A DNA stretch of 64,000 nucleotides. It comes from Thermoanaerobaculia bacterium. GTDB lineage: Bacteria > Acidobacteriota > Thermoanaerobaculia > Gp7-AA8. This document shows, piece by piece, positions 1 through 64,000 of this stretch. The stretch is from NCBI GenBank assembly GCA_017883205.1, contig JADGNZ010000008.1, positions 1 to 64,000 on the forward strand. Reading direction: 5' to 3'. A program made the translations under genes and the position numbers. Under the pieces are notes generated by a model that made no database searches, had not been told where the DNA came from, and was given only the letters and a program-made list of their open reading frames with translations. How positions within the stretch are numbered: the first letter of the stretch is position 1; each line of letters starts with the position of its first letter.

Positions 1-147
1 TCGGGGGTGCAGAACTTCTCATCGGGGGTGCAGAACTTCTCATCGGGGGTGCAGAACTTCTCATCGGGGGTGCAGAACTTCTCATCGGGGGTGCAGAACA
101 TCTCATCAGGGGTGCAGGACGCAGCATCGCGGGTGCGAGACTGCCCG
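1..147. repeat. Array A1: 21-nt tandem repeat upstream of mfd
   Basis: Seven head-to-tail 21-nt units. Units 1-4 are identical (core GGGGGTGCAGAACTTC), the fifth has one change, and the last two (106-147) decay towards mfd. The array starts at the window edge and probably continues leftwards. On the minus strand each unit contains an ATG and stays open in frame, giving the heptad MRSSAPP repeatedly. There are no unique spacers, so it is not a CRISPR array. It shares unit length and the ATG-led heptad with three other arrays in the window. Confidence 0.95.
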
Positions 148-180
148 CTCGTCGTTCCACGATGTTCGTTCGCCCGCGCA

Positions 181-195
181 TAGAATCCCCGGCGC
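181..195 (+). promoter_or_regulatory. -10 box of mfd, near-leaderless start
   Basis: TAGAAT lies at 181-186 with only 9 nt before the mfd ATG and no Shine-Dalgarno. A transcript starting 6-8 nt after this box would have a leader of 1-3 nt. No convincing -35 is visible. The same layout recurs at many other gene starts in the window. Confidence 0.55.
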
Positions 196-3100
196 ATGAC
201 TGAGCGAAACGACAGGCTGCTGGCGCAAGTCCGGGCCGAGCTGGCGCGGACGAAGGCGTTTCGCGCGATCGGAAAGAGGATCGCGGAAGAGCGGCTCGAC
301 ATCACCGGCGCGGCGGTCGAGGCTCGGGCGCTGCTGCTGGCTACGCTGCAGGACTCGACCGCGCAACGGATGGCCATCGTCGTTCCGGGCGACGCAGCCA
401 TCGACGACTTCGAGGCCTCGCTGAAACTGTTTCATCGCGATCCGCAGTGCGTGTCGTCGTATCCCTCCCCTTCGCTCTCGCCGTATCAGGATCTGTCGCC
501 GTCGCTCGGCGTGGCGCGCAACGAGATTCGCGCGCTGGGCATGCTCATCGACCGGAGCGTCGACGTGCTGCTCGTGCCGGCGCGCGCGCTGTTCTCGCGG
601 CTGCCGCATGCCGAGGAGTTTGCCGCGCGCGTGGTGAGGCTGGCCGAGGGGGACGAACTGGATCTGCGGGTGCTGCTGGAGCGGCTCGTCGAGAACGGCT
701 TCGTGCGGACCGACCTCGCCGGCGAGGCAGGCGAGTTCGCCTTTCGCGGCGGCATCCTCGATCTCTTTCCACCCAACACCGCGAAGCCGGTGCGGGTGGA
801 GCTGTTCGGCGACACGGTCGATTCGCTGCGCTGGTTCGACGTCGAGACGCAGCGCTCGGAAGAGGCCAGCGGCCCGGTCACCGTTCTGCCGATGACGCAG
901 TTCCCGGTCACGCAGCCGATGCGCAGCGCCCTGGCGCGGCGGCTCTCGCTCGACTTCAACGACCCGATCTACAAGCGCGATCTCTCGGACAAGATCGAGC
1001 GCATCAACGAGAACGGGACGTTTCCCGGCATGGAGCACTACCTGCCGGTGGCCACCAACACCGTCTCGTTCTTCGACTATCTCGATCCTGCGGAATGGAT
1101 GCTCGCGCTCATCGAGCCGGACCAGATCACGACGAATGTGGCGAAGTTCGAGTCGCTGCTGTCCAACGAGTACGAGGCGGCATCGGAGAAGGGACGCGCG
1201 GTTTACCGGCCGGAGAAGTTGACGACGGCGGGGACGGATGTGCTGGCGTTGCTGGGGACGGCGCGGATTGCGTTCAGTGAGGTTCATGTGGGAGCGCCGC
1301 CTGATCGGCGGCGAGACGCCGCCGGGCCAGCCGGCGGGACGCCGGCGCTCCATAACGCAACTGAGTACGAGGAGCTGCGGCTGCGGGCGTCGCAGGTTGA
1401 TCGGTACACGAACCGGTTGCCCGAGTTCACGAACGACGTGAAACGTGGGCACGAGAAAGGGCGGCGGCAGGTTTTCTTTGCGGCCACGAAGGGTGGGCGA
1501 GAGAAGGTCGAGCGGCTGTTGAAGGAGTTTGACGTTGTCTTCGTCGATGACACCGGCGAGGGCGCGGGCGCCAAGGGCAAAGCCGAGCTGGGGAGCGAGA
1601 TTCTTCTCGCTGCCGGTGCCCTTCCTCGCGGCTTCGACTTCGAAGAGCTGAACCTCACCATTTACTCGGAGTGGGATCTCTTCGAACCGCCGACGTCGAC
1701 GCGCGTAGGCGGCAAGAAGCGAACGACCGAGGCGTTCGTCACCGATCTGCGCGACCTGAAAGTCGGCGACTACATCGTTCACGTCGATCACGGCGTGGGG
1801 CGCTTCCAGGGCCTGCAGCGCATTCCGTTCGGGCCGACCGAGCGCGAGGTGATGGAGATCGAGTACTCCGGCGGCGGCAAGCTGCTGATGCCGATGGAGA
1901 ACCTGAATCTCATCCAGCGCTTCTCCGGCGGCGCCGACACGCAGCCGAAGCTCGACCGCCTCGGCGGCACAGCCTGGGCGCGCACGAAGGCGTCGGTCAA
2001 GAAAGCGATGCGCGACATGGCCGACGAGCTGCTCAAGCTCTACGCCACGCGGCAGATGGTGCAGGGTCATGCCTTCTCGAAGGACTCGCCGTGGCAGTTC
2101 GAGTTCGAGGATGCGTTCGAGTTCGATGAGACCGAGGATCAGGAATCGGCGATCGATGACGTGAAGTCGGACATGGAGTCGCGCAAACCGATGGACCGCC
2201 TCCTCTGTGGCGACGTCGGGTACGGCAAGACCGAAGTGGCGATGCGCGCGGCGTTCAAATCGGTGATGGACGGCAAGCAGGTGGCCGTCCTCGCGCCGAC
2301 CACCGTCCTCACCTACCAGCACTACCGCACATTCCTGCGGCGCTTCGCTTCGTTTCCCGTCACGATCGAGCTGCTCACGCGCTACTACACGGCCAAAGAG
2401 CAAAAGGAGATCCTCAAGAAACTGGAGACCGGCGAGATCGACATCATCATCGGCACGCACCGCGTCCTGTCGAAGGACATCAACTTCAAGGACATCGGCC
2501 TTTTGGTCATCGACGAAGAGCAGCGCTTCGGTGTCGGACAGAAAGAGAAGCTCAAGCAGATCAAGAAAGCGGTCGACGTGCTCTCGATGTCTGCCACGCC
2601 CATTCCGCGCACGCTGCACATGTCGATGGTCGGCATCCGCGACATCTCGGTCATCGAGACGCCACCGAAGGACCGGCTGGCCATCCAGACCGCGGTGGTG
2701 CCGTTCAGCGACGACTTCATCCGTGAAGCGATCGAGTTCGAGGTCGGACGCGGCGGGCAGGTCTTCTTCGTCCACAACCGCGTCGAGTCGATCTACGCGA
2801 TGAAGGAGTATCTGGAGAAGCTCGTTCCCGGTCTGCGCGTCGTCGTCGGGCACGGGCAGATGGAAGAGCGCGAGCTGGAGCGGGCCATGCTCGCCTTCAT
2901 TCAACGCGAGTATGACGTCCTGCTGGCAACGACGATCATCGAGAACGGCATCGACATCCCCGCCTGCAACACGATCCTCATCAATCACGCCGAGCGCTTC
3001 GGCCTGTCGCAGCTCTATCAGCTTCGGGGGCGCGTCGGACGCAGCGACCGGCTGGCGTTCTGCTACCTGCTCGTGCCGAGCGACAAAGTTCTCACGTCCG

Positions 3101-3744
3101 ACGCTCGCAAGCGTCTTGCCGCGATCCAGGAGTTCTCCGACCTCGGCGCCGGCTTCCGCATCGCTGCGAAAGACCTCGAGATCCGCGGCGCCGGCAACAT
3201 TCTCGGCGGCGAGCAGTCCGGCCAGATCGCCGCCGTCGGCTTCGAGATGTACACGAAGCTGCTCGAAGAGACGATCCGCGAGATGAAGGGCGAGCGCATC
3301 GAGGAGGAGGTCGAAACCTCCATGAACCTCGGCGTCGACATCTACATCCCCAAGAACTACATCAGCGAAGAAAACCTGCGCATGACGTTCTACAAGAAGA
3401 TCGCCTCGGCATCGACCGATGACCGCCTCGAACAGATCCGCAACGAGATGCGCGACCGCTTCGGCGCGCTACCGGCGAACGTCGAGAACCTCCTTCACTT
3501 CGTGCAGGTCAAGCGCTTCGCGCAACAGATGGGCGTGATCTCGATCGTCCGGGAAGGCGCGCGTGCCGTCGTGAAGCTGACGGCACAGGCAAAGGTCGAT
3601 CCGAACAAACTACTCATGCTCATCCAGCAGAACCCGCAGGTGAAGTTCACCCCGAACGGAGTGCTGATCTTCCCGCTCAAGGTGCAAGGCCCCGAGGTGA
3701 TCGACGAGATCGAGGCGACGCTGGGCTTACTTGCGGCGCGCTAG
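196..3744 (+). CDS. mfd: Transcription-repair coupling factor Mfd
   Basis: Cytoplasmic ATP-dependent translocase that removes RNA polymerase stalled at DNA lesions and recruits UvrA. In the 1182 residues I see a UvrB-like N-terminal region, a CarD-type polymerase-interaction domain (KVGDYIVHVDHGVG, about residue 522), Walker A GDVGYGKTE (about 672), a DEEQ box (about 773), the helicase C lobe and a C-terminal TRCF region. The length is near the family norm of about 1150. About 21 extra residues at 366-386 (including AGGTPAL) come from an in-frame palindromic repeat between the UvrB-like part and the polymerase-binding domain. ATG 196 is chosen because of the -10 box 9 nt upstream. The long open frame on the opposite strand is a GC-rich shadow. 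Confidence 0.98.
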   Translation: MTERNDRLLAQVRAELARTKAFRAIGKRIAEERLDITGAAVEARALLLATLQDSTAQRMAIVVPGDAAIDDFEASLKLFHRDPQCVSSYPSPSLSPYQDLSPSLGVARNEIRALGMLIDRSVDVLLVPARALFSRLPHAEEFAARVVRLAEGDELDLRVLLERLVENGFVRTDLAGEAGEFAFRGGILDLFPPNTAKPVRVELFGDTVDSLRWFDVETQRSEEASGPVTVLPMTQFPVTQPMRSALARRLSLDFNDPIYKRDLSDKIERINENGTFPGMEHYLPVATNTVSFFDYLDPAEWMLALIEPDQITTNVAKFESLLSNEYEAASEKGRAVYRPEKLTTAGTDVLALLGTARIAFSEVHVGAPPDRRRDAAGPAGGTPALHNATEYEELRLRASQVDRYTNRLPEFTNDVKRGHEKGRRQVFFAATKGGREKVERLLKEFDVVFVDDTGEGAGAKGKAELGSEILLAAGALPRGFDFEELNLTIYSEWDLFEPPTSTRVGGKKRTTEAFVTDLRDLKVGDYIVHVDHGVGRFQGLQRIPFGPTEREVMEIEYSGGGKLLMPMENLNLIQRFSGGADTQPKLDRLGGTAWARTKASVKKAMRDMADELLKLYATRQMVQGHAFSKDSPWQFEFEDAFEFDETEDQESAIDDVKSDMESRKPMDRLLCGDVGYGKTEVAMRAAFKSVMDGKQVAVLAPTTVLTYQHYRTFLRRFASFPVTIELLTRYYTAKEQKEILKKLETGEIDIIIGTHRVLSKDINFKDIGLLVIDEEQRFGVGQKEKLKQIKKAVDVLSMSATPIPRTLHMSMVGIRDISVIETPPKDRLAIQTAVVPFSDDFIREAIEFEVGRGGQVFFVHNRVESIYAMKEYLEKLVPGLRVVVGHGQMEERELERAMLAFIQREYDVLLATTIIENGIDIPACNTILINHAERFGLSQLYQLRGRVGRSDRLAFCYLLVPSDKVLTSDARKRLAAIQEFSDLGAGFRIAAKDLEIRGAGNILGGEQSGQIAAVGFEMYTKLLEETIREMKGERIEEEVETSMNLGVDIYIPKNYISEENLRMTFYKKIASASTDDRLEQIRNEMRDRFGALPANVENLLHFVQVKRFAQQMGVISIVREGARAVVKLTAQAKVDPNKLLMLIQQNPQVKFTPNGVLIFPLKVQGPEVIDEIEATLGLLAAR
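1290..1352. repeat. REP-like palindromic element inside mfd
   Basis: The element is bounded by the inverted pair GGAGCGCC (1291-1298) and GGCGCTCC (1344-1351). Inside are two perfect hairpins: 1307-1323 (7-bp stem, loop AGA) and 1330-1346 (7-bp stem, loop GGA). It is in frame with mfd and encodes GAPPDRRRDAAGPAGGTPAL. Related hairpins with AGA or GGA loops occur at 27441-27515 and 32681-32728. Confidence 0.85.
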
Positions 3745-3751
3745 CGCGCGC

Positions 3752-3870
3752 CGCGTTGTCGGTTGTCGGTTGTCACTGGTTACCAACTCGTCCCGAACCA
3801 AACGACAACTGACAACGCGCGAAGCGCAATCAACCGACAATGCACGAAGTGCAACAAACCAACGCGCGAA
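3752..3870. repeat. Iterated 7-nt inverted element after mfd
   Basis: The word GTTGTCG is repeated with a 7-nt period (3754-3775) and its complement follows. Arms 3752-3768 and 3803-3819 pair over 17 nt with one mismatch. The rest (to about 3870) is degenerate GACAAC, GCGCGAAGC and CAACAAACC motifs. It fills the gap between mfd and the convergent secreted-protein gene and could act as a bidirectional terminator, but there is no U-tract. Confidence 0.75.
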
Positions 3871-3878
3871 GCACAGAA

Positions 3879-4844
3879 TCAATATCCGATCAACGTCAGT
3901 TCATCCGGCGAAAAGTCGGCGGAGGCGATCGATACCCAGCCGTCGCCTGTGACATTGTCGGTACTGCTCGCGTAACCGATCCAGCTCACGGTGTTGGAGC
4001 CGGCGTCGGTCACCTGATAGAGGACCTGCAGCGCGCCGTAATCGCCCGCGGGAATGGCCTGCTGAATCATCCCGTACGCGGGGACCGTGATGGTGATGTT
4101 GGTCTGCAGCTTCTCGCCGATGAAGCTGACCTTGTATGCGTGCGGCGATGGATCGACGTTCACGATGCCGAAGTTCGTCCGGAAATCCGTGTCCTGCCGC
4201 AGTCCCAGCGCGATTCCCTCGTCGATGTATTGCACGGACAACGTATCAGGATCGATGGCATCGAACGGCTGCGAGACCGTGCCGGCCGATCCGGGTTGTT
4301 TCGTGTAAATGCGTGAGAAACCGTCGATTGCCGCGTTGGCGTCGAGTGTCGTGCCGGTATAGGGAATGAATACCAGGCTGCCGAGGCCCGATGATCCGAG
4401 CGAGCTGGCCACGAAGTCCTGGATGGTGACGAATTGTTGCGAAGGAAGGGTGACGCTCTTGTAATTCGCAAAGTTCAGCGTGTTGGTCGTGCCCTGTGAC
4501 CAGAAGCCGACCACGACCTGCTGCGGCGTGTCGCGATAGTTCACGAGCGTGACGTCGGACTTGAAGAAGAGGCCTCCTCCTCCGGCCACACTGCCCGCGG
4601 CCGGAATGATGAAGGCCCGGGCGGAGATGGAGTCGGTGATCGCTGATGCGCGCACACCTTTTGCGTGTGTGACCTTGCGAGCGTGGAGTTGCGCGAGGAG
4701 TTGAGCGGGCAACTCCGGCTCGACGGACGAGAATACGAGGGTGGCAGGATCGGCGGCGGAGAGGCGCGCCAGGTGCGCAGGCTGGCGCGCGGCCAGCGTC
4801 ATCGCGAATGCGCTCAGTGCAAGAAACATGGTCGTCGTTTTCAT
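3879..4844 (-). CDS. Secreted hypothetical protein
   Basis: 321 aa. ATG 4844 is preferred because GGAGGAA lies about 10 nt upstream and the protein then starts with a signal peptide (MKTTTMFLALSAFAMTLAA). The mature part is beta-rich and Gly/Thr/Val-rich, with a phrase (GGGGLFFKSDVTLVNYRD) typical of extracellular beta-sandwich proteins in which a trait is written as 'FFKTD-xx-LVN'. There are no catalytic motifs and no membrane anchor at the C-terminus. It is convergent with mfd and divergent from the following foldase lipoprotein. I do not recognise a characterised family. The open frame continues upstream to 5054, but that part runs across the neighbour's start and is not coding. Confidence 0.8.
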   Translation of the reverse strand: MKTTTMFLALSAFAMTLAARQPAHLARLSAADPATLVFSSVEPELPAQLLAQLHARKVTHAKGVRASAITDSISARAFIIPAAGSVAGGGGLFFKSDVTLVNYRDTPQQVVVGFWSQGTTNTLNFANYKSVTLPSQQFVTIQDFVASSLGSSGLGSLVFIPYTGTTLDANAAIDGFSRIYTKQPGSAGTVSQPFDAIDPDTLSVQYIDEGIALGLRQDTDFRTNFGIVNVDPSPHAYKVSFIGEKLQTNITITVPAYGMIQQAIPAGDYGALQVLYQVTDAGSNTVSWIGYASSTDNVTGDGWVSIASADFSPDELTLIGY

Positions 4845-4912
4845 TGGTCGGGTTCCTCCAGAAACGGTCCATTCTGATTCCGCATGCGGTCGCAGCGCAA
4901 TCGCGAATCGGC

Positions 4913-4929
4913 TACACTTTGGGTGCCTC
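4913..4929 (+). promoter_or_regulatory. -10 box of the PpiC lipoprotein gene
   Basis: TACACT at 4913-4918 lies 11 nt before GTG 4930 and there is no Shine-Dalgarno. The box helps choose the GTG start, which places a lipobox correctly. Confidence 0.45.
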
Positions 4930-5820
4930 GTGGATCGCCGCGCTCTTCTCCTCATTGCCGTTGTCCTGATTGCCGCCTGCCACCGCAAACCGTCGGTGCC
5001 GCCGGACGTGGTCGCGCGCGTGGGCGAGCGGATGGTCACGCTGAGCGATTTCAAGCGCTATCTCGACCGGAACACCGGCACTGAGCTGGCGCAGATGGGC
5101 CCCGAGGTCGCGACCGCGATGGTCGATCAGTACCTGGAAGAGGTGATTCTCTCCGAGTATGCGGCGGCGCACGGCGTGGAGATTCCGGCGGAAAAGATCG
5201 CCTCCGCCGTCCGCACCGACGCTGGGGTCACAGTCATCGAAAAACGCGACGAAATGAGGCGCCAGCGGCTCATCGGCGACACGTCGGAGAACGTCCCGCC
5301 GCCGTCAGATGCAGATATCCGCGCCTACTACGAGCAGCATCCGGCCGAGTTCAAGAGCGGCGAGGAAGTGCACGTCAAACAGATCCTCGTGCATGACGAG
5401 AACGTCGCCACCGAGATCGATCAGAAGCTGCACGCCGGTGGCTCGTTCGAGGCGCTCTCCAGCCAATACTCCCTGGCTCCGAATGCCAAGAAAGGCGGCG
5501 AGATCGGCTACGTCAGCCGCGGCGAGCTGCCGAAAATGTTCGAGGATGAGATCTTCGCGCTCAAACCGGGCAGCGTCAGCGGCGTCATCCGGACGGATTC
5601 CAGCTTTCACATTTTCAAGGTGGCAGACCGCCGTCCGCCCGGTGTCATCGACCTCGGCACCGCCTCGCCCGTCATCCGCGAACGGCTGAAGGACGATGCC
5701 GTCCGCGATCGCATGGCTCAGCTCGTCGGCCGCGCCCGCTCCGAGCTTTCGATCGCCGTCCTGACCAAGCGCCTCCCTTTCAAGTACACCGGCGGCTTCC
5801 CGAAGTCGGAGAACGAATAA
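4930..5820 (+). CDS. PpiC-type (parvulin) peptidyl-prolyl isomerase lipoprotein
   Basis: 296 aa from GTG 4930. The N-terminus VDRRALLLIAVVLIAAC is a lipoprotein signal with Cys 17 in the lipobox LIAAC, so the protein should be anchored in an envelope membrane and act on periplasmic clients. A SurA-like N-terminal helical region (about 25-110) is followed by a parvulin domain (about 140-235) with EVHVKQILVH, the GGEIGYVSRGELP segment and a conserved FHIFKV strand. PpiC domains catalyse cis-trans isomerisation of prolyl bonds during outer-membrane or secreted protein folding. The next gene is a second foldase of the same class, 70 bp downstream on the same strand. Confidence 0.9.
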   Translation: MDRRALLLIAVVLIAACHRKPSVPPDVVARVGERMVTLSDFKRYLDRNTGTELAQMGPEVATAMVDQYLEEVILSEYAAAHGVEIPAEKIASAVRTDAGVTVIEKRDEMRRQRLIGDTSENVPPPSDADIRAYYEQHPAEFKSGEEVHVKQILVHDENVATEIDQKLHAGGSFEALSSQYSLAPNAKKGGEIGYVSRGELPKMFEDEIFALKPGSVSGVIRTDSSFHIFKVADRRPPGVIDLGTASPVIRERLKDDAVRDRMAQLVGRARSELSIAVLTKRLPFKYTGGFPKSENE

Positions 5821-5890
5821 ACCGGCTCCGTACCGCCGTTGTCCGTCCGTACAGCAACCCAACCACTCCATCTACGTCAAAGAGATACGC

Positions 5891-6865
5891 ATGAAAAAAA
5901 CGATTCTCGCACTCGCCATCACCCTCTCGGCGGCCACGCTTTCCGCGGCCCAGTTACTCGAAGCCATCGTCATCCGCGTCGGCGACCGCGTCATCACACG
6001 GACCCAGTACGCGCGCAGGCTGCATGACGCCTCCGCGGAGATCGAGCAGACAGGAACGTCTCCGGCAGAGATCGCCTCGAAGAAAGAAGAGATGCGGAAG
6101 AATCTCTCGAACGATCTGATCGCCGAGCTGCTGATCAAAGACCGCGCCGACCGGCTCGCCATCACGGTTACCCCCGATGAGATCAAAGAAGCACTTGTCC
6201 GCCTGAAAGAGCAGTACGGCATGAAGACCGATCAGGAGTTCGAAGCATCGCTCCGCAAGTCGGGAATGTCCCGGGCGGACATGGAAGCACGGCTTCACGA
6301 CACGATCCTCACAAACAAGGTCTTCGGCCGCGAGCTGCGGTCGCGCGAAGATCTGACCGACAAGGAATTGCGCGACCGTTATGACCGCGAGAAGGAGCGC
6401 TACCGCCTCCCGGAGCGCGCCCGTCTGCGCGAGATCATCGTGATCAAACCGGAGGATCCGACCAAAGTCGAAGCCGCCCGCGAGCGTGCAACCGCCCTTG
6501 CGGCGCAGAGCCGCACCGGCGACTTCGCGAAGCTGGCCACGACCTCCTCCGATTCCGGCACCAAAGAAAAGGGCGGCGACCTCGGCGAAGTCACCCGCGG
6601 CGAGCTCCTCCCCGATCTCGATAAAGCCGTGTTCAATGCCCAATCGGGCGCGGTCCTGGGCCCGATCGAGACGAAGTCCGGCTGGCACATCCTGAAGGTC
6701 GAAGCGCGCCTGCCCTCCGAAGTTCCGGCGTTCGAGTCGGTCAAAGACCGTCTTCGGAAGGATGCCAGCGAAGACGCCTGGCAGCGCGATTACAAGGCTT
6801 ACATCGAACGGCTGCGCAAAGACGCTTTCATCCAGATCAACGATCAGTACATCCCGTCGACCTAG
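5891..6865 (+). CDS. SurA-like periplasmic chaperone / peptidyl-prolyl isomerase
   Basis: 324 aa with a cleavable signal peptide (MKKTILALAITLSAATLSAA). A SurA_N-type chaperone segment (about 22-170) contains VIRVGDRVITRTQYARRL. A parvulin domain follows (about 175-285) with RARLREIIV, GGDLGEVTRGELLP and the terminal strand GWHILKVE. A helical tail rich in Lys/Arg closes the protein. It has the usual SurA order but one parvulin domain rather than two. It probably escorts outer-membrane proteins together with the lipoprotein isomerase upstream. It ends 24 nt before a clear intrinsic terminator. Confidence 0.9.
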   Translation: MKKTILALAITLSAATLSAAQLLEAIVIRVGDRVITRTQYARRLHDASAEIEQTGTSPAEIASKKEEMRKNLSNDLIAELLIKDRADRLAITVTPDEIKEALVRLKEQYGMKTDQEFEASLRKSGMSRADMEARLHDTILTNKVFGRELRSREDLTDKELRDRYDREKERYRLPERARLREIIVIKPEDPTKVEAARERATALAAQSRTGDFAKLATTSSDSGTKEKGGDLGEVTRGELLPDLDKAVFNAQSGAVLGPIETKSGWHILKVEARLPSEVPAFESVKDRLRKDASEDAWQRDYKAYIERLRKDAFIQINDQYIPST

Positions 6866-6889
6866 CTCGCAACGCATCGAGAATCATCG

Positions 6890-6918
6890 AAGGGCGGACT
6901 TCTCCAGTCCGCCCTTTT
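6890..6918 (+). terminator. Intrinsic terminator after the foldase pair
   Basis: Perfect 11-bp stem AAGGGCGGACT / AGTCCGCCCTT (6890-6900 / 6906-6916) with loop TCTCC, followed by a short T run. It is the clearest rho-independent terminator in the window. Confidence 0.9.
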
Positions 6919-7039
6919 CCTGCGATCTACACCTGGTGGCTTTTCCGGGCGTTTTAGCTCCCTCGGACAGCCGTCATCCCCCGCCCCAGTAGAGTTTGAC
7001 GCGTATTGTTGTCTTGCGGCCTAAGCTTTGCGGGCACCA

Positions 7040-7711
7040 ATGCACGAGCTGATTGCCGATCTACCTCTCGATGAACGCCCGCGCGAGCGGATGCTGATGC
7101 ACGGCGCGGAGACCCTTTCCGATGCCGAACTGCTGGCCGTGATCCTGGGATCCGGCATGCGCGGAAAGAACGCCATCCAACTGGCGCGCGAGCTTCTCGA
7201 CGATGGCTTTGCGTCACTCGCTCGCTGCGATGCGGAGCAACTGGTGAAGCGGAACGGCGTCGGTGAGGCGAAAGCGACGCGCGTAGTCGCGGCGTTCGAG
7301 ATCGCACGACGCCTCGCGGATTTCAGAACCGATGATCCGAAAGACTTCGACGCTGATCTCTTCGGCCGCAACCTCATCATCCGCTGCGCGCGGCTGCGTC
7401 AGGAGCGGCTCGGCGCGCTTCTTCTCGACTCGCGCCACCGCATCCTCCGCGACCGCACGCTCTACGTTGGCACCGTCGACCGCGCCTTCGTCTCCGCGCG
7501 CGACGTCATCCGCCTCACGCTCGAAGCCAATGCCGTCGGCGTCGTTCTGTACCACAACCACCCATCCGGCGACCCGACACCCTCCGGCGAAGACAACCAC
7601 TACACCCGGAAAACGGGCGAAACCCTCCGCTCGATTGACATCGAGCTCGTCGACCACATTATCGCCGGAGCGCACAGCTTCGTTTCGATGGGGCGGAAGG
7701 GGTTGATTTGA
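7040..7711 (+). CDS. radC: RadC-family JAB-domain protein
   Basis: 223 aa. The N-terminal helix-hairpin-helix part (ERMLMHGAETLSDAELLAVIL) precedes a JAB/MPN metalloprotease-like domain with the zinc-site signature HNHPSGDPTPSGED at about residues 173-186. The family is conserved but its biochemical role is not settled; the E. coli link to DNA repair was later withdrawn. ATG 7040 is used; an upstream TTG at 7028 is in frame but would overlap the TAAGCT -10-like box (7022-7027). It is a single gene between a terminator and an antitoxin-like gene on the other strand. Confidence 0.92.
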   Translation: MHELIADLPLDERPRERMLMHGAETLSDAELLAVILGSGMRGKNAIQLARELLDDGFASLARCDAEQLVKRNGVGEAKATRVVAAFEIARRLADFRTDDPKDFDADLFGRNLIIRCARLRQERLGALLLDSRHRILRDRTLYVGTVDRAFVSARDVIRLTLEANAVGVVLYHNHPSGDPTPSGEDNHYTRKTGETLRSIDIELVDHIIAGAHSFVSMGRKGLI

Positions 7712-7765
7712 GGAGGGCCGAATGGCTCAGGCCTGCCGGATAAGGCGACCTCGAAGCACGATGAC

Positions 7766-7966
7766 TCAAAGCTCAGTAGTATCACCGCGCTCAAATTCGG
7801 CCAGAGCCTCGGCTGCGAACCGATCGAGACGCCCCTCGGCCACATCACGTTCAAGCTCTCGATCCCACGCCTGCCAGTCGCGCTCGACGAACCAGGACCG
7901 GAACGCGGCCCACTCCTCCGGGCTCAACTCCTCAACTTCGCGCTCAATCTGCTCCACCTTGGTCAT
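7766..7966 (-). CDS. Small antitoxin-like protein without a visible toxin
   Basis: 66 aa, acidic and helical. The pattern VEELSPEEWAAFRSWFVERD, then DWQAW and a C-terminal EALAEFERGD, matches small proteins that usually sit directly upstream of RelE/ParE-type toxins. Here the next 54 bp downstream run into the end of radC on the other strand and no toxin frame is present, so this is an orphan or the remains of a pair. ATG 7966 is chosen with TATCAT at 7977-7982, 10 nt upstream (near-leaderless). A 10-bp inverted repeat (7984-7993 / 8024-8033, CGGCTTCTCG) overlaps the promoter region and could be an autoregulatory operator; that is inference. Confidence 0.7.
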   Translation of the reverse strand: MTKVEQIEREVEELSPEEWAAFRSWFVERDWQAWDRELERDVAEGRLDRFAAEALAEFERGDTTEL

Positions 7967-8057
7967 AACGATTTGAATGATAGCGGCTTCTCGGCTCTTC
8001 CGCCGCCCAACTATCCTTCTTAACGAGAAGCCGAGGGCAGCCAAAGTCCTCGTTCGC

Positions 8058-9029
8058 CTACCCCGCCACCAGCGCCGGCTTCGGCAACGCCGCGGCACGC
8101 TCCGCGTACACCGGCGTGAACCAGCCGTAGCGGTCGGGGATCTCGCCGGCGATGTAGTCGAAGAACTCCTTCTGAATGCGCTCGGTGACCGGGCCGCGGC
8201 GTCCGTTGCCAACGGGGACGCGGTCAATGCTGCGGATCGGTGTCACCTCGGCCGCAGTGCCGGTGAAGAAGACTTCGTCGGCGATGTAGAGCAACTCGCG
8301 CGGAATCAGCGACTCGACCACATCAAAGCCAAGCTCGCGCGCCATCTTGATGATGCTGGCCCGGGTGATGCCGGCCAGGATCGATGCGCCGAGCGGCGGC
8401 GTCATGATCTTGCCGTCGCGAACGACAAACACGTTCTCGCCGGAGCCTTCGCTCACGTAGCCGTTGACGTCGAGCGCGATCCCCTCGGCGTAGCCATCCG
8501 CGGCCGCTTCCTGACGGATCAGGATCGAGTTCATGTAGTTGCCGGTGGCCTTGGCCAGAGCCGGGAACGTGTTCGGTGCCATGCGGTTCCATGACGACAC
8601 CCGCACGTCGACGCCTTGCTCGATCGCCTCGGGGCCGAGGTATTTGCCCCAGTGCCAGGCGGCGACGACGATGTCGACAGGGCAGGCCGCGGGGAAAACG
8701 CCCAGCGAGTGGAATCCGCGGTAGACGACCGGACGGAGGTAACAGTCGTCGAAGCCGTTCGCGGCGACGACATCAACGCAGACTTTCTTGAACTCGTCCG
8801 GCGTGTAGGGGATCTCCATCCTGTAAATGCGGCAACTGTCGTACAGCCGCCGGATGTGGTCGTCGAGCCGGAAAATCGCCGGCCCTTGATTGCGCGTGTC
8901 GTAGCAGCGGATGCCCTCGAACAACCCTGAACCGTAGTGGAGGGCGTGCGTGAGCACGTGAATCTTGGCGTCGGCAAAGTCGACGAGGCGCCCGTTCATC
9001 CAGATTTTCTTCACTTCTTCGAACGGCAT
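8058..9029 (-). CDS. ilvE: Branched-chain amino acid aminotransferase
   Basis: 323 aa fold-type IV PLP enzyme that transaminates the 2-oxo acids of Leu, Ile and Val with glutamate. Visible motifs: HALHYGSGLFEGIRCY near the N-terminus, the PLP lysine in ALAKATGNYMNS (Lys160), EGSGENVFVV (about 214) and the phosphate-binding GITRASII and TGTAAEVTPI segments. The length is close to E. coli IlvE (309). ATG 9029 has GGAGG 6-7 nt upstream. A good -35/-10 pair lies at 9099-9128, leaving a leader of about 60 nt without a leader peptide or T-box that I can see. D-amino-acid transaminase is the main alternative but fits the N-terminal motifs less well. Confidence 0.95.
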   Translation of the reverse strand: MPFEEVKKIWMNGRLVDFADAKIHVLTHALHYGSGLFEGIRCYDTRNQGPAIFRLDDHIRRLYDSCRIYRMEIPYTPDEFKKVCVDVVAANGFDDCYLRPVVYRGFHSLGVFPAACPVDIVVAAWHWGKYLGPEAIEQGVDVRVSSWNRMAPNTFPALAKATGNYMNSILIRQEAAADGYAEGIALDVNGYVSEGSGENVFVVRDGKIMTPPLGASILAGITRASIIKMARELGFDVVESLIPRELLYIADEVFFTGTAAEVTPIRSIDRVPVGNGRRGPVTERIQKEFFDYIAGEIPDRYGWFTPVYAERAAALPKPALVAG

Positions 9030-9098
9030 CGGAGCCTCCTGAATCGGTGGCAGCGGTGGACGGGCAGCAGCGGCGCGCCTAGGCTGGAAAGCTGCCGG

Positions 9099-9128
9099 AG
9101 TATAGGTTCCGGCGTTTTAGCAAGTCAA
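9099..9128 (-). promoter_or_regulatory. Sigma-70-like promoter of ilvE with overlapping dyad
   Basis: On the minus strand TTGACT (9123-9128) and TATACT (9099-9104) are 18 nt apart. An imperfect dyad, CCGGA before and TCCGG after the -10 box, flanks the box and could bind a repressor. The leader to ATG 9029 is about 60 nt. Confidence 0.7.
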
Positions 9129-9195
9129 TGCGACAAATCTGACAATTTGCCCGGCCCGCTTGCGAAAGACTGGACAGCAATTTGACCAGCGCACT

Positions 9196-10080
9196 CTACG
9201 CCAGAACGAGCAGCAGCATGGCCACGATCAGGTAAACGTTCGATGCCATGAAGAGCCGCCGCGCGCTGCGAGGAGAGCGGTCCGCGAGGAAGAAGAAGCT
9301 GGCGACCGTGAGGGCTCCTCCGGCCGCGATTGCGCCGACGAGGTAGACGTACGTCGCCAGTCCGAACAACGGAGGCAGCACGCTGACCGTGAGCAGGGCG
9401 AAGCTGTAAAACACGGCATGCCGGGCGGTTACGCGCCCTTCATCATCCCGAACAGCCAGCATGGCAAACCCGCCGCGGGCGTAGTCGTCGCGGTACATCC
9501 AACTGATGGCCATGAAGTGTGGCAACTGCCAGAAGAAGAGGATGGCGAAGACGATCCACCCACCCGTTCCAAGCGAACCGGTCGCAGCCGTCCATCCCAT
9601 GAGCGGCGGAATCGCGCCGGGCACCGCGCCGATGATCGTGCAGATCGTGGAGACTCTCTTCAAGGGGGTATAGATGAAGATATAGGTCAGCAGAGTCAGC
9701 GCGCCGAGGGCCGCGGTGAGCCAGTTCACGGCCAGACCGAGATAGACCGTGCCGATGATCGAGATCGCGATCGAGAACAGCAATGCCGCTCGCGGCGTGA
9801 TCCGTCCGTCGGGTAACGGACGAAGCCGCGTGCGGCGCATTTTCGCGTCGTGCTCTCGCTCCACGTACTGATTGAGCGCGTTGGTCCCCGCCGCGACAAG
9901 CGCTGTTCCGACGAGCGCGTTGAGAAGGAGCGCCCAATCGACACGGGGCGCCGCGAAGAAATAGCCGGCTGCCGTGGTGATGAGAACCATCATCACGATG
10001 CGCGATTTCGACAGCTCGAGATAGTCGCGAGTCACGCTGGCGAATCCGACCGGCCGCGGCAACGCGAGAACGTCGCTCAT
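9196..10080 (-). CDS. ctaB: Protoheme IX farnesyltransferase
   Basis: 294 aa integral membrane prenyltransferase (UbiA superfamily) that converts haem B to haem O, the first step of haem A synthesis for the oxidase encoded upstream. I see the polyprenyl-diphosphate/Mg site NQYVEREHDAKMRRTR (about residue 69), the second YTPLKR motif (about 138) and eight to nine hydrophobic segments. It is the last gene of the respiratory operon and its start overlaps the end of ctaA by 4 nt, indicating translational coupling. The E in NQYVE replaces the first Asp of the classical motif, a variation common in bacterial COX10 proteins. Confidence 0.96.
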   Translation of the reverse strand: MSDVLALPRPVGFASVTRDYLELSKSRIVMMVLITTAAGYFFAAPRVDWALLLNALVGTALVAAGTNALNQYVEREHDAKMRRTRLRPLPDGRITPRAALLFSIAISIIGTVYLGLAVNWLTAALGALTLLTYIFIYTPLKRVSTICTIIGAVPGAIPPLMGWTAATGSLGTGGWIVFAILFFWQLPHFMAISWMYRDDYARGGFAMLAVRDDEGRVTARHAVFYSFALLTVSVLPPLFGLATYVYLVGAIAAGGALTVASFFFLADRSPRSARRLFMASNVYLIVAMLLLVLA

Positions 10081-11060
10081 GCCGGCACCTCGGAAGCGAG
10101 AAGCGCACGCGTCCGCTGGCGGCGCGTCCGCCAGCCAACCGTGCGCGCGGTCAGCGCCGTCAGCAGCGAGAGCGCCAGCGTGGCGGCGCCTGTCATCACG
10201 TGCACGCTGGTCATCAACGGCTGCTTGCCACTCCAGACCACGTAGCCGCCGAGGACGATCTGGATCATAACGACCGTCACGAGGAGGTTCGCGAGCTGCC
10301 GGAGCGGATGCCCCGATTCAAAGCGACGCAGGCGGACCGCAGTGACGATCACGAGCGTTGCTACGCAGACAGCTCCGACGCGATGCGCGAAGTTGACGCC
10401 GACTTCGAGGCTGCTGAACGTCGGAATAAGCCGCCCGAACGACAGCGGAAAATCGGGGATGGCCAGGCCTGCGCCGAGGTGACGCATCAGCGCGCCGACG
10501 AGGATTTGCGCGTAGGTCACGACGACGAGAAGCGAAGTCAATCCGATCGGCGCGTCACCCTTTTCGAGTACGCGCGAGGAACGGAATAAGGTCGAAGTGA
10601 AAAACGCGATTGACACGTTCAGACAGAAGAAGATCTCGGCGAGCGCGGCATGCGCGATCGAGACGGAATGCGGAAGGAGCAGCAGCACGGTCACGCCGCC
10701 GAGGACGCCCTGGGCGATGACGGCGCCGACCGAGCACCAGCCGAGGATGCGCGCGAAGCGCTTCGGCTCGCGCAGTTGCAGCCAGATCGCCTGAATCACC
10801 GTGAGCAGGCCGACCGTGGCCGCGATCAAGCGGTGACCATGTTCGTAGAAGATCCCGCCGACCATCGGCGGCATGACCATGCCATACGAAAGCGGCCAGT
10901 CGGGAACGGCGAGGCCGGAGCCGGTCGAGGTGACCATCGCTCCCGCGAAGATGAGGAACAGCGTCGACCCGGCGACGAGCTTGGTGTATCTCCGCAACCA
11001 GACCGGTGTCTCGTCCGAACGGCGTAGCGCCTCGGGCGCCGCTTCGAAAGAAGGTTTCAT
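10077..11060 (-). CDS. ctaA: Heme A synthase (COX15/CtaA family)
   Basis: 327 aa from ATG 11060, four nucleotides after the coxB stop. Eight transmembrane segments in two four-helix halves. The likely haem ligands are histidines in the HGHRLIAA, VSIAHAALAE, NFAHRVGAV and TSVHVMTGAA segments. TGSGLAVPDWPLSYG and GAGLAIPDFPLSFG are the duplicated family signature. The enzyme oxidises the C8 methyl of haem O to the formyl of haem A. It lies between coxB and ctaB in the same operon, so haem O and haem A synthesis are co-expressed with the oxidase. A longer in-frame start (11105) would lie inside coxB and is not preferred. Confidence 0.95.
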   Translation of the reverse strand: MKPSFEAAPEALRRSDETPVWLRRYTKLVAGSTLFLIFAGAMVTSTGSGLAVPDWPLSYGMVMPPMVGGIFYEHGHRLIAATVGLLTVIQAIWLQLREPKRFARILGWCSVGAVIAQGVLGGVTVLLLLPHSVSIAHAALAEIFFCLNVSIAFFTSTLFRSSRVLEKGDAPIGLTSLLVVVTYAQILVGALMRHLGAGLAIPDFPLSFGRLIPTFSSLEVGVNFAHRVGAVCVATLVIVTAVRLRRFESGHPLRQLANLLVTVVMIQIVLGGYVVWSGKQPLMTSVHVMTGAATLALSLLTALTARTVGWRTRRQRTRALLASEVPA

Positions 11061-11064
11061 TTTT

Positions 11065-11844
11065 CTAGGAGCCAATACTTGTTTGCGCCGGCGGCGCGGC
11101 GGCAAGCCACTTCCGGAACGAGTCCTTCGAATGGACGAACATCTGGCCGCGCATCCGGTAATGACCGAGACCGCAAAGCTGTGCGCAGGCGATTTCCCAC
11201 TTGTCGTTTTCCGTTCCTGATTCGTTGGTCATTTTCGGTGTGAAGTGGATGGCGATCTCCATCCCCGGGATGGCATCGGTCTCCACGCGCATCACCGGCA
11301 GTTTGAAACTGTGAATCACGTCCTTCGATGTGACGTGAATGATCACCGGACGGTTGACCTCGAGATGGAGGTCATTGAGCGTAACGATATCGTCTTTTGC
11401 ATGCGGATCGTTGAGATCGATTCCGAGCGGGTTCGATGATGTGACGAGCTTGACGTCGCGCTTCCCGAAGATACCGTCCGGGCCTGGGTACTGAACGTTC
11501 CATGCAAACTGCTCGGCGACGACGCGGATTTCCAGCGGATTCGATGCTGCCGAGGGAGGGTGGGTCCAGGCAGACCACATCGGAATCGAAAAGCCGACCA
11601 GCAGGATGACTTCCACCACGGCCACGCCGGCCTCGGCATAGCTCGAGAAATGGCTCTGAACGCCGTGGTAACTCGCCTTCGCGTTCCGTTTCGCGTTGAA
11701 GCGCCACAGTACGAAGAGGAAGTAGAGACCCCAGGCGACGAAGAGAACGAGCATCAGCCAGTGCACGTTCGCACTGAGGCGGTCCAGCGCCGGACCATGC
11801 TCCGAGGCATCGACCGGCATGAACTGAGCGAGAAACTTTTCCAT
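11065..11844 (-). CDS. ctaC: Cytochrome c oxidase subunit II
   Basis: 259 aa. Two N-terminal transmembrane helices (about 28-50 and 72-95) and a periplasmic cupredoxin domain. The CuA site is complete: His in KDVIHSFKLP (about 188) and CAQLCGLGHYRM (about 225-236). There is no C-terminal cytochrome c domain, so this is an aa3-type rather than caa3-type subunit and must receive electrons from a separate carrier. AVVEVILLVG replaces the usual WTxxP helix start. GGAGGGAAG precedes ATG 11844. It is followed directly by ctaA. Confidence 0.96.
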   Translation of the reverse strand: MEKFLAQFMPVDASEHGPALDRLSANVHWLMLVLFVAWGLYFLFVLWRFNAKRNAKASYHGVQSHFSSYAEAGVAVVEVILLVGFSIPMWSAWTHPPSAASNPLEIRVVAEQFAWNVQYPGPDGIFGKRDVKLVTSSNPLGIDLNDPHAKDDIVTLNDLHLEVNRPVIIHVTSKDVIHSFKLPVMRVETDAIPGMEIAIHFTPKMTNESGTENDKWEIACAQLCGLGHYRMRGQMFVHSKDSFRKWLAAAPPAQTSIGS

Positions 11845-11868
11845 GATGCTTCCCTCCGGCGGCGCGCG

Positions 11869-12144
11869 TTAGTGCGCCGCTCCTCCGTCAACGAGACGGA
11901 ATGACTCCCGCAAGCGGCGCATGGCCTTGGCGCGCCGCCAGAAACTCCAGAACATGGCAATGAATCCGATCTGCACGAAACCGATGACGCCGAGAAGGAA
12001 TCCGATGGCGTTGTTCGAGCTCTTCGTCATCGGCGAATCAGGTGCGCCGTAGCAGACGGGACACGCGGATAGCACGGCCGGAACGAGCAGAATCGCGGCG
12101 GTGATCAGAATGAGCTGAACGTTGAGTTTTGCAGGGCGTCTCAT
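11869..12144 (-). CDS. Small membrane protein with CPVC motif in the oxidase operon
   Basis: 91 aa. One N-terminal hydrophobic segment ends at a CPVCYG motif just after AVLSA, so the two cysteines would be at the outer face. A second helix (about 46-66) and a basic tail (FWRRAKAMRRLRES) follow. It might be a processed, exported CxxC protein or a two-helix membrane protein. Its place between oxidase subunits suggests a role in copper delivery or assembly, but that is inference from position and the cysteine pair only. Its start overlaps the preceding gene by 4 nt. Confidence 0.75.
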   Translation of the reverse strand: MRRPAKLNVQLILITAAILLVPAVLSACPVCYGAPDSPMTKSSNNAIGFLLGVIGFVQIGFIAMFWSFWRRAKAMRRLRESFRLVDGGAAH

Positions 12145-12341
12145 GGCAATTCCTTCAGCTTGTGAAATACGTGTTTTCCGTACCAGACGAGCGTGGCGCC
12201 ACCGGCAACACCGACTACCGCCATCATGATTCCAAGCGAGCTCCGCGCCGCCATGAACTCACGCACACCCCACACCGTGAGATATAGCGTCAGAGCGACC
12301 GAGACGCTGATGAACACGATGTGGAAGATGCGCAGGGACAT
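12141..12341 (-). CDS. Small one- or two-helix membrane protein of the oxidase operon
   Basis: 66 aa, almost entirely hydrophobic: helices at about 6-26 and 34-54 and a basic C-terminus (KHVFHKLKELP). ATG 12341 directly follows the coxD stop and the 3' end overlaps the CPVC gene by 4 nt. I do not recognise the family. Small subunits of this kind are frequent in bacterial haem-copper oxidase operons. Confidence 0.75.
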   Translation of the reverse strand: MSLRIFHIVFISVSVALTLYLTVWGVREFMAARSSLGIMMAVVGVAGGATLVWYGKHVFHKLKELP

Positions 12342-12719
12342 TTACGATCCGAATGGGTTGGCGTGGTGACTGATCGGAAGCGTCATCAGGAAGATGAAGA
12401 ATACGACTGTCAGGATCAACACGCCATAAATGACTTTCTTTTCCGACAGAAGATGCATGAAGAAGCCGGCGACAAGGAAGCCCTTGATCGACGCGATAAT
12501 GAGCGCCACGATGATTGCGGTATGGACAGGTAGTTTGAGTCCATAGCACGCATAGACGGTTACCGCTGTGAGCACAGCGAGACCGAGGAACACGGTTACG
12601 TAGACCCGCATCTCCTTACGGATCTGCTCCGGGCTGTGATGATGCGCGTTGGGATCGCCAATGCCGGCGTGCTCGTGCACGTCAACGCCTGGCTCCACTG
12701 CGGCTGCTGGATCGGTCAC
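12342..12719 (-). CDS. Cytochrome c oxidase subunit IV-like (CtaF/CyoD-type)
   Basis: 125 aa. An N-terminal His-rich hydrophilic stretch (HEHAGIGDPNAHHHS) precedes three transmembrane helices (about 38-57, 65-85, 95-115) with the family-like segment ASIKGFLVAGFFMHLLSEKK. It starts with GTG preceded by GGAGGAG immediately after the subunit III stop. The histidines may bind metal, but this is only suggested by composition. The position between subunit III and two tiny membrane genes supports a structural or assembly role. Confidence 0.85.
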   Translation of the reverse strand: MTDPAAAVEPGVDVHEHAGIGDPNAHHHSPEQIRKEMRVYVTVFLGLAVLTAVTVYACYGLKLPVHTAIIVALIIASIKGFLVAGFFMHLLSEKKVIYGVLILTVVFFIFLMTLPISHHANPFGS

Positions 12720-12731
12720 GTCGTGCTCCTC

Positions 12732-13355
12732 CTACATGAGGTACAGAATCGGGAAAAGGAAAATCCAGACGAGGTCGACGAAATGCCAGTAAAGGCCGAC
12801 GACTTCGATCCGATTTGTATAGCGCTCCGGATCGTGCGCCCACATCTTCGCGCCCGGCCCGAGGAAATAGAGGAAGACGATGACACCGCCGAGAATGTGC
12901 AGGCCGTGCAATCCGGTCATCGTGAAGTAAATGGCCAGGAAATTGTTCGTCTTCGGGAAACGTCCTTCACGGAATTCGTGGGAGTACTCGAAGCCCTTGT
13001 TGACGAGGAAGATGAGCGCGCAAAGGATCGTCACCGAAATATAGATGCGGCCCTTGAGCAGATTGCCGAGGCGGAGGTGGGACCAGGCCATCACGACGGT
13101 CACACTCGACAGAATGAGGATGAATGTATTGAACGTCGCGAGAGGCACGTTCAGCATGTCATACCCGCGCGGCCAGGAGTCGGCACCCGTCCGCAGCAGG
13201 ATCAGCGACGAAAACAGCGCCCCGAACAGCATGACCTCGGAGGCCAGAAACAGCCAGATACCGAGCTTGGCGTTATAAACGCCGGTATCCGGCCGCGGAT
13301 GGACGTTGTACGGAATCTCCAGCTCTGCGTGACCGACCGAAGCGTGCGCGTCCAT
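12732..13355 (-). CDS. ctaE: Cytochrome c oxidase subunit III
   Basis: 207 aa with five transmembrane helices, the usual size of the short bacterial form. Motifs: KLGIWLFLASEVMLFGALF near the N-terminus, FTMTGLHGLHILGGVI (about 146) and a terminal VGLYWHFVDLVWIFLFP. ATG 13355 overlaps the ctaD stop (TAATG) with GAGGGAG upstream. Subunit III stabilises the oxidase and may help proton delivery to subunit I. Confidence 0.97.
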   Translation of the reverse strand: MDAHASVGHAELEIPYNVHPRPDTGVYNAKLGIWLFLASEVMLFGALFSSLILLRTGADSWPRGYDMLNVPLATFNTFILILSSVTVVMAWSHLRLGNLLKGRIYISVTILCALIFLVNKGFEYSHEFREGRFPKTNNFLAIYFTMTGLHGLHILGGVIVFLYFLGPGAKMWAHDPERYTNRIEVVGLYWHFVDLVWIFLFPILYLM

Positions 13356-15178
13356 TAATTCTCCCTCATCGCTACGGCTTTTTCTGGCAGCAGACCACCC
13401 CGCGGCGCAGGCTCAATCGCGGTCGGCTGATGCTGCGGAATGAAATCAACCTCGGACCCGGGAACGCTGTACTCATACGGCCCGCGATAGACGACCGGCA
13501 GGACTTCGAAGTTGCCATGCGCCAATGGAGGCGACGTCGTCGCTGCCCACTCCATCGTCGTCGCGCCCCACGGATTCGAGCCAAGGCCTTCGTCCCGATG
13601 CCCGAATGCGGCAGCGATCGCGTTGTAGAAGAAGTTGAAAATGAACGGCACCTGCGCGGCGAGCAGACCGATCGCGCAGATCGACATGAACGGATTCGTC
13701 TGCGCAGCAATCTGTTTGGCGTGCTGGTACTGCATACCGCCGTCATACAGGCGGCGCGAGACACCGGCAAGTCCCTGCGCGAACATCGGGAAGAAGATTC
13801 CGTTGATGCAGACGAATGAGATCCAGAAGTGGACGCGGCCCCAGAACTCATTCAGCTTGCGGCCTGTCGCCTTCGGGAACCAGTAGTAGATGCCGGCGAA
13901 CATCGCGAAGATCGTCCCCGGCGCAACGACATAGTGGAAGTGCCCGATGACGTAGTAGGTGTCATGCAGGTGAATGTCGGCGGCAGCGAGGCCGAGCGGC
14001 AATCCCGTCAAACCGCCGATGCCGAACATCGGGAGGAACGCCAGGGCGAAGAGCATCGGCGTCGTAAATCGTATGGAACCGCCCCATAACGAGATGAATA
14101 ACGAACTGAGGATGATGACCGACGGGATGGAGATGATCATCGTCGTCGTCTGGAAGAATGCGCTGATCGTCGTGCCCATGCCCGTCAGGAACATGTGGTG
14201 CGCCCATACGACGAACGACATGAACCCGAGGAAGACGGTGGCGAACACCATCGACTTGTAGCCCCAGAGCGGCTTGCGCGTGCCGTTCGCGATGATCTCG
14301 GCGACGATTCCCATCGCCGGCAGAATCAGAACGTAAACCTCGGGATGAGCCAGGAACCAGAAGAGATGCTGCCAGAGGAGCGGGTTCCCGCCGCCGGCAT
14401 TGGTCAAAACCTGACCGCTAACAACCAAACCGCTCGGCAGGAAGAAGCTCGTCCCGGCGACGCGGTCCATGAGCTGCAGCACCGCAGCGGCTTCGAGTGG
14501 CGGAAATGCGAGTAGCAGAAGAAACGACGTCACGAACTGCGCGTGTACGAAGAAGGGGAAGCGCATATACGACAGCCCCTTGGCGCGCAATTGAACGATT
14601 GTCACAATGAAGTTTACAGAGCCCAGCAGCGACGAGGTGATCAGGAAAACCATTCCGATCAGCCACCACGTCTGCCCTTGCGATGCAATGACGCTCAACG
14701 GCGGATACGACGTCCAGCCCGACTGCGCAGTGCCTCCGGGCGCGAGAAAACTTGCCAGCATGATCAGACCGCCTGGCAGGTAGCACCAGTAGCTGGCCAT
14801 GTTGAGTTTCGGGAAGGCCATATCGGGAGCGCCGATCTGCAACGGCACGAGGTAATTGCCAAACGCACCCACTGCCAGTGGCACGATGCCGAGGAAGATC
14901 ATGATCGTGCCGTGCATGGCACCCAGCTGGTTGTAAGCCTCGGGTAACAGAATCCCGCCCGGTGCGCGAGTGGCGCCGAGCAGTTTCATGACGCCGAACG
15001 GTTGTCCCGGCCAGCCGAGCTGCAAGCGCATCAGGATCATCAGACAGAAACCGAGCAGCAGGAAGCAGAGGGCTGTGAAGCCATACTGGATGCCGATCCA
15101 CTTGTGGTCCGTCGAGAAGACATAGCGGCGAATCCACGACTGATGATGCCCGCCGTGCTCGCCATGCTCGTCGTCCAT
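13355..15178 (-). CDS. ctaD: Cytochrome c oxidase subunit I (haem-copper oxidase, A1-like)
   Basis: 607 aa from ATG 15178 (a further in-frame ATG at 15265 would add 29 unlikely residues). Twelve or more helices. The active site is visible: HPEVYVLILPAMG with the CuB histidine, the glutamate of the D-channel exit and the cross-linked tyrosine, then WAHHMF (two CuB histidines) and HLHDTYYVIGHFHYV (haem a3 and haem a ligands). The glutamate makes it A1-like. It reduces O2 to water and pumps protons. It is the first oxidase gene after the cupredoxin lipoprotein, separated from it by about 185 bp that contain an inverted repeat element. Confidence 0.97.
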   Translation of the reverse strand: MDDEHGEHGGHHQSWIRRYVFSTDHKWIGIQYGFTALCFLLLGFCLMILMRLQLGWPGQPFGVMKLLGATRAPGGILLPEAYNQLGAMHGTIMIFLGIVPLAVGAFGNYLVPLQIGAPDMAFPKLNMASYWCYLPGGLIMLASFLAPGGTAQSGWTSYPPLSVIASQGQTWWLIGMVFLITSSLLGSVNFIVTIVQLRAKGLSYMRFPFFVHAQFVTSFLLLLAFPPLEAAAVLQLMDRVAGTSFFLPSGLVVSGQVLTNAGGGNPLLWQHLFWFLAHPEVYVLILPAMGIVAEIIANGTRKPLWGYKSMVFATVFLGFMSFVVWAHHMFLTGMGTTISAFFQTTTMIISIPSVIILSSLFISLWGGSIRFTTPMLFALAFLPMFGIGGLTGLPLGLAAADIHLHDTYYVIGHFHYVVAPGTIFAMFAGIYYWFPKATGRKLNEFWGRVHFWISFVCINGIFFPMFAQGLAGVSRRLYDGGMQYQHAKQIAAQTNPFMSICAIGLLAAQVPFIFNFFYNAIAAAFGHRDEGLGSNPWGATTMEWAATTSPPLAHGNFEVLPVVYRGPYEYSVPGSEVDFIPQHQPTAIEPAPRGGLLPEKAVAMREN

Positions 15179-15265
15179 GACGCGAAGCGCCTCGCGGAGC
15201 GCCCTGTGCGCTTCATCCGCGTACATCCATTGCGAACCTACCCGGATCTGTCGTCTCAGTCCCAT

Positions 15266-15363
15266 GTTTTAGCTCTTCGCTCTTGCTGTTAGCTCTTCGA
15301 ATAACCAGGCTCTCTCTCGCAGCGACCGCTCCCTGGGAGCTAAATAGCTACGAGCTAAGAGCG
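15266..15363. repeat. Iterated-word inverted element upstream of ctaD
   Basis: The left arm (15267-15299) repeats AGCTCTT and the right arm (15335-15363) repeats its complement AAGAGCT/GAGCTA in inverted order, so the transcript can fold into a long imperfect hairpin. It lies between the cupredoxin gene and ctaD within one operon and could terminate, attenuate or stabilise message there. Confidence 0.7.
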
Positions 15364-15364
15364 T

Positions 15365-16186
15365 TTATCCTTTGAACGTGAAACTCAAAGCCTTCGACTC
15401 TTTTGCACCGACGGTGACCTTCTGTTCCTGCTGGCCGTACTTCTCGTGCCACGCTACGACCGTGTAGGAACCCGGCGGAAGATTGGGGATCGTGAAGGTG
15501 CCGTTGGTCTGTGATACCGCATAGAACGGATGCGGCATGACGGCCATATACGACTTCATCCAGCCGTGCACGTCGCACTTGATCTTGAACGGCGTCATTT
15601 CGGCTTTGTCGAGTTTCTTTGTAGAGACCATCCCCTGAACCGGCTGTCCTTCATTGAACTGTGAATTGACGGCCGGCAAGGCGTGGATATTGTGCAGCGT
15701 GTTGTCGTCGTTCTTGATGTCAAGCGGCTGCCCAACCATGACGGCGTTGACGTGCGGATGGTACTGGCAGCCCTTCTGCTCGATCGTCACCGGCGTCGTC
15801 GGCGCCGGGAAATTGCCTTTGATGTCTTTGATGTAGACGAACACATTGGCGAGCTCGCCTGCCGAGCCGACAACGGCGTCCTCTTCCATCGCCGGAGCGC
15901 TGCCGTGCTGCGACTGGCAGTACGGATCGGCCGACATCTGAATACTCGCCATCTTCGGCGCGGCGCCCTCGAACTTCACCATGCCGGTGAGCGTCGCTGC
16001 GTCGGCTGAAACCGCGGCTGCCGGAGCTGCGGCTGCAGGCGCCGTCGAGGCCGTGTTCGTGGCGACGGTGGCGGTCTGTGTCTCGTCATCCTCGCCCTGG
16101 TCTTCTTTCGATGCTTCTTTGCCCTTACCGCAGGCAATCGAGAAAACGAGCGTCGTTGCGAATAGCAGTGATACGAACTTCTTCAT
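15365..16186 (-). CDS. Cupredoxin-like lipoprotein of the respiratory operon
   Basis: 273 aa. Lipoprotein signal MKKFVSLLFATTLVFSIAC (Cys 19), then an acidic and Ala/Thr/Pro-rich linker (about 25-65) that can span the periplasm. The folded domain has NTLHNIH (about 162-168) and CDVHGWM (about 203-209), which together supply a His plus Cys-x-x-His-x-x-Met set like type I copper proteins. The C-terminal half also resembles carboxypeptidase-regulatory beta-sandwiches (GTFTIPNLPPGSYTVVAWHE). Placed between the octahaem cytochrome and ctaD, it is a good candidate electron carrier from the bc complex to the CuA site. AGGAGA precedes ATG 16186. Redox function is inferred. Confidence 0.85.
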   Translation of the reverse strand: MKKFVSLLFATTLVFSIACGKGKEASKEDQGEDDETQTATVATNTASTAPAAAAPAAAVSADAATLTGMVKFEGAAPKMASIQMSADPYCQSQHGSAPAMEEDAVVGSAGELANVFVYIKDIKGNFPAPTTPVTIEQKGCQYHPHVNAVMVGQPLDIKNDDNTLHNIHALPAVNSQFNEGQPVQGMVSTKKLDKAEMTPFKIKCDVHGWMKSYMAVMPHPFYAVSQTNGTFTIPNLPPGSYTVVAWHEKYGQQEQKVTVGAKESKALSFTFKG

Positions 16187-16202
16187 GGTCTGTCTCCTGT
16201 TT

Positions 16203-19200
16203 CTAACGTCCGGGGCCGCCGCTGTTGCCGGCTGCGCCGCGCTGATTGCGAGTTGACTTCAATGCCGGCGCCGTTGGCGGCGGCAGCGATGGCTGCGGCA
16301 TGGCGATCGCCGGAACAGTCTCGCCTGGCGCTGCCGTCCGCATCTGGGTGATGCCGATGCTCCAGATGTAATCGCGCAGATAGTCGGTCAGTGCGACAGC
16401 ATCGCCCATCGTGCGCTTCAATTCTTTCTCGTCGCCGTTGAACAGCGGCAGCAGCGTCGCCTTGTACTGCGCGAACGGCGGCGTGTCGATGGCCATCGCC
16501 AGCGGCGATTGGAACCCTCCGGTCGCGGCATCGCGGGGGAAGTTCGTCGGCATGCGCGTGCCGTTGATCATTTCATTCGGACGGCGGATCCAATCGGAGA
16601 TCCACTCGTGACGCAGACGCATCCTCGCGAGCGTGAGGTTCGGTGCGAGCGAAGTCGAATCGGCAGTGTTCGGTACGGGCGGATTCTCGGGATTGACCGG
16701 CGTCGTCCCGTGGCACTGCGTGCAGCGCATCATCGTAAAGACCTGCTTGCCGATAGCCACGTTCTGCGCGGGCGGGTTCATCCCGCGCGACGTTTCGAAC
16801 TGCTGGCCCTTCCCCGCTTCCGCGAAGAACGTGACGAGCGTGTTCGCTTCCTCGTCGCTGAAGTGGAAGGTCGGCATGCGCACGCTGACCCACGGACGGA
16901 TCTTCATCACAGTTGGGTCTTTGAGGAAGTTGAACAGGAACGGCGACTGTGCCCTCGCCCCCTCGGGCGAAAGATCCGGCGGCAGGAAGTTGGCGTCCGC
17001 AATCGTTGAGGCGATCGAGTCGCGCCCTCGCCCGTCGACAACATGGCATGCGCGGCAGTTGTGCTGCGAAACGCGCTTCCGGCCTTCTTCGATCAGGCGC
17101 GTACGCGCGTCGCGTCCAGCCATCCGGTTTTCGGCGACCTTTTCCTTCGTCAATCCGACGACGACCATGGCGATGCGGCGCGCTTCCTCCGGCGAGAGGT
17201 GGAAGTTCGGCATCTTCAGCTTGTCGTTGTAGACCTTCGTGCGCCGGTCGTCGTAGATGCGCGGATTGCGAAGCTTGTTGTAGACCCACGACGGCACTGT
17301 GTGGATGACGTGTTCGGTGGTGCCGTCCTCGTTCTTCCACTGCTCATCGTTCATGAAGCCAAAATCGAAAAGGTGCAGCGCTTTCGAGCCTTCCACCGTC
17401 AGCTCGGTGCCGATCGGCTTGAGGCCTTCGAATCCTTTGATGTTGTGGCAGGAGTAGCAACCGTACTTTTCGATCGATCGCTGGCCGAGGTAGACGAGCT
17501 GATCGTGTTGGGTCATCGAGCGGAGCTTCGCTTCCGCCTCGACGTCGCTCAGCGTGTTGATGAGGTAGCCCTTGGCGAGATCGTGAACCGCCTGCGCATC
17601 CGGTGGGCGGATCGGTGTATTCATGAACGCCGGCTTCTGCATCGTCACGAGATACGCCGTCACGTCCGCGGCTTCCTGATCGGTGAGCCGCAGCGACGGC
17701 ATCGGCGCGTCAGCGTAGTAGGCCTTCGGATTCTTCACCCAGTTGTAAATCCAGGCTGGATTCGCCTTCGTTCCGACGCCGGTCAGGTTGAAGCCGTAGT
17801 TGCGCTCCAACGGGAAGTCTTCGCGCTTCGCCAGTCGGATCTGGCCGGTCTTCTCGTCTTTGACCTGCTCGGTGTCGATGTGACAGCCCATGCAGCCGAC
17901 GCTGCCGACGAGTTGCTTGCCGCGGGCGGCGTCGCCGGCGCCCGGCGGCGACCACGGCCGATGGGTCGATTTATCGAACAGGAAGCTGACGATGGCGTGA
18001 ATCTCGGCATCCTGGAGCTTGACGTTGTGCGCCCGTTCCTGCGGAGGCACGACGTTCGGATCGATCATGTTCCGCTGGTAGAAGAACGATGGCATCCGGG
18101 TGGTCGCACGGAAGTTGTGCGGCTCACTGATCCAGCGGAACGCCCACTCCGGCGTCGTCTTCTCTGCGATGCCGCCGAGGTCCGGGCCGGGCTTGCGGAG
18201 ATCGGTGAAACGCCAGTTGGCGATCTTGTGGCAGGCGTAGCAGCCATAGATCTCGATCGTTTGCTCCGCCTTCGTGATGTCGTCGCCGCGGTCGACGCCC
18301 ATCTGTCCCGAGTGGCACTTGATGCAGCCGGCCTCGTAGTAGTGACGCGGATACATCGGCGTCTCGATGAACTCGTTCTCTTCGTAGCCCCAATGTCGCT
18401 GCTCGAAATCGCGTGGCAGCGGGAAGAAGCCGGCGGAGAGTGCCGTGCGCTCTGCCCAGCGATGCTCCATGCGGGGACTTGCCGGCGTGTGACCTGCCCG
18501 GCCGAACTCGGTGGCGCGATCCTGGCCGCGATGGCAGACCGTGCAGCCGTACTCCAGCAGCGGATGAACGGACGCCGATCCCACGTAGAGATCGAGCTTC
18601 GGGTGCGTGCGCCACGGATTGAGGATGTCGTTGGGCGCATCCTGAATTCGTTTGAGCTGCGCGATGCGCTCCTCGGTCTCTTTCCGCTTCTCCTGCGGGA
18701 TCTGGTAGGCATCGAGCTTCTGCTGCAATTCCTTCGACAGTCTTGCCGCCTCGGTCTTGGACTCCCATCCCGGCGTGTCGATGGCGCGGTGGCAGGTCTG
18801 GCATCGGTCGACGCGCGGGACGCTCATGTAGTTCATGTCGATCGACAGATCGTTGAGAACCACCTGATCGATTTTGATCACGGGATTGACGAAGTCGAGC
18901 AGCGGCTGGCTGAGTATCCAGTTCGTGCTGAACGGCTTCATATCGACGGTGCCCAGTTGCTTGTTCAGCAGGTCGACGGATGCGGTCAGCTCTTTCTTCT
19001 TGTCCTCTGCATCCTTGATCTTCTTGAGCCATTGATCGACGTTTGCTTTGGCCGCGTCGCGTTTGCGCGTCGATTCTTGCAATGTGAGCTGGAGATCGGC
19101 GAGATGCTTCGTCTGCCGCTCGAACTCGGCCTGCTGCTGCGGCGCATCCGGTAAGTGCTGCACGACGGCAGCCTCCGTGATGTAGCGCTGGGCATCGAGA

Positions 19201-19565
19201 TTAGCCTTGACGAAGCGGTAGTCCTGATCGGCGCGGTAATGATCGCCCTCGATCGCGTCGAGCTCTTTCTGCGCGGAAAGATATTGATCGCGATGCCGGG
19301 CCAGCTCGATTTCATTCTTGCGGTCCTGCGCGTCGAGATCGGCGAGTTGCTGCTTGTTCTCCTCAGCCTGCGCGACGCCGATCTCCTGCGAGATGCGCTC
19401 CTGCTGCATGCGCATGAACTCGAGCTGAAACCACTTCCAACCGCGAATGTAGTCATATCCGACCATGAGACCCGTGACCGCAAGCAGAACGAGACTCGAC
19501 AGGGCGAAGATCATATTCAGCCTGCGAATCGAGTAATTGTGCGGAATCGGTTCTTGTGGCTTCAT
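16203..19565 (-). CDS. Membrane-anchored octahaem cytochrome c with coiled coil
   Basis: 1120 aa. One N-terminal transmembrane helix (about 17-37) and a long charged coiled coil (about 45-210) precede eight CxxCH motifs near residues 255, 340, 413, 441, 557, 702, 836 and 947. Spacing suggests successive cytochrome c modules. The tail (about 1070-1120) is Pro/Ala/Gly-rich. It follows the cytochrome b genes and precedes the cupredoxin and oxidase genes, so it probably takes the place of cytochrome c1 and a mobile cytochrome c. It lacks a conventional cytochrome c1 fold that I can identify. The large size and the coiled coil are unusual for a bc-associated cytochrome. Confidence 0.92.
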   Translation of the reverse strand: MKPQEPIPHNYSIRRLNMIFALSSLVLLAVTGLMVGYDYIRGWKWFQLEFMRMQQERISQEIGVAQAEENKQQLADLDAQDRKNEIELARHRDQYLSAQKELDAIEGDHYRADQDYRFVKANLDAQRYITEAAVVQHLPDAPQQQAEFERQTKHLADLQLTLQESTRKRDAAKANVDQWLKKIKDAEDKKKELTASVDLLNKQLGTVDMKPFSTNWILSQPLLDFVNPVIKIDQVVLNDLSIDMNYMSVPRVDRCQTCHRAIDTPGWESKTEAARLSKELQQKLDAYQIPQEKRKETEERIAQLKRIQDAPNDILNPWRTHPKLDLYVGSASVHPLLEYGCTVCHRGQDRATEFGRAGHTPASPRMEHRWAERTALSAGFFPLPRDFEQRHWGYEENEFIETPMYPRHYYEAGCIKCHSGQMGVDRGDDITKAEQTIEIYGCYACHKIANWRFTDLRKPGPDLGGIAEKTTPEWAFRWISEPHNFRATTRMPSFFYQRNMIDPNVVPPQERAHNVKLQDAEIHAIVSFLFDKSTHRPWSPPGAGDAARGKQLVGSVGCMGCHIDTEQVKDEKTGQIRLAKREDFPLERNYGFNLTGVGTKANPAWIYNWVKNPKAYYADAPMPSLRLTDQEAADVTAYLVTMQKPAFMNTPIRPPDAQAVHDLAKGYLINTLSDVEAEAKLRSMTQHDQLVYLGQRSIEKYGCYSCHNIKGFEGLKPIGTELTVEGSKALHLFDFGFMNDEQWKNEDGTTEHVIHTVPSWVYNKLRNPRIYDDRRTKVYNDKLKMPNFHLSPEEARRIAMVVVGLTKEKVAENRMAGRDARTRLIEEGRKRVSQHNCRACHVVDGRGRDSIASTIADANFLPPDLSPEGARAQSPFLFNFLKDPTVMKIRPWVSVRMPTFHFSDEEANTLVTFFAEAGKGQQFETSRGMNPPAQNVAIGKQVFTMMRCTQCHGTTPVNPENPPVPNTADSTSLAPNLTLARMRLRHEWISDWIRRPNEMINGTRMPTNFPRDAATGGFQSPLAMAIDTPPFAQYKATLLPLFNGDEKELKRTMGDAVALTDYLRDYIWSIGITQMRTAAPGETVPAIAMPQPSLPPPTAPALKSTRNQRGAAGNSGGPGR

Positions 19566-19581
19566 CGGTTAGGTGGCGCCC

Positions 19582-20805
19582 TCAGACGTTGAAGAAAATC
19601 TCCTGGATGTGAAGGATGTATTTCAGATTGAAGAGCCAGCGCAGCACCATCTTGATCGGCAGCGACATCATGATCAGGAAGAGGTAAGCGCCGACGTAGT
19701 AGCGCGCTGCTCCCATCTTCAGATAGAAGCGGCGGAACGGGCCGGCCGCCATCACCGGCGGCGTGCCGAGGTATGCGCCGATGAGGGCGAGCCCGAAGAT
19801 CTCGCGGATGATCCAGAGCTTCGGCAGCGACGTGCCGAGAACCTTGACCCACATCAGCTCGGAAAGATCGACATTGACGAGCGGCACGAGCTTGTTCGGA
19901 TCCCAGAATTCATAAGGTCCGAAGAAGTTCCAGTTCGGTCCGCGCAGGAACGTCCCGGTGATGATCAGGAACGACCAGAGCACGAGGAATCCATAGAGGA
20001 AAACGCCGATCTCCCACTTCCGTTCGCGGAAGGAGTAGTAGCCGTTGCCCTTCGGATTGGTGTCGATGTAGGGGATGGCCATCAGCCCGACGATGATGAG
20101 CGTCGGCAGTACGACGCCGGCCAGCCAGGGGTCGAAGTAGACGAGCATTTCCTGCAGGCCGAGGAAGTACCAGGGGGCCTTGGCAGGATTGGGTGAGGAA
20201 GTCGGATTGGCTGCTTCCTCCAGCGGCGCGCGCAACACCACCGACCAGACGATCATCACGATCGTCAGCAGGATCATGCAGAGCATCTCGGTGTAGACAA
20301 GATCGGGCCAGGTGAAGAGCTTTTCATCCGACTCGGTCTTCTCCCACGGAATGCCGCCGAGCGCGAGTTGCGAGTCGTTCAAATAGGCTTTCCGCAGAGC
20401 CAGCCAGGTAAAAAAACCGAGGAGGAAGATCATCGCCACGATGGGAACGTTGTCGGGCTTGGCGGCGATGAGAAAGAAGTTCGGATCGAGCATCGACAGG
20501 CCGAATGCGAGCCCGCCCACGACAAAGAGACGTAGGCCGACTTTGGTATCCCACAGGCGCCCGCCAAGTGCCGCCAGCCCGAAGAGAATCAGCAGGTAGG
20601 CGACGCCGAGGTAGGCCAGCGGCCGGATGAAAATGCCGACCACAAGGAGAAGGATACCGAAGCCTAGAAAGGCGATTCCGCCGCCCGATTTGATCCGGCC
20701 GTTGAGAAGATTGAAATAGATGATGAGCGCGAAAATCGACGTCAACAACAGGAACGAGATCGATCCCGCGGAGAGTACGTTGACGAAATCCTTGATGAAG
20801 TCCAT
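19582..20805 (-). CDS. Cytochrome b C-terminal subunit (b6f subunit IV-like), extended
   Basis: 407 aa. The usual subunit IV region carries the Qo-site segment ANPTSSPNPAKAPWYFLGLQE (about 200-220), where APWY stands in place of PEWY, as in several menaquinol-type complexes. It is preceded by about five extra hydrophobic segments (residues 15-150) and followed by two to three more, so the protein is far longer than the ~160-aa plant subunit IV. Translation signals are weak. It is 15 nt downstream of the N-terminal cytochrome b gene. Confidence 0.93.
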   Translation of the reverse strand: MDFIKDFVNVLSAGSISFLLLTSIFALIIYFNLLNGRIKSGGGIAFLGFGILLLVVGIFIRPLAYLGVAYLLILFGLAALGGRLWDTKVGLRLFVVGGLAFGLSMLDPNFFLIAAKPDNVPIVAMIFLLGFFTWLALRKAYLNDSQLALGGIPWEKTESDEKLFTWPDLVYTEMLCMILLTIVMIVWSVVLRAPLEEAANPTSSPNPAKAPWYFLGLQEMLVYFDPWLAGVVLPTLIIVGLMAIPYIDTNPKGNGYYSFRERKWEIGVFLYGFLVLWSFLIITGTFLRGPNWNFFGPYEFWDPNKLVPLVNVDLSELMWVKVLGTSLPKLWIIREIFGLALIGAYLGTPPVMAAGPFRRFYLKMGAARYYVGAYLFLIMMSLPIKMVLRWLFNLKYILHIQEIFFNV

Positions 20806-20820
20806 CGCGCGCTCGTCGTC

Positions 20821-21606
20821 CTACAGAGGACCCGAGATTCCTCCGTCTTTTCGCACCCGCCAGAAGTGAATGGCCATCAGGAAGCCGGCCGCCAGAGGAA
20901 TGACGACGCAGTGCAGCACGTAAAACCGCAGCAGCGTAGCCGCGCCGATCGATCGGCCGCCGATGAGCGCAAATCGGGCGTCATCACCTGCGTGAATGAG
21001 CCTGATATCGCCCAGTTTGACCAGCCCCGACATGGGTCCCTCATTGCCGGCGCCGGGAGAGGCGCGCGCCATCGAAGATCCAACCGTGATGGCCCAGATT
21101 GCGAGCTGATCCCACGGGAGGAGATATCCCGTGAACGAGAGCAGCAGCGTGAGGACGAGGAGAATGACGCCGACGTTCCAGTTGAATTCGCGCGGCGGCT
21201 TGTACGAGCCGGTCATGAAGACGCGGAACATGTGCAGCCAGACGGCGATGACCATGGCGTGTGCGCCCCATCGGTGCATCTCGCGCATGATCCCGAACGG
21301 GGCCTGCTCGCGCAGATCCATGATGTCGGTGAAGGCGTATTCGATCGTCGGACGGTAGTAGAACATCAGCAGCAGACCGGTGACCGTCTCGACGAGGAAG
21401 AGGAAGAAGGACGTCCCGCCCATGCACCAGGTGTAGCTCATGCGCACGCCGGAGCGGCGCACTTTCACCGGATGCAGATGCAGGATGAGCGAGCCGAGAA
21501 CCGCGAGAACACGCTTACGGTTCGTGTTCGGGATGCCGACACGGAAGACGGACTTCCAGACCTGTGAGTTGACGATGCCGTCTTTGAGTGCCGTCAGGTT
21601 CGCCAT
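20821..21606 (-). CDS. Cytochrome b N-terminal (b6-type) subunit
   Basis: 261 aa carrying both b-haems. Ligand pairs are His in MHRWGAH / VWLHMFRVF (13 residues between) and His in YVLHC / MAIHFWRVRKDGG (14 between). The 13/14 spacing is that of b6 rather than mitochondrial b. FTGYLLPWDQLAIWAITVG is the conserved cd-helix region. A Rieske gene is directly upstream, with GGGAG overlapping its stop. The split b6/subunit-IV form suggests a quinol:cytochrome c oxidoreductase of the Rieske/cytb 'green' group. Confidence 0.95.
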   Translation of the reverse strand: MANLTALKDGIVNSQVWKSVFRVGIPNTNRKRVLAVLGSLILHLHPVKVRRSGVRMSYTWCMGGTSFFLFLVETVTGLLLMFYYRPTIEYAFTDIMDLREQAPFGIMREMHRWGAHAMVIAVWLHMFRVFMTGSYKPPREFNWNVGVILLVLTLLLSFTGYLLPWDQLAIWAITVGSSMARASPGAGNEGPMSGLVKLGDIRLIHAGDDARFALIGGRSIGAATLLRFYVLHCVVIPLAAGFLMAIHFWRVRKDGGISGPL

Positions 21607-21614
21607 TCAGCTCC

Positions 21615-22187
21615 CTATAACTTGATGAACGCTTCGGGGTCGGTCCACTCGCCGCGCTCCTGGTGGAACTGCTTCGACTTGTCGACGACGATCTGGCCGT
21701 CAGCAACGTCGATGAAGATCTTGGCGCGCTCGAGCGGGCGAGGAGTCGGTCCTTCGAAGTTGATCCCCGACTTGTAGTAGCCGCTGCCGTGGCAGGGGCA
21801 TTTGAACTTGTTCTGTGTGGGAAGCCAGTTCGGCGTGCAGCCGAGATGGGTGCAGACGGTGATCAGGGCGTACACGATCTCTTCGGTGCGCACGATCCAG
21901 ATTCCGTACTTGTCCTTCCAGCGCTCGTCGACCTCGCCGACAGAGTAATCGGCGACCAGACCGGCCTTGAACTTCTGGACCGGCTCGAAGAGGACGTTGG
22001 GGAAGAGAAAGCGGCCCAGAATGCTGGCCAGACCGCCCAGCGCTGCCGCGAGAGCCAGCCAGGCGGTGGTGAGAACGAAGGGGAAACTACGCCTCGTGAT
22101 CTCCCCCTGTTCCCGTATATCGGCAGCCGCACTCCCTGCGAGGGGAGTCTTCGGAACCAACTGATATGGCTTGATTTCTTCAGACAT
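21615..22187 (-). CDS. Rieske iron-sulfur subunit
   Basis: 190 aa. A twin-arginine-like TRRSF and one helix (about 36-58) anchor it; the soluble domain holds the 2Fe-2S ligands CTHLGC (about 111) and CPCHGSGY (about 131). It shuttles electrons from quinol at the Qo site to the c-type haems. It is the first gene of the 13-kb respiratory operon. The Rieske, b and subunit IV genes keep the order of classical pet operons. Confidence 0.96.
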   Translation of the reverse strand: MSEEIKPYQLVPKTPLAGSAAADIREQGEITRRSFPFVLTTAWLALAAALGGLASILGRFLFPNVLFEPVQKFKAGLVADYSVGEVDERWKDKYGIWIVRTEEIVYALITVCTHLGCTPNWLPTQNKFKCPCHGSGYYKSGINFEGPTPRPLERAKIFIDVADGQIVVDKSKQFHQERGEWTDPEAFIKL

Positions 22188-22233
22188 CCGAGGTCGTGAT
22201 TGGGGCCGAATGGAGGCCGTTCCGGCGCGGGCG

Positions 22234-22264
22234 TAAATATCCGCTTTTCGTCAATCGGTGTCAA
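22234..22264 (-). promoter_or_regulatory. Candidate promoter of the respiratory operon
   Basis: On the minus strand TTGACA (22259-22264) and TATTTA (22234-22239) are 19 nt apart, about 47 nt before the Rieske ATG. The -35 is perfect, the -10 weak and the spacing long, so this is tentative. Confidence 0.35.
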
Positions 22265-22360
22265 CGGAAAAGGTGACAGCGGACACAGGTTGACGTGATG
22301 CGGTTTCAGCAGTTTCGAGTGTTGGGTTGGTGAGTGCTCGGTTGCCGCGTTGCTTCGTGC

Positions 22361-22434
22361 AGCTTCCCGGAGATGAGTGTCCAGGGTCCGGCAGTTCGCT
22401 CCGGCGCTACTTGGACACTTGTCTCGAGGAAGCT
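22361..22434. repeat. Nested inverted repeat upstream of the respiratory operon
   Basis: Two collinear arm pairs: AGCTTCC (22361-22367) with GGAAGCT (22428-22434) outside, and AGTGTCCA (22376-22383) with TGGACACT (22412-22419) inside. The stretch between 22188 and 22439 has no gene that I can support. Confidence 0.65.
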
Positions 22435-22439
22435 GTACG

Positions 22440-22810
22440 TGCTGAGAAAAATTTGCCGAACTTTGAGGACGATTTCCTCGAAGTTGAGGAGGATTTCCTG
22501 GAGATTGAGGAAAATTTGCCGAACTTTGAGGACCTTCGTCCTCAACTTCAGGACGTTTGTCATCAAACTTCAGGACCTTGGTCATCAAACTTCAGGACCT
22601 TGGTCATCAAACTTCAGGACCTTGGTCATCAAACTTCATGACCTTGGTCATCAAACTTCATGACCTTTGTCATCAAACTTCAGGACCTTTGTCATCAAAC
22701 TTCAGGACCTTGGTCATCAAACTTCATGACCTTGGTCATCAAACTTCAGGACCTTGTCATCAAACTTCAGGACCTTTTGTCCTCAAGTTGAGGACCTTTT
22801 CCTCGAGCTC
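22440..22810. repeat. Array A2: 22-nt tandem repeat between HEAT gene and respiratory operon
   Basis: Ten good units begin at 22560 and recur every 22 nt (one is 21 nt), core TCATCAAACTTCAGGACCTT; degenerate copies flank them on both sides. Because 22 is not a multiple of 3, each reading frame cycles through all three phases and repeats every 22 residues. The minus-strand unit begins ATGACCAAGGTCCTGAAG, an ATG-led open stretch as in the other arrays. Several translated frames stay open across the array but are low-complexity and unlikely to be genes. Confidence 0.92.
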
Positions 22811-22819
22811 AGCAACAAC

Positions 22820-23707
22820 CTACTTCTTCTCTAACGCCTGCTTCGCCGCAGCTTGCACCCGAAGGCTGGGGTCGCTCGTGGCGATGCGCTGAAGATCGGG
22901 CACAGCCTCGCGGCCGGCGACCTTCACGTAGGCGGACATAGCCACGATCATGGCGTCTTCCTTCTGATCCTCGCGCATGCCTGCCACGGCATTGAGCCGC
23001 GAGCGGTCGAGCATCTCGCGCAGCGGTCCGATGGCGCGCCGGTCGCCGAGGCGGGCCAGCGAGACGGCGGCGTTCCAGCGAACGTCCGCGACCTCGTCCT
23101 GCAGACCATTCACGAGGACGGGGATGGCGCTGGCGTCGCCGATCGCGCCGAGCGTGAAGTACGCAGTCTTGCGGATGTCTTTGTCCTCGTCCGCCGCGGC
23201 TTTGGCGATGCCGGGCACGGAAGCGGGATCGTGAAGCTCGCCGAGGGCCATCAGCGCATAGACGCGGTTGTCGGTGTCTTTGTCGTTGAGACCATCGAGC
23301 AGCAGCGGGGTGGCGCGGCGGTCGCCGAGCGTGCCGAGCACCATGCCGAGGTAGCGGCGGATGCGGGGATCGTCGGTTTTCGAATTGGTGTAGAGCGAGG
23401 CAACCTGCGGCTCGAGGTTCGGGTAGCGAGACGCCTCGCCGCGCTTGAGCGATTTCGAAAGCTGATACGCCGCCTGCCAGCGCTCGTGCGAGCTGCCGGA
23501 GCGGATGGCGTTGAGGTAGTCAGGAATGGTCTGCTCGTCGGTGGCCAGTTTGCCGAAGAGGAAGAAGATCAGGACGGCGATGAAGACGATGCCGAGCGGA
23601 AAGACGACGAACTGAAAGAGGATCGTTCGGGAGGATTCTTTGGGTACGTCGGTGGGGGTGGGGGGTTGGGGGTGGGGGGTGGGAGATGCAGAGAGGTCTT
23701 CGTGCAT
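22820..23707 (-). CDS. Membrane-anchored HEAT-repeat protein
   Basis: 295 aa from ATG 23707. A Pro/Thr-rich N-terminus and a single helix (FQFVVFPLGIVFIAVLIFFL, about 28-47) lead into six or more HEAT repeats (motifs such as DPRIRRYLGMVLGTLGDRRA and DVRWNAAVSLARLGDRRA). HEAT solenoids bind proteins; no enzymatic site is seen. A TTG at 23803, overlapping the ferredoxin stop as TTGA, would extend the protein by 32 residues through a G-rich repeat and cannot be excluded. It is downstream of the ferredoxin and upstream of the respiratory operon, so a role in assembling redox complexes is possible but unproven. Confidence 0.85.
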   Translation of the reverse strand: MHEDLSASPTPHPQPPTPTDVPKESSRTILFQFVVFPLGIVFIAVLIFFLFGKLATDEQTIPDYLNAIRSGSSHERWQAAYQLSKSLKRGEASRYPNLEPQVASLYTNSKTDDPRIRRYLGMVLGTLGDRRATPLLLDGLNDKDTDNRVYALMALGELHDPASVPGIAKAAADEDKDIRKTAYFTLGAIGDASAIPVLVNGLQDEVADVRWNAAVSLARLGDRRAIGPLREMLDRSRLNAVAGMREDQKEDAMIVAMSAYVKVAGREAVPDLQRIATSDPSLRVQAAAKQALEKK

Positions 23708-23811
23708 TAGATTGGATGGGATCGCGAGTCGAGAGTCGGCGTTCGAAGCGGGTTGCTTTTTCTCCGACTCCCCACCCCCCACTCCCCACTCCCCCCCGCT
23801 CAACGTCCCGT
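23641..23811. repeat. Iterated G-rich/C-rich inverted element at the HEAT gene start
   Basis: A (GGTGGGG)-like arm at 23650-23691 and its complement CCCCACTCCCCAC at 23766-23806 are separated by about 75 bp that contain the chosen ATG (23707). The C-rich arm has a clear 7-nt period (CCACTCC). The left arm encodes the Pro/Thr-rich N-terminus SPTPHPQPPTPTD. Both arms are also potential G-quadruplex tracts. Confidence 0.75.
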
Positions 23812-24273
23812 GCCCATCACGACAAAGTCAGGGAGGTACGTCTTGAGCTGCGTCGGCGCATCGGGGACGACGATCGCATCCTTGTCGCAGACCGATTCGC
23901 AGAGCCGGCAGGCCACACATTTCTTTTCGTCGACGAAGGCGATCTTGTAGTGGTTGGCCACCGTCTCGTCGTTCGGGTCGATCATCTTGATGCACTCGAA
24001 CGGGCAGATGTCGACGCAGAACTCACATCCCGTGCATAGCTCTTTGATGACTTCGGCCTTCGGAATCTCTTTCGGCTTCACGCGCGGAATGAACTCGCCA
24101 TGCTGGTTCTGGATGGCGTCGACCGGGCAATAGATCCCGCAGACAGAACAATCAATGCAGCGCTCAGGATGGATGTAGTACATCCCTCGGGCAGCACCCC
24201 AGATCGTGTTCGTGGGGCACTTGACCTCGCAGACGCTGCATCCAATGCACTTGTCGGTGATGAAATGAGGCAT
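23800..24273 (-). CDS. Four-cluster [4Fe-4S] ferredoxin-type protein
   Basis: 157 aa with four cysteine motifs: CIGCSVCEVKCP (about 9), CIDCSVCGIYCP (about 39), CTGCEFCVDICP (about 80) and CVACRLCESVC (about 118). This predicts four [4Fe-4S] clusters. No transmembrane helix or signal peptide, so it is probably cytoplasmic. It starts 11 nt after the glycosyltransferase stop and ends overlapping the TTG that could start the HEAT gene. It might feed or accept electrons for a membrane complex, but its partner is not identifiable here. Confidence 0.9.
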   Translation of the reverse strand: MPHFITDKCIGCSVCEVKCPTNTIWGAARGMYYIHPERCIDCSVCGIYCPVDAIQNQHGEFIPRVKPKEIPKAEVIKELCTGCEFCVDICPFECIKMIDPNDETVANHYKIAFVDEKKCVACRLCESVCDKDAIVVPDAPTQLKTYLPDFVVMGTGR

Positions 24274-24284
24274 GGGCTCGGAGT

Positions 24285-25601
24285 TTACCTTACCAGTGCA
24301 ACCATCGCACGGTCGTTGATGAAGAGTGGTTGGATTCTGCGGCGTTCGTGGACGAAGACATCGAGCTCGGGCGCGCTGCGTTCACCAATCCAAAAGAACA
24401 ACCCCGCAGGCGATCGCAGTCCCGCCTGCGGCAGCGCCCGCCAGCCCGGATGCTCCGCCTGCTCGGGCGGAAACGCGCTCACGCGCGAATGGCCATTCAT
24501 CAATGTCTCGAGGTAGCCATATCCGGAGGCGACGACATTCTGATTTGCGGCGATGTTTCCCGATACCCATCGCGCCGCCTGACGATACGAATCGGGCGGG
24601 CGATTGGCGTGATCGACGATGCCGAGCGCGCTCCACGTGACTCCGACACCGACCAGCGCCGCCATCAACGCCAGACGAAACCGGTTCTGCCTCAACGATT
24701 GCGCAAGCCAGAGCACCAGCGGCGCCGCGACAACCACCTCGAACCGCATCGGTACATAAACGCGCAACGCGACCGCAAGAATCAGCGGAACGACGACCAT
24801 GAACAGATAACGATTGATTCGCAGCGACAGCAGAACCGCCACCGTACCGGCGAGCGCCAGCGCAAGCGGAGGCCGCACGAACAACCCCTCAGGCCACGCG
24901 CTCGTCATCCACTCCCGAGCCCCCGCCGGTTGCTGCATCGCCAACCAAAACCCCGGCATAAACAAGACAACCGCAAGCGCAAGCGAAGCGAAGCGCCGCC
25001 GCCCCAACGCGTAGCGCCAGTGCCAAGCGTAGCGCCGGCGGCCCGCCGGCTGTATCGCCGCCGGCCCGGCGGCGGTTAACAAAAGAATCGGAAAGAACAA
25101 CACCCCGTAGTAATGCGAATACGCGGCAAGAACCAGCGAGAGAGAAGCGACAAACGGCCAATCCCGATCGATCGCCAGCACCGCGATCGTCACGAACATC
25201 GCGCACATCGCATACGCACGCGCATCCACCGCGAAGAGCACCGCTGGAGGGAAGGCCGCAAACAACATCGCAGCGGCCGGCGCCCAACGGGTCGCCCGCA
25301 GAATCACAAACACCGAAACCGCCGCACAGATCAGCGAAATCACGCGCGTCGCCACAACCGACGGATCGCCGATCGCATGCACGACGAAGTAGTAGAGCGG
25401 CGGCCCGGAATCAAGCCGCAGCGCCGCCAGAATCCCGGCAAACGACTTGCCCGCGATCCATCGCGTGAAAAGCTCGTCGAAAAAGGGCGCGCGATAGAGG
25501 AGAAGCGGAACGCGCAGCGCCAGGAAGATCGCGAGGGTCAAAAAATAGAAGAGAAGGTGGATGGACGAAGGATGACGTGCCGCTTGCGGTTCATCCTTCA
25601 T
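24285..25601 (-). CDS. GT39-like integral membrane glycosyltransferase
   Basis: 438 aa with about ten hydrophobic helices. The N-terminal LYRAPFFDELFTRWIAGK (acidic FFDE between TM1 and TM2) and SGPPLYYFVVH resemble the catalytic loop of Pmt/ArnT-type enzymes that use polyprenyl-phosphate sugar donors. A predicted soluble C-terminal part follows about residue 330. Residues about 176-200 (AAGPAAIQPAGRRRYAWHW) are encoded by an in-frame palindromic repeat. The first residues overlap an iterated ATGAAGG element, and another start further in is possible. Substrate unknown. Confidence 0.8.
   Translation of the reverse strand: MKDEPQAARHPSSIHLLFYFLTLAIFLALRVPLLLYRAPFFDELFTRWIAGKSFAGILAALRLDSGPPLYYFVVHAIGDPSVVATRVISLICAAVSVFVILRATRWAPAAAMLFAAFPPAVLFAVDARAYAMCAMFVTIAVLAIDRDWPFVASLSLVLAAYSHYYGVLFFPILLLTAAGPAAIQPAGRRRYAWHWRYALGRRRFASLALAVVLFMPGFWLAMQQPAGAREWMTSAWPEGLFVRPPLALALAGTVAVLLSLRINRYLFMVVVPLILAVALRVYVPMRFEVVVAAPLVLWLAQSLRQNRFRLALMAALVGVGVTWSALGIVDHANRPPDSYRQAARWVSGNIAANQNVVASGYGYLETLMNGHSRVSAFPPEQAEHPGWRALPQAGLRSPAGLFFWIGERSAPELDVFVHERRRIQPLFINDRAMVALVR
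25034..25074. repeat. REP-like hairpin pair inside the GT39-like gene
   Basis: Hairpin 25034-25050 (GCCGGCG/CGCCGGC, 3-nt loop) and hairpin 25056-25074 (CGCCGCC/GGCGGCG, 5-nt loop). A direct repeat GCGTAGCGCC lies just left. The element is in frame with the minus-strand gene. The first stem is the same as one in the mfd element. Confidence 0.65.
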
Positions 25602-25606
25602 CCCTC
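25560..25606. repeat. Iterated-word inverted element at the GT39-like start
   Basis: On the minus strand GGATGAAGGATGAA (7-nt period) around the ATG 25601 is followed by CATCCTTCGTCCATCC in inverted relation. The start codon lies inside the repeat. It matches the other elements in design but uses its own word. Confidence 0.6.
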
Positions 25607-25616
25607 AGCCTTCGAT

Positions 25617-26000
25617 TCACACCGCCAGCAACTCCGAAATCGTCTTGATCAGGTGCGACGACTGAATCGGCTTGGAGATGTAGGCGTTAGCGCCGAGGGC
25701 CAGACCACGCTCGCGATCTTCTTCAGCGCCTTCGGTCGTGATGATGATGATGGGGATGTTGCGGAGCTGCGCGTTCTGGCGGACGAGCGATACGAGCTTC
25801 AGTCCGTCCATCACCGGCATGTTGATGTCGGTGAGGATGAGATCGATCTTGTCGGGCCCGGAGAGTTTCTTGAGCGCGTCGACGCCATCCACAGCTTCGA
25901 TGATCCTGGCGTTCTTGAATCGCTTCAGCGAGAACGAGATCAACTGGCGCATGGTTGGCGAGTCTTCGACAACCAGAAAGTTTGCGTTCTCGAGTGCCAA
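25617..26000 (-). CDS. CheY-like single-domain response regulator
   Basis: 127 aa receiver domain. Acidic pocket in VVEDSPTMR (ED near 12), phosphoacceptor Asp in LTDINMPVMDG (about 57), Thr in IITTEG (about 88) and Lys in SKPIQ (about 110). There is no output domain. It follows the GAF gene by 14 bp, so the two probably act together, and it is distinct from the second CheY-like gene at 36359. The kinase is unknown. Confidence 0.93.
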   Translation of the reverse strand: MALENANFLVVEDSPTMRQLISFSLKRFKNARIIEAVDGVDALKKLSGPDKIDLILTDINMPVMDGLKLVSLVRQNAQLRNIPIIIITTEGAEEDRERGLALGANAYISKPIQSSHLIKTISELLAV

Positions 26001-26014
26001 GGTTTATCCGCCCC

Positions 26015-26821
26015 TCACGATGTGGTCGTCAGCAGGTCGAGGAAGCTCTGAATCGTGTTCAGCTTCCGCTCCGACTGCGAATAGAGTTTGGACGAGAAGA
26101 TCGCTGTCGCAGCGTGCGCGGCGAGAAGCGAGAAGAGCTCGTAATCGACCGCCGAGAACGAGTCTTTCTGCTGGAGCAGTTTGTAGATGACTACCAGCCC
26201 GATGACATGTTCCTTGATCTTCAGCGGAACGGCAGCCAGCGGCTTCTCGAGCGTCACCTTGCCGCCTTCCATGTCCTGATTGATGTAGTAGCTCTCGCCG
26301 GTCCTGGCCACGCCGCCCATGATGCCGTCCCCGAGCCGCGTCGAGATGCTCTCGATGCCGGGCATGACATCCTCCCCTTCCGAGGCGATCGTCTTGAGCT
26401 CGTTCGTCTTCTCGTCGAGCAGCAGGATCGCGAACGATTCTGCGCCGATCAGATTGATGACGATCTCCTGCACGATCTGGATGACTTCGCGAAAGTCGAG
26501 CGTGGAGTGAAGCTGGTAGCTGGCCACGTACAGATTGGCGAGGTTGTTGTTCTGCTCTTCGACTTCGATGTAGCGGTTTGCGAAGTCCTTGTTCTCTTCT
26601 TCGACTTCCTTGAATCGCTGGCCGATGCGGCGGTTCTCCTCGGTGAGCTGCTGCACTTCCGCGCGCAGCCGCTGAACCTCTTCGTCGAAGCCGGCTGTCG
26701 ATCCTGTTTCGAGCGTGGCGATGCGATACCGAAGGCGCTGGTTTTCCCGCAGCAGCTCCTCGGTGAATTCCTTCCCCTTATTGAAAAGCTCGAGGAACTT
26801 CTCCGCTCTTTCTTCCGTCAT
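26015..26821 (-). CDS. Coiled-coil GAF-domain protein
   Basis: 268 aa. Residues 1-95 form a charged coiled coil (RYRIATLETG, EEVQRLRAEVQQLTEENRRI). Residues about 105-250 are a GAF domain (STLDFREVIQIVQEIVINL, AAVPLKIKEHVIGLVVIYK). GAF domains bind small molecules or mediate dimerisation. It is upstream of the CheY-like gene in the same direction. No enzymatic domain is attached, so it may sense or scaffold rather than signal by itself. Confidence 0.87.
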   Translation of the reverse strand: MTEERAEKFLELFNKGKEFTEELLRENQRLRYRIATLETGSTAGFDEEVQRLRAEVQQLTEENRRIGQRFKEVEEENKDFANRYIEVEEQNNNLANLYVASYQLHSTLDFREVIQIVQEIVINLIGAESFAILLLDEKTNELKTIASEGEDVMPGIESISTRLGDGIMGGVARTGESYYINQDMEGGKVTLEKPLAAVPLKIKEHVIGLVVIYKLLQQKDSFSAVDYELFSLLAAHAATAIFSSKLYSQSERKLNTIQSFLDLLTTTS

Positions 26822-26953
26822 GAAAATCTCGCTTGGACCGACGCGGAGAGTAGCACAGGGAGCGTGGCCGTTGGGACGGCGGAAAGAAAGTGATCGCCAT
26901 CGAGCGCCCCAACGGGCGCTACAATAGATCCATCAATCAATCTTGGAGTTGCG

Positions 26954-27391
26954 ATGACGATGGAAACAGATCCGGTCATGGATCGCCTCGAGGATCAGAT
27001 CTCGTGGTACGACCGCAAGAGCGCGAGCAACCAACGGGCATACAAACTGATCAAGGTCACCGAGATCGTCGCGGCCGCGGTGATTCCGCTCCTCGGCGCG
27101 CTGAATCCCCCGCATGTTGGATGGTGGACGAGCGCCCTCGGCGTGCTGATCACGGTGCTCGAAGGATTGCTCCATCTGAACCAATACCAGCAGAACTGGA
27201 TCGCCTATCGCTCGACGTGTGAATCGCTCAAGCACGAGAAGTACGTCTACATCGCGAAAGCGTCGCCGTACGCAGGCATCGCCGATCCGCGCGCCCTCCT
27301 CGCCGAGCGCGTCGAGTCGCTCGTCTCCCAGGAACACGCCAAATGGGCATCGTCCCAGCAGGAGAACACGAAGGCAAAAGCGGCGGCGTAA
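26954..27391 (+). CDS. DUF4231 / SLATT-like membrane protein
   Basis: 145 aa. The pattern WYDRKSASNQRAYKLIKVTEI, two hydrophobic stretches (about 36-50 and 58-75) and LHLNQYQQNWIAYRSTCESLKHEKY match DUF4231, a family related by layout to SLATT two-helix effectors. SLATT proteins are thought to form pores in nucleotide-second-messenger immune systems; DUF4231 members are mostly uncharacterised. GGAG lies 6 nt before ATG 26954 and TACAAT (26920-26925) is a candidate -10. No partner cyclase, reverse transcriptase or nuclease sits beside it, so a defence role is weakly supported. Confidence 0.75.
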   Translation: MTMETDPVMDRLEDQISWYDRKSASNQRAYKLIKVTEIVAAAVIPLLGALNPPHVGWWTSALGVLITVLEGLLHLNQYQQNWIAYRSTCESLKHEKYVYIAKASPYAGIADPRALLAERVESLVSQEHAKWASSQQENTKAKAAA

Positions 27392-27440
27392 TCCGGCAGG
27401 GCCACCCGAGTTCTATCGAATTTCGACCTCCGCCCTGACA

Positions 27441-27515
27441 GCACTCGGGCGAGGACGCCCGAGTGCCCGCGGTCGAGACGACCGCACTCCTTCGGCCATC
27501 GGGGCGTCCCGCCTC
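27441..27515. repeat. Intergenic REP-like hairpins
   Basis: An 11-bp perfect hairpin GCACTCGGGCG/CGCCCGAGTGC (27441-27466, loop AGGA) is followed by GCGGTCG/CGACCGC (27469-27485, loop AGA) and a third, shorter GGCG-TCC-CGCC. The 25-nt second module recurs identically at 32704-32728. It sits between the DUF4231 gene and the convergent secreted protein, and may terminate both. Confidence 0.8.
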
Positions 27516-27531
27516 GGTGTTTGGATCTGGA

Positions 27532-28749
27532 CTACCGCACCGCGTGCGACCTCGACTCGAACGTCACCAATCGTCCGGCAATGCGGCGTTCTCCTGGGCC
27601 GAGTTTTTCGTAGGCGACGAGGAAGTTGCCGTCGCCCAGGGAAACGACGGACGGGTCGATCTCGTCCGCGGCCGACGTGGCGATTGACAGCGGAATGATG
27701 TTGCCGGCCCGATCGATGGACGCCCCGACGATGTCATGCGAGCCGTCGAATGTCGCCGTCCGCCAGACGACGATGTAGCGCGCGCCGTCGCTTGCGATGT
27801 CGGGACGCGTCGCACCGCCTTCAGGGAGGAAGCTGCCAAGAACGCGATATTGATTGACCGCCGACGGAAACTCCCCGAATGACGGGGGCAGGAGTTGCGA
27901 CATCACGACCTGACCGCCCTTCACGTGCGCACCCTTAAACCAGACGATCGCCACATCCCGGCCGTTGCTGCTGACTGCGGGCGCGGCGTCGGTTTCGTAA
28001 TCAAAGATTGTCGATGCGGTGATGCTGTACAGCGAGGTGAACTGAAGTGTAGCCGCAGTCACGGGAACGAGCGGGCAGTAACAGGTCCAACGGTAGCCAC
28101 CACACGGGCATATGAACCCTCTGGTGAAGTGACCGAGGGCAACGATTTGAGGAAAATCGGTGGCGACGGTCATGTCGCTCGCGGTCATGCCTGCGTTGAG
28201 GGGCGCACTGAGCGAGCCGTCATCGCCGAGCTCCCATGCAAAGCCGCCGGCGGAAATCCATGTAGTTTTCCCGGAACGAACGATTGCTGGCGCCGTCACC
28301 GGCTGCGCCATTTCGAGCAGCACTACCGGCGTGGACGGCTTCAGATCGCGATCGAGCCGGCAGTACGCCGCGTATGGGGTCGCCGAGCTTTCGAGCCAGA
28401 CCAGGGTGAACCCGTCGCCAGCCGGTGCGGCGGCGATCGAAGGCGCGACAACGTTGATGGGCTGCGCCGAAGCGGCTGGAATCGGCTGGACCTGGCCGGT
28501 GAAGTGACCCGTCATGTCGAGGCGAACGACGGAGATCCGATCGCCGTTTGAGTCGGGCATCAGCCATGCGATGGCGACGCCCGTTCGGTCTTTCGCCATC
28601 GCTACCGCCGGCGCCGGCAAGAAGGGCAACAAGTTCGTGAGCGGAAGGGAACCCGAAGAGATCTCGGCGCTGATCGTCGGTAGGGCCGTCGGTTGGGCAA
28701 ATGCAGCAACCGCGTGGAGCAGGAGAATGGAAAGGAGAACTTTTTTCAC
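27532..28749 (-). CDS. Secreted beta-propeller-like protein, paralogue 1
   Basis: 405 aa from GTG 28749 with a signal peptide (VKKVLLSILLLHAVAAFA). Repeated short beta motifs (VAMAKDRTGVAIAW, APSIAAAPAGDGFTLVWLE, RPDIASDGARYIVVWR, DPSVVSLGDGNFLVAYE) suggest about five or more propeller-type blades. A Cys-rich insertion (ICPCGGYRWTCYC, about 228) is absent from typical propellers. The protein ends with GRLVTFESRSHAVR, the same as the next gene. There is no anchor, so it is probably periplasmic or exported. TAACTA lies 5 nt upstream (28755-28760). Function unknown. Confidence 0.85.
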   Translation of the reverse strand: MKKVLLSILLLHAVAAFAQPTALPTISAEISSGSLPLTNLLPFLPAPAVAMAKDRTGVAIAWLMPDSNGDRISVVRLDMTGHFTGQVQPIPAASAQPINVVAPSIAAAPAGDGFTLVWLESSATPYAAYCRLDRDLKPSTPVVLLEMAQPVTAPAIVRSGKTTWISAGGFAWELGDDGSLSAPLNAGMTASDMTVATDFPQIVALGHFTRGFICPCGGYRWTCYCPLVPVTAATLQFTSLYSITASTIFDYETDAAPAVSSNGRDVAIVWFKGAHVKGGQVVMSQLLPPSFGEFPSAVNQYRVLGSFLPEGGATRPDIASDGARYIVVWRTATFDGSHDIVGASIDRAGNIIPLSIATSAADEIDPSVVSLGDGNFLVAYEKLGPGERRIAGRLVTFESRSHAVR

Positions 28750-28820
28750 ACTCTTAGTTACGGCCTTGACCCGCAAAACGTCTGCAAAACGGCGTCTGCA
28801 TTGCCGCGTCTGCTGCACTT

Positions 28821-30068
28821 TCACCGCACCGCATGCGATCTCGACTCGAACGTCACCAATCGTCCCGCGATGCGGCGTTCTCCGGCGGAGTCGAACTTCT
28901 CGTAGGCCACGAGAAACGTTCCACTGCCGAGCGCGATGACCGAGGGATCGCGCTCGTCGTCGCGCGATGTGGCGATCGGGAACGCGGTAATGTTTCCACT
29001 TCGATCGACCGACGCGCCGGCGATGTCGTGATCATGAGTCGGAGACGTTGTGCGCCAGACGACGACGTAGCGGTCGTCATCGCTGGCGATGTCGGGCCGC
29101 GACGCACCGACGTCGGATCCCAAGGTCCCGAGGACACGATGGTCGTCTGCCGCCTGGGAAAAATGGGTGAAACTTGCGGGGTCAAGACGAGCGGATACCA
29201 GGACTCCGCCGCTTGACTCCGTTCCGAGGAACCAGGCCATCAGCGCGTCGTGACCATTGCTTCGGATGGCCGGCTTCGTGTCGCTTTTGAACACGTACGT
29301 CGTTGCCGCAGACGCTGTGTAGAGGGCAGTGAAGCTCAGCCCATACGAATACCAGTTGTTCCTGCAGTTGGGGTAGCAGTAGCCTCGGAACGGTCCGCCT
29401 CCGACCTTGCAGCCCGGCTCCTCCCGGCATGTGAACGTATCGGAAGTCCCCGTAATCCCGGAAACCAACTGCGGCAAGTCCGTCGTCACCGCCATATCGC
29501 TGCCTTGGATGCCGCCATCGAATGGACCGCTCAGCGAGCCGTCCGCCCGGATTTGCCAGACCCAGGTATCGGCGGTGAGCCAGGTCGTTTTTCCGGAGCG
29601 CACGATCGGCGGCGAAGTGATCGAAAAACCGTTGCGCGAGGGGACGATGACCGGCGCCGACGGATTCAGGTCCGCGTCCAACCGGCAATAGGCGACAACG
29701 GCTCCGTTGTCTGGCCGTTCTATCCAAACCAGGACGAAACCTTCTCCGCCGGGAGCGACTGCAATGGATGGATCGGCGCCATTGACGGGAGTTAGCGATG
29801 CCGAGGGCACCATGCGAACCGGACCAGCGAAGTGAGCCGAGCCGTCGAGCCGGACGACGGCGATCTGGTCTCGTCCATCGGATCCCTGGGCGGTCCATGA
29901 GACAGCGATGCCCCTACGATCTCTTGCCATCGCCACGGCAGGAATGGCGAACGAGTTGACCGACAAGCGTCCCGGCAGCGGATCGGAAGAAACCTCGGGG
30001 CCGATCGAGGGTTGGGCGAATGCAGTAACCGTGTGGAGCAAGAGAATGGGAAGGAGGAGCTTTTTCAC
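28821..30068 (-). CDS. Secreted beta-propeller-like protein, paralogue 2
   Basis: 415 aa from GTG 30068, signal peptide VKKLLLPILLLHTVTAFA. It shares blade motifs with the preceding paralogue (VAMARDRRGIAVSW, PSIAVAPGGEGFVLVWIE, RPDIASDDDRYVVVWR) and the same last fourteen residues. A Cys-rich insertion is also present but different (CREEPGC, CYPNC). Even the 70 bp upstream of the two genes are nearly identical, so a recent tandem duplication carried the promoter. TATCTA is 5 nt before the start. It diverges from the amidase gene, 80 bp away. Confidence 0.85.
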   Translation of the reverse strand: MKKLLLPILLLHTVTAFAQPSIGPEVSSDPLPGRLSVNSFAIPAVAMARDRRGIAVSWTAQGSDGRDQIAVVRLDGSAHFAGPVRMVPSASLTPVNGADPSIAVAPGGEGFVLVWIERPDNGAVVAYCRLDADLNPSAPVIVPSRNGFSITSPPIVRSGKTTWLTADTWVWQIRADGSLSGPFDGGIQGSDMAVTTDLPQLVSGITGTSDTFTCREEPGCKVGGGPFRGYCYPNCRNNWYSYGLSFTALYTASAATTYVFKSDTKPAIRSNGHDALMAWFLGTESSGGVLVSARLDPASFTHFSQAADDHRVLGTLGSDVGASRPDIASDDDRYVVVWRTTSPTHDHDIAGASVDRSGNITAFPIATSRDDERDPSVIALGSGTFLVAYEKFDSAGERRIAGRLVTFESRSHAVR

Positions 30069-30135
30069 GATGGTAGATACGGCCCTGACCCGCAAAACGT
30101 CTGCAAAACGCCGTCTGCATTGCCTCGTCCGGTGC

Positions 30136-30148
30136 TACACTTTCTCTC
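30136..30148 (+). promoter_or_regulatory. Extended -10 promoter of the amidase gene
   Basis: TGC followed by TACACT (30136-30141) forms an extended -10; the GTG start is 7 nt later, so the transcript is probably leaderless. Confidence 0.55.
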
Positions 30149-32014
30149 GTGCGTAAGTGGTGGGTGAGTCTCCTCGGAGCTCTTCTTCTTCCGGCGGCGC
30201 TCGCTGCCGCGTCTCCCTCGAAGATTCTCGCGGTGGCGAATGTCACGCCCGAGCTGCGCGCGTCGCTTACTGCTGACTATCGTCTCGACATTGTCGTCAA
30301 GCCGCATGTGGGTGATGCCTGGAGCAGGCTGGCCAAGCGCGTGACCGGCGATGGTGCGCGCTGGAACGAGATCGCGTCGTTCAATCAGGCCGGCGGCAAC
30401 CTCACCACCGAGCAGAGCGTTCGTATCCCGTTCAATATCCTCCGTCCAAATCTGCAGCGCGACGTCGTGGCGATGTTGTTTCCGTCCGACAGCGCGGTCA
30501 ACAGCGGCTGGCGCCATGTCGTCGCCGGCGGCAGCGGCATCGAAGGAGAGTCGCTCTGGAACATCGCGGAATGGTTCACGGGCAGCGGCGAGAACTACGC
30601 CGCCATCCGCGCCGCCAATCCGTCGCAAGGCCTCTCCACCCGCAAAGGTGACGTGATCCTCATCCCGAAGGAGCTTCTCGCTTCGGCATTCCGCCGCGGC
30701 GATATGGAGGAACGGTATGCACCGAAGACAGCCGCGGTTCGGAAATCGGAGGACGATCCGGAAGAGCGTACGAGCACGGATGCTCATGGTGCGGCAGCGG
30801 CGCTACCTGAAGCCGTGGCCCTGGGCGAATCCGCTCAGTCGTCGCTGACGCCTTCGCTGACTTACGATCGGACCGGTGCCGAACCGTTCGCTATCTACCG
30901 GCTGCAGAAAGGTGAAGCGCTCTATTCATCGGTGGCCATCCGCTTCACCGGACGCGTCTACGCGAAGGACGTCGGCGATGTGCTGGAGCGCATCGAGCGC
31001 TTCAACGGCATCGACGATGTGGCGCGGATTCCGATCGGCTATCGCGTGAAGATTCCGATGTCGCTGCTGCTGCCGGAGTACCTGCCAGCGGACGATCCCA
31101 CCCGCGTCGCCAGCGAACAGTTGAAGCGCGAGAGCGAGATGCTTGCCGTACGCCCTCGGGCGAAGGGCCTGGCCGGTGTGCGCGTGATCCTCGACGCCGG
31201 CCACGGCGGACGCGACGCCGGTGCTACGTACGACGATGTCTGGGAATCGAACTACGTGTACGACGTGATGTGCCGTCTCAAGCGTCTCCTCGAAAAGAAG
31301 TCCGGCGCCACGGTGTCGGCGACGACGAAGTCGAAGGAAGCCGGCTACGCCATTCCCGACGGCGATGAGCTGGAAGAACAGACCGATCACATCATCCTGA
31401 CGTCGCCGAAGTACGTGATCGGCGATCCGGCGGTCGGCGTGAACCTGCGCTGGTACCTCGCCAACTCGATCTTCCGGCGCGCCATGAAGCAGAGCGTGCC
31501 GAAGGAGAAGGTGGTCTTCCTTTCGATTCATGCAGACTCGCTCCATCCGTCGCTGCGCGGCGCGATGGCGTACATCCCCGGCCAGCGCTACGTGACCGGA
31601 TCGTACGAGAAGAGCGACCAGGTTTATCTCGCGCGTGCCGAGGTGAGGGAGAGCCCGGTCGTGCGGCATTCGGAGAAGGAGTCCCTGGCTGCCGAAGGGC
31701 TGTCGCGCGATCTCGCGGAATCGATCATCGACGCGTTCGAGACCGACGACCTCAAAGTCCACCCGTTCCACCCGGTGCGCGACAACGTCGTCCGCGATGG
31801 ACGCGAGTGGGTGCCCGCCGTGATCCGCTATAACCTCGTCCCCACCCGCGTCCTCCTCGAGATCTGCAACCTCGGCAACGAGAAAGACCGCGCGCTGATC
31901 AAGACGAAAAAGTACCGCCAGCACATCGCCGAAGCGATCTACGAGGGGCTGGTGAACTACTACAACGACCGCGACGACGCCCGCGCGGCGCCATCGATTG
32001 CCAGCGGGCGGTGA
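30149..32014 (+). CDS. N-acetylmuramoyl-L-alanine amidase with LysM-like repeats
   Basis: 621 aa with signal peptide (MRKWWVSLLGALLLPAALAAA). Residues about 45-330 contain three LysM-like segments (for example DAWSRLAKRVTGDGARWNEI, ESLWNIAEWFTG, GEALYSSVAIRF) that should bind peptidoglycan. Residues about 345-610 are an Amidase_3 zinc hydrolase: DAGHGGRDAG (zinc His plus Glu/Asp set), SIHADS and LLEICNLGNEKD. The enzyme cleaves the MurNAc-L-Ala bond in periplasmic peptidoglycan. It is a single gene, divergent from the propeller pair and followed by array A3. Confidence 0.93.
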   Translation: MRKWWVSLLGALLLPAALAAASPSKILAVANVTPELRASLTADYRLDIVVKPHVGDAWSRLAKRVTGDGARWNEIASFNQAGGNLTTEQSVRIPFNILRPNLQRDVVAMLFPSDSAVNSGWRHVVAGGSGIEGESLWNIAEWFTGSGENYAAIRAANPSQGLSTRKGDVILIPKELLASAFRRGDMEERYAPKTAAVRKSEDDPEERTSTDAHGAAAALPEAVALGESAQSSLTPSLTYDRTGAEPFAIYRLQKGEALYSSVAIRFTGRVYAKDVGDVLERIERFNGIDDVARIPIGYRVKIPMSLLLPEYLPADDPTRVASEQLKRESEMLAVRPRAKGLAGVRVILDAGHGGRDAGATYDDVWESNYVYDVMCRLKRLLEKKSGATVSATTKSKEAGYAIPDGDELEEQTDHIILTSPKYVIGDPAVGVNLRWYLANSIFRRAMKQSVPKEKVVFLSIHADSLHPSLRGAMAYIPGQRYVTGSYEKSDQVYLARAEVRESPVVRHSEKESLAAEGLSRDLAESIIDAFETDDLKVHPFHPVRDNVVRDGREWVPAVIRYNLVPTRVLLEICNLGNEKDRALIKTKKYRQHIAEAIYEGLVNYYNDRDDARAAPSIASGR

Positions 32015-32139
32015 AGGCCGGCTTCCAGCGTCGAGCTCCGCATCGACGATGTGAGCGCGTCGATGTTAGGGAATGCGAACGACCCTTGGCGTGGCGCCAT
32101 CACATTCACGCTGACCGATTCGGAAAATTTTACTCCGGA

Positions 32140-32585
32140 CTCACAAATTTTGGGTCGGTGTCATCAAATGATTTGACTCGGTCAGCAAAAATTATGACTC
32201 GGGCATCAAATGATTTGACCGGGCATCAAAAGTTTTGACTCCGGCATCAAAACATTTGACTCGGCCATCAAAAGTTTTGACCCAGCCATCAAAAAATTTG
32301 ATTCGGTCATCAAAAGTTTTGACTCAGGCATCAAGAGATTTGACTCCGTCATCAAAAGATTTGATCCAGCCATCAAAATATTTGACTCGGCCATCAAAAC
32401 ATTTGATCCCGTCATCAAAAGATTTGACTCGGTCATCAGAACATTTGATTCGGCCATCAAAAGATTTGACTCGGTCATCAAAAGATTTGATTCGGCCATC
32501 AAGAGTTTTGACTCGGCCATCAAAACATTTGACCCACTGATCAAATGATTTGACTCGGCCATCAAAAGTTTTGACCCACCCAACA
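32140..32585. repeat. Array A3: 21-nt tandem repeat after the amidase gene
   Basis: About 20 imperfect 21-nt units with core ATCAAAAGATTTGACTCGG. The minus-strand unit starts ATGACCGAGTCAAATCTT and is open in frame, giving the repeated heptad MTESNLL. Both strands keep long open frames (over 100 codons) purely because 21 is a multiple of 3; I do not call them genes. The 125 bp between the amidase stop and the array hold an AT-rich degenerate lead-in. The array lies between two convergent genes. Confidence 0.95.
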
Positions 32586-32680
32586 CATTTTGTGAGCCGA
32601 AAGCATCGATTTCGGAAGCATCGAGGTAAAACTTGCCGAATGCACCTTGCTGAGAGGGTCCGCGGCGGCGGCCAACAACC

Positions 32681-32728
32681 ACCGAGGCGGGACGCCCCGG
32701 TGGCCGCGGTCGAGACGACCGCACTCCT
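32681..32728. repeat. Second copy of the REP-like module
   Basis: Imperfect hairpin at 32681-32701 (9-bp stem, one mismatch, loop GGA) next to GCGGTCG/CGACCGC (32706-32722, loop AGA). The latter and the following GCACTCCT match 27467-27491 exactly. Between the array and this element (32586-32680) I see nothing else. Confidence 0.8.
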
Positions 32729-32744
32729 CAGCAAAAGCGCCCAA

Positions 32745-33419
32745 CTACGGCGTCGGGCACGTCGGCGTGACGTGAATCGTGATCGGCGGCGCGTCGACCG
32801 TTCCGTTTGTCGGCCCGGCATCCTTGCAGATCAGGAGGCCTGGCTGGCCGGGTACTGTGATCGTGTAGCTGCCGGAGGCGGGGATTCCGGGCAGGAGCGG
32901 GAAGACTGGTCCGCCGCCGGCGCCGAGGCCGATCTCCTGGCCGGCGTGGAAGACGTGGACGGGGAAGTCGGCGTCGTTGAGGAGCATCGTGATCGCGCCC
33001 GGCCCGGCTGCCGCGCTGATCGATTGCGTGTCGTACGACGGTCCGATGTTGGCGCTCGTGCACTGTCCGTGAAACGTGAGAGCTGACGGTCCGCAAGAGC
33101 CTCCGCCGCCGCACTGATTGCCGCCGACGACGGTGACCGTCCTTTCCTTGTTGCCTGCGCCGGGGAAGTAGAGCGAGAACTGCGTCGTCAACGTGACGTG
33201 CTCCTGCCGGCTTCCTTCCTTGGGCAGGATCGCAGGCGTGGCCGGCACGACGGGCTGATCGGAGTTGAGATTCACTCCTTTGTCGCTGGCCTTCCATGTC
33301 AGAGTCACGTTGCCGGCGCACTGGAGCGTGTCGGGCACGACGGTGAACTTCGAGATGGTCGGGTCGCACGCGGCTCCCGCGACGATCGCCAGCCCGGCAA
33401 GAAGCAGTTTGTTTCGCAT
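32745..33419 (-). CDS. Lipoprotein of unknown function
   Basis: 224 aa from ATG 33419. The signal MRNKLLLAGLAIVAGAAC ends in a lipobox with Cys 18. The remaining sequence is beta-rich, with two cysteine pairs (QCGGGGSC, LICKDAG ... PTCPTP) and Gly/Pro-rich loops. There are no catalytic residues that I can name. It diverges from ribH with -10 boxes facing each other in 66 bp. TACCAT at 33426-33431 is 6 nt upstream. Its C-terminus faces array A3. Ig-like or cupredoxin-like folds are possible, but unsupported. Confidence 0.8.
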   Translation of the reverse strand: MRNKLLLAGLAIVAGAACDPTISKFTVVPDTLQCAGNVTLTWKASDKGVNLNSDQPVVPATPAILPKEGSRQEHVTLTTQFSLYFPGAGNKERTVTVVGGNQCGGGGSCGPSALTFHGQCTSANIGPSYDTQSISAAAGPGAITMLLNDADFPVHVFHAGQEIGLGAGGGPVFPLLPGIPASGSYTITVPGQPGLLICKDAGPTNGTVDAPPITIHVTPTCPTP

Positions 33420-33425
33420 GGCCTT

Positions 33426-33485
33426 ATGGTACTGCCTCCTCGTGGCGCCCGATTGGCGAACCCGCGCATATAATCGCCCGCCGCT
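33426..33485. promoter_or_regulatory. Divergent near-leaderless promoters (lipoprotein / ribH)
   Basis: TATAAT at 33469-33474 lies 11 nt before the ribH ATG. On the other strand TACCAT (33426-33431) lies 6 nt before the lipoprotein ATG. No Shine-Dalgarno is seen for either gene, and -35 boxes are not evident. Confidence 0.6.
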
Positions 33486-33965
33486 ATGCCCCGCTCTTTT
33501 GAAGGCGATCACAACGCCGAAGGTCTTCGCTTCGCTGTGATTGCCAGCCGGTTCAACGACGAGATCGTCGACGGACTGCTGCGTGGCGCGCTCGAATGCC
33601 TTGCCCGGCACGGCGCGGCGGACGACGACATCAGCGTCTACCGCGTTCCCGGCGCGTTCGAGATTCCGACGCTGGCGCGCATGCTCATCGATCGCGGCGC
33701 CATCGACGCCGTCATCACCCTCGGATGCCTTCTGCGCGGCGACACGCCTCACTTCGATTTCATCTCCGCACAGGTCACGAACGAGCTCTCGCACGTCGCC
33801 ATCAAGACTCGCTTTCCGGTCGCCTTCGGTGTCATCACGTGCAACACACGCGAGCAGGCCGAGGAGCGATCATCGCCGGGCAACGGAAATAAAGGTTGGG
33901 AAGCCGCGTTGGCAGCGGTCGAGATGGCAAACCTGTGGCGCGAGCTCAACAGCGGTGAATTCTGA
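33486..33965 (+). CDS. ribH: 6,7-dimethyl-8-ribityllumazine synthase
   Basis: 159 aa riboflavin-pathway enzyme that condenses the ribityl-pyrimidine with dihydroxybutanone phosphate. Visible family motifs: SRFNDEIVDGLLRGALECL, VPGAFEIPTLARML, ITLGCLLRGDTPHFDFIS (with the catalytic His) and PVAFGVITCNTREQA. The size is that of the icosahedral or pentameric family (150-160 aa). It overlaps nusB by 1 nt, the common ribH-nusB arrangement, and there are no other rib genes here. Its promoter is near-leaderless. Confidence 0.97.
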   Translation: MPRSFEGDHNAEGLRFAVIASRFNDEIVDGLLRGALECLARHGAADDDISVYRVPGAFEIPTLARMLIDRGAIDAVITLGCLLRGDTPHFDFISAQVTNELSHVAIKTRFPVAFGVITCNTREQAEERSSPGNGNKGWEAALAAVEMANLWRELNSGEF

Positions 33966-34378
33966 TGGGCGCGCGAAGAAAGGCCCGCGAGCTGGTGCTG
34001 CAGATGCTCTACCAGCACGACATGTCCGGGAACGCGCCCGACATGATCGTCGACACGTTCGACGATCTGCAGAAGTCGAAGCCGAACACGCGCGACTTCG
34101 CCACGAAAATCTTCCGCGGCACGGTCGACAACCTGTCCGAGATCGACGGCATGATCCAGGCCCAGGCCGACAACTGGCGCCTCTCGCGGATGGCCGTCGT
34201 CGACCGCAACATCATCCGGATGTCGATCTACGAGTTTCTCCACGAGAGCAGCACACCGAAGCTGGTCGTCATCGATGAGGCCATCGAGATCGCGAAGAAG
34301 TTCGGAACGGAGAAGTCCTCGCAGTTCATCAATGGCATCCTCGACGGGATACTGAAACGCTACAATCTCGCGTCGTGA
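33965..34378 (+). CDS. nusB: Transcription antitermination factor NusB
   Basis: 137 aa, helical, of the usual size. Motifs MGARRKARELVLQMLYQHDM at the N-terminus, IIRMSIYEFL and VVIDEAIEIAKKFGTEKSSQFINGILDGI at the C-terminus are the family signature. NusB with NusE binds boxA RNA and prevents premature termination in rRNA operons. It is translationally coupled to ribH. A short inverted repeat element follows the stop. Confidence 0.97.
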   Translation: MGARRKARELVLQMLYQHDMSGNAPDMIVDTFDDLQKSKPNTRDFATKIFRGTVDNLSEIDGMIQAQADNWRLSRMAVVDRNIIRMSIYEFLHESSTPKLVVIDEAIEIAKKFGTEKSSQFINGILDGILKRYNLAS

Positions 34379-34379
34379 G

Positions 34380-34487
34380 TGAAAGGCAGAAAGCCTCCGG
34401 AAGGCAGAAGGCAGAAAGCAAAAGGCAGAAGGGTGCCGCCTTTCCACTTTTGCCTTCTGCCTTCTGCCTTCTGCCTTTCAGAGGGGG
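34380..34487. repeat. Iterated AGGCAGA inverted element after nusB
   Basis: Left arm AAGGCAGAAGGCAGAAAG (7-nt period) and right arm TTCTGCCTTCTGCC can pair over about 30 nt with few mismatches. It lies between nusB and the DUF4388 gene and may fold in the message between the two units. Confidence 0.85.
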
Positions 34488-34493
34488 CCCTTC

Positions 34494-36362
34494 GTGAGTC
34501 TTCTCGGCCGCCTCGAAGACCTTTCCCTCACCGACATCGTTCAGATCGTCTATCTCAGCCGGCGCACCGGCGTGCTCGAGATCGTCGATGAGCATGGGCG
34601 GCACACGGTGTTGTTCCGGCAGGGACTGGTGGTCAATGCCTCGTCGCCCGAGCATCCCGATCTTGCTTCATACCTCGCCGCGAAAGGCCTGGTACCCGAG
34701 GCCGCTGTGCCGGGTCTGCGGCAAATGGAGGAGAAGGGCATCCCGTGTGGCACGGCTGCAATCGAGATGAACTTCATCTCCGCCTCCGATCTCGCGGCCG
34801 CCGTTCACGAGCGGATCGTGAGCGTCGTCGCGCCGCTGCTGCAGAGCCGGGAGGGGGAGTTCAACTTCATCCTCAGCGACCACGTCGGGCCGCTCGACGT
34901 CGAGTACGACGCGGACGCGATCTTCAAGGAAGGCGGTTTCCCTCCTCAGAAAATCGTTAGCACTGCCGATGGCGAGAAGCTGAAGCCGCTGCGCGGACTC
35001 GAGGAGTCGATGAAAGTCGGCAAAGCGCTGTTGCGCTCGTCCTCTCCGGAAACTCCCGTTTCGTCGCTCGACCTCGGTCTCGGTCAGGCAAAACCACCGG
35101 CGCTCTCCGCGGTCATCGAGGACAACGTTCTTCCCTTTCCAACGCCGGAGGAGAGGGAAGACGCGACGTTCGCGCCGGTGCCCGACGACGAGCCTTTCCC
35201 TGAGGTCACGCCGGCGCCGGAATTGAAACCAGCACCCGAACTGAAACCAGCACCCGAGCCCGAAGAACCGAAGCTGCGGCCGGTTCCGCCGGAACCGGCA
35301 CCCGCATCGCGGGCATCGCAGTTCAAAGTCGCAGGCGGTCTGATCGAGATCGAGTCGCCCGACGCCACCTATCGCAACGTCGTCCTCTTCGAGCGCAACC
35401 CGCTCATCCGCGTCGCGGCACGCCGTGCGTTCGGCAGGAATGGCGTGAAGATCGCGCAGTTTGGATCGCTCGATGATGCACGCACCGCGATCGGCGACTA
35501 CATCCGGGCGAACACGTTCTTCGTCACGTTTCTCGAATTGAACGCGGACGCCGAAGTGCTGATGCAGCAACTCAAACGAAAGAACCCGCGGCTGCCGGTG
35601 GTGCTCATCGACGCCGAGGCGGATCTACGGCGGCGGCACGATCTGTTGCGCAAGGGTGCCGATCTCTATCTCACGAAACCCTCGGCTGCGCGCCTCCAGC
35701 CAGGCTTGGCCGAGGAGGAGCTCAGCCTCTTCGCCGATGAGCTGGTGCTCTTTGCCGAGCGCGCCTTCCAGCAGTGGGAACAGTTCACCGGCGGCCTCGA
35801 TCCCGATGCCGGAAAGCGTTTCTACGAGACGGCCGAGAAAGAAAGCGTCGACCGCAGTTTCGGCATTCTCAAGCAACTCATCAACGAGCTATCGAATCCG
35901 AACGACATCGGCGAGGTGTCGGCGACGATTCTTCGTCTTTCCGCGGAGTATCTCGACCGCGGAGCGATCTTCATCGCCGGCGATCACATGTTCACGGGCG
36001 TGGCTGGATTCGGTCCGACCGATGGCGGGGACGATATGACGAAGCGGATCAAGTCGCTGCGGCTCCCGCGCGCGGTGCCGTCGATCCTGAGCGATGTGGC
36101 GTCGTCAGGCGAGGCACACCGCGGCAAGATGCGGCGCACTCCTGCCAACGTGGAGTTGATCAACTCCCTCGGCGGTCTTCTTCCCTCCGAGGTGGTGGCA
36201 CTACCGATCATGCACGCGAAACGAACGATTGGTATTCTGTACGGCGACAACGCGGCGCACCGCGCACCGATCGATGCCATGACAGGGCTGGAGATTTTCC
36301 TTTCACAAGCCGGATACGCATTCGGAAATGCCGTGTTCGCGGCGGAGAAGGCAGGCCGTTGA
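34494..36362 (+). CDS. DUF4388 protein with degenerate receiver and GAF-like domain
   Basis: 622 aa. An N-terminal DUF4388 (PATAN) region (about 1-140: LEDLSLTDIVQIVYLSRRTGVLEI) is common in signalling proteins tied to motility. A Pro/Glu-rich linker (about 225-285) precedes a receiver-like domain (about 298-410) with FLELN at the position of the phosphoacceptor, so it is likely phosphorylation-dead; TKPS is retained. A GAF-like C-terminus (about 455-618) follows. GTG 34494 has GAGGGGG upstream. The stop overlaps the start of the next CheY-like gene (TTGA), suggesting coupling. Confidence 0.88.
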   Translation: MSLLGRLEDLSLTDIVQIVYLSRRTGVLEIVDEHGRHTVLFRQGLVVNASSPEHPDLASYLAAKGLVPEAAVPGLRQMEEKGIPCGTAAIEMNFISASDLAAAVHERIVSVVAPLLQSREGEFNFILSDHVGPLDVEYDADAIFKEGGFPPQKIVSTADGEKLKPLRGLEESMKVGKALLRSSSPETPVSSLDLGLGQAKPPALSAVIEDNVLPFPTPEEREDATFAPVPDDEPFPEVTPAPELKPAPELKPAPEPEEPKLRPVPPEPAPASRASQFKVAGGLIEIESPDATYRNVVLFERNPLIRVAARRAFGRNGVKIAQFGSLDDARTAIGDYIRANTFFVTFLELNADAEVLMQQLKRKNPRLPVVLIDAEADLRRRHDLLRKGADLYLTKPSAARLQPGLAEEELSLFADELVLFAERAFQQWEQFTGGLDPDAGKRFYETAEKESVDRSFGILKQLINELSNPNDIGEVSATILRLSAEYLDRGAIFIAGDHMFTGVAGFGPTDGGDDMTKRIKSLRLPRAVPSILSDVASSGEAHRGKMRRTPANVELINSLGGLLPSEVVALPIMHAKRTIGILYGDNAAHRAPIDAMTGLEIFLSQAGYAFGNAVFAAEKAGR

Positions 36363-36736
36363 AAGTACTCGTCGTCGAAGACTCGAGCTCCATGCGTGCC
36401 TACCTCACCACGATCATCGAGGGTGGGACGGAAGCGTACGACCTGGAGATCGTCGAAGCAGCCAGCGGATTCGAAGCGCTGAAGACGCTGCCGCATCACA
36501 AGTTCGACGCCATCCTCACCGACATCAACATGCCCGACATCAATGGCCTCGAGCTGGTCTCGTTCCTCAAGAACCATCCCGTCCACCGCTCGATCCCAAT
36601 CATGGTGATCTCCACCGAGTCGCGCGATGAAGACCGCAAACGCGCGGCCGCGCTGGGCGCCGAGGAGTATCTGGTCAAGCCGTTCCAAGCCTCGGAGCTG
36701 ATCGAAAAGCTGCGCCGGTTGCTGAAGGTGGCGTAG
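36359..36736 (+). CDS. CheY-like response regulator
   Basis: 125 aa from TTG 36359 (overlapping the previous stop). Acidic pair in VVEDSSSMR, phosphoacceptor in LTDINMPDING (about 57), Ser/Thr in VISTES (about 86) and Lys in VKPFQ (about 108): a complete receiver. It belongs to the DUF4388 gene's transcription unit and, across the island 36743-37944, to the CheA cluster; CheA is the likely phosphodonor. Confidence 0.92.
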   Translation: MKVLVVEDSSSMRAYLTTIIEGGTEAYDLEIVEAASGFEALKTLPHHKFDAILTDINMPDINGLELVSFLKNHPVHRSIPIMVISTESRDEDRKRAAALGAEEYLVKPFQASELIEKLRRLLKVA

Positions 36737-36742
36737 GGACGA

Positions 36743-36904
36743 TCAGCGCGCCAGCATCCGCTCGTACAACTCCATCCTGGCGTTCTGTTCACCGTCCAGC
36801 GACAACTCTTCGGCAAGCGCCAGGCTGCTTCGGGACAATCGGAGCGCGAACTCGTCGTTTGCGAAGATTCGCTCGATGTTGGCGATCCAGCCGGTTTTTC
36901 TTGG
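36743..36904 (-). pseudogene. C-terminal remnant of a glycosyltransferase-like gene
   Basis: An open stretch of 53 codons ends at a TGA (36743-36745) and is bounded upstream by an in-frame TGA (36905-36907). It encodes GWIANIERIFANDEFALRLS, a region resembling C-termini of family-1-type glycosyltransferases. There is no start. I read it as the tail of a lost gene. The identification is from pattern only. Confidence 0.5.
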
Positions 36905-36969
36905 TCAAGGGTAGGGAATTCCTCAAAAGCGTCACTCCTATTCTAGAAGCACAGCGTAAGGAGATGGCG

Positions 36970-37842
36970 ATGCGAAAAACCCAAAACGTGATTGTTTGTA
37001 CTCCGAAGTCTCTTCCCGACCACAAGATCGTCGATGCAGCGGCCGTAGCAGTGCGTATCAATCCGGCGAATCAACCGGCCAGTCACTTGATGGCTCAGGC
37101 GCTCGCGGGTGCACCACCCACTCCGGCCCGGATAGCGCTTCTCGTAGCAAAGCGGTGGCCTTCAGCGGGTGTCCACCTCACAGTCGGGTTTCTCGATAAC
37201 CCCGCGTCGGACCTGCGAAAGCGCATTCTGCTGCACATGAACGCGTGGGCAAAAACAGCAAACGTCAAGTTCACAGAAACGAAGACAGATCCTCAGGTAC
37301 GGATCAGCCGTCTCGATGCGCCTCCCGAAATGTCGGGTTACTGGTCGTATGTCGGCACCGAGATCCTCAGCATCGAGAAGGATCAACCGACTCTGAATCT
37401 CGAGGGATTTACGATGCAAACCTCGGAAGGAGAGTTCCACCGCGTCGTCCGGCATGAGACGGGCCACACTCTTGGCTTTCCTCACGAGCACATGCGCAAG
37501 GAGCTCGTCAACCTGATCGACGCCAAGAAAGCAATCGCGTATTTTGGCGCGACGCAGGGTTGGTCGGAAGCGGAGGTTCGGCAACAGGTCCTGACTCCTC
37601 TCGAAGAAGCGTCGCTGCTGGGCACTGCGCATGCGGACCCGCGTTCCATCATGTGCTACCAGATTCCGGGGACGATCACGAAAAGCGGGCAGCCGATCAT
37701 CGGTGGTCTCGACATCGACAAGTTTGATTTCGCCTTCGCGGGATCGGTCTACCCGAAGTCGGTCGCAAAGGGTGCAGCTCTTCGTGTCCGGCCGCACGAC
37801 TTGAAGCGGCCAACTTCGAAGAAATCAAACCTCCGGAAGTAG
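36970..37842 (+). CDS. Astacin-like (M12A) zinc metallopeptidase
   Basis: 290 aa from ATG 36970 with AAGGAG 6 nt upstream, a rare Shine-Dalgarno for a first gene here. The zinc motif HETGHTLGFPHEH (about 161-173) and a Met-turn SIMCYQIPG (about 228) are typical of astacin/metzincin peptidases; WPSAGVHLTVGFLDN and WSYVGTEIL are common flanking segments. There is no signal peptide or pro-domain in the residues seen, so it would be cytoplasmic or exported by another route. It lies in an island with two gene remnants inside the chemosensory cluster, which suggests acquisition by transfer. Confidence 0.85.
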   Translation: MRKTQNVIVCTPKSLPDHKIVDAAAVAVRINPANQPASHLMAQALAGAPPTPARIALLVAKRWPSAGVHLTVGFLDNPASDLRKRILLHMNAWAKTANVKFTETKTDPQVRISRLDAPPEMSGYWSYVGTEILSIEKDQPTLNLEGFTMQTSEGEFHRVVRHETGHTLGFPHEHMRKELVNLIDAKKAIAYFGATQGWSEAEVRQQVLTPLEEASLLGTAHADPRSIMCYQIPGTITKSGQPIIGGLDIDKFDFAFAGSVYPKSVAKGAALRVRPHDLKRPTSKKSNLRK

Positions 37843-37944
37843 CGACAGCATCACCAACTCATCCGCCACCAGCCAAATCTTTCGGATGCAGCCATCCCCG
37901 AGGTAGCTGACGATGGAGGTTTCGACGTAGACGCTCCTTTTCAT
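37825..37944 (-). pseudogene. Truncated VapC-like PIN-domain toxin gene
   Basis: 39 codons from ATG 37944. The first 15 residues (MKRSVYVETSIVSYL) match the N-terminus of PIN-domain toxins; the rest (DELVMLSLLPEV) no longer does, so most of the domain has been deleted. TAAAGT (37954-37959) is 9 nt upstream, so the promoter survives. Its end overlaps the peptidase gene. Confidence 0.6.
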
Positions 37945-37991
37945 CGCGAACCTACTTTACCCACACTCCGGGTCGGGCCGTCCTGAACCGC

Positions 37992-38006
37992 TACAATGGC
38001 GCCCGA
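37992..38006 (+). promoter_or_regulatory. -10 box of cheA, near-leaderless
   Basis: TACAAT (37992-37997) is 9 nt before the ATG of cheA and there is no Shine-Dalgarno. Confidence 0.55.
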
Positions 38007-40055
38007 ATGTCCAAAGAAGACGACCGGGCGCTGAACGAGTTCACGGGCGAGGCGGAAGAGCTGCTGGATACGCTCTCGCGCGACCTCGTCGAGCTCGAGG
38101 CGCAGGGGCGCGACGTCCGGCCTGAGGTCATCAACAAGATCTTCCGCGAGGTGCACTCGCTCAAGGGGCTGGCGGGCATGCTCGGCTTCGGCGAGATCTC
38201 CGAGCTTTCGCACACGCTCGAGGACATGCTCGACCGCCTGCGGATGGGCAAGATCGAGATCACCCGCGATCTGATCGACCTTCTCTACGATGCCGTCGAT
38301 TCCCTGAACCGGCTGGTCATCGCTATCAACGATCCTGCGGTGAGCGGGCTGATCGACATCACGGGCCTGACGCGGCGCATCCATCACGTCGTCAGCAGCC
38401 AGCCGCAGAAGGCGCACGACGATCCGTTCGCCGATCTCACGCTCGACGAGCAGACGAAGAAGTCGTTGACCGAGTACGAGGAGCATCGTCTCGTCGAGAA
38501 CGTCCGCGGCCGCAAGCACATCCTCGCGGTCGAGGTCCGGTTCGACTTCTCCGATTTCGATGAGAAGTTGCGCGCGCTGACGGAGTTGCTCAGCCAGTCG
38601 GGCGAAGTCATCTCCACGTTGCCTGCGATCGACAGCAGCGGCGGCGCGGGCATTGCCTTCCGCCTGCTCTACGGCTCGACGATGAATGTAGCCGAGGTGG
38701 CGGCGCTCGTTCCGGAGGGGAGCGTCACCTCGTTGCGAATTGCGGAGCCGGCTGGCAGCGCGGAAAGCGTAGATGCAGCAGCGCCCATCGACGTGCCGGA
38801 AGAGGATCTGTCGCTTCGTTCGATCTCGCAGACCGTGCGCGTCGACATCAGCAAACTCGATCACGTCATGAACATCGTCGGGGAGCTGATCATCGAGAAG
38901 ACGCAGCTCGATACGCTCACGCGCTCGCTGCATCAGGGAGAAGCGCTGCAACAGGCCCGGCTTACGGCGCACGAGCTGACCAAGATCGCGCGGAACTTCG
39001 ACCGCAAGCTCAACGAGTTGCAGAAATCGGTCATCGAGACGCGCATGGTGCCGGTCGGGCAGATCTACGCGAAGCTCTCCCGTACGGTCCGGAAGGTGGC
39101 GCGCGAGCTGAACAAAGAGATCGAGCTGGTGCTGCGCGGCGAAGACACGGAGCTCGACAAGGTGATGGTCGAGGAGCTGACCGATCCGCTCATGCACATC
39201 ATCCGCAATGCGCTGGACCACGGGATCGAGTCAGCCGAAGAGCGGGTGAAGGCGGGAAAGAACCCGATCGGCCGGATCACACTCAACGCCTACCAGCAGG
39301 GCAACTCCGTCGTTCTCGATGTCACCGACGACGGACGCGGGATCGATCCCGAGAATGTTCGCAAGGCGGGTATCAAGCGGAATCTGATCGCCCAGCACGA
39401 CCCCTTCGATCAGGTGCGAGCCTACGAAATGCTCTTCACGCCCGGCTTCTCGACCGCATCCGCGGTCAGCGAGATTTCAGGACGCGGCGTCGGTCTCGAT
39501 GTCGTGAAGAAGAACCTGCAGGAGCTGAAAGGAACGATCGACATCCGTTCGGTTCCGGGCGAAGGGTCGACGTTCCGGATCATGCTTCCGATCACGCTGG
39601 CGATCATTCAGGCGCTGGTCGTGCGCGCGGGCGGCGAGCAGTTCGCCATTCCGCTGACGTCAGTCGAGGAGTCGCTGCGCATCTACTCGCGGGATATTCG
39701 CACGGTGGAGCGCCGCGAAGTTTTCACGCTGCGCGATTTCACCCTCCCCCTCCTCCGCCTCGCCGACGCCTTCCACCTCGGCCACGAGCGCGACGAGAAT
39801 CCCGACTCGAAATGGTTCGTCGTCGTGACGCGCTCCGGGGAGAAGGTGGCCGGCATCCTCGTCGACGCGTTGGTGCGTCAACAGGAGGTGGTGATCAAGT
39901 CGATCGGCGAGCGTTTGAAGACGATCCCGGGCATTGCCGGAGCAACCGAAGTCGGCGAAGGAGAGATCGTGCTGGTGATCGATGTCGGCACGCTGATCGA
40001 GCAGTTCGGAGGCAAAGCGCGGGAGATGCGCGCGGCGGTAGCGTGGGTGTCGTGA
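38007..40055 (+). CDS. cheA: Chemotaxis histidine kinase CheA
   Basis: 682 aa. HPt domain with phosphorylation His50 in HSLKGLAGMLGF; a variable region (about 110-290) where I do not see a clear P2; dimerisation (about 295-355, NIVGELIIEKTQLDTL); HATPase with N box IRNALDHGIES, G1 DVTDDGRGID and G2 GRGVGLDVVK (about 380-535); CheW-like regulatory domain (about 540-675). It passes phosphate from receptor signals to CheY and CheB proteins. It heads the co-oriented cluster CheA-ATPase-CheW-receiver-HEAT-CheR-CheB. Confidence 0.97.
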   Translation: MSKEDDRALNEFTGEAEELLDTLSRDLVELEAQGRDVRPEVINKIFREVHSLKGLAGMLGFGEISELSHTLEDMLDRLRMGKIEITRDLIDLLYDAVDSLNRLVIAINDPAVSGLIDITGLTRRIHHVVSSQPQKAHDDPFADLTLDEQTKKSLTEYEEHRLVENVRGRKHILAVEVRFDFSDFDEKLRALTELLSQSGEVISTLPAIDSSGGAGIAFRLLYGSTMNVAEVAALVPEGSVTSLRIAEPAGSAESVDAAAPIDVPEEDLSLRSISQTVRVDISKLDHVMNIVGELIIEKTQLDTLTRSLHQGEALQQARLTAHELTKIARNFDRKLNELQKSVIETRMVPVGQIYAKLSRTVRKVARELNKEIELVLRGEDTELDKVMVEELTDPLMHIIRNALDHGIESAEERVKAGKNPIGRITLNAYQQGNSVVLDVTDDGRGIDPENVRKAGIKRNLIAQHDPFDQVRAYEMLFTPGFSTASAVSEISGRGVGLDVVKKNLQELKGTIDIRSVPGEGSTFRIMLPITLAIIQALVVRAGGEQFAIPLTSVEESLRIYSRDIRTVERREVFTLRDFTLPLLRLADAFHLGHERDENPDSKWFVVVTRSGEKVAGILVDALVRQQEVVIKSIGERLKTIPGIAGATEVGEGEIVLVIDVGTLIEQFGGKAREMRAAVAWVS

Positions 40056-40073
40056 AGCAGTGATTAGTGATCC

Positions 40074-40919
40074 ATGTTCGAACAATTCTTCGGCTTCACC
40101 ACCAAGCCCTTCGGCAAGACGCCCGATCCGGGATTTCTGTATGAAAGCCCGCAGCATGGCGAGGCGCTGGCTCGTCTGGAGTATGCGGTGGAGGAGAAAG
40201 AGCTCTCACTGCTGGTGGGTGACATCGGATCGGGGAAGACCACTCTTTCGCGCGCTCTGATCGACCGGATCGGCGAAGCGCGTCCGGTGATTCTGCTGAT
40301 CAATCCGCGCCTGACGCCGGTGCAGCTTCTCCGCTCGATCGCTTCAGGCCTCGGCATCCAGCCCGCGCGCTACCGGAACGAGCTGCTCGACCAGATTCAC
40401 GCCAAACTGTTCGAGCTTTACGAGTCCCGACGCGAGCCGGTGCTGATCATCGACGAGGCGCAGCTCATCCCGTCGAAGGCAACCTTCGACGAGATCCGCC
40501 TGCTGACGAACTTTCAGCTCGATGACCAGAACCTCCTGTCGGTGCTCCTCATCGGGCAACCGGAATTGGAAGTACGCCTCGAGCGCGCACACTACGCGCC
40601 GCTCCGCCAACGCATCGGGATGCGCTATCGCCTCGGCCCCCTGTCGATCGAGGAAACGACGCGCTACGTCGAGCACCGAATTCGCGTGGCCGGCGGCGCG
40701 CGCAATCCGTTCACCGAGGATGCCGTGAGGGCCATGCACGCCGTGAGCGGCGGCATCCCGCGTGTGATCAACACGCTCGCGACCACCGCCCTGCTCGATG
40801 CCTTCGGAGACGACGCCCCGACGATCGATGCGCCGCGCATCGCCGCCGCCGCCCGAGAACACCGCCTTCGCGAGGCGCCTCCTCTGAATGGAGATAGGAT
40901 CGAGCAACCACATGGTTGA
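40074..40919 (+). CDS. ExeA/MshM-type AAA ATPase
   Basis: 281 aa. N-terminal FFGFTTKPFGKTPDPGFLY, Walker A GDIGSGKTT (about 44-52), Walker B VLIIDEAQ (about 122-129) and a sensor region QPELEVRL. The family includes ExeA, which assembles secretins, and MshM/PilM-associated ATPases. There is no peptidoglycan-binding domain at the C-terminus here. It sits between cheA and cheW, which supports a link between chemosensing and an envelope-spanning pilus or secretion machine. It lies just downstream of a small iterated AGTGATT stretch (40060-40072). Confidence 0.88.
   Translation: MFEQFFGFTTKPFGKTPDPGFLYESPQHGEALARLEYAVEEKELSLLVGDIGSGKTTLSRALIDRIGEARPVILLINPRLTPVQLLRSIASGLGIQPARYRNELLDQIHAKLFELYESRREPVLIIDEAQLIPSKATFDEIRLLTNFQLDDQNLLSVLLIGQPELEVRLERAHYAPLRQRIGMRYRLGPLSIEETTRYVEHRIRVAGGARNPFTEDAVRAMHAVSGGIPRVINTLATTALLDAFGDDAPTIDAPRIAAAAREHRLREAPPLNGDRIEQPHG
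40895..40911 (+). promoter_or_regulatory. -10-like box of cheW within the preceding gene
   Basis: TAGGAT (40895-40900) is 11 nt before the chosen cheW ATG (40912). It falls inside the end of the ATPase gene, so cheW may have its own near-leaderless promoter as well as operon expression. Confidence 0.4.
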
Positions 40920-41637
40920 TCTGGTGAAGCTGCGGAAGAAGGCGAAGGGCGCGCGAGCGGCGGCGGAGACGCCGGCTGTCGGGAGTCGGGTGTCGGAGAA
41001 AGAATCGGCGTCGGCTGTCGGGAGTCGGGAGTCGGAGGAGACTCCGGTACTCGAACCCTCCACATTGTCTCAATCCGCAAAGCCGACGATCGAACAGCCA
41101 GCTCCGACCCCCGACCCCCGACGCACGACCCCCGCGGACGACAAACTTGCGCGATTCCGCGAGGAAGCTGGCAGGAGACGCGAAGGCTTCATCGAAGAAG
41201 AGGCCGCAACCAGCGCCGGCGATCAGGTGGAACTGCTCACATTTGTGCTTGCCGGCGAGCAGTACGCGGTATCGATCGATCACATCGTCGAGATCGTGAC
41301 GCCGCGCCCGGCCACGCACATTCCGAACGCCGACCGGTCGATCGTCGGGATCATGTCGCTCCGAGGCACGATCGTGACCGTCGTCGACGTCCGGCAGAAA
41401 CTGGGACATCCTCCTCGGCCCGGAAGTAGTGACACACGAACGATTGTTGCCGAGCGCAACGGAGAGACTCTCGGGTTCGAAGTCGATCGCGTTTTGCGCG
41501 TGCTCAAAGTCGGGACAACGGCGATCGAACCGCACCCGGTCGTCCATGCCAGCGAGCTAAGCGAAGCCATTCGCGGTGTCTTCCGGCACGCGAATGCGTT
41601 GACGATCCTCCTCGATTTGGACAAGCTACTGGCCTGA
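40912..41637 (+). CDS. cheW: CheW-like adaptor with repeat-encoded linker
   Basis: 241 aa from ATG 40912. The C-terminal CheW domain (about 100-240) includes LTFVLAGEQYAVSIDHIVEI, GIMSLRGTIVTVVDVRQKLG and FRHANALTILLDLDKLL. It couples CheA to chemoreceptors. The N-terminal 100 residues are a Ser/Glu/Pro-rich linker encoded partly by an iterated GGGAGTC element (40975-41044 and 41099-41135). A longer ATG at 40888 exists. Confidence 0.92.
   Translation: MVDLVKLRKKAKGARAAAETPAVGSRVSEKESASAVGSRESEETPVLEPSTLSQSAKPTIEQPAPTPDPRRTTPADDKLARFREEAGRRREGFIEEEAATSAGDQVELLTFVLAGEQYAVSIDHIVEIVTPRPATHIPNADRSIVGIMSLRGTIVTVVDVRQKLGHPPRPGSSDTRTIVAERNGETLGFEVDRVLRVLKVGTTAIEPHPVVHASELSEAIRGVFRHANALTILLDLDKLLA
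40975..41135. repeat. Iterated GGGAGTC inverted element inside cheW
   Basis: GGGAGTCGGGAGTCGG at 41019-41034, plus looser copies from 40975, give a 7-nt period; the right part (41099-41135) repeats GACCCCCGACCCCCGAC, its inverse complement. Both parts are in frame and encode Pro/Ser/Arg/Glu-rich linker. This is the clearest case of the element class entering coding DNA. Confidence 0.8.
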
Positions 41638-41646
41638 CTTGAGATC

Positions 41647-42507
41647 ATGGAACTTACATGCAAGCAATGTGGCGCGAGATTCCGCGCGGCGATCCCCGAG
41701 CCGTTGACACGCCCGGTACGTCTGGCTTGTCCTTCGTGCAGCAACCAGATGGTGCTCAAGCCGGCGTCCGAGACAGCGTCGGCAACGGCATCTACAGACA
41801 ACCCGCGGCCACACAGCACCCCGGCCCATACGGCGCGCCGGCGCATTGCCGTCATCGCCGACGAGCCGCGCCCCTTCCGAGCGTTTCTGGCTGAGCATCT
41901 GCGCCGGCTCGGCTTCGATGTGACGACGTTTGAAGGCGGCGAGCAGGCCTTCGACTTCGTGCGCCGCTCCCGCGCCGACCTCGCTATTGTCAACGTCTAC
42001 CTCAAGGGCAGACTCGGCGTCGAAGTGACGGAAGACATCCGCGCCGATCCCGCGCTGGAGCACACGCGAGTCATCTTGATCGGGGCTCTCTTCCGCGCCA
42101 ACCGCTTCCGCGCCAATCCGACGAATCTTTACGGCGCCGACGAGTACATCGAAGAGCAGATTCCTGAGCGAGAGTTCCGGCAGATCATCCGCAAACTCTT
42201 CCCGCAGGTCGGCCACACCGAGGAGCTACCGGTCGAGCCGAAGGAATACGACGAAGCGCGGCGCCTGGCCCGGCTCATCCTCAGCGACATCGTGATCTAC
42301 CACCCGGCGAAAGTAGAGGCCGGAATCCGCGACGACAACTTCTTCGAGGTGCTAAAGAACGAGATCGCCGAAGGCCGCGACTACTACGACTCGCGCGTCC
42401 CGTTGCGGGTCCGCCAGGACTCGGAGATTTTCTCCGAGACCCTGCAGTTGTTCGTGCGGATGAAGAGGGAAGAAGCTGGCCGTTTGATGACGGGGACGGA
42501 ACGATGA
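41647..42507 (+). CDS. Zinc-ribbon protein with degenerate receiver
   Basis: 286 aa. An N-terminal zinc ribbon (CKQCGARFRA ... CPSCSNQM, cysteines near 5, 8, 28, 31) is followed by a low-complexity linker and a receiver-like domain (about 65-180). The phosphoacceptor position reads VNVYLKG (Asn for Asp), so phosphorylation is unlikely. A C-terminal helical region follows (about 195-286), including DARRLARLILSDIVIYHPAKVE. It lies between cheW and the HEAT gene. It may be a phospho-independent adaptor. Confidence 0.82.
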   Translation: MELTCKQCGARFRAAIPEPLTRPVRLACPSCSNQMVLKPASETASATASTDNPRPHSTPAHTARRRIAVIADEPRPFRAFLAEHLRRLGFDVTTFEGGEQAFDFVRRSRADLAIVNVYLKGRLGVEVTEDIRADPALEHTRVILIGALFRANRFRANPTNLYGADEYIEEQIPEREFRQIIRKLFPQVGHTEELPVEPKEYDEARRLARLILSDIVIYHPAKVEAGIRDDNFFEVLKNEIAEGRDYYDSRVPLRVRQDSEIFSETLQLFVRMKREEAGRLMTGTER

Positions 42508-42594
42508 GGTCGCGAGGATCTGAGGTTGCGCGGTCTCGGAGTAAGGCAGCGAAACACCGCGCGACCGCGCGACCGCGAGACTGCGAGACCGCAA
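42507..42594. repeat. Iterated CCGCGAGA inverted element before the HEAT gene
   Basis: The right arm repeats CCGCGCGA/CCGCGAGA with an 8-nt period (42556-42590); the left arm (42509-42541) carries the complementary GGTTGCGCGGTCTCGG. It ends directly at the HEAT ATG (42596). Confidence 0.7.
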
Positions 42595-42595
42595 C

Positions 42596-44812
42596 ATGAA
42601 CGCCGATCCCCAACTCCTCGAACAGGCCCGCTCGTCCGATGCCGACGCGCGGCAGAAAGCGGCCTATCTCGTCGCGCACATGGTCGACGAGCGGAACTAT
42701 CCGCTGATGTTCGAGCTCCTCGGCGACAAGGATTGGCGCGTCCGTAAGACCATCGTCGACGGCCTGCTGCACGATCTGCAGCCCGAGGTCGTCACAGGTC
42801 TGCTCGATGCGTTGGCGGATGCCGAGAACGCAGGCAAGCGCAACTCCGCAACCGAAGCGCTGGTCAGGATTGGCGAACCTGCGATCAGGCCGATCGTCGA
42901 CCGTCTGCGCATCGAGAAAGACGTCGACGTCCGCTTGTCGCTCGTCAATCTCCTCGGCGACCTTCGCAGCAGCGACGCTTTCGACATCCTCGTCGAGTCT
43001 CTGGAAGGAGAGCCCGACATCAACGTCTCTTCGTCGATCGTCTCCTCCCTCGGCAAGTACCGTGATGCCGCGGCGTTGCCTCATCTCATGCGCGTTTTGA
43101 AGCGCGAAGATCTGTGGCTCAAGTTTCACGCCGTGGAAGCGTTTGGCGAGATCGGCGATCGGGCCGCGCTGCCCGCGATCATGCCGCTCTACGCGGAGAA
43201 GTCGCTTCGCAAACCGGTGCTGGAAGCGATCGGCAAGATTGCCGATGTCGGCACGGTCTCGTTTCTCCTGCGGATCATCGCGTCCGAGGAAAGGCTGAAC
43301 CTGACGGCGTTGCGAGCGCTCGTGAGGATTGCTGAGGCGAGCAAACCGAAGATCGTGGAACAGGCGGAACGAACGCTGATTCAGCGCAAGTTCCGCGAGT
43401 CCTTCCCGGAGTCGAAGATTGGTCCGCTCATCGATCACCTGCACGCTACCCCGAAGCGCGACGTCCGCTCGTTCATCATCAAATTCCTGGGATGGTCCGG
43501 CGACATGCGGGCGCTGCCGGTGCTGATGAACTGCCTGCAGCATCCCGACTCCGCCGAGACGGCTGCTCAAGCTCTGACCGACTTCGGCGACGGTGCCGTA
43601 CCGGCCGTTCTGGAAATGCTTCGCACCGCGGAAGAGGACGAGATCATCGCGCTGCTGTTGCGCGTGCTGAACGTCATCGGCGGCCGCGACGCCGGTCCGA
43701 ACATCCTCCCGCTCCTCGATCACGAAAACGCTCTGATCCGCCGCCTGGCGATCGAAACGCTGGGCGAGATCACTGACCCGCGCTCGATCGACTACCTGCT
43801 CGCGAAGCTCGACGACACCGACGTGGCGTCGCAGCAGGCCGCGGTCAACGCCATCTCCGGTCTCGTCGCCGCCTATCCGGAGAAAAAAGGCGAAGTCCTG
43901 ACCAGGATACGCAGGCTGCTGCAGGCGCCCTCGGTCCCCATGAAACTCAACTCTCTCTCCGTGTTCGTCAACATCCAGGGAGACGGGTATCACGACGAAT
44001 TGCTCCTGGCCTCGAAGGACAGCGATCCCGTAATCCGGCAGAAGGCCATCTCACTGATGGGGAAGTTCAGCGAAGAACGGTTCGGCGATCAGCTCGTGCT
44101 TTCGCTGACCGACGAAGCAACGGCGGTGCGTCTCGCGGCGATCAACGCCATCGTCCGGCATCTCCCCGCGCAAGGCCTCGATCCGTTGATCAGCGCTTTG
44201 GAAGACTCCGACATCTGGATTCGTACTTCTGCCGCGCAGGCGCTCGGCGAATACCGGCATCCGGATGCCTTGCAGCCGCTCATGCACCATCTCGCGTACG
44301 ACCTTCCACCCGTCCGCATCGCCGCGATCGAGGCGCTCGGCAAGTCGGGGGACGAGCGTGTGAAGGACGTGCTCTTCAACTGCGCTCACGAATCCGATCT
44401 CGAGATTCGCCGCGCCGCCATCCTCGCGCTGGGACGCGTGCCCGGTGACGAGGTCTTCGACTACCTGATGTTCGCGACGACGGATGACGATTGGCGTGTG
44501 CGCGCCGCGGCCGTGACCTCGGTTGCCGTTCGCGGCGATCTCACCGCGCTGCCGGCACTGCATGTGGCGCTGCAGGATCCGGATACCTACGTGCAGCAGT
44601 CCGCCGTCATGGCGCTCGACAAACTGCCGGATCGTTCGTCGTTTCCGCATCTGTTCCGAGCCCTGGAGAACAGCGCCATTCTCGACGAGGTCTCGGATCT
44701 CTTTGTCCGACACAAACAGTTCTACCGCGATCTTCTGGAGGAGGCGTGGCGCACGGCCGACAGCCGGCGCGAGGTGGTGATCGCGGCGATTCTGCAGGCA
44801 ATGAAGGGGTAG
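42596..44812 (+). CDS. Large HEAT-repeat protein of the chemosensory cluster
   Basis: 738 aa, all-helical, with about 20 HEAT repeats and no membrane segment. Repeats such as DWRVRKTIVDGLLHDL, DVRLSLVNLLGDLRS, LWLKFHAVEAFGEIGDRAAL and DWRVRAAAVTSVAV are clear. It is likely a cytoplasmic scaffold that binds signalling proteins. It is co-oriented between the zinc-ribbon receiver and CheR. HEAT proteins are also encoded by other genes in this window (22820, 52005). Confidence 0.9.
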   Translation: MNADPQLLEQARSSDADARQKAAYLVAHMVDERNYPLMFELLGDKDWRVRKTIVDGLLHDLQPEVVTGLLDALADAENAGKRNSATEALVRIGEPAIRPIVDRLRIEKDVDVRLSLVNLLGDLRSSDAFDILVESLEGEPDINVSSSIVSSLGKYRDAAALPHLMRVLKREDLWLKFHAVEAFGEIGDRAALPAIMPLYAEKSLRKPVLEAIGKIADVGTVSFLLRIIASEERLNLTALRALVRIAEASKPKIVEQAERTLIQRKFRESFPESKIGPLIDHLHATPKRDVRSFIIKFLGWSGDMRALPVLMNCLQHPDSAETAAQALTDFGDGAVPAVLEMLRTAEEDEIIALLLRVLNVIGGRDAGPNILPLLDHENALIRRLAIETLGEITDPRSIDYLLAKLDDTDVASQQAAVNAISGLVAAYPEKKGEVLTRIRRLLQAPSVPMKLNSLSVFVNIQGDGYHDELLLASKDSDPVIRQKAISLMGKFSEERFGDQLVLSLTDEATAVRLAAINAIVRHLPAQGLDPLISALEDSDIWIRTSAAQALGEYRHPDALQPLMHHLAYDLPPVRIAAIEALGKSGDERVKDVLFNCAHESDLEIRRAAILALGRVPGDEVFDYLMFATTDDDWRVRAAAVTSVAVRGDLTALPALHVALQDPDTYVQQSAVMALDKLPDRSSFPHLFRALENSAILDEVSDLFVRHKQFYRDLLEEAWRTADSRREVVIAAILQAMKG

Positions 44813-45081
44813 TGAAGCAGAGATCAGAGACTAGAGATCCGAGATCAGGAGAAGCAGTCGGTTTCCGATCTCTCGGCTCTGATCTCTGGAGTGAGAGAGA
44901 AGCAGTGATCAGAGACCAGGGATCAGAGATCAGGGTCAGGACAGCGTGTCGTCCTCAATCTCTGATCGCTTGTCTCCGATCACTTAGCAATGAGCATAGA
45001 GAAGTGATTGGAGACCAGAGATCCGGCTCGATGACGTGCATTCCTGATCTCTGATCTCTAGTCCCTGATCTCTGGTGTCCC
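44813..45081. repeat. Iterated GATCAGA/TCTGATC inverted element between HEAT and cheR
   Basis: Several blocks of AGATCAG words (44818-44860, 44896-44935) and their complements CTGATCTCTGATCTCT (45045-45078) fill the 269-bp gap. The period is 7 nt. The same word is used at 50511-50580 and 53969-54115. No gene can be supported in this stretch. Confidence 0.9.
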
Positions 45082-45933
45082 ATGTCCACATTCAATCTGT
45101 CCCTGAATCACCATCTCGATCTGCCGGACGACGTGTTCAGGCTGATGCGGGATCAGATTTACAAGCGGACAGGAATGTGGTTCTCCGACAACTCGAAGTA
45201 CCTGCTGCAGAAGCGGCTCTCGCCTCGCGCCAAGGAGTTGAACTTCGACTCGTTCCAGAAGTACTTTTACTTTCTACAGTACGACCCGCGCGCCGAAGCC
45301 GAGTTCGACCAGATCTACGACCTCGTCACGACGAATGAGACCTATTTCTTTCGCGAGCCCGCGCAGCTCGCTGCGTTCGCTGAGGAGATCGTTCCCGAGA
45401 TCCTCAGCCGCAAGACCGTGAAGAAGATCCGCATCTGGTCTGCTGGTTGTTCCTCCGGCGAAGAACCGTATTCGATCGCCATGCTGCTGTCGGAAGCCGG
45501 ACACTACGACCACGCCGTCTTCGAGATCTTCGCCAGCGACATCAACCAGCAGGTGCTGGCCAAGGCGCGGCGCGGGCACTATCGCGAGAGCGCGTTCCGG
45601 GCCACGGAGATCCCGCTGCGCGACAAGTACTTCAGCCCCAACCTCGACGGATCGTGGCGGCTGCACGACGACATCCGCAACCGCGTTTCCTTCGGCCGCC
45701 TCAACCTCTACGACGAAGCGCGCGTCTCACTCCTCGGCCACCTCGACATCATCTTCTGCCGCAACGTCATCATCTATTTCGACGACGTCTCGAAGAAGGT
45801 GGTCGTCACGAACTTCTACAACCGGCTCGCCGAGTCCGGCTACCTCCTTCTCGGCCACAGCGAGTCGCTCATTTCTCTCTCCACGCAATTCAAACTGCGC
45901 CACCTGAAAAACGACATGGTTTACCAGAAGTAA
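45082..45933 (+). CDS. cheR: Chemotaxis methyltransferase CheR
   Basis: 283 aa. N-terminal helical domain (about 12-75) with RDQIYKRTGMWFSDNSKYLL, and a C-terminal SAM-dependent domain with IWSAGCSSGEEPYSIAMLL (motif I), FASDINQQVL and IIFCRNVIIYFD (motif IV-like). It methylates glutamates of chemoreceptors; no receptor is present in the window. ATG 45082 follows directly on an iterated repeat element. Confidence 0.96.
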   Translation: MSTFNLSLNHHLDLPDDVFRLMRDQIYKRTGMWFSDNSKYLLQKRLSPRAKELNFDSFQKYFYFLQYDPRAEAEFDQIYDLVTTNETYFFREPAQLAAFAEEIVPEILSRKTVKKIRIWSAGCSSGEEPYSIAMLLSEAGHYDHAVFEIFASDINQQVLAKARRGHYRESAFRATEIPLRDKYFSPNLDGSWRLHDDIRNRVSFGRLNLYDEARVSLLGHLDIIFCRNVIIYFDDVSKKVVVTNFYNRLAESGYLLLGHSESLISLSTQFKLRHLKNDMVYQK

Positions 45934-45941
45934 CGCGCTGG

Positions 45942-45957
45942 TAGGATGCCCGCCCGA
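45942..45957 (+). promoter_or_regulatory. -10 box of cheB, near-leaderless
   Basis: TAGGAT (45942-45947) is 10 nt before ATG 45958 and no Shine-Dalgarno is seen. This supports the second of two in-frame ATGs (45946, 45958). Confidence 0.45.
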
Positions 45958-47028
45958 ATGCCCCTCCGTGCCCTCGTCATCGACGACTCCGCCTACAACC
46001 GCGTGACGATCTCGCGGATGCTCGAGTCGTCACCGAAGATCAAGGTCGTAGCCACCGCCGTCAACGGTGAAGACGGGATCAAGCAGGTGATGAAGCACAA
46101 GCCTGACGTGATCACGCTCGATCTCGAGATGCCGGTCATGGACGGCTTCGCGTTTCTGCGCTGGCTGATGGCAAATATCCCGACGGCGGTCATCGCCGTG
46201 TCGTCGCGATCGAGCGACCGGAGCGTCTTCAAGGCTCTCGACCTCGGCGCGATTGACTTCATCGGCAAGCCAGGCGGACGCGTTTCGCCGCGGCTCGAGG
46301 AGATCGAGCGCGATCTCGTTGCCAAAGTGCTGCAGGTTGCCGACATCCGCATGGAGAATCTGCGGCGACGGATCGTCGAGGAGGAACATCTCGAACCGCA
46401 GGACACAGGTCCGTCAGCCGTTTGCGAGGGCGGGATCGAGCTCGTCGCCATCGGCTGCTCCACGGGCGGCCCGCCGGCGCTGCAGCATGTTTTTCAATCG
46501 CTGCCGCTGCTGCCGATTCCGATCGTCGTCGCGCAGCACATGCCCCCGGCCTTCACCCGTCTCTTCGCTGAGCGCGTCAACAAGCTCACCAGCTATACCG
46601 TGAAAGAGGCCGACGACGGCGAGAAGATCGAGAACGGGACGGTCTACATCGCACCCGGCGGCATGCAGATGGAAGTGCGCCGGAACGCGGACGGGCTGCT
46701 CCTACGGACGTTTCCCGCAAAGCTCGCCGACGTCTACGCGCCATCCGTCGACCGGCTTCTCATCTCCGCCAGCGACGCCTGCGGTGAGCGCCTCGTGGCC
46801 ATCATCATGACCGGCATGGGCGACGATGGCGCGCAAGCCATCCGCCGCGTCCGCGAGCGAGGCGGCAAGACGATCGCCGAATCCGCCCAAAGCGCCATCA
46901 TCTTCGGCATGCCGAACGAAGCAATCAAGACCGGGTGCGTCGATCAAGTGCTCCCGCTCGGCGAGATCCCGCGGGCGATTCACCGTTTGTGCAGCGGGGG
47001 CGACCTCAGCGCCGGTAAAGCTGGTTGA
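45958..47028 (+). CDS. cheB: Protein-glutamate methylesterase CheB
   Basis: 356 aa from ATG 45958. Receiver domain with IDDSAYNRV, phosphoacceptor in LDLEMPVMDG (about 60) and SSRSS; a catalytic domain with Ser in IGCSTGGPP (about 169), His in AQHMPP (about 195) and Asp in TGMGDDGA (about 289), the complete Ser-His-Asp triad. It demethylates or deamidates receptors when phosphorylated by CheA. It ends ten bp from the convergent gatA gene. Confidence 0.96.
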   Translation: MPLRALVIDDSAYNRVTISRMLESSPKIKVVATAVNGEDGIKQVMKHKPDVITLDLEMPVMDGFAFLRWLMANIPTAVIAVSSRSSDRSVFKALDLGAIDFIGKPGGRVSPRLEEIERDLVAKVLQVADIRMENLRRRIVEEEHLEPQDTGPSAVCEGGIELVAIGCSTGGPPALQHVFQSLPLLPIPIVVAQHMPPAFTRLFAERVNKLTSYTVKEADDGEKIENGTVYIAPGGMQMEVRRNADGLLLRTFPAKLADVYAPSVDRLLISASDACGERLVAIIMTGMGDDGAQAIRRVRERGGKTIAESAQSAIIFGMPNEAIKTGCVDQVLPLGEIPRAIHRLCSGGDLSAGKAG

Positions 47029-47038
47029 CGGCCAATCG

Positions 47039-48430
47039 TCAGGTGCACACCGGCGGCAATTCGCGCCAGTATCCGGTCTCGCGCTCGAACGCGCTGGCGG
47101 CACGGAACAGGGCGCGCTCGGAAAACCGAGGCCCCATGATCTGCAACGACAGCGGCAGCTTCCCGCGCCAAAAACCGGAGGGGACCGCGATGGCCGGGAT
47201 GCCGACGAGGTTCGCGGGGGCGGTGAAAATGTCGCTCAGGTACATCGCCAGTGGATCGTCGGTCTTTGCGCCGATGGCGAATGCCGCCTCGGGAGTCGTC
47301 GGCGTCAAAAGGTAATCGAAGCGGGCAAACGCGGCGTCGAAATCGGCGCGCAGCCTCGCTCGCACGGCCTGGGCGCGGCCGTAGTAAGCATCGTAGTAGC
47401 CGGACGAAAGGGCGAAGGTGCCGAGCATGATCCGACGCTTCACCTCGTCGCCGAAACCTTCGCCGCGTGACTCGAAGTAGACCTCGCGAATCGTCTTCGC
47501 GCGCGCGCTGCGATGTCCGTAGCGGATGCCGTCGAACCGCGAAAGATTCGCGCTCGCCTCGGCGTTCGCCACGATGTAGTAGACGGCGATGGCGTAGCCG
47601 ATGGTCGGAACACTGACCTCTTCGATGACCGCGCCAGCGCCGCGAAGTACGGCCAGAGCGTCGTCGAAATTGGCGCGCACCTCTCCTTCCAGTTGCGAGA
47701 CCGCTTCCCGAACGACGCCGAAGCGCAGCCCTCGAATGCCGGCGTCGAGATCCGCGGCGTAGTCATCGACTGGCGCGAATGACGACGTCGAATCGAGCGG
47801 ATCGGGCCCGGCGATCACGCCGAGGAGCTCGGCGCACTCGCGGACGGTCTTGGTCAGGATCCCGATCTGATCGACACTCGATCCAAACGCCACCAAGCCG
47901 TTCCGGCTTATGCGGCCGTAGGTCGGTTTCAGTCCGACCACACCGCAGAGCGCCGCAGGCTGACGCACGGAGCCGCCGGTCTCTGAGCCGAGAGCAGCGG
48001 GCACCATCCGCGCGGCCACGGCGACTGCCGAGCCGCCCGACGATCCACCTGGCACGCGAGTCGGATCCCACGGATTTCGAGCCGTGCCGAACGCGGAATG
48101 CTCGGTCGACGATCCCATCGCGAACTCGTCGAGATTGGTTTTGCCGACGATGCTGCAGCCGGACTGGCGCAACCGCGCCACGGCCGTCGCGTCGAACGGC
48201 GAGACGAACGACCCGAGAATCCGCGACGCGCACGTCGTCGGCATACCGGTGGTGACGATGTTGTCCTTCACCGCGACCGGCATTCCACCGGCGGCATCAC
48301 GGGCAACATGCAGAAACGCGTTCAGCGCGGGGTTGCGCTCGTCGATGGCGCAGAGCGAGGCGTCGACAAGTTCACGCGCGGTGGCCGCAGTCTTCGCCTC
48401 GTGCCACGGAAGGTTAAGAAGCTCACTCAC
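47039..48430 (-). CDS. gatA: Aspartyl/glutamyl-tRNA amidotransferase subunit A
   Basis: 463 aa amidase-signature protein that releases ammonia from glutamine for transamidation of Asp- or Glu-tRNA. Visible: catalytic Lys in VAVKDNIVT (about 54), and GGSSGGSAVAVAA and GSETGGSVRQPAALCGVVGLKP with the Ser-cisSer-Lys triad. The usual length is 480-490. It overlaps gatC by 8 nt and both are on the minus strand. gatB is not in this window. A simple amidase is an alternative, but the gatC neighbour argues against it. Confidence 0.95.
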   Translation of the reverse strand: MSELLNLPWHEAKTAATARELVDASLCAIDERNPALNAFLHVARDAAGGMPVAVKDNIVTTGMPTTCASRILGSFVSPFDATAVARLRQSGCSIVGKTNLDEFAMGSSTEHSAFGTARNPWDPTRVPGGSSGGSAVAVAARMVPAALGSETGGSVRQPAALCGVVGLKPTYGRISRNGLVAFGSSVDQIGILTKTVRECAELLGVIAGPDPLDSTSSFAPVDDYAADLDAGIRGLRFGVVREAVSQLEGEVRANFDDALAVLRGAGAVIEEVSVPTIGYAIAVYYIVANAEASANLSRFDGIRYGHRSARAKTIREVYFESRGEGFGDEVKRRIMLGTFALSSGYYDAYYGRAQAVRARLRADFDAAFARFDYLLTPTTPEAAFAIGAKTDDPLAMYLSDIFTAPANLVGIPAIAVPSGFWRGKLPLSLQIMGPRFSERALFRAASAFERETGYWRELPPVCT

Positions 48431-48710
48431 CGATCACCTTCGGAACGATGAAGTGCCCGTCGGCGCTGAACGCGGGAGCGTTCGACGCCACTGCCGCACG
48501 ATCGACGGATGGCCGCGGCACGTCGTCGCGCAGCGGTGTGGCCTCGGCGGACGAACCGCTGTCGAATCCGGCGACGTCCACCTCGCGAAGTTGGTCGATG
48601 TACGAGAGGATCTTCGTCATCTCGCCGGCCATCCGGTCCAGACCGGCGTCATCGAATTCGAGATGGGCCAGGCCGGCGATACGCTTTGCTTCGTCGCGGT
48701 CGATCTTCAT
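48423..48710 (-). CDS. gatC: Aspartyl/glutamyl-tRNA amidotransferase subunit C
   Basis: 95 aa, the normal size. Helix motif MKIDRDEAKRIAGLAHLE and MTKILSYIDQLREVDVAGFD, with the C-terminal HFIVPKVIG, are diagnostic. It folds around GatA and stabilises it. ATG 48710 has TACACT (48720-48725) 9 nt upstream, again near-leaderless. The box lies just below the 3' end of the next gene upstream on the same strand (48739). Confidence 0.95.
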   Translation of the reverse strand: MKIDRDEAKRIAGLAHLEFDDAGLDRMAGEMTKILSYIDQLREVDVAGFDSGSSAEATPLRDDVPRPSVDRAAVASNAPAFSADGHFIVPKVIGE

Positions 48711-48738
48711 CGGGCGCGAAGTGTATCGCGACGCTGCG

Positions 48739-50001
48739 CTACATCGTGGCACGCGCGAAGTCGCTCTCCGACTTCGCCGAGAGAATCGCATCAATCTGTT
48801 GCGGACTTAGGGGCGGAGCCTGCTGTTTTTCTCTTTGGCCGCCCAACTCGATCTGCAGATCGTTTCCGTTCTTGAACGAACTTCGGCGCTTTACCAGAGC
48901 CAACGGCACGTTTTCCTTCGCAAGCACAGCCACTACCAAGCGAGCCATGTTGAATGGAACCTTCGACCCGAGAAAGAGAACGTTCGTGCGGAAGGTGTCT
49001 CCGGCCGGCGCCTCGGAGATGATGACCCGAAATCCGGCGCGCTCGAGTTGCGAACGGATCGCATCCAGATGCGGTGCGATGTCGGCTCGGCGAAAAAGCA
49101 TGAAGTCGTAGTTCGAGGCAAGGCGCACCCACATCTCCCCGCCATCATCACCGGGGATTCTCGTCCGGATGTTATAGGCAGGGAGAGAGTTGAAGCGGAA
49201 TCGTTCATGAACTCGAGTAAAGAATCCTGTGTGGGCCTGAAGGCTGACATGGCCGCTGAGTCGCGGGCTCCACGGGATCGGACAGAAATAGTCTTGGCCT
49301 AGCTGGCGTGTTTCCGTTCCTCTTAGCGGCACGGTGGTGGTGTCGGTGATGTAACGCAGATCGTACCGGTCGTCTCCCAGCCGGACATAGACCTCGGTAT
49401 CCGCAGAATCATCAAGCTTTCCCATCCGCACAGACTCGATGATCAAGCGCGCAGTGGTCACTTCATCAGCGAATGCGGAACTGATCAGCTCAAAGGACGG
49501 TGGGTGAAGCTCAGAATCGCTCACGGGAGTGGCGACGGCGCCGACGGTAGTTCCTTCGAGGTTGATATCGAGATCCTCGAAGTTCCCGGACCATCGGCGG
49601 TAATGCAGCCGGTAAGGTCGATAGGTAGAAGCGTGATAGATCTTCGCGTCAAGATCGCCAGTCACCAGAAGCGGCATGAACTCGCGCATCGACATTACAG
49701 CGTAGAAGTCGCCGGTCGAATTCACGGCGTAAAGGCGATCCAGCTTGACCTCATATCCCACGGCGGAGACTGCTCCCGTCGGCTCCTTCACCTCCACATG
49801 CCCTCCGACAACATAGTCACCGGCCGTGAGCCGGAAGAGGACTACCACGAACGCGGCGCAGAACATGAAGTAGACGATCGCGCGCACCCAGGCAGGTGCC
49901 GTCTCTCTGAGTTTGTCGATTTGTTGTTCAAGGAACCTGATAGCACCCGCACGCGAAGCGTTGAGGCCACTCGCAGACTCCGTCTGTTGGTTTTCGGACA
50001 T
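48739..50001 (-). CDS. Hypothetical single-pass membrane protein
   Basis: 420 aa. A cytoplasmic N-terminus, one transmembrane helix (about 40-60: AIVYFMFCAAFVVVLFRL), then a mostly beta-rich extracytoplasmic region (about 65-290) and a C-terminal alpha/beta segment (about 300-390) with AIRSQLERAGFRVI and LFLGSKVPFNMARLVVAVL, which recalls LytR_C-type or SPOR-like folds. No catalytic motif is visible. GGAGG precedes ATG 50001. It is the only gene between gatC and the region before the selenoprotein ORF. I do not recognise it. Confidence 0.8.
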   Translation of the reverse strand: MSENQQTESASGLNASRAGAIRFLEQQIDKLRETAPAWVRAIVYFMFCAAFVVVLFRLTAGDYVVGGHVEVKEPTGAVSAVGYEVKLDRLYAVNSTGDFYAVMSMREFMPLLVTGDLDAKIYHASTYRPYRLHYRRWSGNFEDLDINLEGTTVGAVATPVSDSELHPPSFELISSAFADEVTTARLIIESVRMGKLDDSADTEVYVRLGDDRYDLRYITDTTTVPLRGTETRQLGQDYFCPIPWSPRLSGHVSLQAHTGFFTRVHERFRFNSLPAYNIRTRIPGDDGGEMWVRLASNYDFMLFRRADIAPHLDAIRSQLERAGFRVIISEAPAGDTFRTNVLFLGSKVPFNMARLVVAVLAKENVPLALVKRRSSFKNGNDLQIELGGQREKQQAPPLSPQQIDAILSAKSESDFARATM

Positions 50002-50282
50002 GATGTCCTCCGAGTCTCAAATTGTCGTGAAGGGCTGGTCACTGAATCAAGACGGACGCATTCTCGATATTCGCATCGACAAGCCGCGGCGGTGCCTAGG
50101 TGCTGGTCACCAAAGGTTCGCTTGCCTCAGAAGTGGTTGATTCGCGAACGAACCTTGGTGATTGTCGTTACCGCGCGATGCTCGCTCGACGTCCCGGTCC
50201 TGCAGAGGAAGGGCTTCGTGCGGCTCCTCGGTTGGTCTAGGAGAAATCGGCTAAGAGCGGCGGCTGACTAAGACTAAGAGGG
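50002..50282. other. Unassigned stretch with stem-loop and short frame
   Basis: A 46-codon plus-strand frame (50003-50140) starts SSESQIVVKGWSLNQDG; I cannot assign it and it may be a gene remnant. A stem-loop pairs 50107-50120 with 50149-50161 (13 bp, one bulge). A short CTAAGAG iteration lies at 50244-50280, in the pattern of the 7-nt elements. Confidence 0.3.
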
Positions 50283-50504
50283 CTATTGCTCTCTCACCTT
50301 GTCGAGGATCTCGCGCTCGGTCGGGAAACGGCCTTCCTCCTTCTTCGAGAAGATGGCTTTGCCGTCAATCGAGACGACAAAGATTCCGCCGCTGCCGCGG
50401 ACGACCTCGCTGTCGATCCCGAATTCCCGTTTGATCTCAGCCACCAGACTGGAGGCTCGTGGGAGGTAGTTTCAAACGCCGCAGTAATCGATTCGAATGT
50501 GCAT
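50283..50504 (-). CDS. Selenoprotein W-like (Rdx family) with in-frame UGA
   Basis: 73 codons from ATG 50504 to TAG 50283, with a TGA at codon 11 (50472-50474). Read as selenocysteine, the start is MHIRIDYCGV-Sec-NYLPRAS and the rest is VAEIKREFGI, VVRGSGGIFVVSIDGKAIF and SKKEEGRFP. This is the Rdx fold pattern of SelW/SelT/SelH, redox thioredoxin-like proteins with Cys-x-x-Sec at their N-terminus. Downstream of the UGA a hairpin with apical GUC is at SECIS distance. It follows the PP2C gene. There is no Shine-Dalgarno. If the cell lacks Sec insertion this would instead be a pseudogene with a stop mutation, but the uninterrupted conserved remainder argues against that. Confidence 0.85.
50439..50457 (-). 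promoter_or_regulatory. Candidate bacterial SECIS hairpin
   Basis: Fifteen nucleotides after the UGA the message forms AGCC/GGCU and CCA/UGG stems separated by a U-U mismatch, with a GUC apical loop; the loop G is 23 nt from the UGA. E. coli fdhF has a similar placement and an apical GGUCU. The folding is by eye. Confidence 0.55.
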
Positions 50505-50510
50505 GGTTTT

Positions 50511-50580
50511 CGAGAGATCAGAGACAAGAGGTCAGAGATCAGGGCTTCTTGTCTCTGATCTCTGGTTCCTGATCTCTGCT
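50511..50580. repeat. Iterated GATCAGA inverted element before the SelW-like gene
   Basis: Left arm AGATCAGAGACAAGAGGTCA and right arm CTTGTCTCTGATCTCTGG are complementary over about 25 nt. It fills the gap between the phosphatase and the selenoprotein ORF, and uses the same word as 44813-45081 and 53969-54115. Confidence 0.85.
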
Positions 50581-51338
50581 TAAATCGTCTTCACCAGGAT
50601 CGCGGTCACGTTATCCAGCCCGCCACGTTCGTTGGCGGTATCGATCAGGTCGCGGCAAGCCTTTTCGAGGTCGTCGGCGTTGCCGGTCACGAGCTTGAGA
50701 ATCTCTTCTTCGGGAACCATGCCAGTGAGGCCGTCGGAGCAGAGGAGGTAGAAGTCGCCGGGCCGGCTGTCGATTTCGGAGGCATCGGGATTGACGGACA
50801 GAGCGCCGCCAAGGGCGCGCGTGATCACGTTTCGAAGAGGATGTTTTTCGGCTTCCGCTTCGGTGAGCATGCCGGCCTGCACCTGCTCGAAAACCCAGGA
50901 GTGATCACTCGTGATGCGGGTGATCTTACCGTCGCGGATCATGTAGGCGCGCGAGTCGCCCACATGGGCGACCGACATCTTGTCGCCGTCCGCCATGGCG
51001 GCAACCACGGTCGTGCCCATGCCGCGCAGGCGGGCATCCTTGCGCATTGCTTCGAGGACGCGGGTGTTGGCCATGCGTAGAGCCGCCATCAGCCGGTTCG
51101 TCGTCCGCGAGTAGTGTTCGTCGTAGGCGTGCGGCCACGTGCCGTCGTCTTCCTTCGTGTGGACGATGAACTCGGAGATCGAGTCTACGGCGATCCGCGA
51201 GGCGATCTCGCCGGCTGCGTGCCCTCCCATACCGTCGGCGACGAGGAACAACTTCGCCTCATCAGCGACGAGGAAGGAATCCTCGTTATGCTGCCGTTGC
51301 CGTCCGACATGTGTGAGGCCGTATGCCTTCACTTCCAT
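50580..51338 (-). CDS. PP2C-type serine/threonine phosphatase
   Basis: 252 aa. Motifs in order: HVGRQRQHNEDSF, VADGMGGHAAGE, GMGTTVVAA, VAHVGDSRAYM, SDHSWVFEQ, RALGG, SDGLTGMV and GGLDNVTAI supply the metal-binding aspartates. It reverses Ser/Thr phosphorylation by PknB-like kinases; none is in the window. ATG 51338 is followed upstream by a 3-bp gap to dnaJ. It is the fourth gene in a minus-strand unit of RodZ-like, HEAT-like, DnaJ and phosphatase genes. Confidence 0.95.
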   Translation of the reverse strand: MEVKAYGLTHVGRQRQHNEDSFLVADEAKLFLVADGMGGHAAGEIASRIAVDSISEFIVHTKEDDGTWPHAYDEHYSRTTNRLMAALRMANTRVLEAMRKDARLRGMGTTVVAAMADGDKMSVAHVGDSRAYMIRDGKITRITSDHSWVFEQVQAGMLTEAEAEKHPLRNVITRALGGALSVNPDASEIDSRPGDFYLLCSDGLTGMVPEEEILKLVTGNADDLEKACRDLIDTANERGGLDNVTAILVKTI

Positions 51339-51341
51339 TCC

Positions 51342-52004
51342 TCAGCCCTTTTTGAAAAGGGTAAACCCCTTTCCGCCTTCCTTCGCCTCACCACGCTGGC
51401 GCAATTCGGCCAGTGACGCACGGATTTCAGGATTGTCTGTGTCCCACTTTAACGCTTCCTCGAGATATCTCTCAGCTTTTGCGGTCAGTCCGGCGCGCTT
51501 GCAGATCGATCCGGCGTCTCTGAGAAACAGGGGATTGATCGGTTCGCGCTGCACCGCCGTCTCGATTGCCTGCACCGCCTGGCGGGAGTATGCCGGAATG
51601 CGGGTCGCTGCAAGCGCGAGGTAGTGAAAGGCTTTGCCATCCGCCGGATTGTGCTTCGCAGCCATGTCGAAGTTCTCGTACGCGGCGCTCATGTCACCTT
51701 CCTTGTACGCCTTGACTCCCCTCGACAAGTAGACCTTGGCTACCTGCACGAAATCAGCCGGACCCGTCGTCGCGCGCGATCCCGCCGAGCCGATCTCCGC
51801 ATCGTGCTGCTTGCGCCGGGCGGTATTCGTCAGCACGTTGACGGCTTCGGTCAGGGTCTGGAACTTTCGCTCCGCATCCGCCTTGTCGGGGCCCTTGTAG
51901 CGGTCAGGATGCTGCTCGCGGGCAAGCTTCCGGAAACGCTCCCGGATTTCCGGCTCGGAAGCGGAGCGATCGACTCCGAGCACTTCGTAGTAGTTGACCT
52001 TCAT
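51342..52004 (-). CDS. DnaJ-domain protein with TPR-like repeats
   Basis: 220 aa. J domain (residues 1-65) with the HPD motif at 32-34, no Gly/Phe or zinc-finger region, and a helical TPR-like C-terminus (about 100-205: YLSRGVKAYKEGDMSAAYENF, AIETAVQREPINPLFLRDAG). It should stimulate an Hsp70 for particular clients. It is directly adjacent to both neighbours (0 and 3 bp), indicating one operon. Confidence 0.92.
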   Translation of the reverse strand: MKVNYYEVLGVDRSASEPEIRERFRKLAREQHPDRYKGPDKADAERKFQTLTEAVNVLTNTARRKQHDAEIGSAGSRATTGPADFVQVAKVYLSRGVKAYKEGDMSAAYENFDMAAKHNPADGKAFHYLALAATRIPAYSRQAVQAIETAVQREPINPLFLRDAGSICKRAGLTAKAERYLEEALKWDTDNPEIRASLAELRQRGEAKEGGKGFTLFKKG

Positions 52005-53099
52005 TCAGGATTTTTGACTGCGTTGGATGTAGGCCTTCCGCGCCAAGCCTCTGACGGTTTCGCTCACGCCTTTGTCGTCTTTCAAGCCCTTCAAATCACG
52101 CAAGGTTAGTCGATTGATCAATGGCAGGACAACCCCCACCGGGCACTTCGGATTGCGCGCCAGGGTAACGGCGATGTTGTACTTGGAGATCCACTCGCGC
52201 TTCAGAGTGATGAGCCGGAGCACTTCCTCCGCGATGTTTCTCATCGAGGCGATCGATTCCACCTCCGACTCGCTCATCCGCGGATTGCGCATCACAGCGC
52301 CGCACACCAGCCTGTTGTGATCGCGGATGAGGATCATCCGCTCGGTCTTGCCGCCTTTGAACCCCATCTGCACTTTCTCGGAAACGGTCATCACCAGAAT
52401 CTGGGAAAAAACGGATAGCTTTTTCTCGTCCTGTTTCTCGCTCTCCATCAGCACGGGCGGCGGCGAATCGGATTCCGGCTCCTGCGCCGCTTTCTCCAGA
52501 AGATCGGCAATCGGCTCATCGGAGAGCGTGAGCATGGCCTCGTCTTCACCGACCTCGGCCGGCTGTTGCGCGGCGATGCGCGCTTTCTTGTCGAAGAACT
52601 CCTCGCGCGTCTCAAGCGCACGGCGTCGTACGTCCGGCGTCAGCTGCGGATTCGCGAGGAGCGCATCCAGTATCCCCGGAGTGCGAATGATGCGCGCCTG
52701 ATTGATGGCAACGACTTCCTGCACAGCGGCATCAGCAACGGCGGCCAACTCCACGACCAGCTCGTCCGGTACGGCACGGTTGCGGATCAGCGCCTCGAGG
52801 ACGAAGGGATCCTCGCTTGCCCGCATCAGCATCGACAGATGCGCCGGCGGCAGACTCTCGTTCGCTGCAAACGACTGAATACTGCGCGAGGGGACGTCGG
52901 CGAGGGAGCTGCGCGCCGCGGATGCGATCTCCGCATCGGGAGATCGTGTCAGATACGCCAGAACGACGATGAGATCGTCCTGCGGCAGTGGCAGAAAACC
53001 GCGCGCGAACGTTTCCACCGCTTCACGAGGGTAATCGCCGGAAATGATCCGCTCGATGATGATGTCGCCGGACAGCTCGGCCGAGGAAGCGCTCATCAT
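52005..53099 (-). CDS. HEAT-like hypothetical protein
   Basis: 364 aa, mostly helical. The N-terminal half (about 1-180) contains repeats of 25-30 residues (LSMLMRASEDPFVLEALIRN, ILDALLANPQLTPDVRRRAL), then an acidic linker (about 190-235), and a C-terminal domain (about 245-360) with KLSVFSQILVMTVSEKVQMG. It overlaps the RodZ-like gene by 4 nt. A related-looking protein is encoded at 54102. Function unknown. Confidence 0.8.
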   Translation of the reverse strand: MMSASSAELSGDIIIERIISGDYPREAVETFARGFLPLPQDDLIVVLAYLTRSPDAEIASAARSSLADVPSRSIQSFAANESLPPAHLSMLMRASEDPFVLEALIRNRAVPDELVVELAAVADAAVQEVVAINQARIIRTPGILDALLANPQLTPDVRRRALETREEFFDKKARIAAQQPAEVGEDEAMLTLSDEPIADLLEKAAQEPESDSPPPVLMESEKQDEKKLSVFSQILVMTVSEKVQMGFKGGKTERMILIRDHNRLVCGAVMRNPRMSESEVESIASMRNIAEEVLRLITLKREWISKYNIAVTLARNPKCPVGVVLPLINRLTLRDLKGLKDDKGVSETVRGLARKAYIQRSQKS

Positions 53100-53953
53100 T
53101 GCTGCGTCTTCTGGAGGGATTCGCGATCGAACACGACGTCGTGCAGGACCTGCCCTCCGCGTCCTAGCGGCGGCACCGGCTTGTCGTTGAGCGTCAATGC
53201 GATCCCTGCTGCGTTGCCAATCGTGCGGAAGCGGAAACGCTCCTTCGCTTCGATCGTGCGGTGGTAGCCCCGCCGAAGCTCATCGTTGATGACGGTCTCG
53301 CCGTCGGCTTCCAGAACCACGACGGACGGCTCGCTGACCTCGATGCTCAGTAGCAGCGGCGCCGGTTGCCCCGGCTCAGGAGCAACGGGAGCCGTCGCCG
53401 TCTGCGGCAGCGCTGCGGGCGCTTTCGGCGGCGGCGCCGTAACGACCGTTTTGGCCTCGGTACTCAGGCGTTCCTCGTTGGCGAGGCGGCCTTCGCGGCG
53501 GTGTTTGAGCGCCCAGTAGCTGACGGCGGCGAGGGCGATTACGACGAGGATGAGGATGTAGACGTTGCGGTCAACGCGGGCGTAGGCCGGCGGAATGCTG
53601 ACCGGCGACTTCTTCTTGGGCATCGGTGGCGCCTGCGGCGTCGTGAGCCGTTCGAGATGCACAGACTGCTCGATGCGATCGTCGCCAACGGCGGCGAAGT
53701 TGTATCGATTGACCATCTCTTCCGAGCTCAGGCCGAGGTAGCGGGCGTACTCCCGGACAAAACCGCGCGTGAAAACGGGCGCGGGCAGCGTCTTGTGATC
53801 GTTGCGCTCGATCGCCTCCAGAAAACGCTTGCTGATCTTCGTGGCATCGGCGATCTCTTTGAGCGAGATGCCGCGAATCTCACGCTCGCGCCGAAGCTCC
53901 TCGCCGAACGACGCGAGCTCCGATTGAGGGGGCGTGGGATCCTGATCAGGCAT
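53096..53953 (-). CDS. RodZ-like helix-turn-helix membrane protein
   Basis: 285 aa. An N-terminal HTH_25 domain (about 13-80: REIRGISLKEIADATKISKRF), one transmembrane helix (about 132-151) and a C-terminal DUF4115-type beta domain (about 205-285: VSEPSVVVLEADGETVINDEL). RodZ links the cell-shape cytoskeleton to the membrane. A Pro/Ala-rich linker (about 170-198) lies between. The operon that follows runs RodZ-like, HEAT-like, DnaJ, PP2C. Confidence 0.87.
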   Translation of the reverse strand: MPDQDPTPPQSELASFGEELRREREIRGISLKEIADATKISKRFLEAIERNDHKTLPAPVFTRGFVREYARYLGLSSEEMVNRYNFAAVGDDRIEQSVHLERLTTPQAPPMPKKKSPVSIPPAYARVDRNVYILILVVIALAAVSYWALKHRREGRLANEERLSTEAKTVVTAPPPKAPAALPQTATAPVAPEPGQPAPLLLSIEVSEPSVVVLEADGETVINDELRRGYHRTIEAKERFRFRTIGNAAGIALTLNDKPVPPLGRGGQVLHDVVFDRESLQKTQQ

Positions 53954-53968
53954 AGTTGGGCGTAGAAA

Positions 53969-54115
53969 TCCGAGAAGAGATCAGAGACTAGAGATCAGAG
54001 ACTAGAGATCAGAGACTAGAGATCAACGAGCAGGAGATGAGGCACTGATCTCTGATCTCTGGTCTCTAGTCTCTGGCACCTGATCTCTGGCCGCTGATCT
54101 CTCAGCTCTGTTCCA
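53969..54115. repeat. Iterated GATCAGA inverted element between RodZ-like and HEAT-like genes
   Basis: Left: AGATCAGAGACTAGAG repeated three times (53969-54022). Right: CTGATCTCTGATCTCTGG and variants (54045-54113). Arms can pair over 40 nt. The right end extends a few bases into the 3' end of the following CDS. Confidence 0.9.
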
Positions 54116-54845
54116 CCATTCTAACGAAAACGCGCTCTCGCAGCCGTTCGATGCAGCGGCGCAGGTACGTTGAGGTGGCAGGATGTTCATGAATGAGGCA
54201 GAGATCCCGCTGCGACAGGAACCGCAACTGCGAAGCTGCCGACGAACGCGGCGTCGATGGATTCATGACCAGAGCCCGGCGGATTGCGTAGCGGAATGAC
54301 CACTTCTGATCGGCGGCGAGGAGCCGCAGCGACTCCGGCAACGCGCTCTCTGAGCCGGCGAACAGCAACAGATCTTCCTCACGCAGCCGTTGGTTGATCA
54401 GCAGAGCCGCGAAGACCTTCGGATCAGGATCGAAGAGGAAGACCTTGATCAGGGCGGCGCTACATCGCTTCGCCGAAGCGATCTTCTCGCCGAGGGAGAG
54501 CTTTTTCACGCGAAAGAGGAGCTGCGTCTCGACAGCGCGCCGCACCTGGGCAGGAACTTTCACATCGACCGATAGGCGCAGCAGGTCAGGCCAGAAAAGG
54601 TAATGAACGAGCTTGACCGCATGTGTGAGCGGAGTAGCACGATGCTGCACCAGACGAAACCGCACCGCGTAAAACGCAGTGAGGTGGGTTGTTCTGGCGA
54701 CGGCCTGACAAATCGTGGGGCCGCAGTTGGGATTGTCCAGCAGTGACAGCGCCTCGCCCTCGAGAAGCGAAGAGCCATTCTCGGCGAAGAACACCGATAG
54801 CTCTTCCCGTGAAAGGTTCCGGAGTGCAAGGTTGGAATACTGCAT
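54102..54845 (-). CDS. Hypothetical HEAT-like cytoplasmic protein
   Basis: 247 aa from ATG 54845, all-helical and Leu/Arg-rich, with several degenerate repeats (PDLLRLSVDVKVPAQVRRAV, EKIASAKRCSAALIKVFLFD, SLRLLAADQKWSFRYAIRRAL). No signal peptide or membrane segment. TTATTT lies 10 nt upstream. Its style recalls the protein at 52005 but similarity is weak. It faces array A4. The last bases overlap a repeat element. Confidence 0.75.
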   Translation of the reverse strand: MQYSNLALRNLSREELSVFFAENGSSLLEGEALSLLDNPNCGPTICQAVARTTHLTAFYAVRFRLVQHRATPLTHAVKLVHYLFWPDLLRLSVDVKVPAQVRRAVETQLLFRVKKLSLGEKIASAKRCSAALIKVFLFDPDPKVFAALLINQRLREEDLLLFAGSESALPESLRLLAADQKWSFRYAIRRALVMNPSTPRSSAASQLRFLSQRDLCLIHEHPATSTYLRRCIERLRERVFVRMVEQS

Positions 54846-54889
54846 GTGCGCTCGCAAATAACTAGCACCAAAAACGGAAGCAATATGAA

Positions 54890-55062
54890 ATCAGATCACA
54901 TGAATGTGAAACCGGATCATATGAATGTGAAACCAGATCATATGAATGTGATCCCGGATCATATGAATGTGATCCCGGATCATATGAATGTGAAACGAGA
55001 TCACATGAACGTGATCTCGGATCACATGAACGTGAAACCAGATCACGTGAGCGGGAAGCCGG
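54890..55062. repeat. Array A4: 21-nt tandem repeat between divergent genes
   Basis: About eight 21-nt units with core ATGAATGTGAAACCGGATC. The plus-strand unit begins with ATG and stays open, giving HMNVKPD repeatedly. Several units have GATCATATGAATGTGATC, in which GATCA and TGATC are inverted. The 316-bp gap 54846-55161 holds this array, a hairpin at 55118-55136 and the downstream promoter; no gene. Confidence 0.92.
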
Positions 55063-55110
55063 AACACGCAGCCGGCGCGGCGCGCCGCTGTTTTTAGAAT
55101 AACTTTCGAC

Positions 55111-55136
55111 TATGATCGGCGCAAACATATTGCGCC
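55111..55136 (+). promoter_or_regulatory. Promoter with hairpin at the predicted start of the glycan locus
   Basis: TATGAT (55111-55116) could be the -10 for the dehydratase gene. A perfect 7-bp inverted repeat GGCGCAA/TTGCGCC (55118-55136) begins two bases later, spanning the expected start site, so it could be an operator or a 5' RNA hairpin. Confidence 0.4.
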
Positions 55137-55161
55137 TTACCGGAGTGCTTGCAACTCCCTG

Positions 55162-57108
55162 ATGAACGTTTCGACTGACAGCCCTCCGCTTCCCACTCCT
55201 CTCTTGCGCACGTCAGCCGTAAGAGTCGTGATCCTCTTCGTGCTGCACATCCTCGTCTTCACGGCGAGCTACCTCTTGGCGTGGCTGGCGCGCTTCGACT
55301 TTTCCGTACCTCCTCGCTACGCAGCCGTCATGTGGAGCAGCCTCCCCTTCATCGTGCTGGTGCAACTCGGGGTAGCGACTGTCTTCGGCTTCTTTCGAGG
55401 CTGGTGGCGTTACGTCGGCATCAGCGACGTCCTGCGGATCGCGGCCGGCATCGTGGTCTCCCTGGGCGTCTCGATCGCGCTCTGGTACGTTGGTGCGGCG
55501 ATCGCGTTTCAGCCGGTCGTGGGCGTGTCACGCAGCGTGTTGCTGATCGATTCGATGTTCGCACTGCTGGCCATCTTCGGGGCGCGCGTGCTCGTTCGGC
55601 TGACGAAGGATCTGACCCGCGCGGACGCCACCCACGAGGCCAGGCGAATCCTCATCGTTGGCGCAGGAGACGCTGGTGAAGCTCTGGCACGTGAGATCCA
55701 GCACCGGCCGCAACTGGGGATGAAAATCGTCGCCTTCGTAGACGATCACCGGGCCAAATGGCGATCGCAGATCCGCGGCATCGAAGTGCTCGGTCCCATT
55801 TCCGGCGTTGGTGCCATTGCCGAAGACACGCGCGCCGACGAGGTGTTGCTGGCGATTCCGAGCGCATCCGGCCGCAGGATCCGCGAAATCATCCATCACC
55901 TCTCCGCCGCCGGGTTGAAGTTCCGCACGATGCCGGGCCTCGACCAGATCGCCAGCGGCAAGGCACAGGTGACCAGTCTCCGCGAGGTGAACGTCGAGGA
56001 CCTCCTGCGCCGCGAGCAGGTGGTGATCGGCGATGCCTCTACGCGGGACCTCTTCCGCGGCCGCAAGATCATCGTCACTGGCGCCGGCGGCACCATCGGC
56101 TCTGAGCTGGCGATGCAGAGTCTCAACTACGAACCTTCCGAACTGCACCTCTTCGAACGATCCGAGCACGCGCTCTACAACTGCTTGCGCCGCATCGAGC
56201 GTGAGGCTCCGCAGATGCTGCGCATCGTCCATCCGCATCTCGTCGATTGCGCTCAAGCCGGCGGTCTCGTCGCCTCGATCCGTCCGGCGATCGTCATTCA
56301 CGCCGCGGCACACAAGCACGTGCCGCTGGGCGAACAGAATCCAACCGAATACGTGCGCAACAATTGCCTCGTGGCACATCAGTTCGCGGAAGCGTGCGCC
56401 GCCGCCGGCGTCGAGCGCTTCGTCTTCATCTCGACGGACAAAGCGATCAACCCATCGAGCGCCATGGGCGCCAGCAAACGCGCCGCGGAGATCGCACTCC
56501 TCGACCTCGCCGCCAGAACGCAACTGCGCGTGATGGTGGTCCGCTTCGGCAACGTCATCGGCTCATCCGGAAGCGTCGTGCCGCTCTTCCTCGATCAGAT
56601 CGCCGCCGGCGGACCGGTAACCGTGACCCATCCCGATGTGACGCGCTACTTCCTCCGTCCTTCCGAAGCCATCTCACTCATTCTGCAGGCGGTGGCATTC
56701 GGCCAGGGAGGTCGCATCTACATGCTCGACATGGGTGAGCCCATCGGTATCGCCGAGCTCGCACGCGATCTGATCCGGCTTTCGAGTCACACACCCGAAG
56801 AGATTCCGATCACGTTCATCGGCCTGCGTCCCGGCGAAAAACTCAACGAAGAGCTCTTCACCGGTGCCGAGACCGTCTGCGAGACGCAGCATCCGCAGGT
56901 CATGGGGGTCGAAGTGCGTCAGCCGGATGCCGAGGTTGTCGCTGCGTGGTACCGCCGCCTCGAAACCGCGGTGACCCTTCGCTCCGGTAACGTCAAGCAA
57001 CTGCTTCGGGAGCTCATCCCAGAGTACGATGCGGCAAGCTCGGAATCGGAGTACTCAGCCGTTCCGGCAGCGGCTGAGATGATCGGCGCCGGAGCGACAG
57101 TGAATTGA
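55162..57108 (+). CDS. Membrane nucleotide-sugar 4,6-dehydratase (CapD/WbpM/PglF type)
   Basis: 648 aa. Four to five N-terminal helices (about 20-130), a first Rossmann-like part (RILIVGAGDAGEAL, about 165) and a second, catalytic SDR domain (about 300-600) with GAGGTIGSELA, Ser in VFISTDKA (about 429) and MGASK (Met/Lys of the SMK triad). Such enzymes make UDP-4-keto-6-deoxy sugars for glycan heads. It starts the plus-strand glycan segment, 28 bp before a ligase-like gene. It would provide the ketosugar for the DegT-type aminotransferase at 59597. Confidence 0.94.
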   Translation: MNVSTDSPPLPTPLLRTSAVRVVILFVLHILVFTASYLLAWLARFDFSVPPRYAAVMWSSLPFIVLVQLGVATVFGFFRGWWRYVGISDVLRIAAGIVVSLGVSIALWYVGAAIAFQPVVGVSRSVLLIDSMFALLAIFGARVLVRLTKDLTRADATHEARRILIVGAGDAGEALAREIQHRPQLGMKIVAFVDDHRAKWRSQIRGIEVLGPISGVGAIAEDTRADEVLLAIPSASGRRIREIIHHLSAAGLKFRTMPGLDQIASGKAQVTSLREVNVEDLLRREQVVIGDASTRDLFRGRKIIVTGAGGTIGSELAMQSLNYEPSELHLFERSEHALYNCLRRIEREAPQMLRIVHPHLVDCAQAGGLVASIRPAIVIHAAAHKHVPLGEQNPTEYVRNNCLVAHQFAEACAAAGVERFVFISTDKAINPSSAMGASKRAAEIALLDLAARTQLRVMVVRFGNVIGSSGSVVPLFLDQIAAGGPVTVTHPDVTRYFLRPSEAISLILQAVAFGQGGRIYMLDMGEPIGIAELARDLIRLSSHTPEEIPITFIGLRPGEKLNEELFTGAETVCETQHPQVMGVEVRQPDAEVVAAWYRRLETAVTLRSGNVKQLLRELIPEYDAASSESEYSAVPAAAEMIGAGATVN

Positions 57109-57136
57109 AGCGCTGGACGCGCATCACCCTTTCCCG

Positions 57137-59026
57137 ATGACTGCGAAGTCCAGGCTCCCTGCACCTGCCGAGCGTTCGCAACGTCGCGACGCGACGGCAA
57201 AGCTGCCGTGGATGCTGGCGGTGGCCGCCACCCTGCTCGTACCGATCGTGATGAGCTTGCGCGGCCAGGATCCGTTCCGGCTGCCGAAGGATCTGCTCGT
57301 CCTCGCCATCGCCATCGCCATCGCGGCGGCCGCGATTGTCATCTGGCTGCGGAGCACCACGCGAAACCAACAGTCACGCGCAGTTCGCACTGTCCCGCTG
57401 ATCGCAATCGGAAGCGTCGGCTGGACAGCGCTGGCGGCGCTCTTCAGCACGAACCACGCACTCAGCAATCGCGCGATCCTCTGGGTCGCAGCCGTCGCCG
57501 TTTTCGCCTGTGCCGTCGACATCGGCGGTGGCGCCCGTAGCACGCTCGTAATCGCATGGCCGCTGATTCCCGCAGCCATCAACGCGGTCATCTTTCTCCT
57601 CCAGCGTTTCCACGTCTGGAATCCGATGACGTTTCCGGCCGACCTGCCGGATCACATGCGCTACACGGCGCTGCTGGGGAACCCTGATGATGTCGGCGGG
57701 TTGCTCATGGCACCCGCTCTGGTAGCGGTCGCTCTGGCACTTTGTGACCGGCGCCGCCGTGCACTTTGGATCCCCACCGCAGTCCTGCTGCTTGCCGCCG
57801 TCGCCACAGGGAGGCTGACCTCGCTCCTCGCCTGCGGGGCGGGACTGCTGGTCATGGGTTTTGTGCGATCACGCAAAGTCGGCGCGATCGCAACCGCATT
57901 GCTCGTGATCGGAGGGATCGCCCTCGTCGTTGGCGATCCGCCGACGCGCGCACGCGCCACGAGCATCGCCAACGCATTGCGCGCTCACGACTACGCCGAA
58001 GCAACCTCCGGCCGGATCACGGCGTTTGTTTCAGCGTCGATGATGGCGATGGATCATCCGCTCTTCGGAGTGGGGCCAGGTTGTTTCCGCTGGGCATACT
58101 TCGAATACAAAGTTGCCGCGGAGCGCGCCCATCCTTCGCTGGCAAAAGCGTGGAGTGCAGATTACAACTTCGGCGAAGCTCACAACGATCATCTGCAGAC
58201 TCTCGCCGAGAGTGGCCTGCCCGGCTACGCGCTCTTCGTCGCTGCGCTGGTCATTCTGGCCGCCTCTTCGCGCCGCAAGGCGACCCGCGAGAACGACGAC
58301 GACGCGGAACGCGATACCCTCGTTCGTACGCTTGCTCTTCCCACGAGCATGTCCGTCGGCATTCTCTGTCTCGCTCACTTTCCGCTACACCTCGCCGCGT
58401 CGACGCTCACGATCATCTACATCGCCACACTCTGCGTCGCATGGGGAGCGCATGCGGAGGTCAAGGTCCCTCCGGCACTGAATGAGTGCCTCGCCGCGAT
58501 CATCCGCACGCGTCGTATGCCCGCAACACTATCCGTTGCGGCCGTCATCGTGGTCGTGATCGGGGCCGCCCTCTTGATCAGACGAATCGCGCTCCAGCGC
58601 TGGCAGTGCAACTTGACGGAGAAAGAGATTCAGACACGAACGAGTCTGACGTACGACAGCGTGGCCGACCCGATCCAGACGTCCCGCAACGCGCACGATA
58701 ATCTCGCCGCGCTGGAGCCATGCCTGGATGCGGCACCCAACAACATCGCGCTCTACATGCTCGCTGCCGCAAATCAGCGTCTGATCGGCCGCGACGCGGA
58801 TGCCGCCGCGATGTACCGCCGCGCGCTGCGATACGACCGGCGTCCAGAGCTGTACTACAACCTCGGCGTCGTGGAGCTCCAACTGCACCAGAGGGATGCA
58901 GCGATCGCCGACCTGTTGACGGCCGTCTCGTTCAGCCGCGCGTATCTGCGCGATCTGCCGGCCGACGTCCAGGCCGAGGTCAGCGACGCGTTGCGGCGGC
59001 AATATCCCTATCTCGCCGGGACGTGA
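57137..59026 (+). CDS. O-antigen ligase/Wzy-like membrane protein with TPR tail
   Basis: 629 aa with about ten to twelve helices and a large loop containing HPLFGVGPGCFRWAYFEY and GEAHNDHLQTLAESGLPGYALF (about 305-365), the signature of Wzy_C/WaaL enzymes. The C-terminal 130 residues carry TPR-like repeats (NIALYMLAAANQRLIGRD, YYNLGVVELQLHQRDAAI). It joins or polymerises polyprenyl-linked glycans at the outer face of the inner membrane. Its 3' end overlaps that of the convergent sugar transferase by 47 bp. Confidence 0.9.
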   Translation: MTAKSRLPAPAERSQRRDATAKLPWMLAVAATLLVPIVMSLRGQDPFRLPKDLLVLAIAIAIAAAAIVIWLRSTTRNQQSRAVRTVPLIAIGSVGWTALAALFSTNHALSNRAILWVAAVAVFACAVDIGGGARSTLVIAWPLIPAAINAVIFLLQRFHVWNPMTFPADLPDHMRYTALLGNPDDVGGLLMAPALVAVALALCDRRRRALWIPTAVLLLAAVATGRLTSLLACGAGLLVMGFVRSRKVGAIATALLVIGGIALVVGDPPTRARATSIANALRAHDYAEATSGRITAFVSASMMAMDHPLFGVGPGCFRWAYFEYKVAAERAHPSLAKAWSADYNFGEAHNDHLQTLAESGLPGYALFVAALVILAASSRRKATRENDDDAERDTLVRTLALPTSMSVGILCLAHFPLHLAASTLTIIYIATLCVAWGAHAEVKVPPALNECLAAIIRTRRMPATLSVAAVIVVVIGAALLIRRIALQRWQCNLTEKEIQTRTSLTYDSVADPIQTSRNAHDNLAALEPCLDAAPNNIALYMLAAANQRLIGRDADAAAMYRRALRYDRRPELYYNLGVVELQLHQRDAAIADLLTAVSFSRAYLRDLPADVQAEVSDALRRQYPYLAGT

Positions 59027-59600
59027 GGAGCGACGCCGCGGTGCGGGCGAGGAGGCGAAGGTCGGATGCCACTGTCCGGCGATCGAGCCACTCGATATCG
59101 ATGCGTAGCTTGTCGCGCATGATTCGATTCACGTACTCGTCGCGCCACGCTTCACCCGTGAGCAGCGCCTCCTCGTCGCGATAGCGAAGTGAAGCCGGGC
59201 TGGTGATACCGGGCCGTACGCGCAGCACGCTCCGCTCCTCCGCGGAGTAGAGGAGCACGTATTCGGGAACCTCGGGACGCGGACCGACGAGACTCATCTC
59301 GCCGCGCAAAACGTTCATGAATTGCGGCAACTCGTCGAGCTTCCACCGCCGCAGGAAACGGCCAGCCCGCGTGACTCGCGGGTCGCCTGCACGCGTAATC
59401 GACGGTCCCGCGGCGCCGCTTCGCATCGTTCGGAACTTCAGGATCGAGAACTCCTCGCCGAAGCGGCCCACACGAGGCCCGCGGTAGAAAAGGGGGCCGG
59501 GCGAGGTGAGCTTCACCGCCACCGCGATCACCGCGAAAAGAGGTGACAGGAAGAAGATGGCGGCGAGCGAGACGGCGACGTCGAGCGCGCGCAGCATCAC
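58980..59600 (-). CDS. Polyprenyl-phosphate sugar phosphotransferase (PglC/WcaJ C-domain type)
   Basis: 206 aa. One N-terminal re-entrant helix (about 3-30), then [57 protein letters not shown] and the central GITS. This is the minimal monotopic phosphoglycosyl transferase of about 200 aa. It transfers phospho-sugar to undecaprenyl phosphate and starts a glycan. It overlaps the aminotransferase gene by 4 nt. Confidence 0.94.
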
Positions 59601-60751
59601 CCGGCCAGAACGCGCGACGCGCCGCGAATCACGGCCGTCACCGCGCCGATCACCGCGTCCAAATCGGCATCACTCATCGCCGAGTAGATCGGAAGCGAGA
59701 CTTCGCGCTCGTATTCGGCGGTGCTGACCGGGAAGGAATCGGGCGTGAAACCGTAGCGGTCGCGGTAAAAAGGATGAAGGTGCAGCGGGATGAAGTGCAC
59801 GCTCGCGCCGATTTCCCGCGCGCGCAGCGCGTCGACGAAGACTCCGCGGTCGGCACCTCGAGGAAGGCGCAACGGATAAATGTGCCAGGCGTGTTCGCGC
59901 GCATCGCCGAACGCTGGCAAATCGAAATCATGACCTTCGAATGCAGCGTTGTAACGCTCGGCGATCTCCTGCCGCCGTGCACGCATCGCATCCGCCCGGC
60001 GCAGTTGCGCGAGACCGAGCGCGGCGGCGATGTCGGTCATGTTGTACTTGAAACCGGGCGCGACCACCTCGTAGTACCACGACCCTTCGGCGCGATAACG
60101 CTTCCACGCATCGTGGCTGATGCCGTGCAGCGACATCAGCCGGCAGCGCGCCGCGTAGACATCGTTGTCGGTGCATAGCATGCCGCCCTCACCCGTCGTG
60201 ATTGTCTTCGTCGCGTAAAAACTGAAACAGGTGATGTCGCTTATCGACCCGATGTACTTGCCGTTGTAGCGCGACGGAAACGCGTGCGCGGCATCGTCGA
60301 TGATGGCGATGCCGCGAGGCTCGGCGATGGCACGAAGCGCGTCGAGATCGGCAGCCAGCCCGCCGAAATGAACGGGGATGATCGCCTTCGTCCGTGCGGT
60401 CACTGCTTCGGCGACACGGCGCGGATCGATGTTCAGCGTTCGGGCATCGATGTCCACCAACACCGGAGTCGCACCAAAATAGAGAACGACTTCCGCGGTC
60501 GCGGTGAACGTATACGCCGGGATGATGACCTCGTCGCCGGCGCGAAGGGCAATGGCGTCGAGAGCGAGGTGCAGCGCGGCCGTACACGAATTGAGCGCAA
60601 CCGCGTGTTTGGCGCCGACCGCCGCCGCGAACGCGCCCTCGAACTCGTGCACCCGCTCGCCGGTGGTCAGCCAGCCCGATTCGAGCACCGCGCGGACGGC
60701 TGCGAACTCTTGGTCACTGAGATCCGGCTTCGCAAACGGAACGAACGTCAC
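59597..60751 (-). CDS. DegT/DnrJ/EryC1-family sugar aminotransferase
   Basis: 384 aa PLP enzyme. PLP Lys182 in FSFYATKTITTGEGG; N-terminal FAKPDLSDQEFAAVRAVLES, NSCTAALHLAL and IIDDAAHAFPSRYNG. The family aminates 4-keto sugars produced by CapD-type dehydratases. It lies between the sugar transferase and an acetyltransferase, in a PglF/E/C-like order on the opposite strand. Confidence 0.95.
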   Translation of the reverse strand: MTFVPFAKPDLSDQEFAAVRAVLESGWLTTGERVHEFEGAFAAAVGAKHAVALNSCTAALHLALDAIALRAGDEVIIPAYTFTATAEVVLYFGATPVLVDIDARTLNIDPRRVAEAVTARTKAIIPVHFGGLAADLDALRAIAEPRGIAIIDDAAHAFPSRYNGKYIGSISDITCFSFYATKTITTGEGGMLCTDNDVYAARCRLMSLHGISHDAWKRYRAEGSWYYEVVAPGFKYNMTDIAAALGLAQLRRADAMRARRQEIAERYNAAFEGHDFDLPAFGDAREHAWHIYPLRLPRGADRGVFVDALRAREIGASVHFIPLHLHPFYRDRYGFTPDSFPVSTAEYEREVSLPIYSAMSDADLDAVIGAVTAVIRGASRVLAG

Positions 60752-61353
60752 GATTGCGGCTCCGCGTCCCGAGTGAGCTCCACCATCGCGCGTCCCTCGG
60801 CGGTGACAAACTCACGCGACCGCAGGAACCCCTGACTCTCGTAAAAGTGGATCACGCGATCATTGTCTGCGGCATCGGTAGTCAGCCACAAGCGCCTCTG
60901 GCCGGAAGCCGTCACGCACTCGACAAATGCGGCCACCAGCGCGCGTCCAATCCCCCGATGTTCCTGTCCCGGATCGACCGCCAGCGACATCAACTCGGCA
61001 CCCTCCGGCTCGTCATTGCCGGCACCTGTTCGCTGGCGCGCGCGCCGCGCAACGCGCATGAGCGTCGACGGATGGAGCAACACCATTGGAGCAATTGCCA
61101 GCGCGAGCTGCGCAAAGCGCCGCCTCATCAGCCGCCGGTAGAAGAGCGTGGGTTCCAAAACACCTGCGACGAAGCCAGCCAACTTACCCTCCGCCAGCGC
61201 AACGATCGCGATGCCTTCGCCGGCGATAAAACCGTAGAAAACCCGAAGAAAACGTGGTCCTAGAAGTGACAGGAAGAAGTTCGGAAACGCGCCGCGGTGG
61301 ATTGCCACCACGCGAGCAAGGTCTTCTCGCGCCATCGGGCGCACCTCAATCAT
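60748..61353 (-). CDS. GNAT-family acetyltransferase
   Basis: 201 aa. Motif A LAVDPGQEHRGIGRALVAAF (about 128-147) binds acetyl-CoA and the C-terminal FYESQGF is typical. The middle part (about 70-105) is unusually helical and basic. In this locus it could N-acetylate the amino sugar in place of a hexapeptide-type PglD. Both ends overlap neighbours by 4 nt. Confidence 0.9.
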   Translation of the reverse strand: MIEVRPMAREDLARVVAIHRGAFPNFFLSLLGPRFLRVFYGFIAGEGIAIVALAEGKLAGFVAGVLEPTLFYRRLMRRRFAQLALAIAPMVLLHPSTLMRVARRARQRTGAGNDEPEGAELMSLAVDPGQEHRGIGRALVAAFVECVTASGQRRLWLTTDAADNDRVIHFYESQGFLRSREFVTAEGRAMVELTRDAEPQS

Positions 61354-62522
61354 GAGCCCACCAGCGCCTCGATGGCATCGGCGAATTGCGCGTAGAGCAT
61401 ACGAGCATCAAATCGCATCGCCAGAGCGCGCGCTGCGGCTGCCATTGGCCCGCGACGCGCCGGATCAGAGAGCGCAACGATGGCAGTGCGCAGCGACACG
61501 GCGTCGCCGGCTGCGTATCGGACGCCGGCACCGGCATCTTCGATCAACGTGCTCACCTCGCTGTCGAGCGAGGTAATCACCGGAAGTGCGGCGGCAAGGT
61601 AATCGAAAAGCTTGGTCGGCAATGCAACCGTCGACCCCGCGCGGTACGGCGCAAGTCCGATGTCCGCAGCCGCGTAGAGCTCCGAAAGTTTCGCCACGTC
61701 GACCGCACCGGCGAATGTTACGTTCGGCAGCGACGCCGCGCGTTTGCGCAGCCGATCTTCCGCGGGACCTCGCCCGGCAATCGTGAGCCGGACATCAGGC
61801 ATGGTCGCGACAACATCAAGCAACGTATCGAGATCGTAGTGCTCGCCCAGACTGCCGGCATAGACCAGGCCGAGGTGATCGCCAGCGCGTTTCTCGCGCG
61901 GCGCAAAGGCATCGACATCGATACCGATCGGAATCGTCACGGTTTGCCGTGCGCCCTCGCGCTGAAGCAACACGCGGTAGGTCTCGGCGACGGCGATGGC
62001 CAGCGATGTCGCGCGAAGATTGCGGCGTCGCAACCGGCGCAACGGAGCAACAGCCGCGCTGACGAGCCAGCGCAACGAAGAGGGCGCGGCGGCAACAAAC
62101 AGCTCCGGCCAGAGATCGAAGCAGTCGGTGACGAATGACGCGTGATGATGACGAGCCAGTTTGCGTCCGGCTGCGCCACAAAACTGCGGAGGATCAGCGG
62201 CGACGATCACATCCGGCGGAGGAAGCGACTTCCCCCGCTGAAAAACGCGCTCGCCAAAAACCAGCTCAAACCAGAGCCGCTTCAAACCAATGTTTCGCGA
62301 ATACGACGGCGTCGGAACAAGCTCGATCGCGAATCGCTCGCTGACCTCGTGCTGCGCCCACCCCGCGGCCCGTTGCTGTTTCGACTGATGGGCAAACGTC
62401 GCTGTGAACCAGGTCACCTGATGCCCGCGTTCCGCCAGCTCCCGCGCCATGAGCGTGAATCGATAGTCGCGCCATCCTTCGCCCGGAATCGGCCCGTAAG
62501 GATTGAGGAGCCAGACGCGCAT
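61350..62522 (-). CDS. Family-4-type glycosyltransferase (GT-B)
   Basis: 390 aa from ATG 62522. N-terminal WLLNPYGPIPGEGWRDYRF, a middle linker IPIGIDVDAFAP, and the C-terminal donor-binding GLVYAGSLGEHYDLDTLL, AGRGPAEDRLRK and EL-Y-AAADIGLAPY of GT4. Soluble, probably membrane-associated. A shadow frame extends it upstream through the next gene in another register; this is not coding. It overlaps the acetyltransferase by 4 nt. Confidence 0.92.
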   Translation of the reverse strand: MRVWLLNPYGPIPGEGWRDYRFTLMARELAERGHQVTWFTATFAHQSKQQRAAGWAQHEVSERFAIELVPTPSYSRNIGLKRLWFELVFGERVFQRGKSLPPPDVIVAADPPQFCGAAGRKLARHHHASFVTDCFDLWPELFVAAAPSSLRWLVSAAVAPLRRLRRRNLRATSLAIAVAETYRVLLQREGARQTVTIPIGIDVDAFAPREKRAGDHLGLVYAGSLGEHYDLDTLLDVVATMPDVRLTIAGRGPAEDRLRKRAASLPNVTFAGAVDVAKLSELYAAADIGLAPYRAGSTVALPTKLFDYLAAALPVITSLDSEVSTLIEDAGAGVRYAAGDAVSLRTAIVALSDPARRGPMAAAARALAMRFDARMLYAQFADAIEALVGS

Positions 62523-62563
62523 GGTTGGCGCGCCGAGAGCCCGCGGTTGCGGACGGCTCGCCA

Positions 62564-63598
62564 TCAAACTTCCCGGCCTGCGTTGCTCCCGAGACTGCGT
62601 GCGGTCCACCGAATCGCGAAGAGCGACACGACGCCCGCGAACAGAACCGGGATGACGGCCGTGCCGTAGAGCGCGAACGAATAGGTGAGCGCGGCGGTGC
62701 GGTTGACGCTGAACATTGCCAATGCCAGAACAACCAGATACTGGAATAGACCCAGACGCCCCGGCAGCGACGGTGGCGCCACCCCGATGCGCAGAACGAT
62801 TGTTAGAAACAGCGCTGCGACCGGCGAGAGTGGAAGCCGCATCGCTTCGAAGACAAGGTAGTTGTTCATCACGGACAGGAAGAAGATCGCGCCGGAAAGC
62901 AACCAGACTCCAAGCCCGAGTCGCCAGTCGCGCAGCGAGCGCAGTCCTTCGAGCGCCGCGTCGGCGACGCCGATCGAGCGCCGCGCCCACTTTGCCGGCA
63001 GAAGATGCTCGGCGAGACGCTCCAGGAATTGCAGCATCGATTCGCTCCAGAAAGTCAACGCGACCGTGGCCACGACAAGCACCGCGGCCACCGCGACGAA
63101 CGCCGCACCGGAACGCGACATCCACTCGGGCATGGCCATGCCGACGAGGGCAAGACCGATGGCAACCGCGAACACAGCCAGGTCGGCGACCTTCTCGACG
63201 ACGATCGTCGCCGTAACGTGCGCTTTGCTGACTCCTTCGCGGCTGCCGACGAGGTAGATCCGGGCCAGCTCGCCTACGCGCGCCGGAATGACAATGTTCG
63301 CGGTCTGCCCGATGAGAATTGCGCCGGCCAGCCCTCGCCAACTGAGGCGACGATGCGCAGGAAAGAAGAGCAGACGCCAGCGAACCGCGGAGAGGGAAAT
63401 GGCACCTGCCACCGAGAGAAGGGCGAGCAGGATCATGCTGCCGCGCGTGTGAAGAAGCGCGCTTCTCACGGAGGGCCAATCGACGCCGCGCACTGCCAGC
63501 ATGAGCGTCGCGATTCCGATGACCGCGCCGATGCCGATCTGCGGCATCGCACGGCGCACGCGGGCCCGCCAGTCGATCTCTAGTTCCTGGTTTTCCAT
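62564..63598 (-). CDS. Lysylphosphatidylglycerol synthase-type (UPF0104) membrane protein
   Basis: 344 aa from ATG 63598 with eight or nine helices. RVGELARIYLVG, TIVVEKVADLAVFAVAIG and APPSLPGRLGLFQYLVV are typical of the flippase-like UPF0104/AglD family, often found in glycan loci. It lacks the synthase domain of MprF. Its start overlaps the upstream small gene by 19 nt. It may translocate lipid-linked sugars. Confidence 0.88.
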   Translation of the reverse strand: MENQELEIDWRARVRRAMPQIGIGAVIGIATLMLAVRGVDWPSVRSALLHTRGSMILLALLSVAGAISLSAVRWRLLFFPAHRRLSWRGLAGAILIGQTANIVIPARVGELARIYLVGSREGVSKAHVTATIVVEKVADLAVFAVAIGLALVGMAMPEWMSRSGAAFVAVAAVLVVATVALTFWSESMLQFLERLAEHLLPAKWARRSIGVADAALEGLRSLRDWRLGLGVWLLSGAIFFLSVMNNYLVFEAMRLPLSPVAALFLTIVLRIGVAPPSLPGRLGLFQYLVVLALAMFSVNRTAALTYSFALYGTAVIPVLFAGVVSLFAIRWTARSLGSNAGREV

Positions 63599-63795
63599 CG
63601 CAGAACAAGCGGAAGCGCAAGCCAGAGAACGGCTTCCCACCAACGGCTCACCGAGGCCATTCCCACACAAAACATCGCCGTTCCGGCAAAGGAGTAACCC
63701 GACACGAGCGTGCGCTTGAAACTCCACGAGGCGACGACGATCGCGGCACCGGTGATCCAGACGGCATGCCGCGAGACGCTCCACCAATCGATCAC
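63580..63795 (-). CDS. Small membrane protein
   Basis: 71 aa with three short hydrophobic stretches (VWITGAAIVVASW, GYSFAGTAMFCVGMASV, EAVLWLALPLVLRW). It overlaps both neighbours (19 nt and 4 nt). Not recognised. Tight overlap suggests it is translated. Confidence 0.65.
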   Translation of the reverse strand: MIDWWSVSRHAVWITGAAIVVASWSFKRTLVSGYSFAGTAMFCVGMASVSRWWEAVLWLALPLVLRWKTRN

Positions 63796-64000
63796 GACGA
63801 TATTTCCCGACTGCGCGCGTCAACAGCGACGACGAGTGCCAGCGCCGCCCAGAAAACGATACCGAGCTTGGCCCCGAGTGCGATCGCGTCGGCCATTCCG
63901 AAACCGAAGAACGCCAGGAATCCGGCGCCGAGGCCAGCGGCGATCCAGCGTAGCCGCTCATCATTCGTGGTGCGCCACGCTCGCACGAGCATCGCCGCGA
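63792..64000 (-). CDS. C-terminal part of a membrane protein (O-antigen ligase-like?), partial
   Basis: The last about 69 codons of a gene that continues past the window end. The tail is helical and hydrophobic (GFLAFFGFGMADAIALGAKL, IVFWAALALVVAVDA), which suits the end of a Wzy/WaaL-type ligase but is not diagnostic. A start at 63992 is possible but more likely internal. Confidence 0.5.
   Translation of the reverse strand, partial: AAMLVRAWRTTNDERLRWIAAGLGAGFLAFFGFGMADAIALGAKLGIVFWAALALVVAVDARSREISS

Follow-up and report, generated by a model that had tools for sequence, protein, structure and literature searches.

A stretch of 64,000 bp (the window) from the genome of a Thermoanaerobaculia bacterium, positions 1 to 64,000 of contig JADGNZ010000008.1 in assembly GCA_017883205.1, carries on its minus strand a short gene of the selW type which is interrupted in frame by a UGA codon. 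A hairpin lies just downstream of this codon, and the two genes directly upstream encode a phosphatase and a DnaJ-TPR protein. The features are the following:

50283 to 50504, minus strand: predicted selW-like selenoprotein gene of the Rdx/SelT-W-H family, 73 codons plus TAG
50472 to 50474, minus strand: in-frame UGA (predicted Sec), codon 11 and second half of the CxxU motif; TGA in 129/129 alignable matches from the class
50440 to 50456, minus strand: bacterial SECIS-type hairpin, from its fold and from pair and loop conservation against slid, shuffled and synonymous-codon controls
50580 to 51338, minus strand: gene for a PP2C-type Ser/Thr protein phosphatase, adjacent to selW on its upstream side (PF13672, 73.4 bits)
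51342 to 52004, minus strand: DnaJ-TPR protein gene, next upstream (PF00226, 68.8 bits)

With TGA read as Sec, the minus-strand translation runs from MHIRIDYCGVUN to LDKVREQ, ends at a TAG stop, and contains the motif C8-G-V-U11, in which the Cys is residue 8 and the UGA (50474 to 50472) is codon 11. A sequence-only reading made beforehand had placed the gene at these same coordinates, without a strand, and had numbered the Cys, the UGA and the TAG as they are found here. The middle motif which it had described as conserved, GSGGIFVVSIDG, is present in the translated protein; so is SKKEEGRFP, which had been taken for the end of the protein but lies 12 residues before it. A plus-strand reading of 50283 to 50504 was rejected, as the frame is unrelated and yields no Rdx protein. 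In the standard code the selW-like frame halts after codon 10, and the list of standard-code open reading frames of at least 60 aa has no entry in this frame; these two observations are what a true stop would produce, in which case what remains of the frame would be a pseudogene derived from an Rdx gene of the Cys type.

The protein belongs to the Rdx family, as it scores above the cut-offs of Pfam Rdx PF10262 (69 bits, cut-off 22.6) and of the NCBIfam SelT/W/H models TIGR02174 (61.2 bits, cut-off 34.2) and NF041051 (91.4 bits, cut-off 88). Searching the whole 6.37-Mb genome with the Rdx profile gave exactly one place, the selW-like gene itself (E 9.7e-16, with one TGA inside). In the window, 346 frames reach 60 aa or more if a single UGA is read through, and a CxxU motif occurs in 11 of these; a chance origin of the selW-like frame was considered and rejected, since against these 346 frames it is the sole Rdx place in the genome. 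Seven distinct sequences of solved structures are also matched, the best being 2fa8 (E 3.3e-10). The Rdx structures 2fa8 (Atu0228), 2oka, 2ojl, 2obk and 2p0g, which we take to be Cys forms, match residues 3 to 72 or 73 of the protein, and their chains are longer, with 103-108 aa compared to 73 residues here.

The conservation of codon 11 was analyzed in 147 sampled genomes of the class. A SelW-like homologue was found at E 0.001 or better in 129 of these, with 133 matches in total. In all 129 matches that could be aligned codon 11 is TGA, with a Cys three codons earlier, and neither Cys nor any other codon was found at this position among them. The frame continues downstream of the TGA in the relatives, the only one with a further in-frame TAG being that of genome G135, whose match lies at a contig start. 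The four matches outside the alignment comprise one whose translation reads CTS-TGA-GYGPRA (L157), one with TGC-GTT-TCT-TGA and the UGA in a shifted frame (L159), one cut at a contig end (L158) and one without the CxxU stretch (L147). Relatives with a stop at this codon followed by a decayed frame, the pattern named beforehand as contrary to a selenoprotein, did not occur among the 133 class matches. This conservation of the TGA and of the frame behind it, the lack of any Cys form in the class sample and the Sec machinery of the host genome all argue against a true stop followed by a pseudogene, which we regard as very improbable. Across 199 genomes sampled more widely from the phylum there were 65 matches in 63 genomes, 17 of which are class members already contained in the class count; 61 of the matches have one TGA and four have none. 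Of 12 phylum-sample loci that were read, 11 could be aligned (L169 gave no alignment and was excluded from the counts), seven with CxxU and four with CTQC. The four TGA-less matches read CxxC (CTQC-RWLLRAAW) at 33-38% identity and seem to form a subfamily of their own; a selA over the cut-off is present in three of the genomes that carry this form, but not in the fourth.

The sequence-only reading depended on the host genome being able to decode UGA as Sec, and all four genes of the machinery were found in the 6.37-Mb assembly (105 contigs, 99.73% complete, 0.7% contaminated). These are tRNA-Sec, or selC (71.4 bits, cut-off 47; anticodon TCA by ARAGORN), SelA (477 bits, cut-off 268), SelB (346 bits, cut-off 242) and SelD (367 bits, cut-off 125). 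The next ten matches of the tRNA-Sec model in the genome all fall below the cut-off, at 46.5 bits or less. We relied on the cut-offs and not on E 0.001 because at the latter threshold the tRNA-Sec, SelB and SelD models each match all of 14 control genomes; over the cut-offs the numbers are 5/14 for tRNA-Sec, 2/14 for SelB and 2/14 for SelD. The selD gene (L018:1501-2436 of the same genome) also contains a UGA in frame, in the context GGUACK. SelD selenoproteins carry Sec at the position with this context, and SelD of the host genome is probably itself a selenoprotein. A reading of codon 11 as a residue other than Sec, such as Trp or else Cys, whether through near-cognate read-through or through reassignment, finds no specific support in the data. 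It is set against the joint presence of tRNA-Sec with anticodon TCA, SelA, SelB and SelD, the in-frame UGA of SelD, the location of the UGA at the CxxU position and the conservation of the hairpin, and in view of these we give it hardly any weight.

The hairpin, AGCC-U-CCA-GUC-UGG-U-GGCU, folds into a stem of seven positions, one of them a U-U mismatch, that is capped by a GUC triloop, and one further A-U pair (50457/50439) lies outside the stem; as had been proposed, the loop is GUC and the distance from the UGA to the stem is 15 nt. No RNA family was found in the window by Rfam at its gathering score, so that the case for a SECIS rests on the alignment of the 129 rows, which were lined up by distance from the UGA. 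This register holds across the rows because the sixth codon after the UGA is Ala in 129/129. The rows are related, and their counts are thus not independent events; among the 116 distinct 45-base rows a standard pair is kept in 765/812 cells of the seven-position stem. When the partners were slid by 1-3 columns only 162 to 476 pair cells were kept, in a comparison for which the stem register had been chosen after seeing the slides (0.947 paired, as against 0.435 one column off); the chosen register is also the one in which the window sequence folds at minimum energy. Shuffling the 3' letters gave a mean of 743.6 pair cells (sd 1.6), with 0/1000 shuffles reaching the observed 765, and 300 resamplings of synonymous codons averaged 599 (sd 8.2), the largest value being 622. 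Stem changes on both sides are few: one pair changes from C-G to U-A in three rows or to G-C in two, and a second from C-G to G-C in four rows. A point against the selenoprotein reading is that the middle of the stem is U-U in this sequence (1/116 rows); it is U-C in 16 rows and G-C in 95. The loop begins with GU in 105/116 distinct rows, compared to a mean of 11.4 by synonymous resampling. At codon 19, which the loop overlies, 118/126 of the rows with Gly or Ser use GGT or AGT. Where it encodes Gly the codon is GGT in 73/81 rows (102/817 Gly codons elsewhere in these genes), and where it encodes Ser it is AGT in 45/45 rows (16/399 Ser codons elsewhere). The conservation of pairs, loop and codon 19 thus suggests that the hairpin is under selection as RNA, in addition to the selection on the protein.

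The SECIS of E. coli fdhF is a short hairpin some 11-15 nt past the UGA; its small apical loop contains a G-U, and its stem a bulged U. The hairpin described here shares the short stem and the G-U in a small apical loop, and differs from fdhF in having a mid-stem mismatch, U-U here and U-C in 16/116 rows, in place of the bulged U. The description in PMC1088965 of the bacterial SECIS as a hairpin immediately downstream of the UGA, with a small apical loop containing a G, agrees with a stem 15 nt after the UGA, a GUC loop and conservation at the RNA level.

Taken with the TGA in the relatives and the Sec machinery, the conserved hairpin supports the earlier view that the host decodes UGA as Sec, and the gene almost certainly encodes a SelW-like selenoprotein in which codon 11 is decoded under the guidance of the hairpin. 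We infer that Sec is actually inserted at this codon. In the mechanism that we propose, SelA would make Sec from selenophosphate supplied by SelD, and SelB together with tRNA-Sec would decode the UGA at codon 11, guided by the downstream hairpin. The product would be a thioredoxin-like Rdx protein of small size, and the probable role of its Cys8-Gly-Val-Sec11 pair is in thiol/selenol redox reactions with a partner protein.

The gene order upstream of selW is conserved. In a sample of 18 genomes of the host's family, two of them without a SelW match, the PP2C and DnaJ-TPR genes were found upstream in the same order in 16/16 SelW-bearing genomes. Measured with alignment residue 1 as the start of SelW, the spacing between PP2C stop and SelW start falls between -4 and 17 bases in 11/16, three of which show 4-base overlaps; in the remaining 5/16 it is 75 to 133 bases, this window having 75. 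PP2C gave no match in 14 other class loci with flanks of about 1.5 kb, and the other 103 class loci have flanks of 300 bases or less per side which could hardly show it. This gene order and these distances make it likely that selW is co-transcribed with the phosphatase gene; as regards function, they offer a suggestion of a link between the two. It is conceivable, if rather doubtful, that SelW works with the PP2C phosphatase, and perhaps with the DnaJ-TPR protein, as a selenol redox switch for phosphorylation or chaperone activity.

A partly palindromic repeat of the AGAGATCAGAG type was also observed in the window, with 22 matches of up to one mismatch compared to 1.6 expected, and it forms clusters at 50513-50578, 44692-45073 and 53976-54110. 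The first of these sits in the 75-base gap between PP2C and selW. In two relatives of the same genus the gap is 3 bases in one and 105 in the other; with 3, 75 or 105 bases within the genus the PP2C-SelW gap therefore varies, and it may gain inserts. A tandem array at 54882-55050 consists of 21-base units (AATGTGAAACCAGATCACATG) in about eight copies, and other arrays with units of 21-22 bases are found at 1-117, 22529-22798 and 32162-32575.

The distribution of Sec use in the class was addressed by searching for SelA, which is close to universal in the sample: a match was present in 138/147 genomes at E 0.001 (131 over the cut-off), some of these matches being fragments or very weak (G135, 18.5 bits), and in 107/108 of the genomes with a completeness of 90% or more and a contamination of 5% or less. 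Speaking against the Sec reading, eight SelW-bearing genomes gave no selA match, seven of them being 69-89% complete and one (G115) 95%. A selA match is present in 17/18 of the class genomes without a SelW match, and SelW is thus not the sole reason to keep Sec.

The gene is one more member of a bacterial selenoprotein family that has long been known, since the parts of PMC1088965, PMC1794560 and PMC2398784 which deal with SelW already describe it. Among sequences from the Sargasso Sea 48 SelW-like genes with CxxU were reported, all SelW there being bacterial as judged by their SECIS (PMC1088965, 2005), and a later account gives 427 SelW-like selenoproteins against 56 Cys homologues (PMC2398784, 2008). 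SelW-like proteins have also been counted among the families for which Sec-containing organisms have very few Cys homologues, or none (PMC1794560, 2006). As portrayed in these sources the family shares with our gene the N-terminal CxxU, the Rdx domain, an in-frame UGA with a SECIS just downstream, and the scarcity of Cys homologues in Sec-using bacteria. We see no defining difference; the lineage, a class of the Acidobacteriota, and the PP2C-SelW order are additions. For the Acidobacteria, PMC1794560 mentions four selenoproteins of three families, and three known selenoprotein genes are noted for the acidobacterium Occallatibacter riparius (PMC12013277); a search of the open-access literature found no paper on selenocysteine in Thermoanaerobaculia.

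The gene is a clear instance of a short selenoprotein gene that standard gene calling tends to overlook. The lack of any Cys replacement in the 129 alignable matches agrees with the view, expressed in 2006 in the treatment of the family in PMC1794560, that Sec is original in SelW-like proteins. The function of SelW was called unclear where it is discussed in PMC1088965, and the passage of PMC2398784 concerned with a PP2C-type phosphatase presents it as a fusion to peroxiredoxin, not with SelW. The conserved PP2C-SelW order gives a hint, open to testing, of what the partner of SelW may be; if true, the reading that joins it to the PP2C phosphatase and the DnaJ-TPR protein would name such a partner for a bacterial SelW.
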